Source: a virus. Taken from it: DNA of 34,441 nt. The position numbers and the translations under genes are program-made. The DNA is taken from IMG/VR virus record IMGVR_UViG_3300020182_000103, positions 1-34,441 of that record, one strand, 5' to 3'. How positions within the stretch are numbered: the first letter of the stretch is position 1; each line of letters starts with the position of its first letter. Of the stretch, positions 1-34,441 are shown piece after piece. A model generated the notes under the pieces. It was not told the DNA's origin. It searched no databases and was given only the letters and a program-made list of their open reading frames with translations.

Positions 1-316
1 GTTCTATTTTTTTAGGTGCTTCTGTATCGCTTTCATCTTTAATGATTGCAGCCATACTGTTATGTACGTCAAAATCTTGGCGGTATACAATAATACCTGG
101 TACACTTTTTAGTGCAGCAAATAATGCATCTTGATCTTTTTGATCAGTTGCATCACAGAAGTTAGGATTAACGCAAACAAATTCTATTTCGTATGCCTCA
201 CGTACAACTTCTACTTCAACAGATTCTTTAGGTTTACTAGGATCCCGGCGACAATCCGGAACTGTTTTGCCAAACCATGCACGTAAATCTTCGTTTATGA
301 TTTCGGTTATCTTCAT
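1..316 (-). CDS. Partial protein of unknown function, cut by the window edge
   Basis: Leftward reading frame open from an ATG at 316 to the window edge, 105 codons visible and no stop, so the C-terminus is missing. It begins MKITEIINEDLRAWFGKTVP, followed by a short Arg/Lys/Pro-rich stretch (CRRDPSKPKES) and then an alternating acidic/hydrophobic region. Its ATG overlaps the TGA of the preceding leftward gene in an ATGA arrangement, so the two are probably translated together. I do not recognise the family. The neighbour is of virion-protein type, so a structural or assembly role is possible, but that rests only on context. Confidence 0.7.
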   Translation of the reverse strand, partial: MKITEIINEDLRAWFGKTVPDCRRDPSKPKESVEVEVVREAYEIEFVCVNPNFCDATDQKDQDALFAALKSVPGIIVYRQDFDVHNSMAAIIKDESDTEAPKKIE

Positions 317-1689
317 TTCTTTGAGTTACCCCAATTAGAAGCGCCAACTTTACGACACTTAACTAATGCACCTGATGCATATGCTGATGGCCATACTTTA
401 TAGCGTGATTTAACTTTACGATAGCAAGCATCTTTCTCGCCAGCAGATTCATCAAACTGTGCTTCTGTCATCATTTCTGTTGACTCTTTTACACTGTGTT
501 TCTTACCGCATGACTCGCATACTGCTTTGCCACAATCACATCCGCATTCACATGTATCTGTTGCTTCAAACATACGTGAAGGAATCTTTTCTTTAGCAAT
601 TTTCTTAGCGTATTTCAAGTCTTCTTTATCGACCGGACCTTCAAAGCCGTATGACTTATCAAAGATGTGTTCCCAACCATTGCCATCATTTTTGATATAT
701 GAGATTGCTGTATCTGGATAGCGTACAATTCCGTACTTTGTTTCGATTACATCGTCAGTTTCTTCCTCAACTACTTCTTTTACTTTATATGTTTTTCCAT
801 CGACGCTAAATTCTTTTTTGCCAAACTTTTTAGCATTTGCAAGGGCGCCACTAAATTCATTGCCTTCTTGTTGCATGTCTTCCCATTCTTCTGCAATATC
901 ACTAACCATGTCTGATATATATGTCATAACTGATTCAGCATCACCTTTATTTAAATTAGAAAACTCAATAATGGCGTCTATTTCTTTACGAATTGCTAAA
1001 GTTAATGGATCATTTGTTTTCTGTAAATTATTTTCAAAAGTAGCATCAACTTCATCTTCTATTAATTCATTAATTGAATTCATCATATAATCCGCAAATT
1101 GCTCTTTATTTGCACCACTATCCGATGCATCACTAAAAGATTGGCTAAGATGTTTATGTACAATGCTTTTCAAATTATATGATTCTTTATTTTCTTCTTC
1201 TGATTCGCGAGTTTCATCACGTTCATCTTTCACGCCAGAATAATCTTTGTCATAGTTTTGGAATTCATCATACGATAGATAAATGTCAGTATCTGGATCG
1301 TAGTACTTACCTTCTTTTGGATCATAATAAACAACTTTACCACTTAATGTAGTGAATGGACCTTCAAGTCCACTACGTGCTACATACTTAGGATCCATAG
1401 GAGGCATAACTTTATAACCTTCTTGTAATTCTTCACCATCCATATAGTCTGCAACTGCTTGCAAATAATCTTCTGCTACTGTTAGTTTACTTGCAACCCA
1501 TCCTGGAATACCTTCGTCTTCAGATTTGCCAGATAAATGTTTAGCAATTCGTGTTGAACTTTTTACACTACTCAACAATTGAGATTTTGCCATAGAAACT
1601 TCATGGTCTGTATAATTTGCATCTTCTTCGTCTGTTTCATTCATTTGAATATTTTCAATGAGTTTTTTCCAATTTTTAATATCTGACAT
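313..1689 (-). CDS. Putative virion structural protein with C-terminal WPSAYAS motif
   Basis: Leftward protein of 458 residues. I start it at the ATG at 1689 (MSDIKNWKKL) because AAGGA lies about 8 bases upstream; the in-frame ATG at 1737 has no ribosome site and its first codons coincide with a late-promoter motif. The protein is acidic. It has a central tyrosine-rich region (DPKEGKYYDPDTDIYLSYDE), a cysteine cluster CECGCDCGKAVCESCG that could bind zinc, and a C-terminal segment CYRKVKSRYKVWPSAYASG ending in KCRKVGASNWGNSKK. To my knowledge that last segment recurs at the ends of structural or uncharacterised proteins of marine T4-like phages. The exact role in the particle is unknown. The late promoter supports late expression. 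Confidence 0.7.
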   Translation of the reverse strand: MSDIKNWKKLIENIQMNETDEEDANYTDHEVSMAKSQLLSSVKSSTRIAKHLSGKSEDEGIPGWVASKLTVAEDYLQAVADYMDGEELQEGYKVMPPMDPKYVARSGLEGPFTTLSGKVVYYDPKEGKYYDPDTDIYLSYDEFQNYDKDYSGVKDERDETRESEEENKESYNLKSIVHKHLSQSFSDASDSGANKEQFADYMMNSINELIEDEVDATFENNLQKTNDPLTLAIRKEIDAIIEFSNLNKGDAESVMTYISDMVSDIAEEWEDMQQEGNEFSGALANAKKFGKKEFSVDGKTYKVKEVVEEETDDVIETKYGIVRYPDTAISYIKNDGNGWEHIFDKSYGFEGPVDKEDLKYAKKIAKEKIPSRMFEATDTCECGCDCGKAVCESCGKKHSVKESTEMMTEAQFDESAGEKDACYRKVKSRYKVWPSAYASGALVKCRKVGASNWGNSKK

Positions 1690-1715
1690 TACTGTAATTC
1701 CTTGTAAGTTTTCTA

Positions 1716-1744
1716 TTGACTTTAAAGTATTTATCATTTATAAT
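1716..1744 (+). promoter_or_regulatory. Sigma70-type promoter for the rightward operon
   Basis: TTGACT (1716-1721), a 17-base spacer and a perfect TATAAT (1739-1744), 27 bases upstream of the ATG at 1771. It probably drives the rightward block beginning with the 87-residue protein and the UV endonuclease. It physically overlaps a late-type promoter motif on the other strand. Confidence 0.65.
1727..1735 (-). promoter_or_regulatory. T4-like late promoter motif for the leftward structural gene
   Basis: On the minus strand this reads GATAAATAC, close to the T4 late consensus TATAAATA. It lies about 38 bases upstream of the ATG at 1689, and the AAGGA ribosome site falls between them, so a normal leader would form. 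It sits inside the spacer of the rightward promoter. Confidence 0.5.
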
Positions 1745-1770
1745 ACTTATATAGAACTTAAAGGTGTAGT

Positions 1771-2034
1771 ATGGCATATGAATTTGAATTTGGTTTTACA
1801 AGTCGTGAGCAATTTTATGGAATTGTTAAACTATTAAATCAAGAATGTGGCAAACGAAACTGGACCATTCGTGGTAAAGTTCTTAGAGGGTTAAAACGTA
1901 ATGAAAGATTTCAATCTTATCATACTCATTGGTTTAATCCGCCTATAAAAAAAATGGTTGTAGTCCCAACAGAAATGATGTATGTTGAAGCTATGATTCG
2001 ATTTATTCACACAGATGAAAAGGCAACAGGATGA
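1771..2034 (+). CDS. Hypothetical protein, 87 aa
   Basis: First gene of the rightward block, with AAGGTG about 8 bases upstream of its ATG. The protein (MAYEFEFGFTSREQFYGIVK...) is a mix of basic and aromatic residues with no membrane segment or cysteine motif. Its TGA overlaps the ATG of the UV endonuclease gene (ATGA), so the two are translationally coupled. I do not recognise the family. A role linked to DNA repair is only a guess from position. Confidence 0.7.
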   Translation: MAYEFEFGFTSREQFYGIVKLLNQECGKRNWTIRGKVLRGLKRNERFQSYHTHWFNPPIKKMVVVPTEMMYVEAMIRFIHTDEKATG

Positions 2035-3044
2035 TAAACAAACGAGTTGGTTTTGCATGTAAATTTATGCATTATGATAGAACCCTTAAACCCAAGATGC
2101 TCAAAGAAATCGAAGGTCCGTTGAACTTTCGTGGGACAACCATTCGATGGATGCGTGAACACCTTGATGAAGCACAAGAACGTGTGTATGATATTGTTGA
2201 ACATAATCTAAATGCAACTGAGCGTTTGATTGATTATGTATCAACACTTCCACTACCACAGCGTATGCTTCGAATGGGTAGTGACATGTTACCTGCTTAT
2301 ACAGAAAAAAACTTTGGGCATCTTACCAAAACAAACTATATCACCGATCGTATTGCAAGTAGACTAAGTACTATTGGTGATAAAGCACGAAAGAATGATG
2401 TCAGGTTGTCAATGCATCCAGGTCAATTTACTGTCCTTGCAAGTGACAATCCTGACATTGTTGAAAGTTCAATTGAGGAGTTTGAGTATCATGCAGATAT
2501 CGTACGGTACATGGGCTATGGTCAGCAGTTTCAGGATTTCAAAATCAACATCCACATCTCCGGGCGACAAGGTCCAGCCGGTATCAAAGCCGTCTTGCCA
2601 CGATTATCAAAAGAAGCAAGGAACTGTATTACCATCGAAAATGACGAAAATCGCTGGGGTATCAGTGATAGCCTAGAACTAGCAGATGATGTAGCACTTG
2701 TACTAGATGTTCATCATCACTGGTGCCGTGAAGGTGAATACATTGAAGCCAATGATGATCGTGTTAAACGTGTAATCGATAGTTGGCGTGGTGTTCGTCC
2801 TGCTATGCATCTTAGTATGAGCCGAGAAGATTATATTCATGGACATAGAACTGATGTACTACCAGATTTTAATCAGTTACTAGAAACTGGTCACAAAAAA
2901 GGCAAACTTCGTGCACACAGTGACTACATATGGAATTCAGCGGTAACTGATTGGGCTGGTAGTTTTCGTAATGACTTTGATATCATGGTAGAAGCAAAAG
3001 CAAAAAATCTAGCAAGCATTCCATTTGAAGAGGCAACACGTTAA
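2031..3044 (+). CDS. uvsE: UV damage endonuclease (UvdE/UvsE family)
   Basis: Protein of 337 residues that should nick DNA 5' of UV photoproducts using a metal-dependent TIM-barrel active site, opening an alternative excision-repair route. Visible family motifs are RLSMHPGQF (about 125-133), NIHISG (173-178), TIENDE (201-206), LDVHHH (225-230) and HSDYIW (296-301). These supply the His, Glu and Asp metal ligands typical of UvdE. The length fits a complete bacterial-type enzyme (about 300 residues). It starts with an ATG overlapping the previous stop and is followed directly (TAAATG) by the next gene. For a phage exposed to sunlight the benefit is repair of its own genome or the host's. T4 uses an unrelated enzyme, DenV, for this task. 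Confidence 0.93.
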   Translation: MINKRVGFACKFMHYDRTLKPKMLKEIEGPLNFRGTTIRWMREHLDEAQERVYDIVEHNLNATERLIDYVSTLPLPQRMLRMGSDMLPAYTEKNFGHLTKTNYITDRIASRLSTIGDKARKNDVRLSMHPGQFTVLASDNPDIVESSIEEFEYHADIVRYMGYGQQFQDFKINIHISGRQGPAGIKAVLPRLSKEARNCITIENDENRWGISDSLELADDVALVLDVHHHWCREGEYIEANDDRVKRVIDSWRGVRPAMHLSMSREDYIHGHRTDVLPDFNQLLETGHKKGKLRAHSDYIWNSAVTDWAGSFRNDFDIMVEAKAKNLASIPFEEATR

Positions 3045-3266
3045 ATGTTTACCGTAGAACACGAATTTGATCTATCAAAAGTAACAATCATGGATGAAAA
3101 TAATAATGTCGATGATTTTATTATTAGATTTGCAAGTGATGGTATATACTTTTCTCAATGGGTCGAATCTGAAAATAGACATTGGACTATTTGCATAAAT
3201 CAAAAAATGTTCAGTGAATTTTTACTTGCTTTAAATAAAAGCGAAGGAATGTTCATAACAAAATGA
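3045..3266 (+). CDS. Hypothetical protein, 73 aa
   Basis: Starts immediately after the endonuclease stop (TAAATG). The protein begins MFTVEHEFDLSKVTIMDENN and is predicted from its alternating pattern to be mainly beta-strand, with several aromatic residues (YFSQW, HWTICI). There are no recognisable motifs. Its last codons overlap the ATG of the next small gene, consistent with one polycistronic message. Function unknown. Confidence 0.65.
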   Translation: MFTVEHEFDLSKVTIMDENNNVDDFIIRFASDGIYFSQWVESENRHWTICINQKMFSEFLLALNKSEGMFITK

Positions 3267-3436
3267 GTATTATGCATTGTTGTATGAATTTAGAATTAAG
3301 CAAAACCTGCCAGATAATCAATGCTGATGGGTTAAATTTTGTTGTTAATATAAGTTATTGTAAGAATTGTGGAAGTAAAAAGGTAGTAGGAACTGGTGTA
3401 AGCGATGGAAAACGAAGACAAACTGATGTATCATGA
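3263..3436 (+). CDS. Small cysteine-pair protein, 57 aa
   Basis: Begins at an ATG overlapping the previous TGA (ATGA) and encodes 57 residues starting MSIMHCCMNLELSKTC. There is an HCC pair near the N-terminus and a CKNCG pair in the middle, an arrangement that could bind one zinc ion. The end overlaps the following gene by 32 bases in another frame. No family recognised. Confidence 0.55.
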   Translation: MSIMHCCMNLELSKTCQIINADGLNFVVNISYCKNCGSKKVVGTGVSDGKRRQTDVS

Positions 3437-3860
3437 TATTGAAACAGTTAAGGACGAGGTGGCGAACTTACTAGTATACTATCAACAAGCCGCCATGGCC
3501 ACAACTGGTAAAAAGTTTCCAGAGATATCAAAAGTTACGCCAGTATTACTAGATGATGATAATATATATTTGTTGCTAAGTGATTTGAGTCAACATACCA
3601 CTAATATTAAAACTATCAGTGAGAATGTTTCACTTTATTTCGCTGGAGAAAATAGACATAAAACTGAAATGAATAATGCACGTGTTACCCTATCTGGTAA
3701 ATTAGAACTATACGACAACAAATCAGATGATATATTATCTGCATTTGAACGTAGAGATCGTGGTGCTAGAATGTATGGCAAATTCAATGATTTCAATGTA
3801 TGGAAGTTTATTGAAACCCATAGACTATATGTAGAAGGATTTGGAAAGGCATATAAATGA
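3405..3860 (+). CDS. HugZ-like/PNPOx-fold flavin-type protein
   Basis: Protein of 151 residues that resembles the N-terminal split-barrel domain of HugZ-type proteins in the pyridoxamine 5'-phosphate oxidase superfamily. The order of features fits: a Pro-rich strand, then DDDNIYLLLSDLSQHTTNI, a strand NVSLYFAG, another RVTLSGKLE, and a final ETHRLYVEGFGKAYK that parallels the HugZ VGGFGRA end. Members bind flavin or heme, and some degrade heme. The separate C-terminal heme-utilisation domain of full HugZ is missing. The ATG at 3405 lies inside the preceding gene; an in-frame ATG at 3426 is an alternative start. The substrate cannot be told from sequence. Confidence 0.7.
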   Translation: MENEDKLMYHDIETVKDEVANLLVYYQQAAMATTGKKFPEISKVTPVLLDDDNIYLLLSDLSQHTTNIKTISENVSLYFAGENRHKTEMNNARVTLSGKLELYDNKSDDILSAFERRDRGARMYGKFNDFNVWKFIETHRLYVEGFGKAYK

Positions 3861-4018
3861 GTAAAAAAACGTGTGATGCATTTTTTTGCAGTAATAAAAC
3901 ACCAAAGAAATATAGATACTGTTATGATTGTGCTAAAAATAAAGGTCTTGTTGGTGGTGGGTCTAATTGGTTAGGATGGATTTTATTAATTATTATAATT
4001 CTGGCAATATTCGGATGA
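3857..4018 (+). CDS. Small zinc-ribbon-like membrane protein, 53 aa
   Basis: ATGA overlaps link it to the genes on both sides. The N-terminal half has four cysteines, including a CYDC pair (MSKKTCDAFFCSNKT...YCYDCAKNKG), suggesting a small metal-binding knuckle. A glycine-rich hinge then leads to one hydrophobic segment, WLGWILLIIIILAIFG, at the very end. This looks like a C-tail-anchored inner-membrane microprotein. No family recognised. Confidence 0.6.
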   Translation: MSKKTCDAFFCSNKTPKKYRYCYDCAKNKGLVGGGSNWLGWILLIIIILAIFG

Positions 4019-4296
4019 ATAATACACCGATAAATACATATCAACAGTTAATGGCTATTACCGCAGAAGAATGTGGAGAACTAACACAAGTGTGTATGAA
4101 GCACATTCGTAAGTACAGTGACAAAAAAGAAGTTAATGAAAAATGGGATCATAAACTTATAGAAGAGGCAGGCGATGTTTTATGTATGATTGAATTAATG
4201 GTAGAACATGGACTATTTACAGATACTGATTTACGTGATAGAATAGAAGTTAAGCGAAATAAATTAAAACTCTGGAGTAGTTTAATCAATGAGTAA
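4015..4296 (+). CDS. MazG-like nucleotide pyrophosphohydrolase
   Basis: Protein of 93 residues of the all-alpha NTP pyrophosphohydrolase superfamily, which cleaves NTPs or dNTPs to monophosphates and pyrophosphate. The metal-binding signature is present: EECGE at 18-22 and EEAGD at 50-54. I choose the ATG at 4015, which overlaps the TGA of the preceding gene, over the in-frame ATG further upstream, which lies inside that gene. The start codons read ATG AAT AAT ACA CCG ATA AAT ACA; the GATAAATA-like string there is probably coding coincidence. It lies just upstream of dihydrofolate reductase, so a nucleotide-pool role fits. Substrate unknown. Confidence 0.75.
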   Translation: MNNTPINTYQQLMAITAEECGELTQVCMKHIRKYSDKKEVNEKWDHKLIEEAGDVLCMIELMVEHGLFTDTDLRDRIEVKRNKLKLWSSLINE

Positions 4297-4531
4297 AAAT
4301 GATGAAACATTAAAAGAATACACTGTGACACGTTTAGCGGAAGATAGTAATTTAGATGATAGCGATTTTGCATTTATATTTGACATCGATGGTGATATTC
4401 GCTGTATACAACTTCCATATCATTTATCAGACAATGAAGAATTGCCATTACAAATAGATTCAGTACTTAAATTGATAACAGAGTTTAGACTTAATCAATT
4501 AAAAAGTATAAAGGGAAGGACATACCATTGA
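4289..4531 (+). CDS. Hypothetical acidic protein, 80 aa
   Basis: Overlaps the MazG-like gene by 8 bases and ends at the TTG start of the DHFR gene (TTGA overlap). The protein is acidic in its first half (EDSNLDDSDFAFIFDIDGD) and helical at the end. No known motif is visible. Its place between two nucleotide-metabolism genes says nothing certain about its function. Confidence 0.65.
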   Translation: MSKNDETLKEYTVTRLAEDSNLDDSDFAFIFDIDGDIRCIQLPYHLSDNEELPLQIDSVLKLITEFRLNQLKSIKGRTYH

Positions 4532-5010
4532 TTAGAGTAATACTAGCATGTGACGAAAATTGGGGCATCGGCAAAGATGGTGGCCTTCCGTGGCCACATA
4601 ATTCTGCTGATATGAAGTGGTTTAAAGATACTACGACTGGTTGCGTTGTAGTGATGGGGAAAAGTACATGGGATAGTTTGCCCACAAAGCCATTGCCCAA
4701 TCGCAATAACATTGTTATTACCAGTAGTATACAAGATAAAGATCAAGGTGAATATCATTATATTAAATTTGATACTGCTCAAGTTGAACTTTCCAATATG
4801 AGCAAACTACAAAATGTTTGGATTATTGGTGGTGCACAATTGATTACAGGATTAATCCACATAATTGACGAGTTTCATCTAAGCCGTATTCAAGGATCAT
4901 ATGATTGTGACACATTTTTACCTAGTTCATTGATTGAAGAACAATATTCACTTACGGATAGTGGACTAAGAGGTGATGTATATATCGACGTATGGACAAA
5001 GAGATATTGA
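4528..5010 (+). CDS. folA: Dihydrofolate reductase
   Basis: Reduces dihydrofolate to tetrahydrofolate with NADPH, supporting thymidylate synthesis during phage DNA replication. The 160 residues match the usual bacterial length. Seen are the N-terminal strand RVILACDENWGIGKDG, the substrate loop LPW, the catalytic acidic residue in ADMKWFK (aligning with E. coli Asp27), the NADPH-binding VVMGKSTWDSLP and RNNIVITS, and the WIIGG motif. The start is a TTG that overlaps the previous TGA and has a strong AAGGGAAGGA ribosome site 7 bases upstream. Phage T4 also encodes its own DHFR (frd). Confidence 0.92.
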   Translation: MIRVILACDENWGIGKDGGLPWPHNSADMKWFKDTTTGCVVVMGKSTWDSLPTKPLPNRNNIVITSSIQDKDQGEYHYIKFDTAQVELSNMSKLQNVWIIGGAQLITGLIHIIDEFHLSRIQGSYDCDTFLPSSLIEEQYSLTDSGLRGDVYIDVWTKRY

Positions 5011-5120
5011 CTTATATTAAACTAGACAAAGACAATCGCATGCTAAGACTAGGATTTGGCAAGAACAAAGGTCGATGGTTTGCTAGAATTGATTTATGGT
5101 TTCTTGGAATAAGAATATGA
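4992..5120 (+). CDS. Small basic protein, 42 aa
   Basis: A short frame overlapping the DHFR end by 19 bases. It encodes MDKEILTYIKLDKDNR followed by MLRLGFGKNKGRWFARIDLW, and then FLGIRI. The basic, aromatic pattern and the ATGA junction with the next gene favour a real gene. A shorter version starting at the internal ATG (5040) is possible. No known family. Confidence 0.5.
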   Translation: MDKEILTYIKLDKDNRMLRLGFGKNKGRWFARIDLWFLGIRI

Positions 5121-5353
5121 TAATAGATTGGAACATACAAACTATTAAGAATGAAATAGATAAAATAGCATTTCAAGAAAGTAATCATTCAATGGATGGA
5201 TACAATTGTTGGCATGCAAAAAAAGAATTATATCAAATTTTATGGTACGTCGAAGAAAAATTAAAACGAACTTCCGAATATTCCTTGGAGGATGAATATA
5301 TTCAAAATCATAGAATCAATGAAATGTGGAGTATTTTAAAAGATGATAACTAA
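5117..5353 (+). CDS. Hypothetical protein, 78 aa
   Basis: Start chosen at the ATG at 5117, which overlaps the TGA of the preceding small gene; an in-frame ATG at 5096 lies within that gene. The protein (MIIDWNIQTIKNEIDKIAFQ...) is charged, tryptophan-rich and probably helical, with no cysteine or membrane motif. Function unknown. Confidence 0.6.
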   Translation: MIIDWNIQTIKNEIDKIAFQESNHSMDGYNCWHAKKELYQILWYVEEKLKRTSEYSLEDEYIQNHRINEMWSILKDDN

Positions 5354-5377
5354 TAGTATCATCAGGAGTATTTTATT

Positions 5378-5665
5378 ATGACACGAAAATTAATAACACC
5401 AAAAGATGAAACATCTGATACTAACTTAATAATTAGTCTTTCAGATATTTATGAACAACGTGCGGTAAAAGAAAGAGAATTAGAATTCTATCAAAAAGAA
5501 TTAGAAAAACTAATGTTCAAACTTGGCATGGTTCAACAAGAAATTGGTGTCACCAATACCATTATTAAAATGATTGAAAATGAGCAGGTTCTAGATTTAC
5601 GAGATGCAATACTAGAAAAGAAAACATTAAAAGAGTTGAAAGAAGAAGAGGATCTAAAAAAGTGA
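5378..5665 (+). CDS. Hypothetical coiled-coil protein, 95 aa
   Basis: Preceded by a good ribosome site (AGGAG, 9 bases upstream of the ATG). Residues 25-95 are rich in Glu, Lys and Leu in a heptad-like pattern (KERELEFYQKELEKLMFKLG), predicting a coiled coil. The end overlaps the GTG of a tiny frame (GTGA). No catalytic motif. It could be a structural or oligomerising factor, but I do not recognise it. Confidence 0.7.
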   Translation: MTRKLITPKDETSDTNLIISLSDIYEQRAVKERELEFYQKELEKLMFKLGMVQQEIGVTNTIIKMIENEQVLDLRDAILEKKTLKELKEEEDLKK

Positions 5666-5757
5666 AACGTTTAGTGGCACTATTAAACAGCTTGATAACA
5701 AAGATACTTGGCAAAAAAGATACTAGTATAAAATATCTAAGTGGAAAGAATAAATGA
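5662..5757 (+). CDS. Possible tiny basic peptide, 31 aa
   Basis: A frame of 32 codons starting with GTG inside the previous stop (GTGA) and ending in an ATGA overlap with the homing endonuclease. The peptide is basic and hydrophobic (MKRLVALLNSLITKILGKKD), amphipathic in outline. Perfect junctions on both sides are the main support; the short length makes it uncertain. Confidence 0.35.
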   Translation: MKRLVALLNSLITKILGKKDTSIKYLSGKNK

Positions 5758-6548
5758 AGTTTGAAGATGAAGCATTTGTATATCTCTGGCAAGATGGCAG
5801 ACAGAAACCTTATAGATATTATCTAGGATATCATAAAGGAAATCCTGATGATAGTTACACTCATTCATCTACTGTTTTTGAATCCTTTTCTAAGGATAGT
5901 ATTCCAGGTGGTGTGAGGCGAAGAGTACTCGCTACAGGTTCTGCTGACGAAATGATGGAGTTGGAAACTGCTTTGTTATCAAATCGAAAAGAGCGTAGAT
6001 GGGATAGTTATTATAACGTGAAATGGTATTCTCGTGCTATCGGAAATGTTCATGATATACTAGACGAAAATGGAATAGCTCAATGGAAGCAAAGAATATC
6101 TGAATCTCTTAAAGGAAAACCTAAATCAAATAAAGATAATTATCAGTGGAGTAATACAACAACATCAGAAGAAAGAACAGAACGCTTTGGAAGAAGTTGT
6201 GAACACAATGGAAGATGGAAAGGTGGTATCTCAATAGGAGATAATAAAAAAAATTACTTTAGAATGGACTATGCTGAAAGAAAAAAACTATGTAAGGAAT
6301 TAATAAAACAAGGACTATCTTATTATGAAATAAAAGAAAAACACAAGAGAGCCTTAATTGGTTATCCTCGCGCATTATTACCTCAAGAAATAAAAGACAG
6401 CAAAAACGCATCAAGAAAGAAAGCAGAGAGAAAGATCGCATGTAATGTATGTGAATTTGTCGCCTTGAAGCGACACATTGTACGGTGGCACAACGACAAC
6501 TGTAAGCATAAGAACCCGTTACATGAACTAACAGAGGATGATAAATGA
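5754..6548 (+). CDS. GIY-YIG homing endonuclease, free-standing
   Basis: Protein of 264 residues. The N-terminus (VYLWQDGRQKPYRYYLGYHK, then DDSYTHSS) matches a divergent GIY-YIG nuclease domain in which YLW and YLG replace the GIY and YIG strings. An ISESLKGKPKS segment at about 116-126 is a NUMOD3-type DNA-binding motif, and HNGRWKGG follows at about 152-159. The C-terminus has a C2H2-like finger, CNVCEFVALKRHIVRWH. Such enzymes cut an allele lacking them and spread by recombination. No intron is visible, so it is free-standing, like T4 seg genes. It is wedged between genes by four-base overlaps on both sides, unusually tight for a mobile gene. Confidence 0.75.
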   Translation: MKFEDEAFVYLWQDGRQKPYRYYLGYHKGNPDDSYTHSSTVFESFSKDSIPGGVRRRVLATGSADEMMELETALLSNRKERRWDSYYNVKWYSRAIGNVHDILDENGIAQWKQRISESLKGKPKSNKDNYQWSNTTTSEERTERFGRSCEHNGRWKGGISIGDNKKNYFRMDYAERKKLCKELIKQGLSYYEIKEKHKRALIGYPRALLPQEIKDSKNASRKKAERKIACNVCEFVALKRHIVRWHNDNCKHKNPLHELTEDDK

Positions 6549-7276
6549 TACTCATTATTGGATGTGGGTTTGTCGGCGAAGCAGTAGCAAAAAGTTTAGA
6601 AGATAATGGCACTGATGTAGTTCGGATTGATCCAAAATATAATGATAACAAAATAGAGGATTATCTAGAATATGCTAGAGGAGCGATTGTATGCTTGCCT
6701 ACTCCTACAGTTGACGGCAATTGTGATGATAGTATGATACGTTCAGTACTAAAAGAATTAGGAAATCTATCTGTGCTACTGAAGTCTACTGTGATACCAA
6801 CGATGTTGGACGCTTATGGCAAAAATGTAACATATAATCCAGAATTTCTAAGAGCGAATTCTGCACAACAAGACTTTGATAATCAAAAACATTTTATTCT
6901 TGGTGGTATACAAATGGAATGCTACAAATGGGAACAAGTTTTTAATTATCTTCAAAATGTGAAGTTTTTATATACTGATAGACGTACAGCAAGTATGGTC
7001 AAGTATATGAATAACTGTTGGCTAGCAACTAAAGTTGCATTTTTCCACGAAGTGTTTTCTAACTTGAATGCATCATATGATCATGATGCTATGATTGAAA
7101 TTTTGGCATTGTTTGATAGAATTGGATCTAGTCATATGGCAATGAACGATGAAGGTAAGTTAGGCTTTGGTGGACATTGTTTTCCAAAAGACACACAAGC
7201 ATTTTTAGAATTTTCCGACAGTGATATCTTGCGACAAGTTATACAAACGAATAATAAACTAAGAAACCTAGAATGA
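6545..7276 (+). CDS. Shortened UDP-glucose/GDP-mannose dehydrogenase family protein
   Basis: NAD-dependent sugar-nucleotide dehydrogenase family; such enzymes oxidise the C6 hydroxyl of UDP-glucose or related sugars to the carboxylate. Seen are the Rossmann motif GCGFVGEAVA (6-15), LPTPT (51-55), STVIP (81-85), NPEFLR (98-103) and the active-site GFGGHCFPKDT (207-217) with catalytic Cys212. At 243 residues it lacks the C-terminal UDP-binding domain of the usual 390-450-residue enzyme. It ends soon after the catalytic motif, so it may bind substrate differently or pair with another protein. The start overlaps the endonuclease stop. A role in modifying surface sugars is plausible but unproven. 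Confidence 0.82.
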   Translation: MILIIGCGFVGEAVAKSLEDNGTDVVRIDPKYNDNKIEDYLEYARGAIVCLPTPTVDGNCDDSMIRSVLKELGNLSVLLKSTVIPTMLDAYGKNVTYNPEFLRANSAQQDFDNQKHFILGGIQMECYKWEQVFNYLQNVKFLYTDRRTASMVKYMNNCWLATKVAFFHEVFSNLNASYDHDAMIEILALFDRIGSSHMAMNDEGKLGFGGHCFPKDTQAFLEFSDSDILRQVIQTNNKLRNLE

Positions 7277-7286
7277 CTACGACACG

Positions 7287-7694
7287 ATGATATTGGGTAC
7301 GAATCTTGAATTTTGTTTGAGTGATTTACTTTTAGAAAAAGTAGATATTGCTGACGTATATTCTATTATAGTTAATGATATTAATTTCTCAAACTCGCAT
7401 AATGCAGAAAATTGGTGGAATAATCAATTGGATCCATTGACTGTTCACTGGAGTCAAGGTAAGAATTTATTGTACTTATTTGATTATGATACTGTTTACA
7501 ATTTAATTATTGAATTAAAAGATAATGGAACTATTGTTTCTAGAAATAAAATTAATCCCAGCAGAGCGATAGAAATTCAGACTATGGCATCAAAAGATCA
7601 TTGGTATCAGATAAATTTAAGAGAAGAAGATATGGAACCAGCAGTTAAACTAGCGTGGGATCATTATCAGTTGTTGGCAGGATTATGTAAATGA
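7287..7694 (+). CDS. Hypothetical protein, first of two tandem paralogues
   Basis: Protein of 135 residues. It shares its overall layout with the next gene: a start of the form MxxGxNxxxCLxDL, a Trp-rich middle (ENWWNNQLDP against SEWDRAWGSF) and nearly the same end, AVKLAWDHYQLLAGLCK against SVKQAWNHYQMIAGLCK. The two genes overlap in an ATGA junction, so this looks like an old tandem duplication. No known motif. Function unknown. Confidence 0.7.
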   Translation: MILGTNLEFCLSDLLLEKVDIADVYSIIVNDINFSNSHNAENWWNNQLDPLTVHWSQGKNLLYLFDYDTVYNLIIELKDNGTIVSRNKINPSRAIEIQTMASKDHWYQINLREEDMEPAVKLAWDHYQLLAGLCK

Positions 7695-8083
7695 AAATAG
7701 GAATGAATTTTAGCCAATGTCTAATTGACTTATATGAGGAGCGGGTAACTCCAAATGAAGTTCTAGTTATTATGATTAGAATATATAGATTTGATCCTAG
7801 AAAGACAAGTGAATGGGATCGTGCTTGGGGTTCATTCTTAGATGGAATCGAAGGCACACGTAATCCATATGATAAATTATCAAATGAATTTAGAAAATTA
7901 GTTATAACATTAGATGATTTGGGAAAGTTGCATATGCCACGTGCGTCAGGATCAATCGATAGTTTCCCAATAGTTCCGTATGTTTGGTTAGATTGTGCAG
8001 TCCCAGTTGACGATCTAGAAAATCTACCATCAGTAAAGCAAGCATGGAATCATTATCAAATGATTGCAGGACTTTGTAAGTAA
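7691..8083 (+). CDS. Hypothetical protein, second of two tandem paralogues
   Basis: Protein of 130 residues, paralogous to the preceding gene by shared start and end motifs (see that entry). The middle has diverged and contains an acidic WLDCAVPVDDLENLP segment before the conserved HYQMIAGLCK end. It is the last gene before an early-type promoter. No catalytic signature seen. Confidence 0.7.
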   Translation: MKIGMNFSQCLIDLYEERVTPNEVLVIMIRIYRFDPRKTSEWDRAWGSFLDGIEGTRNPYDKLSNEFRKLVITLDDLGKLHMPRASGSIDSFPIVPYVWLDCAVPVDDLENLPSVKQAWNHYQMIAGLCK

Positions 8084-8097
8084 CTTCAAATTAATTC

Positions 8098-8126
8098 TTG
8101 ACAATCTAAATCATATATGCTATATT
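8098..8126 (+). promoter_or_regulatory. Sigma70-type promoter with extended -10
   Basis: TTGACA (8098-8103), a 17-base spacer ending in TGC, and TATATT (8121-8126). It stands in the intergenic gap 31 bases before the ATG at 8157. The spacer contains AATCA and TATGC, shared with the promoter at 32903. Confidence 0.75.
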
Positions 8127-8156
8127 TATGGCATATATAAATGAGAGGTATATTAT

Positions 8157-8549
8157 ATGTCAGGTATGCATTTAATGGGACATGCTTACAATACTACAAA
8201 CACACGTAAGCGCAAACCCAATAAAAAATCAAAAAAACTTATAGCGGCAGAAGCAGAACATGAAAAGTTTATGCGTAAGATGGGTGTAAGTCAAGACCAA
8301 CTTGATGGCAAACTATATGACAAATATGGCAAGCGTAAGCATGTAAATAATATTCCTGATTATACAGAGAATAAGCCGAATGTTAACCTAAGTAATAAAA
8401 TTTCATCACATGGACCGGCAAAAGAATCACATACATATAGCGGTGAACGTCAACTGCTCGGTATTGCTACAATGCATAAATCAAATATGGTTCCCATTTT
8501 TGCCGATAAAAAAGAAGATGCAAAAGATATTGCAAGTATGCGCCGATGA
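8157..8549 (+). CDS. Conserved phage protein of unknown function, 130 aa
   Basis: First gene behind a strong promoter, with GAGAGG upstream of the ATG. The N-terminal half is very basic (NTRKRKPNKKSKKLIAAEAE), suggesting nucleic-acid binding. The C-terminal half, with GERQLLGIATMHKSNMVPIF and ADKKEDAKDIASMRR, has a sequence that I believe recurs in marine T4-like phages, where it remains uncharacterised. Small, basic and early-promoted would fit a DNA- or polymerase-binding takeover protein, which is a guess. Confidence 0.75.
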   Translation: MSGMHLMGHAYNTTNTRKRKPNKKSKKLIAAEAEHEKFMRKMGVSQDQLDGKLYDKYGKRKHVNNIPDYTENKPNVNLSNKISSHGPAKESHTYSGERQLLGIATMHKSNMVPIFADKKEDAKDIASMRR

Positions 8550-8713
8550 ATAATACATGTGATGATTGTCGTATTGCCGTAACAACAGATGGTATTGAAA
8601 TTGATAGTAGCCAGGGTGATATAATATTAGAAAGTATTTTACTCGGTGTTATTGTCTTTGTAATTGCGATATTATATATTGGAAAGAAATGGATAGATAG
8701 GAAGTTTAAATGA
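8546..8713 (+). CDS. Small single-pass membrane protein, 55 aa
   Basis: ATGA overlaps on both sides. It begins MNNTCDDCRIAV with a CxxC pair, has a short polar segment, then a hydrophobic span ILLGVIVFVIAILYIG and a basic tail KKWIDRKFK. The positive-inside rule places the tail in the cytoplasm and the cysteine end outside. A CxxC plus membrane-span layout also occurs in the 53-residue protein at 3857. Confidence 0.6.
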   Translation: MNNTCDDCRIAVTTDGIEIDSSQGDIILESILLGVIVFVIAILYIGKKWIDRKFK

Positions 8714-8895
8714 TTAGATGGTATGATTATCCGTTGGCATTTATTGCCGCAGATTTCATTATTGTGAATTTAAAATTAGCCCTAAGCGGCAATCTTATTA
8801 TGTCACTCATGGGTGCGGCTGGTATATACTTGATAATGAATCTATGGAATACTACCTATACTTCATTCCGAGTAAAACAGGAGTTGAAACGATAA
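8710..8895 (+). CDS. Small membrane protein, 61 aa
   Basis: Two hydrophobic stretches are visible: YPLAFIAADFIIVNLKLAL and IMSLMGAAGIYLIMNLW, followed by a short basic tail (RVKQELKR). This looks like a two-span inner-membrane protein. Similar small proteins are common in marine phages, but I know of no assigned function. It is coupled to the preceding gene by an ATGA overlap. Confidence 0.65.
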   Translation: MIRWYDYPLAFIAADFIIVNLKLALSGNLIMSLMGAAGIYLIMNLWNTTYTSFRVKQELKR

Positions 8896-9338
8896 TGTCT
8901 GATGTTAAGATTATTAATTTTAGTGATATTAAAAAAATTCGTGATGAAAAAATAAAAAAAGAAGATGATTTTTGGCAAAATATCGCTGATCTTATACAAG
9001 ATGATGCCGGAGATATTTTCATAGGCAGTGAAAATAATACCGATATTTTATGGCCTGATTTTTTCTGGGATGAATACATATCAGATGATATTACATCATC
9101 TTCGCCAATGGAGTCTATGTCACGATTTGTAATTAAAGATTTACGTACAGTTGGACTTAATCCCGCAGAAAATAAAATCTCAGATGATATGGTTATTTTA
9201 ACAATGCTATATCATTCCGCAGTTATTGAACATATATCGTCTGCTTGGGAAACAAGTGATGGCAAAGAAAATGAATTTTACCGTTGGTTTGTAAAAATTA
9301 GAAAAGAATTAAATAAAACGAAAGATAGTACACAATGA
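8895..9338 (+). CDS. Hypothetical acidic protein, 147 aa
   Basis: I start it at the ATG at 8895 (MSDVKIINFSDIKKIRDEKI), which shares a base with the previous TAA and has AGGAG upstream; a longer frame from 8844 would lie inside the membrane-protein gene. The protein is acidic, with a tryptophan-rich segment (ILWPDFFWDEYISDD) and a helical C-terminus. No motif recognised. It overlaps the GreA gene by four bases. Confidence 0.65.
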   Translation: MSDVKIINFSDIKKIRDEKIKKEDDFWQNIADLIQDDAGDIFIGSENNTDILWPDFFWDEYISDDITSSSPMESMSRFVIKDLRTVGLNPAENKISDDMVILTMLYHSAVIEHISSAWETSDGKENEFYRWFVKIRKELNKTKDSTQ

Positions 9339-9889
9339 TTTCAACTGCATTTAAAATCAACGACAATGATAAATATACCGATAATAAAAACGATCAGGAA
9401 TATAATACAAATATGGATTTAATAACAAAATTGGGTCTGACTGATCTAGAAAAAAAGATTTCTATTTTAAATAAAAAACGTCCGTTGATAGCAGAACAGA
9501 TCGCAGCGGCAAGAGAAAATGGCGGGATAGAAGAAAACGAAGAATTACATATGTCACTTGATGAAATGAATCGTGTTGAAATCGAAATCAGCAGATTACA
9601 AACAATTGTTCAGAATAGTACACTTCTTGTAATTCCATCTCCAGGAAACTATGATAAAGTTGCACCAGGATTAACAGTAAAATTAGAAAACTTTTTTGTT
9701 GATAAAATCGTAACATATACGATACTTGGCGAAAGTGAAAGTAATCCAAGCGAAGGTAGCATTAGTTTTAAATCACCACTTGGTCGTGAACTTTTAGGTC
9801 TTTGTGTTGGTGATGTTGCCGAGTTAATTCGCGGCGATGATGTTATTGAATATGAAGTTTTAGAAATATACGCAAAGGATATGTCATGA
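9335..9889 (+). CDS. greA: GreA-type transcript cleavage/elongation factor
   Basis: GreA enters the secondary channel of RNA polymerase and stimulates cleavage of backtracked RNA. The protein has an N-terminal coiled coil (about 27-98) with the GreA signature RPLIAEQIAAARENGGIEEN, then a C-terminal FKBP-like domain with TVKLENF, VTYTILGESE, ISFKSPLGRELLG, VGD and YEVLEIY. At 184 residues it is longer than E. coli GreA (158) because of a polar N-terminal extension of about 26 residues; an ATG at 9413 would remove most of it. The coiled-coil tip reads GGIEENEE where E. coli has GDLKENAE, so the position of Asp41 is Gly while Glu44 is kept. It probably acts on the host polymerase during phage transcription. 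Confidence 0.87.
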   Translation: MISTAFKINDNDKYTDNKNDQEYNTNMDLITKLGLTDLEKKISILNKKRPLIAEQIAAARENGGIEENEELHMSLDEMNRVEIEISRLQTIVQNSTLLVIPSPGNYDKVAPGLTVKLENFFVDKIVTYTILGESESNPSEGSISFKSPLGRELLGLCVGDVAELIRGDDVIEYEVLEIYAKDMS

Positions 9890-10176
9890 GTGTAGATGTT
9901 ACAAATATTCAACAACGTCTAGAACAGAATGTATTGACAGTTGATTTCATAAAAGTCAATGGAGACAAAAGAACCATGAATTGCACGTTGAGAACAGATA
10001 TTATACCAACACCAGCTGCAACTAATAGTGAAGTTAATAGAAATCGTGAACCAAATAAAAATATACAAGTAGTTTGGGATACAGATGCAGCAGGTTGGCG
10101 CAGTTTTCGGTGTGATAGTATTGTTGAAATTTCTATTGTTGAAGAATATAAGGCAGAATGGTATAATAATGGTTGA
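9886..10176 (+). CDS. SH3 beta-barrel protein (DUF2693-like)
   Basis: Protein of 96 residues resembling a small phage family with an SH3-type beta-barrel. The pattern is an N-terminal QNVLTVDFIKVNGDKRTMNC, then a variable linker, then NIQVVWDTDAAGWRSFRCDS with the hallmark WD-x5-GWRSFR. Members are common in T4-like phages, and I know of no assigned function. It overlaps the greA stop by four bases. Its own TGA lies inside the -35 box of the next promoter. Confidence 0.7.
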   Translation: MSVDVTNIQQRLEQNVLTVDFIKVNGDKRTMNCTLRTDIIPTPAATNSEVNRNREPNKNIQVVWDTDAAGWRSFRCDSIVEISIVEEYKAEWYNNG

Positions 10177-10201
10177 CATTTAAAACGAATCACTGTATAA
10201 A
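10173..10201 (+). promoter_or_regulatory. Early-type promoter, ACGAATCACT class
   Basis: TTGACA (10173-10178), 17-base spacer, TATAAA (10196-10201). The spacer contains ACGAATCACT, also present at the promoters at 23280, 24558 and 32551. It starts 63 bases before the SleB-like gene. Confidence 0.8.
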
Positions 10202-10235
10202 ACTTATATAGCAGAAACAACCGAGCAGGTATAAA

Positions 10236-10865
10236 ATGAAACTGAAAAATGTAATAGCATACTCAGTCAACGCAGCAATTATAGCAACACTTGTAAGTGT
10301 AACAACCCCACAGGCAAGTGTAAAAAACGAAACTCCTATTACACAAACTATTGAACAAACAATAGAAAACACTGTAGTATTGGCTGCATTATCCAATTAT
10401 AAATCACGTAAAGATAAGGAATTTTTTCTATATTCTCCTGAAAAATATAAGCAAGAGTTTTGTATGGCACAGAATATTTTCTTTGAAAGTGGCATAGATA
10501 ATCATGCTGGCATGGCAGCGGTTGCTGATGTGGTTTTGAATCGTGTGTTACATTCTCATTATCCTAATACGGTATGTGAAGTGGTCTACGATGGGCAAAA
10601 AGATAGTAATGGTAATATGCGTCGAAATAGATGCCAATTCTCTTGGTATTGTGATGGTAAATCAGATAAAGTACCAGAAGGTTCCGAGAACTGGGTCCGT
10701 GCACAAATGGTTGCTTGGGAAATGATTCACGATGAACGTTTTCGTGGTATCACAGAAGGTGCCACACATTATCACGCTACCTATGTTAACCCTGCATGGC
10801 GAAGTGATCGTGGTATGGATTTGATTGGACGTATTGGATCACATATTTTTTATCGTTGGAACTAA
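10236..10865 (+). CDS. Exported SleB-like cell wall hydrolase
   Basis: Protein of 209 residues. The N-terminus has two lysines and then the hydrophobic run VIAYSVNAAIIATLVSV, a signal peptide or signal-anchor. The C-terminal domain (about 73-209) matches the SleB/CwlJ family: the catalytic-type Glu84 in NIFFESG, VLNRV, CQFSW (133-137) and ATHYHATYVNPAW (176-188). These enzymes cut peptidoglycan glycan strands. With a signal sequence it could reach the periplasm without a holin or act as a secreted muralytic factor. It has its own early-type promoter and a GAGCAGG ribosome site. Confidence 0.85.
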   Translation: MKLKNVIAYSVNAAIIATLVSVTTPQASVKNETPITQTIEQTIENTVVLAALSNYKSRKDKEFFLYSPEKYKQEFCMAQNIFFESGIDNHAGMAAVADVVLNRVLHSHYPNTVCEVVYDGQKDSNGNMRRNRCQFSWYCDGKSDKVPEGSENWVRAQMVAWEMIHDERFRGITEGATHYHATYVNPAWRSDRGMDLIGRIGSHIFYRWN

Positions 10866-10873
10866 AAAAGTTC

Positions 10874-10902
10874 TTGACTTAACCTACAATATATGCAATA
10901 AT
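10874..10902 (+). promoter_or_regulatory. Weak sigma70-type promoter with TGC extension
   Basis: TTGACT (10874-10879), 17-base spacer ending TGC, and AATAAT (10897-10902). It lies between the SleB-like gene and the next gene and is weaker than its neighbours at the -10 box. Confidence 0.5.
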
Positions 10903-10948
10903 TATATTGTTAAACTTAAATGAAACTTGTCATAAGAGGAATGTATAA

Positions 10949-11224
10949 ATGACAAATCAACCTACCACTCAAGGAAATAGTTCCAAGAGTAAACGTTACA
11001 ATCGTAGAATGTCTCCCACTATGGAAGAAGCAACGCGGTTAGTTAAAAATTTGAAAGGCCGTAATAAACTTTACGGAATGATGTCTACAAATGATCGAGG
11101 TGATGTAACCGAAATCGGCGTATATAACGGTAATACAAAACGATATGCGCTATATCGTTCTGAACTTGTAGATAGTGAAATCATCACTGAGTTTAAAGAA
11201 ATCATGGGATCAAACTCTCAATAA
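10949..11224 (+). CDS. Hypothetical basic protein, 91 aa
   Basis: Stands alone between a promoter and a strong hairpin, so it is likely a single-gene transcription unit. AGAGGAA lies about 9 bases before the ATG. The first 25 residues are polar and basic (GNSSKSKRYNRRMSPTMEEA). The rest looks like alternating strand and helix ending in IITEFKEIMGSNSQ. No family recognised. Confidence 0.65.
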   Translation: MTNQPTTQGNSSKSKRYNRRMSPTMEEATRLVKNLKGRNKLYGMMSTNDRGDVTEIGVYNGNTKRYALYRSELVDSEIITEFKEIMGSNSQ

Positions 11225-11237
11225 TAAATCTCATGAC

Positions 11238-11275
11238 CCCAGGCGGAGATCCTAACCGGTTAGACTTCGCCTGGG
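11238..11275 (+). terminator. Strong hairpin, probable terminator
   Basis: An 8-bp stem CCCAGGCG/CGCCTGGG (11238-11245 with 11268-11275) encloses the perfect 12-base palindrome CTAACCGGTTAG (11252-11263). A short TTTT tract follows at 11281-11284 after AAGGC. The T tract is set back and interrupted, so termination may be partial. Confidence 0.55.
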
Positions 11276-11303
11276 AAGGCTTTTATAATAAAATAGGTGT
11301 ATA

Positions 11304-11915
11304 ATGAAATATTTTCGAATTGAACCAACATATAAAAAATCAGTAGTAGAGTTTACATACTTCCGTAGACCTCTTGAAGAATTAACTAATAATGATGAAG
11401 ATAAAGGTAAGTTTGCGTTTCTTCATAAAGAGTTAGGATGGCGATGGGGATCGTTTATGATTTCCGTTCCAGATACACAAGAAGAAATCGATGAATATAT
11501 CGAAGAAGAAGGATATGATAGTGTATTCGAATTTGCTGATGCACATGGTTGCACCATTTGTGTAGATGATAAAGTTATTTTACAAGAAAACTTTTCTATG
11601 GCAGACGTTCTACTTCCATCAACCAATGATGAATGGATTGATTTAACAGAAGACTATCCAAATGCAGAAATGTTAGACTGCTGGGATGGTTGCTGGGAAG
11701 ATTGGAATATCAAAACAAATGGACCAGTACTATCAGACGTTGACGAGATGATGGAAGAAATCGAAGAAGCATACAATGAAGAATATGAAGAAGGTGTCGA
11801 AGAACTAGGTTGGGAATTCCTTGATAATCAGTTTGAAATTCATTGTAATGTTACTGTTGTTGAGTGTGATGAACATGGTCAAGTTGAAGAACAAGAAGAA
11901 GAGGCAACCATATAA
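11304..11915 (+). CDS. Hypothetical very acidic protein, 203 aa
   Basis: Ribosome site AGGTG upstream. The protein is strongly acidic, especially the last third ([18 protein letters not shown] and [11 protein letters not shown]), and has several tryptophans and paired cysteines ([19 protein letters not shown]). Such an acidic charge could mimic DNA or bind a basic partner, which is speculation. It overlaps the ATG of the GMP reductase by one base. No family recognised. Confidence 0.7.
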
Positions 11916-13066
11916 TGCGCATTGAGAATGAAGTACTACTAGATTATAGTGATGTCCTAATTCGTCCAAAACGTAGCACATTGAGTAGTCGCAGTCAAGT
12001 AAAACTTGAGCGTAGTTTCATATTTCGTAATCACAACGCATATGGACCAGGCCCGCGCGGCTGGACACCACATTACACTGGTGTTCCTATTATGGCAAGT
12101 AATATGGATGGGGTTGGTACATTTGAAATGGCAGATACTTTAGCCAGTCAGAATATTTTTACATGTCTTGTAAAAACATACTCGGCAGAACAACTTATAG
12201 AATATTTTGATCATTTTAATAGCAATAGAGAAGAGCGTACAGAAAATGTTGCTATGAGTATTGGCACAAGCGATGATGATTTTAAAAAATTAGTTGAAGT
12301 GATCCATGACGTTGGTGATGGATTAAAATACGTATGTATGGATATTGCAAATGGATATAGTGAACATTTCGTTGAACACATTTACAAAGTGCGCACAGAA
12401 TTTCCTCAATTAGTAATCATTGCTGGTAATGTTGTTACCGCGGATCAAACACAAGAGTTAATATTAAATGGAGCCGATATTGTTAAAGTGGGCATTGGGC
12501 CTGGCAGCGTTTGTACTACTCGTATTCAGACTGGTGTTGGCTACCCGCAACTCTCCGCGGTTATCGAATGTGCAGATGCGGCCCATGGACTCGGTGGGCA
12601 TATTATCGCTGATGGGGGTTGTACTTGTCCAGGTGATGTAGCAAAAGCATTTGCTGGTGGTGCTGATTTTGTGATGCTCGGTGGTATGCTTGCTGGACAT
12701 ATTGAAGGTGGTGGTAATGTTATCACCAAAATGTATGAAACATCAGAAGTAACAAGAACGGATGATGGTTTTTATGAAACTGTATACAACGAAAAAAAGT
12801 TTGTACAATTTTATGGCATGAGTAGTGATGCTGCGAATACAAAACACTTTGGCGGTCTTAAAGACTATCGTAGTAGTGAAGGTCGAGAAGTTCTAGTTCC
12901 CTTTCGTGGAGAAGTATCACATACAATTCAGAATATTTTTGGAGGTATCCGATCAACTTGTACCTATGCGGGGGCTGAAAAATTAAAACAGTTGACAAAG
13001 TGTACTACATTTGTTAGAGTTAATAATCAATTTAATACGGTATATGCCAACAGCAATGTAAAATAA
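11915..13066 (+). CDS. guaC: GMP reductase (IMPDH/GMPR family)
   Basis: Converts GMP to IMP and ammonia with NADPH, returning guanine nucleotides to the adenine branch. The 383-residue TIM-barrel protein shows the opening [20 protein letters not shown] (10-29), [16 protein letters not shown] (58-73), [11 protein letters not shown] (193-203) with catalytic Cys200 and the Thr two residues after it, [17 protein letters not shown] and [11 protein letters not shown]. There are no inserted CBS domains and the start and motif order are GuaC-like. Several positions differ from bacterial GuaC, for example MDGVG rather than MDTVG and an insert of about 10 residues at 40-50. IMP dehydrogenase activity is the alternative but fits less well. 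Confidence 0.85.
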
Positions 13067-13073
13067 AGTTAAT

Positions 13074-13292
13074 ATGAATAAAATAAATCTTATCAAATCA
13101 TCAACTATTAAAAATGTCAAACTGCCATATACTGTTGTGGTCATGTATGATACTGATGTAGATTTAAGAAATGAATTAGTCTCTCGGTATGAATCGAGAG
13201 ACTTTTCTTGTCATATAGACAAATATATTAGTACTGCTACTATTAATTTCAGAAATGAAATTGATGCAGCAGATTTTTTAATGAGGTTATAA
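13074..13292 (+). CDS. Hypothetical protein, 72 aa
   Basis: Short protein beginning MNKINLIKSSTIKNVKLPYT, with an alternating strand and helix pattern (TVVVMYDTDVDLRNELVSRY, then IDKYISTATINF). The pattern would fit a small ferredoxin-like alpha/beta fold, but there is no signature residue. A perfect 9-bp hairpin lies within its coding sequence (13178-13203). Function unknown. Confidence 0.6.
   Translation: MNKINLIKSSTIKNVKLPYTVVVMYDTDVDLRNELVSRYESRDFSCHIDKYISTATINFRNEIDAADFLMRL
13178..13203 (+). other. Intragenic hairpin followed by a T-rich tract
   Basis: AGTCTCTCG (13178-13186) pairs perfectly with CGAGAGACT (13195-13203) across an 8-base loop, followed by TTTCTT. It lies inside the 72-residue gene, so it could act as an attenuator or weak terminator, or it may be chance. 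Confidence 0.4.
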
Positions 13293-13294
13293 TA

Positions 13295-13711
13295 ATGATA
13301 GGTTTTACAGCATCAACATTTGATCTGCTCCATGCTGGACATACTCTTATGTTAGAAGAAGCAAAATCGCAATGTAGTTACTTAATTGTTGGATTACAAA
13401 TTGATCCATCAATAGATCGTGCCACAAAAAATAAACCAGTGCAGACTATGGTAGAACGATATCTACAATTACGTGCGTGTAAATACGTAGATGAAATTAT
13501 TCCATATACAACCGAGCAAGATTTGGAAGATATTCTCAGTGGTATGCATATTGATGTACGTATTCTAGGTGTTGAATATCGTGATAAAGATTTCACCGGT
13601 AGAGATATTTGTAAAAAAAGAGATATTGACATATATTTTAATGAGCGAGATCACAGATTTAGTTCCAGTGAATTAAGAAAAATTGTATGTAGCGCAAATA
13701 ATGACAGATGA
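13295..13711 (+). CDS. Cytidylyltransferase-like nucleotidyltransferase
   Basis: Protein of 138 residues of the HxGH nucleotidyltransferase superfamily, close in size to glycerol-3-phosphate cytidylyltransferase (about 130). Visible are FTASTFDLLHAGH (4-16) with the HAGH nucleotide-binding motif, a VGLQIDPS strand, MVERYLQLRACKYVDEIIPY, and near the end RFSSSELRKI, standing in for the ISTT-type motif. Such enzymes transfer CMP or AMP onto a phosphosugar or phosphoalcohol. The acceptor cannot be read from sequence. Similar proteins occur in marine T4-like phages. Possible partners in this window are the UDP-sugar dehydrogenase and the glycosyltransferase-like protein. Confidence 0.78.
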   Translation: MIGFTASTFDLLHAGHTLMLEEAKSQCSYLIVGLQIDPSIDRATKNKPVQTMVERYLQLRACKYVDEIIPYTTEQDLEDILSGMHIDVRILGVEYRDKDFTGRDICKKRDIDIYFNERDHRFSSSELRKIVCSANNDR

Positions 13712-13826
13712 ACAAATAAAAGATTTTATAAAATATTTCGAAGGTCTACTACCAGATCCAGAAACATATCCAAAAACATTTACATATTATGTAAAACTGT
13801 ATATGTATATTCATAAAATAAAATAA
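13701..13826 (+). CDS. Small protein, 41 aa
   Basis: Overlaps the nucleotidyltransferase end by 11 bases. It encodes MTDEQIKDFIKYFEGLLPDP, then ETYPKTFTYYVKLYMYIHKI. The peptide is rich in Tyr, Phe and Lys and probably helical. A protein-like composition and clean stop before the metK ribosome site favour a real gene. No family known. Confidence 0.55.
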   Translation: MTDEQIKDFIKYFEGLLPDPETYPKTFTYYVKLYMYIHKIK

Positions 13827-13838
13827 AAGAGGAACTAA

Positions 13839-14918
13839 ATGAACAACTATATTTTTACGAGTGAAAGTGTGAGTGATGGTCATCCTGATAAAGTAGCAGA
13901 CCAAATATCAGATGCATTAGTTGATGCAGGATTAAGAGCAGGCGATGAAACAACACGTGTTGCTATTGAAACACTTGTAACTACCAACATGGTAACATTA
14001 GCAGGCGAAGTAAAAAACTTTAATGTAACTGATGATCAAGTTAAAGAAATTGTTAGAAGTAAAGTTCGTGAAATTGGATATGAACAGGATGGATTTCATT
14101 GGGACAAATTAAAAATTTATAATGAAATTCATGCACAAAGTGCAGACATTGCATTGGGAACTGATAACTTCGGCGCAGGAGATCAGGGTATTATGTTTGG
14201 TTATGCGTGTAACGATAATGATGCATACTTGCCTGCACCTATTTACTATAGTCATGAAATACTTAAAACACTTAAACTACAACGCCAGGATATATTGGGA
14301 CCGGATGCAAAGTCACAAGTAAGTGTCGAATATGAAGGCGGTAAAGTTAAACGTATTGACCAAGTTGTGATAAGTACACAGCATGTCGAAGGTAAAGTTG
14401 AACAAGCAATAAATATAAGTAAAGTTGCTGCAATGAATGTATTGGGAGACTTAGTAGATGACAACACTATATGGCATCTTAATCCTACAGGTAATTTTGT
14501 TATCGGTGGTCCTGACGGTGATGCTGGTGTCACAGGAAGAAAGATTATCGTGGACACTTATGGCGGTTTCGCTCCTCATGGTGGTGGCGCTTTTAGTGGC
14601 AAGGATCCTACTAAAGTCGACCGCTCTGCAGCCTATATGGCTCGTTGGCTTGCTAAAAATATTGTAGCAGATGAAATGGCTGATTGGTGCCAAATACAAC
14701 TAAGTTATGCTATTGGTGTTAAACAACCCACAAGTATCTATATAGATTCAAACGGACATAATCGCTCAATTCAAAAGTTTATTGAGAGTAGTATTGATAT
14801 GACTCCCAAAGGAATCATTGATAGATTCGATTTGTTTAACTTTAATAATTATAGTGAGAACTGTACTTATGGACACTTTGGTAACAAAGATGTTCCTTGG
14901 GAACGTATTGGCTGGTAA
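13839..14918 (+). CDS. metK: S-adenosylmethionine synthetase
   Basis: Makes S-adenosylmethionine from methionine and ATP, releasing phosphate and pyrophosphate. The 359 residues hold all main MetK motifs: FTSESVSDGHPDKVADQISD (6-25), GAGDQGIMFGYA (112-123), IGGPDGDAGVTGRKIIVDTY (222-241) and GGGAFSGKDPTKVDRSAAY (248-266). It is slightly shorter than the usual 380-400, mostly through a trimmed C-terminus and loops. AGAGGAAC sits just before the ATG. It is followed by a glutaredoxin gene. SAM could feed phage methyltransferases or alter host regulation, but no methyltransferase is seen in this window. Confidence 0.93.
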   Translation: MNNYIFTSESVSDGHPDKVADQISDALVDAGLRAGDETTRVAIETLVTTNMVTLAGEVKNFNVTDDQVKEIVRSKVREIGYEQDGFHWDKLKIYNEIHAQSADIALGTDNFGAGDQGIMFGYACNDNDAYLPAPIYYSHEILKTLKLQRQDILGPDAKSQVSVEYEGGKVKRIDQVVISTQHVEGKVEQAINISKVAAMNVLGDLVDDNTIWHLNPTGNFVIGGPDGDAGVTGRKIIVDTYGGFAPHGGGAFSGKDPTKVDRSAAYMARWLAKNIVADEMADWCQIQLSYAIGVKQPTSIYIDSNGHNRSIQKFIESSIDMTPKGIIDRFDLFNFNNYSENCTYGHFGNKDVPWERIGW

Positions 14919-14938
14919 TAAAATAAAAGGAGAATTAA

Positions 14939-15187
14939 ATGAACGCAGTAATATATAGTAAAGATGGGTGTGGGTTTTGTGTAGCAGCAAAAAATCTATT
15001 GGAACAAAAAGGCATTGGTTATGTTGAATACAATATGTCTAGCCAACCTGATAAAAAAACTGAGTTATTGGAAGCAGCAGCACTTGAAAATGTAGTTCCT
15101 CGCACTGTTCCACAAATATGGCTTAATAACAAGTATATCGGAGGATATGATAAACTTGCGCTATTTTTTTCCGAAAGTGATAGATAA
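14939..15187 (+). CDS. Glutaredoxin
   Basis: Protein of 82 residues, typical glutaredoxin size, with the dithiol active site CGFC (residues 11-14), the cis-proline segment RTVPQIW and the glutathione-binding GGYD near the C-terminus. It reduces disulfides, classically supplying electrons to ribonucleotide reductase; T4 NrdC plays this part. AAAGGAGA lies 7 bases before the ATG. It directly follows metK, separated by 20 bases. Confidence 0.9.
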   Translation: MNAVIYSKDGCGFCVAAKNLLEQKGIGYVEYNMSSQPDKKTELLEAAALENVVPRTVPQIWLNNKYIGGYDKLALFFSESDR

Positions 15188-15191
15188 ATAG
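15183..15191 (+). promoter_or_regulatory. T4-like late promoter motif for the tail protein
   Basis: GATAAATAG overlaps the glutaredoxin stop and lies about 45 bases before the ATG at 15236, with a TTTGGAGAA ribosome site between. It matches the TATAAATA late consensus at 7 of 8 positions. Confidence 0.5.
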
Positions 15192-15235
15192 ATGTAAATA
15201 ACCAATTTACATATATTTTATTTGGAGAATAATAG

Positions 15236-17176
15236 ATGGCAAAATCAGTAAAATTACGTCAAGGAACTGAGACTGAACATGTAGCCTTTACAGGCGAAAT
15301 GGCAGAAGTAACATTTGATACAACAAACAATACAATAATATTACATGATGGTACTACTGCAGGTGGTATTCCAATGGCAAAATTAAGTGATGTGCCAGTT
15401 GATTTAACCGATCTAACTGATGTTGATGGAAATTTGGTAGGTGGAATATCATTTAGCGGAACAACCTATACTGTCACAGTTGCCAGTGGTACAAACGCAT
15501 ATAGTACTGGTAACAAATATTATATTACTGATTTTACAGATGCTAGTCCAACAGTTACACTAACTGAAGGTGTAACTTACAGATTTGATCAAAGTGACAG
15601 TACTAATACAGAACACCCACTCAAGTTTAGCACAACTGCAGACGGCACACATGATAGCGGTATTGAATATACAACAGGTGTTACTTATAATGGTGTACCT
15701 GGGCAGACAGGCGCATACACAGAAATCACAGTAGAAGTTGGTGCACCTACGCTATACTATTATTGCGCAAATCACAGTGGCATGGGTACAAGTGCACCCG
15801 GTGTCGAAATCGTAACAAGTTCATTGGTTTGGCATTTAGATGCAGCGAATTCATCTAGCTACTCTGGTTCTGGAACAACATGGTCTGACCTTGTTGGTAG
15901 TGAAGATGCTAGCTTAGTAACTAACGCTCCAACTTATTCTACTGAGGGTGGCGGCTCGTTCTATTTTAATGGTATTAATTCTCGCATGTCAACAACTTAT
16001 AATCCTAGTTTCGATGAGTGGTCTGCATCAGTTTGGTTTAAACCTGAAGAAGGAGATAGCACCTGGGGTTGGTTTATGAACACTTTCACTTCAGGTGGTT
16101 CAGGTGAATGGTGGGCTCTTGGATTTGATTACAGCTCTGGCGGAAATGGTCTACCAACATGGATGATTGATAATAACAGTACCAAAAGAACAATATCTTC
16201 AGATACTATAGCAACTTCTGATTGGCAAATGATGACAGGAACACGACAGGGTAGTACCATGACACTGTATATTAATGGAATACAGGTAGCTACCACTGAC
16301 AATCTGAATACATCTACAGTGACGCCCGGATCATCAATATGTCTCGGCGCCCATTCGGATGGGACCGATCAATATTATAAAGGATATATTTCTGATCTAA
16401 AGTTATATAGCAAAATGCTAAGCCAAACAGAGGTATTACAAAACTACAACGCATTGAAAGATCGTTACACTGTTGCTCCAGCGCCTGGAGCAACTCCGAT
16501 GTGGTCATTGAGTGGAGATAGTGAGTCATTTGCAGCCGTCAGTGACTCTAAATTAGATACAAGTGCTACTTCGTATGTCGCATTGAACCACCCGAGCGGC
16601 AGGGGAAATACCTGGGCACTTGAGGACGGATCGTATGCCTTACGCAACAATGCAAACTTAGTGAATGATCCCGGCACCAGACCATTACATATTTGGTCAA
16701 CTGATGATCTTAGTGACGGAATGACTACTCAATATTGGATAAAGTTTGATGCGAATCAACCCGCAATGTGGGAAGCGTTACATGGTGTAGAGGCTGGCAG
16801 TAGTCAGGCATATTCTTATAGCATAAGTCTAGCTTACGCAGTCCATACACTGGCTTGGGCTGGCAATGGTGCTTATGGCTATTTTGGACATACTTCTAAT
16901 GGTAGTTCGAGTTTCCCAGATCAAGGTTGGCTTCATATTGCAGAAGAAATACAGTCGAATGGGCGACAAGTTATATATATAAATGGTGTAGTCGTTGTAA
17001 ACGAAAGTGCAAGCGATTTATCCGGACTTACAAACAAGGCGAACCTATATTTTGGAAGCGTTAGCTCTTGGATCACTGATATAGAAGTTCATACTGGTGG
17101 TGGAATACATAATCCAGACCTTCTTGCAACACCACCAGGCTTTACTCCGCCAACAAGAAAGCTTGCCGCCCCATAG
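15236..17176 (+). CDS. Tail-fibre-like protein with cupredoxin-like and lectin-like domains
   Basis: Large structural protein of 646 residues. Residues 1-55 (VKLRQGTETEHVAFTGEMAE, then TTNNTIILHDGT) match the N-terminal motif of many phage tail-fibre and neck-appendage proteins. Residues 72-190 form a beta-rich segment with the strand HPLKFSTT and a YYYCANHSGMG end, resembling a cupredoxin domain; His127, Cys177, His180 and Met183 have the order of type 1 copper ligands. Residues about 198-412 and 430-635 each look like a LamG/concanavalin-type lectin domain (WHLDAANSSSYSGSG, GWFMNTF, MTLYINGIQVA; QYWIKFDAN, QVIYINGVVVV). Host-surface sugar binding is likely. It has a late promoter and ends at a strong terminator. 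Confidence 0.82.
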   Translation: MAKSVKLRQGTETEHVAFTGEMAEVTFDTTNNTIILHDGTTAGGIPMAKLSDVPVDLTDLTDVDGNLVGGISFSGTTYTVTVASGTNAYSTGNKYYITDFTDASPTVTLTEGVTYRFDQSDSTNTEHPLKFSTTADGTHDSGIEYTTGVTYNGVPGQTGAYTEITVEVGAPTLYYYCANHSGMGTSAPGVEIVTSSLVWHLDAANSSSYSGSGTTWSDLVGSEDASLVTNAPTYSTEGGGSFYFNGINSRMSTTYNPSFDEWSASVWFKPEEGDSTWGWFMNTFTSGGSGEWWALGFDYSSGGNGLPTWMIDNNSTKRTISSDTIATSDWQMMTGTRQGSTMTLYINGIQVATTDNLNTSTVTPGSSICLGAHSDGTDQYYKGYISDLKLYSKMLSQTEVLQNYNALKDRYTVAPAPGATPMWSLSGDSESFAAVSDSKLDTSATSYVALNHPSGRGNTWALEDGSYALRNNANLVNDPGTRPLHIWSTDDLSDGMTTQYWIKFDANQPAMWEALHGVEAGSSQAYSYSISLAYAVHTLAWAGNGAYGYFGHTSNGSSSFPDQGWLHIAEEIQSNGRQVIYINGVVVVNESASDLSGLTNKANLYFGSVSSWITDIEVHTGGGIHNPDLLATPPGFTPPTRKLAAP

Positions 17177-17196
17177 TGGTTATTATGCTGCTACAC

Positions 17197-17222
17197 TAAA
17201 GCGCCCCTATAGGGGCGCTTTA
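17197..17222. terminator. Bidirectional intrinsic terminator
   Basis: A perfect 26-base palindrome with arm TAAAGCGCCCCTA and its mirror. The GC-rich stem GCGCCCC/GGGGCGC is flanked by A-run and T-run, then TTATT. It closes the tail-protein unit and insulates the next promoter. Confidence 0.85.
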
Positions 17223-17225
17223 TTA

Positions 17226-17255
17226 TTGTCAACTTATATAAATACCTTATATAAT
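17226..17255 (+). promoter_or_regulatory. Sigma70-type promoter overlapping a late motif
   Basis: TTGTCA (17226-17231), an 18-base spacer and TATAAT (17250-17255), just after the terminator and before the ATG at 17267. A TATAAATAC late motif (17237-17245) lies within the spacer, so the gene may be read both early and late. Confidence 0.55.
17237..17245 (+). promoter_or_regulatory. T4-like late promoter motif
   Basis: TATAAATAC, a perfect match to the T4 late consensus TATAAATA, 22 bases before the ATG at 17267 with an AGGGGA ribosome site between. Confidence 0.55.
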
Positions 17256-17266
17256 AGGGGATAAGT

Positions 17267-17695
17267 ATGCCAGAATTAGATACTTTAAGTATGGAATTTA
17301 GTGATTTAGTAATACCATGGATTGGTGTACTAATTTCACTGGTAGTTGCAATATGGTTTAAAGACTTCGCAACCGGACTTGCTAAAGGTCTAAAGTTCAA
17401 AACTAATCCAGCATTTCAAGAAGGTCACGAGGTATTACTAGATGGCGAATTAGCCATGATAGTTAAAATAGGAATGACCGAAACTGTGTTCGGTGTCTAT
17501 TCAGACCGAGGATACACATGGAGATATGTCCCTAATGAACGTATTCCTATGCTAAAATTAGAAAAGGTTATAAAGAAAGACCTACATATTGATAGCGAAG
17601 AAGAGAAAGCACAAAAACTAAAAACTATTATTGATCAGACACAGGATGATAATATTGCAAAGAATGCAGAAGAAATTAATAGATTAAAAAAATAA
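17267..17695 (+). CDS. Membrane protein with MscS-beta-like domain
   Basis: Protein of 142 residues: one membrane span near the N-terminus (LVIPWIGVLISLVVAIWF), then a domain with PAFQEGHEVLLDGELAMIVK, ETVFGVYSD and YTWRYVPNERI, and an acidic helical tail. The middle resembles the beta-sandwich domain next to the pore of MscS-type channels (F-x-x-GD-x-V-x-x-x-G). The pore helix itself is not obvious, so channel activity is doubtful. I believe similar proteins are common in marine T4-like phages. Both early- and late-type promoter motifs precede it. Confidence 0.6.
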   Translation: MPELDTLSMEFSDLVIPWIGVLISLVVAIWFKDFATGLAKGLKFKTNPAFQEGHEVLLDGELAMIVKIGMTETVFGVYSDRGYTWRYVPNERIPMLKLEKVIKKDLHIDSEEEKAQKLKTIIDQTQDDNIAKNAEEINRLKK

Positions 17696-17699
17696 CTAC

Positions 17700-17728
17700 T
17701 TGACATTGTAATAGAATCAATATATATT
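17700..17728 (+). promoter_or_regulatory. Sigma70-type promoter
   Basis: TTGACA (17700-17705), 17-base spacer and TATATT (17723-17728), followed by a TAGGAGA ribosome site and the ATG at 17750. The spacer holds GAATCA, shared with the other phage promoters here. Confidence 0.72.
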
Positions 17729-17749
17729 ACTAATGTATAGGAGATAAAA

Positions 17750-17965
17750 ATGGAAATGTTTACAGAACCGTCTGGCTGGTGGGCCGTATTAATTGCAGGC
17801 GTTATCTTTCTTATGGGAAGGCACCATGGTCGTAAAATTGGTGCAATTAGTGCTACTGATTTTATATTAACAGAACTAGAAGAGTTAAAATTTATTCGTG
17901 TTAAAAGTCGTAGAACATTAGAGAACGGTGATGAGCAAGTAGAATATATGAAGTTCGATGAATAA
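17750..17965 (+). CDS. Small membrane protein, 71 aa
   Basis: One hydrophobic span near the N-terminus (WWAVLIAGVIFLMGR) followed by a basic stretch HHGRKIG and a cytosolic-looking tail with EELEELKFIRVKSRRTLENG. A promoter and a good ribosome site are directly upstream. It overlaps the next gene by 8 bases. Function unknown. Confidence 0.65.
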   Translation: MEMFTEPSGWWAVLIAGVIFLMGRHHGRKIGAISATDFILTELEELKFIRVKSRRTLENGDEQVEYMKFDE

Positions 17966-18161
17966 TTTTAATTATAAATGTTTAAGTGAGGTTCCAAATC
18001 ATTTGATGAAAATGATAAGAAATCACACAAACAATTATTTGTCAGTTGAAGAACAGAATATGATTACTATATATGAAGTAAATGATATACTAAATGATTT
18101 ATTTCCCAAAGATGAAGATACGTGGCCCTGCCAAGACAGTGGCATAGATAGAATGGACTAA
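17958..18161 (+). CDS. Hypothetical protein, 67 aa
   Basis: Overlaps the preceding gene by 8 bases. The protein begins MNNFNYKCLSEVPNHLMKMI, has a helical middle (YLSVEEQNMITIYEVNDILN) and an acidic end. No motif recognised and no membrane segment. Function unknown. Confidence 0.55.
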   Translation: MNNFNYKCLSEVPNHLMKMIRNHTNNYLSVEEQNMITIYEVNDILNDLFPKDEDTWPCQDSGIDRMD

Positions 18162-18168
18162 ACATATT

Positions 18169-18423
18169 ATGGATAAAAAAACACAAGCAGTAGTATATGG
18201 ACTAGATGATGCAAGTCCTCTAGAATTAGAAAAAGCGTTGACGATTCGTAAAAACATGTGGCGAGGTCTCAAATTCAAGTTAAATCTTATCATAATTTTA
18301 CTCGCTGCAAATCTTTTAGCGACACTATCAATCGATATTATCACATGGATTTCAACCGATCTATTTAATATGTTGGTCGCACTATGGAATAATTCTATTG
18401 ATTTATTTAAATCATTACTCTAA
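18169..18423 (+). CDS. Small membrane protein, 84 aa
   Basis: After a polar N-terminal part with a helical, basic segment (ELEKALTIRKNMWRGLKFKL), two hydrophobic stretches follow: NLIIILLAANLLATLSI and FNMLVALWNNSIDLFKSLL. This suggests a membrane protein with one clear span and one amphipathic or second span. No ribosome site better than ATATT is seen, so translation may depend on the upstream gene. Function unknown; a holin-like role is possible only on size grounds. Confidence 0.55.
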   Translation: MDKKTQAVVYGLDDASPLELEKALTIRKNMWRGLKFKLNLIIILLAANLLATLSIDIITWISTDLFNMLVALWNNSIDLFKSLL

Positions 18424-18434
18424 TAGGTAATAAG

Positions 18435-18665
18435 ATGTCTCTTTATAATTTAACACAAGAACAATGTCTAATGATGGATGCTATTTGGCAATTAGAAACA
18501 CCTGAACAAATGAGAGATTTCAAAGATAAACTATTATATAGTGAACAATTAATGTTTGAAACTCTTGTTCAAATGCTACTAGAAGATACACTAGAAGGTC
18601 AAACATTAGATAAAACCTCTATAGCAAAAATAATGCTCACAGATATTGGTGTAAAATGTATGTAA
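18435..18665 (+). CDS. Hypothetical helical protein, 76 aa
   Basis: Preceded by AATAGGTAA. The protein is entirely helical in appearance (LTQEQCLMMDAIWQLETPEQ, then LLYSEQLMFETLVQMLLEDT), acidic and rich in Met and Leu. No motif known. Its end overlaps the next small frame by 10 bases. Confidence 0.6.
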   Translation: MSLYNLTQEQCLMMDAIWQLETPEQMRDFKDKLLYSEQLMFETLVQMLLEDTLEGQTLDKTSIAKIMLTDIGVKCM

Positions 18666-18784
18666 TAATCGGAACAATAAATGGTAAAACTATAAGTCGC
18701 ACGTTTGATTGTGTGCTTGACGCCATGGAATACCGTGATGATTTGGATGCACACTATATTCCGGTAACTTTTATTAAAAGGTAG
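18656..18784 (+). CDS. Small protein, 42 aa
   Basis: Short frame overlapping the previous gene. It encodes MYVIIGTINGKTISRTFDCV, then LDAMEYRDDLDAHYIPVTFI. The pattern strand-turn-strand-helix-strand is protein-like, and the stop is followed at once by the next ATG region. No family recognised. Confidence 0.5.
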   Translation: MYVIIGTINGKTISRTFDCVLDAMEYRDDLDAHYIPVTFIKR

Positions 18785-18788
18785 AGTA

Positions 18789-19103
18789 ATGCTAGATACG
18801 CATGCCGCAAAAATCTTTGCGAACAATATTAATATGATGATTCCCTGGTATCTAATGGCATCATATGCATATTACAAAGATGATAATCCTATTTTCTCAG
18901 ACCATTTCTTTGATGAAATGGGAAAGACAATGCTAAGTGTATGGGATGAAATCGAACATTTTCATAAAGAATATATCAATCCTGACGAACTACGTGCTGG
19001 AACATTTCTTGGTAAATATCCCGAACGAGTTCAGGGCGGACTTAATAGTGTACGTAAAATGTATTATACTAAAAGTGGAACAGTAAGAAAACGAATAGCA
19101 TAA
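18789..19103 (+). CDS. Conserved phage protein resembling NAD-ligase domain Ia
   Basis: Protein of 104 residues. The segment ASYAYYKDDNPIFSDHFFDE echoes the YY-x2-D-x-P-x2-SD-x2-YD-x-L pattern of domain Ia of NAD-dependent DNA ligases, which binds the NMN part of NAD. The rest (EYINPDELRAGTFLGKYPER) resembles uncharacterised marine T4-like phage proteins. No adenylation lysine motif (KxDG) is present, so it cannot be a ligase on its own. Function unknown. Confidence 0.62.
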   Translation: MLDTHAAKIFANNINMMIPWYLMASYAYYKDDNPIFSDHFFDEMGKTMLSVWDEIEHFHKEYINPDELRAGTFLGKYPERVQGGLNSVRKMYYTKSGTVRKRIA

Positions 19104-19113
19104 GAGATTAAAA

Positions 19114-19470
19114 ATGATAGATACAGAATTAAAAGAAAGTAATGCTAAAAAACTTGCGATTGAATATGCTCAAGAACGTAAGAGATTAAAGCAAGAACTA
19201 TCAGAACTACAAACAGAAGTCGAAGACCTTACACCAACAACACCAACAGGCACTATCGATTGGTATGTTAAATGGCTCAGCATGATTTTAGCAGTCACTG
19301 GTGTATTTCTTATCAGTGCAAATATGATGTTTCTAGGACAAGTTTCATATATACTTAGTTCAATAGGATGGATATATGTGGGAATGGCATGGAGTGATCG
19401 TGCTATTATGATCGGTAGTAGTATTAGTGGAACTGCGGTAATGATGAATTTAGTACAAAGCGTATTATGA
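19114..19470 (+). CDS. Membrane protein with N-terminal coiled coil
   Basis: Protein of 118 residues. Residues 5-40 are a charged coiled coil (QERKRLKQELSELQTEVEDL), followed by a short Thr/Pro linker (TPTTPTGT) and two to three hydrophobic segments (WLSMILAVTGVFLISANMMF, LSSIGWIYVGMAW, IGSSISGTAVMMNL). The coiled coil should face the cytoplasm. No family assigned. The gene ends just before the clamp-loader region. Confidence 0.65.
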   Translation: MIDTELKESNAKKLAIEYAQERKRLKQELSELQTEVEDLTPTTPTGTIDWYVKWLSMILAVTGVFLISANMMFLGQVSYILSSIGWIYVGMAWSDRAIMIGSSISGTAVMMNLVQSVL

Positions 19471-19480
19471 AGAAAGTATC

Positions 19481-19509
19481 TTGACAATGACTGTAAAAAA
19501 TGTTAGACT
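19481..19509 (+). promoter_or_regulatory. Possible sigma70-type promoter before the clamp loader
   Basis: TTGACA (19481-19486), 17-base spacer and TAGACT (19504-19509), which matches TATAAT at four of six positions. It overlaps the start of the small frame at 19487. It would place a leader of roughly 70 bases before the TTG at 19587. Confidence 0.35.
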
Positions 19510-19672
19510 AAGAGACATGTTAGACGATAATTCAGACTACATGAAAGAACTAGAACAAAAATTTGAAGATCAATACGGAGAAGAACTTGAGAGAATTATG
19601 GGTAGAAAAGTATCGTCCGAACACAACAAAGGACTATGTATTTCGGGACGAAAAACAAAAACGTCAAGTTAA
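19487..19672 (+). CDS. Doubtful small protein overlapping the clamp loader, 61 aa
   Basis: Frame beginning MTVKNVRLRDMLDDNSDYMK and continuing acidic and helical up to about residue 40, after which it runs for 86 bases within the clamp-loader gene in another frame and its sequence becomes basic and less protein-like. A promoter-like TTGACA abuts its ATG and the ribosome site is weak. The first 40 residues look genuine, so it may be a real short gene with an unusually long overlap. Confidence 0.4.
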   Translation: MTVKNVRLRDMLDDNSDYMKELEQKFEDQYGEELERIMGRKVSSEHNKGLCISGRKTKTSS

Positions 19673-20516
19673 ATCTTGGGTAGACAGTGGAGCAATTCCA
19701 CATTTATTATTCAGTGGTGCTGCCGGCACAGGAAAAACCACACTCGCAAAAGTTCTATTAAATGAATTAGGCGTTGATGGCGGCGATATCATGATTATTA
19801 ATGCATCAAATGAAAATAATGTAGATACAATGAGAAACAAGATTAATGGCTTTGCAAGTAGTCTACCATTTGGTGGTGACTTCAAGTATGTACTATTAGA
19901 TGAAGCCGACTATCTATCACCAAGTGCACAAGCAATCTTGCGTAATATGATGGAAGCATTTTCTATGACTTGTAGATTTATTCTTACATGTAATTATCCC
20001 AACAAAGTAATTCCTGCAATTCATTCACGATGCCAGGGATATCATATTGAGAAATTAGACGAACAAGAATTTGCAGCAAGAGTTGCAACTATTCTTATTA
20101 GCGAAGACATTGATTTAGATATTGATACACTTGATGTTTATGTTAAATCAGCCTATCCAGATTTACGTAAATGTATTAATATGGTACAGCAATCAATCGT
20201 TGATAATAAACTACAGCAGCCAGGACAAGGTGAGAGTGGCGAAAGCGATTGGGTACTAGAATATGTTGCCTTATTTCAGATTGGTAAGATTGCAGAGGCA
20301 CGTAAACTAATTGTTTCTAAAGCACAAGCACAAGAGTATGAAGGTGTATATAGAAAGTTATATGAAAATCTAACATGGTTTGGCGAAGATGATATTACGC
20401 AAGGACGTGCTCTCATTTGTATTCGTGATGGACTAGTAAATCATGCATTAGTGGCAGATCCTGAAATTAATCTTAGTGCAACACTACTTGAACTTCAGCA
20501 TATTGGCAATAATTAA
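19587..20516 (+). CDS. 44: Sliding-clamp loader large subunit, T4 gp44-like ATPase
   Basis: AAA+ ATPase that opens the sliding clamp and loads it at primer ends during phage DNA replication, normally with a small subunit (gp62). I start it at the TTG at 19587 (MRELWVEKYRP) because GGAGAAGAAC stands just upstream and the ELWVEKYRP opening is the family's usual N-terminus; a TTG at 19563 would add eight residues. The 309 residues include Walker A GAAGTGKT (44-51), Walker B VLLDEAD (102-108), and the SRC arginine-finger motif (147-149). No gp62 or sliding-clamp gene is recognised beside it in this window, unlike the T4 order 45-44-62. Confidence 0.93.
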   Translation: MRELWVEKYRPNTTKDYVFRDEKQKRQVKSWVDSGAIPHLLFSGAAGTGKTTLAKVLLNELGVDGGDIMIINASNENNVDTMRNKINGFASSLPFGGDFKYVLLDEADYLSPSAQAILRNMMEAFSMTCRFILTCNYPNKVIPAIHSRCQGYHIEKLDEQEFAARVATILISEDIDLDIDTLDVYVKSAYPDLRKCINMVQQSIVDNKLQQPGQGESGESDWVLEYVALFQIGKIAEARKLIVSKAQAQEYEGVYRKLYENLTWFGEDDITQGRALICIRDGLVNHALVADPEINLSATLLELQHIGNN

Positions 20517-20519
20517 AAA

Positions 20520-20939
20520 ATGGAATATACAAATGAATATGAACCAAGAATAATTATTGATGATGCCTATTATGATTCATATCTTTTACAATTACATCGT
20601 GAAATCGTTGCAAGTTGTATAGCAGAAGATCGCGATTCTCCAAATCCGTTTCGTGAAAAAATTGTAGAAGACAATGTTAAAACAGTGGTAAATGATACAA
20701 ATGATTTACATTATGCATTAAAGTATTTTGAAAAACAAATAGACCTAAAAAAACACGAATATGTTATAATTGGAGATCCTAACTCAATTGGTTATAAATA
20801 TGAGTCGCTGCAGCATATGTGCAAAGATATTAAATATTATACTAAATTAATTCAAACAAAAGATTGGATTATATGTACGATAAATATAGAAGATAGAAAT
20901 AAATTAATTATAGAAAATAATAAGTTGGTAGTAATTTAA
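20520..20939 (+). CDS. Hypothetical protein, 139 aa
   Basis: Starts three bases after the clamp-loader stop, the position held by gp62 in T4, but the sequence shows none of the features I know from gp62. It is acidic and tyrosine-rich at the start (RIIIDDAYYDSYLLQLHREI), with a central helical part (DLHYALKYFEKQIDLKKHEY). It could be a very divergent small subunit, but nothing seen supports that. Function unknown. Confidence 0.65.
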   Translation: MEYTNEYEPRIIIDDAYYDSYLLQLHREIVASCIAEDRDSPNPFREKIVEDNVKTVVNDTNDLHYALKYFEKQIDLKKHEYVIIGDPNSIGYKYESLQHMCKDIKYYTKLIQTKDWIICTINIEDRNKLIIENNKLVVI

Positions 20940-20940
20940 T

Positions 20941-21267
20941 ATGGCAAAAAATGCATATATTGTTCTGGTTCATAAATTTAGACCAGCTGCAGGCGAAAAC
21001 ACATCAATGAAAAATTTTCTGAATGAAGGCAATTGGGAAATGTTTGAAGAAGTATTTTTCGTAACACGAATTCGTAAGCGTTGGTGGCAAGAGGCAACCA
21101 CAATAATTAATATTACTGCTGGTAAAATAGAAACCAATCGCAGTGAAACCCGTGATTATAAAGATATTGTGCAACATGTAATACTTGCATATCCAAAACA
21201 TTATAACGATTTTTTAAAAGAATGCAAGGATGAAGGCCTTGTTATGAAAGGCAATAATAATGAGTAG
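20941..21267 (+). CDS. Hypothetical protein, 108 aa
   Basis: Starts right after the previous stop (TAATATG). It is basic, with an aromatic middle (EMFEEVFFVTRIRKRWWQEA) and a helical C-terminus. Its end overlaps the next gene by 8 bases. An alpha/beta pattern is likely but no family signature is seen. Function unknown. Confidence 0.62.
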   Translation: MAKNAYIVLVHKFRPAAGENTSMKNFLNEGNWEMFEEVFFVTRIRKRWWQEATTIINITAGKIETNRSETRDYKDIVQHVILAYPKHYNDFLKECKDEGLVMKGNNNE

Positions 21268-21709
21268 AATTGTTGACAAAATTGAGGCATTAGAATTTCG
21301 TATGCCTATGTTTAAAGTAATGGGAAGTATTTCGTCTAAGACAGAAATAGATATTAAAAAATATATTCTTAATAATGGTACGGACAATATTAATTCAATC
21401 AAAGATAATATTGAGAAAGTATTACAAGAAATAATTTCGGATATTAAAATAGAATACCATGAAGTAGCCTTTAATAATAATTATCATGATACACAAAAAA
21501 TATTAGATACTAACTCTAGATTTATTATAAACGTATCTCCTATATCTGATCCTGAAATAACCATTGACGGCAGAACATATCCTATAGTTAAAAATCGTAT
21601 TATATTCGTTAATCATAGATATCCCTACACAATCTCTGTGACTAATGATTCAAAAACAATGCTTATGTCTGGTATGTTTAACTGGAATGTTAATAAACAC
21701 GCAGATTAA
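21260..21709 (+). CDS. Possible aspartyl/asparaginyl hydroxylase-like cupin protein
   Basis: Protein of 149 residues. The C-terminal half (RFIINVSPISDPEITIDGRT, then IVKNRIIFVNHRYPYTISVT) has the strand order of the aspartyl/asparaginyl beta-hydroxylase barrel, where the second metal His sits in a pattern like FxNxxxH. Here the NHRYPY segment offers His, but the HxD pair and the final Arg are not clear. The N-terminal half is helical. Most likely a degenerate or unrelated beta-barrel; function open. Confidence 0.5.
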   Translation: MSRIVDKIEALEFRMPMFKVMGSISSKTEIDIKKYILNNGTDNINSIKDNIEKVLQEIISDIKIEYHEVAFNNNYHDTQKILDTNSRFIINVSPISDPEITIDGRTYPIVKNRIIFVNHRYPYTISVTNDSKTMLMSGMFNWNVNKHAD

Positions 21710-21718
21710 TGAACACCG

Positions 21719-22012
21719 ATGGCTTTAGATTTACATGGACTAACGGTACACAATGCATGGCAAAAGTATAGAAGTCATACACAACTGTGTTATTTTAACA
21801 AAGTAAAAAAAACAGTAGTAATAACTGGACATGGTATTATGGCAAGAGAATTTATAGGCTGGGTAAGTGCAGATCCATATTCAATAAAATGTGAACGACT
21901 CAATCCTAACACCGGGGCATGGCGAGTGTATATACGCAAATCACAATCTACAGATAAAAAACCTGAGCCTGTTAATTTACTACAACTATACAAAAAGTTT
22001 CATCCACGATGA
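21719..22012 (+). CDS. Smr-domain protein
   Basis: Protein of 97 residues made almost only of a small MutS-related (Smr) domain. LDLHG stands at residues 3-7, followed by a helix (VHNAWQKY), the strand KTVVITGHGIMAREFIGWVS containing the TGHG signature, and a final strand GAWRVYIRK. Smr domains bind or nick branched DNA or cleave RNA. As a stand-alone domain it resembles phage and bacterial Smr proteins with roles in recombination or RNA cleavage. It overlaps the next gene by ATGA. Confidence 0.82.
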   Translation: MALDLHGLTVHNAWQKYRSHTQLCYFNKVKKTVVITGHGIMAREFIGWVSADPYSIKCERLNPNTGAWRVYIRKSQSTDKKPEPVNLLQLYKKFHPR

Positions 22013-22344
22013 TATTAAATATACCAAAAAATACCGTGGCTAGAATAGCAACAACTCCATATGACATATCGTACTATGAACCTATGCATAAATGGAAAAT
22101 TATAAAAAGATTTGCAAAGATACCACATGTTCTATGGGAGTACGAAGATAGCACATCGGTAATTCATTCAATGATACCAGATGATTATAGAGTATTCATA
22201 AGAACAAATCGTATAGTTTGGCTAGACTATTATTATGAAATAACGGCATACACTCGAAATACAATAAATCCTATTCGAGGAAGAACTAATAAAAAATGTT
22301 ATTTTGCAGTTGATGAATATTATTATCTACAAAAATTGTTATAA
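22009..22344 (+). CDS. Hypothetical protein, 111 aa
   Basis: ATGA overlap with the Smr gene, so the two are translated together. The protein is basic and very rich in Tyr, Ile and Arg (TTPYDISYYEPMHKWKIIKR, then YYEITAYTRNT), with a probable beta-barrel pattern. No signature found. Function unknown; coupling to an Smr protein allows a nucleic-acid-related role. Confidence 0.62.
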   Translation: MILNIPKNTVARIATTPYDISYYEPMHKWKIIKRFAKIPHVLWEYEDSTSVIHSMIPDDYRVFIRTNRIVWLDYYYEITAYTRNTINPIRGRTNKKCYFAVDEYYYLQKLL

Positions 22345-22383
22345 TTTTATTGGATACAAGATAACTTTAATAAGGAATAATTA

Positions 22384-22584
22384 ATGTATGATAATATCGC
22401 AATTCTTACCAACACAATGAATAACATCAGTGTTGAAGTAGACGCAGACCATATGCGTCCAGGTAAATCATTTGATGCTTATATTGCATCTAATAAAATT
22501 AGAATGTTTTGGAATGGCAAAGTATATGTTGGAAATGCCCATGGCATGGAATTTACTTCTTCTGGTCCAAAACTAATAAATTAG
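22384..22584 (+). CDS. Hypothetical protein, 66 aa
   Basis: Preceded by TAAGGAA about 7 bases before the ATG. The small protein (MYDNIAILTNTMNNISVEVD, then MRPGKSFDAYIASNKIRMFW) looks like a short all-beta fold. No motif recognised. Spaced 12 bases from the next gene. Confidence 0.62.
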   Translation: MYDNIAILTNTMNNISVEVDADHMRPGKSFDAYIASNKIRMFWNGKVYVGNAHGMEFTSSGPKLIN

Positions 22585-22596
22585 AAAGTATAAACT

Positions 22597-23088
22597 ATGC
22601 GAGTAAAAATTGGCAATTATCCTAATCATAGGTTCTATCACAACTGGTTATATAATTGGTTTGGATATTCTCCTAAACAAAAAACAAGTATAAAGATTCA
22701 CAAATGGGACACGTGGAGTATGGATCATACCCTTGCTCCTATCATCTTGCCTATGCTTGTACAGTTGAAAGAGACCAAACACAGTGCTCCTATGGTTGAC
22801 ATGAAAGACGTTCCAAAAGAACTACGTGCTACTAAAAAACAACTAGACGCATACGGCAAAGGCGGCGGTACCGATCCTAAACACTTTGAACGTTGGGATT
22901 GGATCCTAGGTGAAATGATTTGGGCATTTGGACACAAGTCAAAAGAAATGGATGCTGGCGACATTTGTGCAGACAAATGTGCAAATTTTGGTGATCCAGT
23001 ATGCAAGGCTTGCATGAAAGAAACACAAGAACGCCTTACAAATGCATTTGCATTGTTCGGCAAATACTATGAAAACTTATGGGATTAA
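22597..23088 (+). CDS. Conserved phage protein of the WDTWSMD family
   Basis: Protein of 163 residues of a family I recognise from many unrelated phages but for which I know no function. Hallmarks are KIHKWDTWSMDHTLAPIILP, then MLVQLKETKHSAPMVDMKDV, the conserved FERWDWILGEMIWAF and the end ALFGKYYENLWD. A cluster CADKCANFGDPVCKAC in the loop before the last helix could bind metal and looks like a lineage-specific insert. Soluble, no membrane segment. Confidence 0.78.
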   Translation: MRVKIGNYPNHRFYHNWLYNWFGYSPKQKTSIKIHKWDTWSMDHTLAPIILPMLVQLKETKHSAPMVDMKDVPKELRATKKQLDAYGKGGGTDPKHFERWDWILGEMIWAFGHKSKEMDAGDICADKCANFGDPVCKACMKETQERLTNAFALFGKYYENLWD

Positions 23089-23098
23089 GGTTGCGATT

Positions 23099-23275
23099 AT
23101 GAAAAAATTTACGTTTGAAGCCATGGGCAAAACATTTACTGCTGATGCAGAAAATGGAATTGATATAATGGAAGATGCCAATCGTGCATTATTATGGTCT
23201 AATTGGCAAGATGGGATATGGAATCAAGTAAGCGAAACAAAATTTATTTGGGTATTGGGTAATTTTTATGATTAA
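23099..23275 (+). CDS. Hypothetical protein, 58 aa
   Basis: I start it at the ATG at 23099 (MKKFTFEAMGKTFTADAENG), with AAGG 8 bases before; a longer frame from 23042 would lie inside the preceding gene. The protein is small and tryptophan-rich at the end (WSNWQDGIWNQVSETKFIWV). Function unknown. Its stop lies 4 bases before the next promoter. Confidence 0.6.
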   Translation: MKKFTFEAMGKTFTADAENGIDIMEDANRALLWSNWQDGIWNQVSETKFIWVLGNFYD

Positions 23276-23279
23276 ACAC

Positions 23280-23308
23280 TTGACATTCTAAACGAATCAC
23301 TATATAAA
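23280..23308 (+). promoter_or_regulatory. Early-type promoter, ACGAATCACT class
   Basis: TTGACA (23280-23285), 17-base spacer with ACGAATCACT, and TATAAA (23303-23308), 32 bases before the ATG at 23340. Nearly identical to the promoter at 24558. Confidence 0.82.
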
Positions 23309-23339
23309 GTAAGTATAGATTGAAACAAAGGATCTCACA

Positions 23340-23678
23340 ATGCAAAATCAAATTGACACTCTTATCGCTACAATCAAAGCAGACTATGCCAAATGGTTAC
23401 TTCGTGGTAAGTCTTTTGCTGATGCTGAAACACACGTTCAGAATATGATTAATGAGTTTAACAATCGTCTTACTGTTAAGACTGGTAGCAAATACATTAA
23501 AATTATTAATAATGGTGTTTGGGGTTTTATTGTCAATACTGATAATGACAAAAAATTCAAGCGTGGTGATATTCTGAAAGCAGCAGGTTTTAATACGCCT
23601 GCTCGTAATGCGGCTCGTGGCAATATTCTTTCAGATGATTATACTGTTCAATGGACTGGTCCGCTTTACTTGAAATAA
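23340..23678 (+). CDS. Conserved phage protein of unknown function, 112 aa
   Basis: First gene behind a strong early-type promoter, with AAAGGATC upstream. The N-terminal half is helical (AKWLLRGKSFADAETHVQNM), and the C-terminal half holds KIINNGVWGFIVNTDNDKKF and KAAGFNTPARNAARGNILSD. I believe this second half recurs in marine phages. No catalytic signature. A DNA-binding or host-takeover role would fit expression, but is a guess. Confidence 0.72.
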   Translation: MQNQIDTLIATIKADYAKWLLRGKSFADAETHVQNMINEFNNRLTVKTGSKYIKIINNGVWGFIVNTDNDKKFKRGDILKAAGFNTPARNAARGNILSDDYTVQWTGPLYLK

Positions 23679-23697
23679 TAATAGTTTATTAGGATCA

Positions 23698-24417
23698 ATG
23701 ATAAATATTATCATGAAAATAAATGAAATCATAATTCAAGAAAAAAGATTACAACCTGATGAAGACTTTCTTTCTCAGGTTGAAGAAATCATTGATGAAG
23801 CCAATAAAGAATATCAAGAATATCTTGCTGATAATGGTGACAAGGATGATATTGATGAACTTGAGGAGATTTTAAATGCTAACAATTTCGATGATTTACC
23901 TATTGACTTTATTGCTGACCATTCGCCACGAAAAGATCCAGATGAATGGATTAGTGCTGCAGCAGATTGGGATCCAGAAGAAGGTAAAAGTGTAAGAATA
24001 TTTCTACACGCCAAAAACTTAGAGGGTAAATGGGGACCAGAAACATTTAAAAAAATTACTATGAAAATGTTGGCTCATGAAACAATTCATTGGAACCAAT
24101 ATGATAAATTTGATCCAAACGTATTAAAGACATATAAAAGTGGATATATGAAAGGTGTTGAGAAGAAAAAATCTGGCGGTACAGAACAAGATTTAATGCG
24201 TATGTATTTGCGTGATCCTCATGAACTCATGGCATATGGGCACGATTTAGCAGATGAAATTAGAGATACTGATGCACCGGAAGAAACAATTCGTAATCCA
24301 GAAAAGTTTATAAATGAACTTCCTGTATATCAGAGATTTAGAAATATCTTCCCCAAAGATTCAAAACAAATAAAACAGTTAATGAAGTATACTGCAAATT
24401 ACTTCAACAATAATTAA
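23698..24417 (+). CDS. Zincin-like putative metallopeptidase
   Basis: Protein of 239 residues (234 if the ATG at 23713 is used). The HExxH motif appears in MLAHETIHWNQYDKF, and the third ligand is probably the Glu in YLRDPHELMAYGHDLADEIR, as in gluzincin-type phage proteins. The N-terminal half is very acidic (DNGDKDDIDELEEILNANNF). To my knowledge similar domains occur in virion-associated proteins of marine T4-like phages; a peptidase activity has to be inferred. The first codons overlap a GATAAATAT late-like motif, and AGGA stands just before the first ATG. Confidence 0.7.
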   Translation: MINIIMKINEIIIQEKRLQPDEDFLSQVEEIIDEANKEYQEYLADNGDKDDIDELEEILNANNFDDLPIDFIADHSPRKDPDEWISAAADWDPEEGKSVRIFLHAKNLEGKWGPETFKKITMKMLAHETIHWNQYDKFDPNVLKTYKSGYMKGVEKKKSGGTEQDLMRMYLRDPHELMAYGHDLADEIRDTDAPEETIRNPEKFINELPVYQRFRNIFPKDSKQIKQLMKYTANYFNNN

Positions 24418-24437
24418 AAATTCTAAGAGGATTAGAA

Positions 24438-24527
24438 ATGGAAAGGGTTTTCTGGTCGATTGTGCATGTTGCATTGACAGGTGTAATAGTTATAATGCCA
24501 ATTCTTTGCTTATTCATTTATCTATGA
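24438..24527 (+). CDS. Single-span membrane peptide, 29 aa
   Basis: A frame of 29 residues with AGAGGA about 7 bases before the ATG. After MERVFWSIV, nearly the whole peptide is one hydrophobic helix (LTGVIVIMPILCLFIYL). The good ribosome site and fit between neighbours support it. It could be a small membrane-acting or holin-like peptide, with no direct evidence. Confidence 0.5.
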   Translation: MERVFWSIVHVALTGVIVIMPILCLFIYL

Positions 24528-24557
24528 TTTATAAGTCAATAAAATTTTAATTAGTTC

Positions 24558-24586
24558 TTGACATCTTAAACGAATCACTATATAAA
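24558..24586 (+). promoter_or_regulatory. Early-type promoter, ACGAATCACT class
   Basis: TTGACA (24558-24563), 17-base spacer with ACGAATCACT, and TATAAA (24581-24586), leading into two short genes at 24614 and 24757. Confidence 0.82.
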
Positions 24587-24613
24587 GAGTGTATAAGTTG
24601 AGAAGGAATGATT

Positions 24614-24757
24614 ATGTTTACTGTTGAATATGGCTACTATAACTATCCTAAAAAGACAAAAGAATTCAAAACGTATGAAAGCGCAAAGAAGTTCTTCTAT
24701 TATATTGGAAAGCGTAACGGTGTAAAGCGAGTAAATCTCACAGTAGGAGATGTATAA
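24614..24757 (+). CDS. Small basic protein, 47 aa
   Basis: Begins MFTVEYGYYNYPKKTKEFKT and ends YYIGKRNGVKRVNLTVGDV. The ATG at 24614 has AGAAGGA 6 bases upstream and is preferred over the ATG at 24608, which abuts the ribosome site. It is rich in Lys and Tyr. The stop overlaps the next ATG (TAATG). No family recognised; being the first early gene, it may be a host-directed factor. Confidence 0.62.
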   Translation: MFTVEYGYYNYPKKTKEFKTYESAKKFFYYIGKRNGVKRVNLTVGDV

Positions 24758-25089
24758 TGAAAATTATTAATATTACAAATGATGCCAGTGTTAATGTCAA
24801 TGGTACTGCACTACAGGGATATGTTAATACCACATATGCTGATATTGTTGCTGCTTTTGGCGAACCAACATATACGTCAAATGATAAAGTCACGGTTGAA
24901 TGGACATTGGAATTTGTAATTAAATTACAAGATGCTCCTGGCAGTTTTATAGAAGAAGTTGTTGTTGCGACAATTTATGATTGGAAACGGCCTTCAACCC
25001 CAATGGGCGAATATGACTGGCACATTGGTGGGTTCACAACACAAGTAATTGAGTGTGTATATTCATTATTACAAGAAAAAGTTTTATAG
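24757..25089 (+). CDS. Conserved phage protein of unknown function, 110 aa
   Basis: Overlaps the previous stop by one base. It contains LQGYVNTTYADIVAAFGEPT, then TLEFVIKLQDAP, TIYDWKR and GEYDWHIGG. I know this arrangement from uncharacterised proteins of several phage groups: the TIYDWK and GEYDWHIGG strings are its most conserved part. No catalytic residues stand out. It is the last gene before the structured RNA region. Confidence 0.75.
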   Translation: MKIINITNDASVNVNGTALQGYVNTTYADIVAAFGEPTYTSNDKVTVEWTLEFVIKLQDAPGSFIEEVVVATIYDWKRPSTPMGEYDWHIGGFTTQVIECVYSLLQEKVL

Positions 25090-25123
25090 ATAGTTATCTT
25101 TTTATCGGTTTGCTTTAAATACT

Positions 25124-25225
25124 GGTGCAGAGATTCATTTCTCTGTACTTTAGGGTGAATAATTCACCCTATAGTCCTCTTCGCAAACTTGGCCCGGCTA
25201 CTTAGGTAGTCGGGTTCTTTTGTTT
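25124..25225 (+). ncRNA. Candidate structured non-coding RNA, three hairpins
   Basis: No gene lies in 25090-25242. Three hairpins follow each other: a 10-bp stem with G-U pairs (25124-25133 with 25140-25149), a 9-bp perfect stem (25151-25159 with 25163-25171), and a 9-bp stem with one G-U pair (25193-25201 with 25206-25214) followed by T-rich TTCTTTTGTTT. About 20 unpaired bases (25172-25192, with CCTCTTCGCAAAC) separate the last two. A TTTAAATAC late-like motif at 25114-25122 could start it. It may be a small RNA of about 100 bases or a structured 3' end. Confidence 0.5.
25193..25225 (+). terminator. Intrinsic terminator
   Basis: CCCGGCTAC pairs with GTAGTCGGG over a TTAG loop, followed by TTCTTTTGTTT. 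This is a standard Rho-independent terminator shape, ending the unit before the Coq4-like gene. Confidence 0.75.
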
Positions 25226-25242
25226 AATGAATAAATATAATT

Positions 25243-25782
25243 ATGATAAACTATGGTGATTGGAATCCAGGCATTGACAATGGCAATGACACACTTAATT
25301 CTGTGTTAGACACATTGCCGGGTAGTGATAGTGTAAATATTAGTTGGAAAGTAAAAATAATAGAAAATCCTCGGTCACCATTGAGTCTTCCTGGTTCTAT
25401 ATGTTTAGAGTCCCACGATTGTATACATGTATTATTAGGAAGAGGACTACTAAATCAAGACGAAGCATTTGTAATAGGCTATACTATGGGAAATGCAATC
25501 ACACTAAAGAATTGGCAAATATCAATGTATAAATACTATGCATCACATATATTTCCAAAGATATATCGTTTTGGCGAAAGAGAATTAATAGCATTTGATA
25601 TGGGGATTGTTTACGGCAAGACTCGTCGTACTAAAAATATACATAAAATTAACTTTGACTCATATAAGAACCAAACACTGGGAGAGATTAGGGCCAAATT
25701 TGATATAAACTTAGATATACTTCGCCATATCAGATATATTGAAAGAAATATTTTTAAAAGCAAGGCGAGTAAAAGGCTATGA
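25243..25782 (+). CDS. Coq4-like ubiquinone-biosynthesis family protein
   Basis: Protein of 179 residues with the motif HDCIH at 58-62 followed after exactly 11 residues by Glu74. This reproduces the HDxxH-x11-E signature of the Coq4 family, a metal-binding helical protein needed for ubiquinone biosynthesis. Around it stand LPGSICLESHDCIHVLLGRG and DEAFVIGYTMGNA. It is shorter than cellular Coq4 (usually 220 or more). Its TGA overlaps the ATG of the PutA gene, so the two are coupled. No ribosome site is seen; an AATAAATATA late-like motif stands four bases before the ATG, so the message may be nearly leaderless. Catalysis on quinone precursors remains inference. Confidence 0.72.
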   Translation: MINYGDWNPGIDNGNDTLNSVLDTLPGSDSVNISWKVKIIENPRSPLSLPGSICLESHDCIHVLLGRGLLNQDEAFVIGYTMGNAITLKNWQISMYKYYASHIFPKIYRFGERELIAFDMGIVYGKTRRTKNIHKINFDSYKNQTLGEIRAKFDINLDILRHIRYIERNIFKSKASKRL

Positions 25783-28622
25783 AAGTATATCAACATAATA
25801 TGTATTATCGCATTGATGAAAACGAAATCATGCCTAAGTTAATATTGGCAGCCAGATTAAATAAAGATGACCGAAAAGAAATATTATCAACTGCAAATAT
25901 TATTAATGATTCATTTAATGAAACGAGTTTAATTCATAAACTTATGACTGCGTATAAGTTGTCAGGCAATGAGGGTATTGCATTAATGACAATGTGTGAA
26001 AGTTTATTAAGAATACCAGATAAGAAAACACAAGATAAATTAATTAAAGAAAAATTAACAAATGCTGATTGGAATTTAATTTCTGAAGGCAGTTTTTATG
26101 CAACCTTAGGAGGCAAAGCATTAACACAAGCACAAAGTTTTGCAGAATATAAAAATTTAATTGGAAGATTAGGTTGGCCGACTGTTCGCACTATAGTAAA
26201 ACAAACCGTTAAATGGATGGGCAATATATATGTCGTGGGTGAAAGCATTTCTAGTGCAATGAATAATAAAAATGAGTCTTATTCATATTCATATGATATG
26301 CTGGGAGAAGCCTCGACAAACTGGGAAGATGCGAATAATTATTATGAAAAGTATATAGAAGCAGCCACCCGATTTGATGATAGTATAAGTGTTAAACTAA
26401 GTGCAATACATCCACGATATGAGTTGAGAAATTATAAAGATGTAATTTCCCATCTTGTACCTAAACTTGCAGCAATAGCAAGGTTATGCGAAGATAAGAA
26501 TACTACAATGTTTATTGATGCAGAAGAGGCATCTAGATTTGATTTAAGTGTTCAAGTATTAGAGGAGTTGTTATCAAGTCATAAGTTTCAGGAAAACACA
26601 ATTGGATTTGCGATACAAGCATATCAAAAACGTTCTTATTGGGCAATTGAAACACTAGAATCTATAGCAAAAAAATCTAATACATCAATATGTGTACGTT
26701 TAGTTAAAGGTGCATATTGGGATACAGAAATAAAACTGGCTCAACAAGAAGGCTTGCACTATCCTGTATTCTCTCGTAAAGAATATACTGACATAAGTTA
26801 TTTGGCATGTGCTAGAAAAATTATGTTATCTGAGTATATTAAACCAGCATATGCCACACACAATCCATTCACCGTGGCAGCCATATATTTTTATAACGAA
26901 ACTGTAGGAGGTGAATTCGAGTTTCAAAAATTATATGGTATGGGGGATGGACTATTTCAATATCTACATGATACCCACAATACGAATGTAAGAGTATATG
27001 CACCAGTTGGTGAATATAAAGATTTGCTTGCATATCTTGTGCGAAGATTATTAGAAAATGGAGCAAACACCAGTTTTGTTTTTAATCAAAAACTTGTAGA
27101 TCCATTTGTAGAAGCAAAAAAAGAACGAGAAAAATTACCAACATATGAAGATTTATATCCCAATCGCAAGAATAGTCGTGGATATGATTTAACTGATCCA
27201 GCGTGGATTGAATGGGTGGTAGGAAGACCGAGTTATGAATTTATAGTACCAGAACAACTATCAGTAGAAGATAGTATTACAATTTTAGATGAAGGTAAAT
27301 CTAAATGGGCGAAGACTCCATTCGCAGAGAGAAAACGTTTAATTCTTTTATATGCCGACAACTTAGAACATCATATGGAACAAGCTGCCAGTAATTTAGT
27401 TGTACATGCACATAAGACTTATGCAAGTGCTATCAGTGAGGTTCGTGAAGCGATAGACTTTATTAGATATTATGCTGAACAAGCCGAACAACTTTATGAT
27501 ACTAAATGTGCATGTAGTTATACGGGCGAAAGTAATACAACAACATACGAATCGTATGGTACATGGATGGTTATTTCACCGTGGAACTTTCCACTTGCAC
27601 TTTTTGTAGGACCTATTGTTGCTGCACTAATAACCGGCAATACAGTGTTAGCAAAGTCAGCGCCCCAAACACAAATGGTTGCGGAAACTGCTTTAAGTTC
27701 TATGCTTGAAAGTGGCATACCAGAATATGCTATTAAATTATGTCCGACTGATCCAAAAGATGCGGAACTTGCAGTAGCAGATGAAAGAATTAAAGGCATT
27801 ACATTTACTGGTTCACATAAAACTGCAAAGCGTATACAAAGAGTTTTAGCAGATCGTGAAGGAGCAATTATTCCATTCATTGCTGAAACTAGTGGTATTA
27901 ATTGCATGATTGCAGATTCAACATGTTTGCCTGAACAATTAGTAGTAGATGCGATACGTGGCGCATTTGATAGTGCAGGACAAAGATGTAGTGCAACAAG
28001 ATTTTTATTTGTACAGCGTGATAATGCAAATACTGTAATAAAAATGTTAGGTAATGCTATTAAAGTTGTCCAGATGGGATTTAGTGATGATTTAAATACT
28101 GATGTGACACGTGTTATCGATAGTGAGGCGTATAGAAGAATACAAAATAGACTATCGGTATTAGAAGAAAATGAAATATTAATTGCAACCAGATCAAGAA
28201 ATGGTGCTGAATTGCCGGCTTTAACAGTTCCACCGAGTGCATATCTTGTATCAGATTATCGTAAGTATTTTGATGAAGAAATATTTGGTCCAATATTACA
28301 TGTTTATGAATATGATGTTGATGAATTGCCTGAAATTTTAGATTATATTAATAATAGCAGATTCGGGTTAACAATGAGTATTCATTCTAGAATATCATCT
28401 TTTTATGATAATATTATTAATCAGATTAACGTAGGAAATATCTATGTTAATAGAGATCAAATTGGAGCAGTAGTAGAAACACAACCATTTGGAGGAGTTG
28501 GATTAAGTGGCACTGGTCCAAAAGCAGGTGGACCAAATTATTTAAAATCATATGTATGGGAAAAACATATTAGTATTAATACGACTGCAATTGGAGGTAA
28601 TACAACATTATTATCTGGGTGA
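25779..28622 (+). CDS. putA: Bifunctional proline dehydrogenase / P5C dehydrogenase (PutA)
   Basis: Oxidises proline to glutamate in two steps, passing the first electron pair through FAD to ubiquinone and the second to NAD. The 947 residues keep both domains. PRODH: SVKLSAIHPRYE (204-215), RLVKGAYWD (307-315), THNPFT, EFQKLYGMGD (381-390) and YLVRRLLENGANTSF (419-433) with the substrate-binding Arg pair. Aldehyde dehydrogenase: ISPWNFP (599-605), FTGS, general base Glu703 in AETSG, nucleophile Cys737 in GQRCSA, EIFGP (834-838) and QPFGG (902-906). No ribbon-helix-helix DNA-binding domain is present, so it should not act as a repressor. It is coupled to the Coq4-like gene. A full PutA is large for a phage metabolic gene. 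Confidence 0.93.
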   Translation: MKVYQHNMYYRIDENEIMPKLILAARLNKDDRKEILSTANIINDSFNETSLIHKLMTAYKLSGNEGIALMTMCESLLRIPDKKTQDKLIKEKLTNADWNLISEGSFYATLGGKALTQAQSFAEYKNLIGRLGWPTVRTIVKQTVKWMGNIYVVGESISSAMNNKNESYSYSYDMLGEASTNWEDANNYYEKYIEAATRFDDSISVKLSAIHPRYELRNYKDVISHLVPKLAAIARLCEDKNTTMFIDAEEASRFDLSVQVLEELLSSHKFQENTIGFAIQAYQKRSYWAIETLESIAKKSNTSICVRLVKGAYWDTEIKLAQQEGLHYPVFSRKEYTDISYLACARKIMLSEYIKPAYATHNPFTVAAIYFYNETVGGEFEFQKLYGMGDGLFQYLHDTHNTNVRVYAPVGEYKDLLAYLVRRLLENGANTSFVFNQKLVDPFVEAKKEREKLPTYEDLYPNRKNSRGYDLTDPAWIEWVVGRPSYEFIVPEQLSVEDSITILDEGKSKWAKTPFAERKRLILLYADNLEHHMEQAASNLVVHAHKTYASAISEVREAIDFIRYYAEQAEQLYDTKCACSYTGESNTTTYESYGTWMVISPWNFPLALFVGPIVAALITGNTVLAKSAPQTQMVAETALSSMLESGIPEYAIKLCPTDPKDAELAVADERIKGITFTGSHKTAKRIQRVLADREGAIIPFIAETSGINCMIADSTCLPEQLVVDAIRGAFDSAGQRCSATRFLFVQRDNANTVIKMLGNAIKVVQMGFSDDLNTDVTRVIDSEAYRRIQNRLSVLEENEILIATRSRNGAELPALTVPPSAYLVSDYRKYFDEEIFGPILHVYEYDVDELPEILDYINNSRFGLTMSIHSRISSFYDNIINQINVGNIYVNRDQIGAVVETQPFGGVGLSGTGPKAGGPNYLKSYVWEKHISINTTAIGGNTTLLSG

Positions 28623-28637
28623 GGGTTAGAAATTATA

Positions 28638-28775
28638 ATGTACAAATTAAAAGAACATAGAAATAAGACAGGACATAGAGTATTATATTATGTAGTACTT
28701 GATGAAAATGATCGTATAATTATAATAACAAAAAGTGGAATAATAGCAAGAGCCTTTTTAAAAAAACAAAAATAG
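28638..28775 (+). CDS. Small basic protein, 45 aa
   Basis: Follows PutA by 15 bases. It encodes MYKLKEHRNKTGHRVLYYVV, then LDENDRIIIITKSGIIARAF and a Lys-rich end. It looks like a compact strand-helix fold. The ribosome site is weak (GAGGG 12 bases upstream). Its stop stands directly before a strong promoter. Unknown family. Confidence 0.55.
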   Translation: MYKLKEHRNKTGHRVLYYVVLDENDRIIIITKSGIIARAFLKKQK

Positions 28776-28778
28776 GTG

Positions 28779-28807
28779 TTGCATAATCATTTGAAATACT
28801 GTATAAT
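28779..28807 (+). promoter_or_regulatory. Sigma70-type promoter with perfect -10
   Basis: TTGCAT (28779-28784), 17-base spacer, TATAAT (28802-28807), 33 bases before the ATG at 28841. The -35 box departs from the TTGACA seen elsewhere. Confidence 0.72.
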
Positions 28808-28840
28808 GATTATATTAAATTTAGAAATATATGAGGTAAT

Positions 28841-29197
28841 ATGACAAATCCATTTGAAGATATTGAACGCTTTGCGGCAGCATGTGACCAACCCGCATCT
28901 CCAGAAAATTATAAAATGTATCTGGGATTAATTGATGAAGAATATGGTGAATTAGTAGATGCAGTTACTGCGAATGATCAGGTAGAACAACTTGATGCAC
29001 TTGTAGATATTCTGGTTGTTACTATGGGAGCAATTCGTGCTGCAGGATGGGACAGTGAAGCGGCGTGGAATGAAGTGATGAATACTAACTTTGCAAAAAT
29101 TAATCCTACAACTGGCAAAGTTATTAAGAGAGAAGATGGCAAAGTATTAAAACCAGAAGGATGGAAAGCACCAGAATTAAAACAATTCATTAAATAA
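28841..29197 (+). CDS. MazG-like/PRA-PH-type pyrophosphohydrolase
   Basis: Second all-alpha NTP pyrophosphohydrolase-like protein of the window (118 residues). The signature is DEEYGELVD (32-40) with the EExxE pattern, followed by EQLDALVDI (49-57), giving the ExxD part. The C-terminal part reads TNFAKINPTTGKVIKREDGK, a stretch I know from phage and bacterial phosphoribosyl-ATP pyrophosphohydrolase-like proteins. It is not closely similar to the protein at 4015. It has its own strong promoter and a GAGGTAAT ribosome site. Substrate unknown; nucleotide clearance or ppGpp-related control are possible. Confidence 0.82.
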   Translation: MTNPFEDIERFAAACDQPASPENYKMYLGLIDEEYGELVDAVTANDQVEQLDALVDILVVTMGAIRAAGWDSEAAWNEVMNTNFAKINPTTGKVIKREDGKVLKPEGWKAPELKQFIK

Positions 29198-29246
29198 ATT
29201 CTTATACTAAATAACTATAAGAAAGAGACATAAGGAATATAATATA

Positions 29247-29504
29247 ATGTTTCAAGAGTATAAGAATCTCTCCGAAGAGGAACTGGACACTAAGATGGGT
29301 GATGTCAGCAAAAAGATTAATATGGCAAACTCAATGGGGTTAGACGGAGTAGTTGAACAACTGCAAAGTATATTAGAAAATTTGCATATGGAATTAACTG
29401 CCAGATTAGATCGACAACGATTTGATATTATTAATGACCGCACACCAGAATCTTTAATTGTAGGAGAAGATGATGAACACGCAGACGATTCCGACACCGA
29501 CTAA
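29247..29504 (+). CDS. Hypothetical coiled-coil protein, 85 aa
   Basis: ATAAGGAATATAATATAATG gives a spaced ribosome site; a CTAAATA late-type motif is at 29207-29213. The protein is helical (EELDTKMGDVSKKINMANSM, then VEQLQSILENLHMELTARLD) with a very acidic tail (EDDEHADDSDTD). I believe similar short helical proteins with an IAMAN-type motif occur in marine T4-like phages, function unknown. It overlaps the next gene. Confidence 0.68.
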   Translation: MFQEYKNLSEEELDTKMGDVSKKINMANSMGLDGVVEQLQSILENLHMELTARLDRQRFDIINDRTPESLIVGEDDEHADDSDTD

Positions 29505-29862
29505 TATCCCAATCAAGGTATTTCATACTATTATTATTGATGGGTCAGATGTTGAAGTCACCAGATTTTACGAATTTATGAAAAACAAATGGATTAATAA
29601 TAATGAATCATTATTAAATTTTAAAAACATTCGGTGGGACAATGGAAATAATGTTTTAAGTTTTGAAACTTTTAGTGGTCATATAAATTTAGTTGAAAAA
29701 TTAAAAGAAATAACTATAATGTTACCTGAGTCGTTTTTTACATATGAACATGCATTAGATAATAAATCTAAAAATAATGAGGATAATATATATTGGATGT
29801 ATGATGGCAACATTAATATGAAAAAAGATAATTTAAATAGAGATTATAAAAATGACAGATAA
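29473..29862 (+). CDS. Hypothetical protein, 129 aa
   Basis: Two ATGs stand in tandem; the second (29473) is better spaced from TAGGAGAAG, so I use it. The gene overlaps the preceding one by 32 bases. The protein begins MNTQTIPTPTNIPIKVFHTI, looks alpha/beta in the middle (DVEVTRFYEFMKNKW), and has an Asn/Lys-rich end. No family recognised. It overlaps the next gene by 11 bases. Confidence 0.6.
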   Translation: MNTQTIPTPTNIPIKVFHTIIIDGSDVEVTRFYEFMKNKWINNNESLLNFKNIRWDNGNNVLSFETFSGHINLVEKLKEITIMLPESFFTYEHALDNKSKNNEDNIYWMYDGNINMKKDNLNRDYKNDR

Positions 29863-30517
29863 TTTTACTGTAAATAGTTATACCACATTTAAAGCAACAT
29901 TTAGTGCAACACTTATAGGAGCAGAAGCATCACTATATTCAGAAATTTTTGATGCTGAAATAGATTTTGTATGGTGCACATCTGATCTCGCTATGGGCAA
30001 TGCTGCATTTTTAAAAATAAAATTCTTTTTAGAAGAGATATTACATCAAAGTGTTTTTACACATAAATCAGCACTTATTAATATGGATAATTTATCTAAT
30101 AACATCGTAATGTTTCCATATTTACCAACAAGTGATATTATTGCGATGACAATAAGTGCTAAATTAAATGCAATTGCGGAAGGTAACATTGATATTGTAA
30201 GTGTAAAGATAACAAGTAAATTTGAAAATCCGGTAATGAGTTATACATATGCAGATGAAGATTATCCTGCTATGCCGAGTCTTGAAACTTGGGTAGGACA
30301 AAAAGAATATTATTATAAAACACCGTGGTGGTTCCGTAATACACCAGAAACACATGATTATGATGTTGATGAAGAAACAGACTTGACAACGCCGCCGGAA
30401 TATGATAATGTATTAGATGAAATACAACAAGTAATACTGGGTGAGTTAGAATTGATAGATCACCCAGGTGAGGTTATTAAGATACATGATTGGCAGCCAA
30501 AAATCGTTGAAGATTGA
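29852..30517 (+). CDS. Hypothetical protein, 221 aa
   Basis: Soluble, acidic protein. The first two thirds alternate strands and helices (SYTTFKATFSATLIGAEASL, IDFVWCTSDLAMGNAAFLKI, SDIIAMTISAKLNAIAEGNI), and the last third is acidic with aromatic patches (KEYYYKTPWWFRNTPETHDY). I do not recognise a family and no catalytic pattern stands out. Its end overlaps the possible starts of the DnaE-like gene. Confidence 0.65.
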   Translation: MTDNFTVNSYTTFKATFSATLIGAEASLYSEIFDAEIDFVWCTSDLAMGNAAFLKIKFFLEEILHQSVFTHKSALINMDNLSNNIVMFPYLPTSDIIAMTISAKLNAIAEGNIDIVSVKITSKFENPVMSYTYADEDYPAMPSLETWVGQKEYYYKTPWWFRNTPETHDYDVDEETDLTTPPEYDNVLDEIQQVILGELELIDHPGEVIKIHDWQPKIVED

Positions 30518-31034
30518 TTCATTAAAAGATCAATACGGACGTGTTATATATAATAGACATGACCTATATGAGATGTTATACAATGGCGAAGATATTAGTC
30601 AGATAAAATATGTTGACTGGCATGAAGATTTCGAAAAATATAATAAGGCAAATACAAGTAATTATATTAACATACCAGAAATAACAGCCATAGAAGAATT
30701 AACAGGAGATATTGAAGATTTTGATCGTAGACTTCAAAAAGATTGGTTTATTCCAGAAAAATATAAGAACTTAAATATAATTGATTATGTACTAGAATTA
30801 ACTCCTAAAGAAAATCAGAATAGATGTATAGAAGAACTTGATGAATTTAATAAACGTGATATGCTACCATTACTACAATATATGGTTTATCTGGTAGATT
30901 TTATGCGTGAAAATAACATTGTATGGGGTGTAGGGCGTGGCAGTAGTGTCGCAAGTTATGTGTTATACATAATCGGTATACATCGAATAAATAGTGTTTA
31001 CTATGAGTTAGATTGGCAAGAATTCCTTAGATAG
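30486..31034 (+). CDS. DnaE-like fragment (DNA polymerase III alpha palm motif)
   Basis: Protein of 182 residues. The C-terminal part has MRENNIVWGVGRGSSVASYV followed by YIIGIHRINSVYYELDWQEF, matching the G-x-GRGS-x-x-x-S-x-x-x-Y-x-x-GI-x-x-I pattern at the start of the palm of bacterial replicative polymerase III alpha subunits. The later catalytic Asp motifs and the PHP, finger and thumb regions are absent. The gene stops soon after the motif. It therefore cannot polymerise and may be a domesticated nucleotide- or DNA-binding piece. Start uncertain: GTG at 30468, ATG at 30486 or TTG at 30507. Confidence 0.68.
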   Translation: MIGSQKSLKIDSLKDQYGRVIYNRHDLYEMLYNGEDISQIKYVDWHEDFEKYNKANTSNYINIPEITAIEELTGDIEDFDRRLQKDWFIPEKYKNLNIIDYVLELTPKENQNRCIEELDEFNKRDMLPLLQYMVYLVDFMRENNIVWGVGRGSSVASYVLYIIGIHRINSVYYELDWQEFLR

Positions 31035-31046
31035 AAAGGCAAAGAA

Positions 31047-31514
31047 ATGAAAAAATATAGAAGTATGCGAGGGGTGGAACTAGACCTTGGAAAATTACTA
31101 TCAAAACAAGAAAAAAATATTACCGTTGGCAATACATCATCGAATGCAAGAGGTGACAAACTAGGCCGTGGTGGTAGGGTTATGAAAGCCGCAGATGAAA
31201 TTGCAAGAGAACATTATAATCAAAATAATCCAAATGCAGTTAAACAGGCATCTATTAAATTAGATGATACTCCTAAACCAAAGAACCAAGAAGTTCCAAT
31301 GGAAGATGATTGGCAAGAGCCAGCACCTGAGCCAGCATCTGAGCCAGCACCATCTGCTCAAAAAGAAACAAAAGTAGAACCAGTATTTGAAAATGTTAGC
31401 CCTGGTCCAATACCCGAAGAATATAATAATGATGATGAATGGGTAGAAGATGCAGATGGCAATTTTGTAAAAGCAGAAGAACTAAAGAAAAATAAATCTA
31501 AAAAATCAAAATAA
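31047..31514 (+). CDS. Conserved marine T4-like phage protein with low-complexity middle
   Basis: Protein of 155 residues with AGAAAGG about 9 bases upstream. The N-terminus YRSMRGVELDLGKLLSKQEK, then ITVGNTSSNARGDKLGRGGR, is, to my knowledge, well conserved among marine T4-like phages. The middle is low complexity (QEPAPEPASEPAPS) encoded by a 12-base tandem repeat. The end is acidic then lysine-rich. Function not known; possibly a virion or assembly factor. Confidence 0.72.
   Translation: MKKYRSMRGVELDLGKLLSKQEKNITVGNTSSNARGDKLGRGGRVMKAADEIAREHYNQNNPNAVKQASIKLDDTPKPKNQEVPMEDDWQEPAPEPASEPAPSAQKETKVEPVFENVSPGPIPEEYNNDDEWVEDADGNFVKAEELKKNKSKKSK
31317..31352 (+). repeat. 12-base tandem repeat, three units
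   Basis: GAGCCAGCACCT, GAGCCAGCATCT and GAGCCAGCACCA follow each other in frame, encoding EPAP, EPAS, EPAP in the low-complexity middle of the surrounding gene. Such repeats expand or shrink by slippage. Confidence 0.85.
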
Positions 31515-31521
31515 GGAAACA

Positions 31522-31857
31522 ATGATGAAAACGTTATCTCCAGTTGGAAATAAAATTATTCTTACTAATATGGATACAGGATTTAAAAAACTAAATGGAA
31601 TTATTCATTTGGATGATAGTACAGCAGAAGCAGGTGACAGAGGCATTAGACCACGCTGGGCAGAAGTATATGCAGTAGGACCAGAGCAAACTGATGTTGC
31701 AGTTGGCGATTGGGTTCTTATGCAACACGGTAGATGGTCACAAGGGCAAGACCTCCGATTATCAGAAACAGAATCAATTCGTTTTTGGCTAGGCGATCCA
31801 GAAGGCATTTTAGGCGTCAGCGATAATGGCAAACCACCAGAGATACAAGTGGCGTGA
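31522..31857 (+). CDS. GroES-like co-chaperonin, T4 gp31-like
   Basis: Protein of 111 residues resembling marine T4-like phage GroES/gp31 proteins. The N-terminal strand SPVGNKIILTNMDTGFKKLN leads to GIIHLDDS, then IRPRWAEVYAVGPEQTDVAV and GDWVLMQHGRWSQG, the usual barrel order. The mobile loop region (about 19-30) carries FKKLNGIIHL where GroEL would bind. T4 gp31 replaces GroES for folding the major capsid protein. Its stop overlaps the GTG start of the next gene. AAGGAAAC stands before two tandem ATGs. Confidence 0.82.
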   Translation: MMKTLSPVGNKIILTNMDTGFKKLNGIIHLDDSTAEAGDRGIRPRWAEVYAVGPEQTDVAVGDWVLMQHGRWSQGQDLRLSETESIRFWLGDPEGILGVSDNGKPPEIQVA

Positions 31858-32561
31858 TAGATGTATTCTATCTTACTTACCATGATGATTATTCAGATAA
31901 CAATTTAAACAGAATATTATCTAAGGTTGCAAAGAATCAGCGAGTTATTAATACTGCTGATATCGATGGAGTATATGAGGCGCATCTAACGTGTGCAGAA
32001 CAAAGTGCTACTGAAAACTTTTATGTAGTTGATGGTGATGCTTGGATAATTGATGATTTTGATTTTTCATATATACCATCAGATAGCATAGATGTATATC
32101 CTACTGTGCCACAGACGCAGTGTACTCACGTTTGGAGAGCATTAAACCCAGCAACAGGTGAACTTACAGGATATGGTGGTGTTAAATTATTTAATCGAAA
32201 TTCATTCTTTGTTAAAACTTCCACAAAATTAGTTGATGTAACAACTGGTGTTGCAAAACTTGGCTATCCATATTATCGTATAGACAAACCTTCAAATGAA
32301 ACTAGATTTGCAACGACTCCATTTAATGCATGGAAAGGTGCGTTTAGAGAATGCGTTAAACTAGCAAGTGGAGTGGCATCTGATGATATACAATCAAGAC
32401 TTGAACGCTGGAAATCACCATTACCCATTGAACACTGGGAATTAATTTCTGTTGGTGCAACGATGGGAGAAGACTTTGGTGAATTCTATCGTAATTCGCC
32501 AGAAGCCTTACAAAAAATAAATGATTTTGATTGGTTAAACGAAATATATCTTGACATTTAG
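31854..32561 (+). CDS. Glycosyltransferase-like protein
   Basis: Protein of 235 residues starting with GTG inside the previous stop (GTGA). The N-terminus IDVFYLTYHDD, then EAHLTCAEQSATENFYVVDG, followed by DAWIIDDFDF, looks like a GT-A fold with VDGDAWI as the DxD metal motif. THVWRALNPATGELTGYGGV, then KLFNRNSFF completes a pattern found in phage proteins annotated as glycosyltransferases. Donor sugar unknown; it could modify DNA or a virion protein. The gene ends within the promoter at 32551. Confidence 0.72.
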   Translation: MIDVFYLTYHDDYSDNNLNRILSKVAKNQRVINTADIDGVYEAHLTCAEQSATENFYVVDGDAWIIDDFDFSYIPSDSIDVYPTVPQTQCTHVWRALNPATGELTGYGGVKLFNRNSFFVKTSTKLVDVTTGVAKLGYPYYRIDKPSNETRFATTPFNAWKGAFRECVKLASGVASDDIQSRLERWKSPLPIEHWELISVGATMGEDFGEFYRNSPEALQKINDFDWLNEIYLDI

Positions 32562-32579
32562 AACGAATCACTGTATAAC
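32551..32579 (+). promoter_or_regulatory. Early-type promoter, ACGAATCACT class
   Basis: TTGACA (32551-32556) overlaps the end of the glycosyltransferase-like gene. A 17-base spacer with ACGAATCACT and TATAAC (32574-32579) follow. The next ATG is at 32608. Confidence 0.8.
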
Positions 32580-32607
32580 ATAATAGTAATAACAAAAGAG
32601 GTCTATT

Positions 32608-32775
32608 ATGAATGATGTTCTAAACGATATACAAGTTCTAGAAAATGCAATTATTGCATTTACCGAAGGTGCGAGTGACGAAAAGTTTGCTGCAATGTGT
32701 AGTCTTGAACAAATGTTGATTGCCAAGAAAGATATCGTATCTGACTTTGAAGCAGAGTATGCGCCAAATGAGTAA
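32608..32775 (+). CDS. Small acidic helical protein, 55 aa
   Basis: Begins at an ATG with AAAAGAGGTC 6 bases upstream and encodes MNDVLNDIQVLENAIIAFTE, then SDEKFAAMCSLEQMLIAKKD. It is acidic, all-helical in appearance, and the first gene behind an early-type promoter. Its stop overlaps the next ATG by 8 bases. No family known. Confidence 0.65.
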   Translation: MNDVLNDIQVLENAIIAFTEGASDEKFAAMCSLEQMLIAKKDIVSDFEAEYAPNE

Positions 32776-32899
32776 GCGTGAAAAACTTGATGAATTTATT
32801 TGCTATGCTATGGTCGGTGTATTTGCATTGGGCTGGATGGACTTTGGTCAGGGAACCGAATATACATGGTGGAATTTAATTAACTATTTTGGAAATTAA
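32768..32899 (+). CDS. Small membrane-type peptide, 43 aa
   Basis: Starts MSKREKLDEFICYAMVGVFA and continues LGWMDFGQGTEYTWWNLINY. A moderately hydrophobic helix (ICYAMVGVFALGWM) suggests membrane association. It overlaps the preceding gene by 8 bases and stops three bases before the next promoter. Function unknown. Confidence 0.6.
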   Translation: MSKREKLDEFICYAMVGVFALGWMDFGQGTEYTWWNLINYFGN

Positions 32900-32902
32900 A
32901 GG

Positions 32903-32931
32903 TTGACAATCTAGAATCAATATGCTATAAC
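32903..32931 (+). promoter_or_regulatory. Sigma70-type promoter with extended -10
   Basis: TTGACA (32903-32908), 17-base spacer with GAATCA and TGC extension, TATAAC (32926-32931). It probably drives the 79-residue gene and the first tRNA. Confidence 0.78.
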
Positions 32932-32959
32932 TTGTATATAAGATAAAAAGGAACACACG

Positions 32960-33199
32960 ATGTCAGATGCAAAAATGGTTTGGGACGAATCAAACAAGGT
33001 TAATGCTGGAACTGCTCAAGGCCAACAATCACGTATGGTTGAAATGGATATGTTGGCTTGGAAAGCGAATACATCCTGGCCTAAGGGAACCACACTTAAA
33101 GATATTATTCATGCATATGCAGAATCACGTGGTTGGACACAAGAAGGTTTTACAGGAATGGAAATTTATGATCCCTTTTGGGATTGGCAAGAAGATTAA
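32960..33199 (+). CDS. Hypothetical protein, 79 aa
   Basis: AAAAGGAAC lies 8 bases before the ATG. The protein has tryptophans evenly spaced along its length (MVWDESNKV, LAWKANTSWPKG, ESRGWTQEG, DPFWDWQED) and begins polar and basic. No family recognised. It is the gene directly before the Arg tRNA, on the same transcript. Confidence 0.65.
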   Translation: MSDAKMVWDESNKVNAGTAQGQQSRMVEMDMLAWKANTSWPKGTTLKDIIHAYAESRGWTQEGFTGMEIYDPFWDWQED

Positions 33200-33205
33200 T
33201 AGTGT

Positions 33206-33282
33206 GGTTCCTTAGCTCAGCTGGATAGAGCAACTGCCTTCTAAGCAGTAGGTCATAGGTTCGAATCCTATAGGGACCGCCA
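33206..33282 (+). tRNA. tRNA-Arg, anticodon TCT
   Basis: Acceptor GGTTCCT pairs with AGGGACC; D-loop AGCTCAGCTGGATAGAGC; anticodon loop CTTCTAA within the stem ACTGC/GCAGT; T arm ATAGG-TTCGAAT-CCTAT; discriminator G and encoded CCA. It reads AGA, a codon common in this AT-rich phage. Confidence 0.95.
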
Positions 33283-33302
33283 AATTAAATAAGGAGAAGA
33301 AA

Positions 33303-33665
33303 ATGAAACCCTCTAATAAGCCCATTGGCTGGGCAAACACTCTGACAACTCTTTTTACACTACCTAAAGAAATGTGGGATAGTGTAATGACAGTTGAAAA
33401 ATCATCACTACGCAATTTAGATCCAATGGTAGGACATATGGTATTTCAATGCCTATTCTTTATTTGGAGTGGCATCTTCGCAGTAATGGTAGGTAGTATG
33501 TTTGCTTTTGGTATTAGTGCAGCGTTTCATATTCTTCTAATTAGTGGGATTACAATTACTGCAGTTACTTTTCGACAAGCAGAAAAAAATCCTGGATCAC
33601 TAAACAAATTATTACAGTCTGGTCGTAAGTATACCGGACGTGGAAATGGAGGCGAACATGAGTGA
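33303..33665 (+). CDS. Membrane protein, 120 aa
   Basis: AAGGAGAAGAAA precedes the ATG. After a soluble start (NKPIGWANTLTTLFTLPKEM), two membrane segments are evident: VFQCLFFIWSGIFAVMVGSM and ISAAFHILLISGITITAVTF. The C-terminus is basic (KLLQSGRKYTGRG). No family recognised. Its stop overlaps the next gene by eight bases. Confidence 0.68.
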   Translation: MKPSNKPIGWANTLTTLFTLPKEMWDSVMTVEKSSLRNLDPMVGHMVFQCLFFIWSGIFAVMVGSMFAFGISAAFHILLISGITITAVTFRQAEKNPGSLNKLLQSGRKYTGRGNGGEHE

Positions 33666-33918
33666 AGATAAATTTGAAATTCATCGACCACACAAAATGC
33701 TTGATTGGTTAGAAGGTGAAGTTACTGAATGGGCATTTGGATTAATTCAGGAACACTTTGGTGTAGATTCGCCCGATGAATTGGAACGTGAACAAATTGA
33801 TGAAGTTGTTGAACAATGGAGCGAAATGCTTGATATGTCAGGTGGCGATTGGTTAGCAATGGGATTACGTAATGCCATCAGTCAATGGGAAAATGAACAC
33901 GATGATTATATCATCTAA
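33658..33918 (+). CDS. Hypothetical acidic protein, 86 aa
   Basis: I start it at the ATG at 33658 (MSEDKFEIHRPHKMLDWLEG), which has GGAGG seven bases upstream; an ATG at 33640 in frame would lie before that ribosome site. The protein is acidic and helical with several tryptophans (VVEQWSEMLDMSGGDWLAMG). Function unknown. The Leu tRNA begins nine bases later. Confidence 0.65.
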   Translation: MSEDKFEIHRPHKMLDWLEGEVTEWAFGLIQEHFGVDSPDELEREQIDEVVEQWSEMLDMSGGDWLAMGLRNAISQWENEHDDYII

Positions 33919-33927
33919 TTGAAATAT

Positions 33928-34014
33928 GCTCGTATGGTGGAATCGGTAGACACGCCAGACTTAAAATCTGTTGCCTTTATAGGCGTCCCGGTTCAAGTCC
34001 GGGTACGAGTACCA
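33928..34014 (+). tRNA. tRNA-Leu, anticodon TAA
   Basis: Acceptor GCTCGTA pairs with TACGAGT; anticodon loop CTTAAAA in the stem CCAGA/TCTGT; a long variable arm TGCCTTTATAGGCG; T arm CCCGG-TTCAAGT-CCGGG; CCA encoded. It reads TTA, a favoured codon in AT-rich genes. Confidence 0.95.
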
Positions 34015-34037
34015 AATATTATTAAGGAGAATACAAT

Positions 34038-34217
34038 ATGACAGAGGGACCATTTAAAAATGCATTTGATGCTGATACTGCTGGTGTCATTCGTAGAGAA
34101 ATTGTTACATATCGTATGAAGAACGGAATAATGGTAAAAGAAACTGCATATCGTGACTATTATGAAAGTGGTGACTATCATGACTATATTTCATCAACGC
34201 CATTAGTGGAACGATAG
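34038..34217 (+). CDS. Small hypothetical protein, 59 aa
   Basis: AAGGAGA stands 7 bases before the ATG. It encodes MTEGPFKNAFDADTAGVIRR, then EIVTYRMKNGIMVKETAYRD and YYESGDYHDYISS. The gene sits between two tRNA genes. To my knowledge short proteins ending in a REIVTYRxKxGxMVKETxxRxY pattern are frequent in marine phages, with no known function. Confidence 0.7.
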   Translation: MTEGPFKNAFDADTAGVIRREIVTYRMKNGIMVKETAYRDYYESGDYHDYISSTPLVER

Positions 34218-34230
34218 TATTAATAATAAC

Positions 34231-34307
34231 GCTCCTGTAGCTCAGTTGGTTAGAGCCACCCGCTCATAACGGGTCGGTCGTAGGTTCGAGTCCTACCGGG
34301 AGCACCA
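34231..34307 (+). tRNA. tRNA-Met, anticodon CAT
   Basis: Acceptor GCTCCTG pairs with CGGGAGC; anticodon loop CTCATAA within ACCCG/CGGGT; T arm GTAGG-TTCGAGT-CCTAC; CCA encoded. It has a paired G1-C72, so it is not an initiator. A CAT anticodon can also be tRNA-Ile2 after lysidine modification, which sequence alone cannot exclude. Confidence 0.92.
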
Positions 34308-34314
34308 ACGAATT

Positions 34315-34405
34315 GGAAGTGAGACTTGGTAGTCAGAGGAGTCTTATATGCTCTTTGCGCCAGATTAGCGCCTTTGAGGTGGTTCGAATCCACCCACTTC
34401 TACCA
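34315..34405 (+). tRNA. Unusual long-variable-arm tRNA, apparent anticodon TAT
   Basis: Acceptor GGAAGTG pairs with CACTTCT (first pair G-U); a short D stem GACT/AGTC around TGGT; anticodon stem GGAGT/GCTCT with 7-base loop CTTATAT, giving TAT (Ile, AUA); a long variable arm with stem GCGC/GCGC around CAGATTA; T arm GGTGG-TTCGAAT-CCACC; A73 and CCA encoded. The long arm is typical of Leu, Ser or Tyr tRNAs, not Ile, so the amino acid is uncertain. Confidence 0.72.
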
Positions 34406-34441
34406 AATATTAAAATGAAACAAAAATAGGCAATGAATTAA

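Follow-up and report, generated by a model that had tools for sequence, protein, structure and literature searches.

PutA is a membrane-associated proline:quinone oxidoreductase. The title of a work cited in PMC5786444 names it a proline:ubiquinone oxidoreductase, and direct binding of CoQ1 by proline dehydrogenase has been described (PMC4752965). Human COQ4 is reported to carry out oxidative decarboxylation at C1 (PMC11495197). The protein Alr8543 (6e12) binds metal at an HDxxH-x11-E motif and carries a fatty acid, oleate; an earlier model of the same protein carried prenyl phosphate (PMC9774615). Among viruses, ubiG has been reported from the Baltic Sea (PMC9301287). No description of a phage PutA or proline dehydrogenase (PRODH), or of a phage Coq4, was found in the literature searched, which left most subscription journals uncovered.

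We analysed a 34,441-base stretch of viral DNA, referred to here as the window, in which a Coq4-like gene (Coq4L) lies directly ahead of putA (Table 1). An earlier note on this DNA had described an exact HDxxH-x11-E motif in the Coq4-like protein, a four-base overlap between its stop codon and the putA start, and a full-length PutA; each of these descriptions was borne out. The motif comprises HDCIH at residues 58 to 62, 11 further residues and then E74. Elsewhere the window encodes a clamp loader of the T4-type family with 53% identity to its counterparts in Pseudomonas phage PA5oct and that phage's relatives, together with a tail fibre and DNA polymerase-related genes. The longest related record bearing both genes measures 155 kb, and the longest of the relatives in which putA stands alone 343 kb. 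In the account we prefer, to which as a whole we give about an even chance, large T4-related phages carry Coq4L and putA as an optional metabolic cassette whose two products serve one process. The window also encodes an S-adenosylmethionine synthetase (13839-14918), an IMP dehydrogenase/GMP reductase (11915-13066), a GreA/GreB-type elongation factor (9335-9889) and a short UDP-glucose-dehydrogenase-like protein (6545-7276).

Table 1. Features of the Coq4L-putA cassette and its flanks, in window coordinates.
Feature	Position	Strand	Remarks
Structured RNA, upstream of cassette	25116..25225	+	about 110 nt, three hairpins
TAAATA box of RNA element	25116-25121	+	
RNA hairpins	near 25126-25147 and 25152-25170	+	
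Invariant RNA core AGTCCTCTTCGC	25173-25184	+	
Terminator-like hairpin and T-run	25193-25214	+	end of RNA element
TAAATA box, possible T4-type late promoter	25232..25237	+	5 nt before Coq4L start codon; consensus match only
Coq4L gene	25243..25782	+	179 aa; HDCIH-x11-E; signature HDxxH-x-LLGRG-xxxxDEAFVIGxTMG
ATGA overlap, Coq4L stop / putA start	25779..25782	+	4 bases
putA	25779..28622	+	947 aa; predicted bifunctional proline dehydrogenase / L-glutamate-gamma-semialdehyde dehydrogenase; without ribbon-helix-helix domain
MazG-like nucleotide pyrophosphohydrolase	28841..29197	+	right-hand cassette border

The putA product contains the Pfam domains Pro_dh-DNA_bdg, Pro_dh and Aldedh, scores 1000.9 bits against NCBIfam PRK11904 (curated cut-off 747) and aligns from residue 10 to its end with the Bradyrhizobium PutA structures (3haz/4q73). 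The motifs of both catalytic domains aligned with those of known PutA, including RLVKGAYWD at residue 307, LVRRLLENGAN at 420, SPWNFP at 600 and GQRCS at 734, with IAETSG also present. By its domains and motifs the open reading frame is thus a full bifunctional PutA, with a predicted activity as proline:quinone oxidoreductase. Full-length PutA matches obtained from named phage genomes were set aside, as these came from contigs that bear the label phage but are packed with bacterial genes. The INPHARED record of Acinetobacter phage MD-2021a and several Salmonella, Staphylococcus and Listeria 'phage' records resemble bacterial genome contigs because they carry many housekeeping dehydrogenases; metabolic genes would be over-counted among viruses wherever bacterial contigs are filed in this way.

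The affiliation of Coq4L was less direct. Searches of Pfam, PHROGs, NCBIfam, PADLOC and the PDB with the window protein, as a single sequence or as an alignment, gave nothing useful, no homologue was present in the named phage genomes searched, and a degenerate DNA motif scan returned false matches only. A scan of bacterial genomes yielded 14 homologues with 38-47% identity over the core. The gene is rare in the order and class of the alphaproteobacterium G013, with 4 clear matches among 195 genomes of the former and 7 among 385 of the latter. All four motif residues were invariant in 45 of 45 relatives, and the centre of the alignment, given as the signature in Table 1, was very conserved. 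The Pfam Coq4 model (PF05019; gathering score 22.9 bits) did not match Coq4L of the window at E values up to 10, nor that of any related phage record with the same arrangement (group A, below). It matched 2 of 18 relatives weakly (best E 8e-4) and gave 18.0 bits in G017, and the family cut-off was thus not reached by Coq4L. Conversely, profile-profile comparison (hhalign) of Coq4L with canonical bacterial Coq4 gave a probability of 95% and an E value of 1.7e-8, with the HDxxH-x11-E motif and a C-terminal arginine in register. This match spans only columns 132 to 232 of 264, that is, the second half of Coq4.

An AlphaFold2 model built from 18 diverse alignment rows was helical with a pLDDT of 91; with five near-identical rows only, the pLDDT was 36. 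Its best PDB matches were 6e12 (Nostoc Alr8543; Z 7.8; 4.4 Å over 121 residues) and 3msq (an Npun protein; Z 7.1), both Coq4 homologues of Nostoc. The third-ranked of the chains compared had a Z of 2.9. Values of Z below 8 are modest and were read jointly with the hhalign result, and on this joint reading Coq4L has the Coq4 fold. The Foldseek match to the PDB was weak when taken alone (E 0.67), and a Foldseek search of viral structures found nothing.

Because the fold matches Coq4 homologues, the profiles match and the Pfam Coq4 model weakly recognises some relatives, we place Coq4L in a sister subfamily of Coq4. It is not Coq4 proper, since it falls below the family cut-off, matches the second half of Coq4 only, has aspartate where Coq4 has glycine ahead of the motif glutamate (G138 is invariant in 8 Coq4 sequences; D73 is found in 42 of 45 Coq4L rows) and coexists with a separate canonical Coq4 gene in genomes G011 and G018. 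At 179 residues against the 221 positions of the Pfam model, it is also without the N-terminal part of Coq4. A 163-residue HDCTH-x11-E protein, flanked by lon/hupB-like genes and by aldehyde dehydrogenase and NADH-quinone oxidoreductase-like genes, was seen at two further loci (L075 and L076, in the genomes G524 and G399 of about 1.4 Mb) and belongs to a Coq4-like group more distant still.

These departures bear on the function of the protein. Were Coq4L a working Coq4, acting as a C1 oxidative decarboxylase/hydroxylase or as an organiser of the ubiquinone complex, it could enlarge the host ubiquinone pool that receives electrons from PutA. The exact motif, the fold, a ubiquinone-reducing neighbour and the precedent of human COQ4 as a C1 decarboxylase (PMC11495197) would agree with such a role. 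Against it stand the sub-threshold Pfam score, the short second-half match, the substituted glycine, the canonical Coq4 in G011 and G018 and the lack of any other ubi gene adjacent to Coq4L. Furthermore, the subfamily has members in cyanobacterial, spirochaete and planctomycete genomes, lineages in which ubiquinone synthesis is not known, which argues against a plain role in ubiquinone biosynthesis. We therefore consider a ubiquinone-making Coq4L unlikely, and the earlier note's proposal that the phage protein raises ubiquinone supply was not upheld.

We sought the two-gene pair in other genomes and found it to be more general than had been claimed. In every member of group A (the window, L001, L002, L003, L004 and L005) Coq4L precedes putA with a four-base overlap; L001 is identical to the window in sequence, and L001 and L156 represent the same virus as the window. 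In viral contig L085 (5.6 kb) the order is reversed, putA then Coq4L, again with four bases shared. A ribonucleotide-reductase-like and a RuvC-like resolvase reading frame lie before this putA, and the contig is of probable viral origin. Among Cellvibrio-clade genomes with a close Coq4L homologue, putA was directly upstream in five of five, at a spacing of 7-16 bp in the three measured; no description of this chromosomal pair was found in the papers searched. Four-base overlaps occur at about 9 of the approximately 57 gene junctions of the window, and taken singly the Coq4L/putA overlap is ordinary for this genome. Its recurrence in every group-A contig and, with reversed order, in the unrelated contig L085 exceeds chance.

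A link to proline dehydrogenase was also found where this enzyme is not fused. In two lineages of a third set of phages (group B; L092 and L094/L096), a proline dehydrogenase that stands alone lies some 0.7-1.4 kb upstream of Coq4L. At a crude background rate drawn from proline-dehydrogenase/PutA matches in 50,697 phage records, the chance of at least two such linkages in 13 contigs is about 2e-4. The other side of this count is that 10 of the 13 group-B contigs with Coq4L have no proline dehydrogenase on the contig. Phage Coq4-like genes standing apart from PutA or any quinone enzyme were what the earlier note had named as evidence against its coupling, and they weigh against it in part, given that these contigs may be fragments. 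An aldehyde dehydrogenase of uncertain substrate is present in 11 of the 13, a saccharopine-dehydrogenase-like gene adjoins Coq4L in L086, L089 and L098, and the steadiest neighbour in group B is a small NMN-transporter-like membrane protein. This protein, of 75-84 residues, overlaps or adjoins Coq4L on its downstream side in L087, L092, L093, L094, L096 and L098, and in L098 it matches the C-terminal portion of NMN transporter family proteins.

Viewed from putA, Coq4L was adjacent at 7 of 12 viral loci with visible flanks (the seven include L001/L156, so that fewer are independent), and none of the loci in the same scan with an aldehyde dehydrogenase only had Coq4L within 3 kb. PutA does not need Coq4L, because putA occurs without a nearby Coq4L in four related viral genomes and in viral contig L166. 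In the latter (2914-7199), a stand-alone aldehyde-dehydrogenase-like reading frame has a four-base overlap with a full putA, without Coq4L. Outside Cellvibrio, bacterial Coq4L neighbourhoods shared no partner across clades, and proline dehydrogenase was not nearby for most cellular homologues. In Kordiimonas and G148 (L026, L029 and L079), Coq4L ends or adjoins an ABC-transporter operon whose genes read as NitT/TauT-type transporter and TelA-like genes.

That the linkage follows proline dehydrogenase, fused or stand-alone, could be expected if Coq4L were a metal-dependent enzyme whose substrate was not quinone but a soluble intermediate or by-product of proline breakdown (P5C, glutamate semialdehyde or a hydroxyproline derivative). 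The strict HDxxH...DE metal motif and the occurrence of members in lineages with different quinones would suit such an enzyme. A step of this sort is not known. Moreover, P5C is already channelled by PutA and the nearest fold is lipid-binding (6e12 with oleate, PMC9774615), and we regard this activity as improbable.

A structured RNA precedes the cassette. It is kept in every group-A phage, in every phage with putA alone and at two sites lacking the cassette, having been seen in L003, L004, L005, L011, L013, L014, L148 and L151 besides the window. Both sides of the pair were altered in a compensatory manner in 6 of 15 predicted pairs, and Rfam returned no family at E < 0.5 for the RNA of the window or of four related loci. 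A second conserved segment, containing CCCTTCT...AGAGGTCTTCTA, was seen upstream of putA in phages without Coq4L (L011 7540-8000, L013 7370-8000 and L014 7590-8000) and is possibly another structured RNA. The sequence TAAATA occurs 30 times on the plus and 11 times on the minus strand of the window. Eleven of the 30 plus-strand boxes lie no more than 70 nt upstream of a plus-strand reading frame, a zone that makes up 11.6% of the window; the boxes thus favour the coding strand and the starts of genes. The box ahead of Coq4L, by itself, suggests that the cassette may be expressed late.

Three states were observed at one site behind the common RNA: empty (L148 and L151), putA alone (L011-L014) and Coq4L-putA. 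At the empty sites other small phage genes come after the RNA, and the shared downstream 'SEEELDEKM' gene comes next, without the cassette. In L002/L010, a 146-kb relative, Coq4L is identical to that of the window and putA is only 82% identical, revealing recombination inside a cassette whose pair was kept whole. Values of dN/dS were 0.03-0.07 for Coq4L and 0.08-0.15 for putA, with synonymous sites near saturation in the deeper pairs, and both genes are under strong purifying selection. Intact, situated among phage genes and selected in this manner, the two are candidate auxiliary metabolic genes.

A gene tree, from which two canonical Coq4 rows had been dropped as long-branch artefacts of a first tree, rejected a single clade of putA-linked Coq4L (group-A phages, L085 and Cellvibrio; p-AU 0.004). 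In the PutA tree, which has long branches, Cellvibrio PutA grouped with other cellular PutA and not with viral PutA. The two trees therefore indicate either repeated origins of the pair or its shuffling among lineages, and in both cases selection for the pair offers the simplest explanation, with the caveat of long branches and gene transfer. These data also address the prospect that two unrelated cargo genes met by chance at a phage genome slot whose content varies. The slot does vary, four-base overlaps are common in the window, and PutA and Coq4L have recombined separately. Yet the pair outlasts that recombination, its putA-linked copies do not descend from one ancestor by the Coq4L tree, and the association recurs with putA in L085 and the Cellvibrio clade and with proline dehydrogenase in two group-B lineages, a count whose crude expectation was given above. 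A fortuitous meeting of the two genes is unlikely.

Thus, the Coq4L-putA link is probably a real partnership in proline oxidation, with Coq4L something other than an ordinary ubiquinone-making enzyme. Given the Coq4 fold, the intact metal motif and the translational coupling to PutA, the most plausible role for Coq4L is that of a quinone- or membrane-side partner of PutA within the optional phage cassette; with the role drawn from fold and partner, we judge this as likely to be right as wrong. That the protein is dedicated to proline dehydrogenases as their quinone-side partner, in bacteria and phages alike, and is undescribed in the papers searched, is a more tentative proposition and somewhat doubtful. 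Under the partnership we favour, PutA would convert proline to glutamate, passing electrons from its FAD to the host membrane quinone, and its second domain would make NADH. Coq4L, as a small and presumably metal-binding protein of Coq4 fold from a bacterial sister subfamily, would serve the same process by binding, presenting or modifying quinone or another prenyl lipid, or by docking PutA, and would catalyse no canonical step of ubiquinone synthesis. Translational coupling would keep the two proteins in step, and the infection may gain electrons, NADH and glutamate. Of the earlier note's overall reading, the Coq4-related profile and fold (the model superposes on Coq4 structures), the conserved module and the recurrent link to proline dehydrogenase have stood, and the making of ubiquinone has not.

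If Coq4L is such a dedicated partner, an accessory protein of proline oxidation has been missed and phages carry the whole unit, while one part of the Coq4 superfamily works with quinone-linked dehydrogenases and not in quinone synthesis. Viruses and unrelated bacteria indicate one partner for this Coq4-like subfamily, an enzyme feeding electrons into the quinone pool, and the link to PutA gives a concrete lead on the role of this branch. It also suggests that proline may fuel infection by some phages.

Comparison with described systems places the cassette as follows. The phage PutA resembles type A Bradyrhizobium PutA (3HAZ) along its full length and in both catalytic domains and their motifs, but lacks about 50 residues, most of them between the catalytic domains and at the N-terminus of the aldehyde dehydrogenase; viral PutA sequences form their own branch apart from cellular PutA, with long branches. 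Coq4L shares with Coq4 (PF05019; 6E12, 3MSQ) a helical fold and the aligned motif and arginine, and differs from it in its length, its Pfam score, its DEAFVIG-x-TMG and LLGRG signatures, the aspartate before the motif glutamate and its coexistence with canonical Coq4 in some cells. The Cellvibrio chromosomal pair has both gene families, adjacent and on one strand, whereas its gene order is opposite to that of group-A phages and both genes lie on other branches. Finally, like the electron-transport auxiliary gene ubiG of Baltic Sea viruses, the cassette could alter host quinone or respiratory flow; it differs in coupling a flavoenzyme for proline oxidation to a protein of Coq4 fold.
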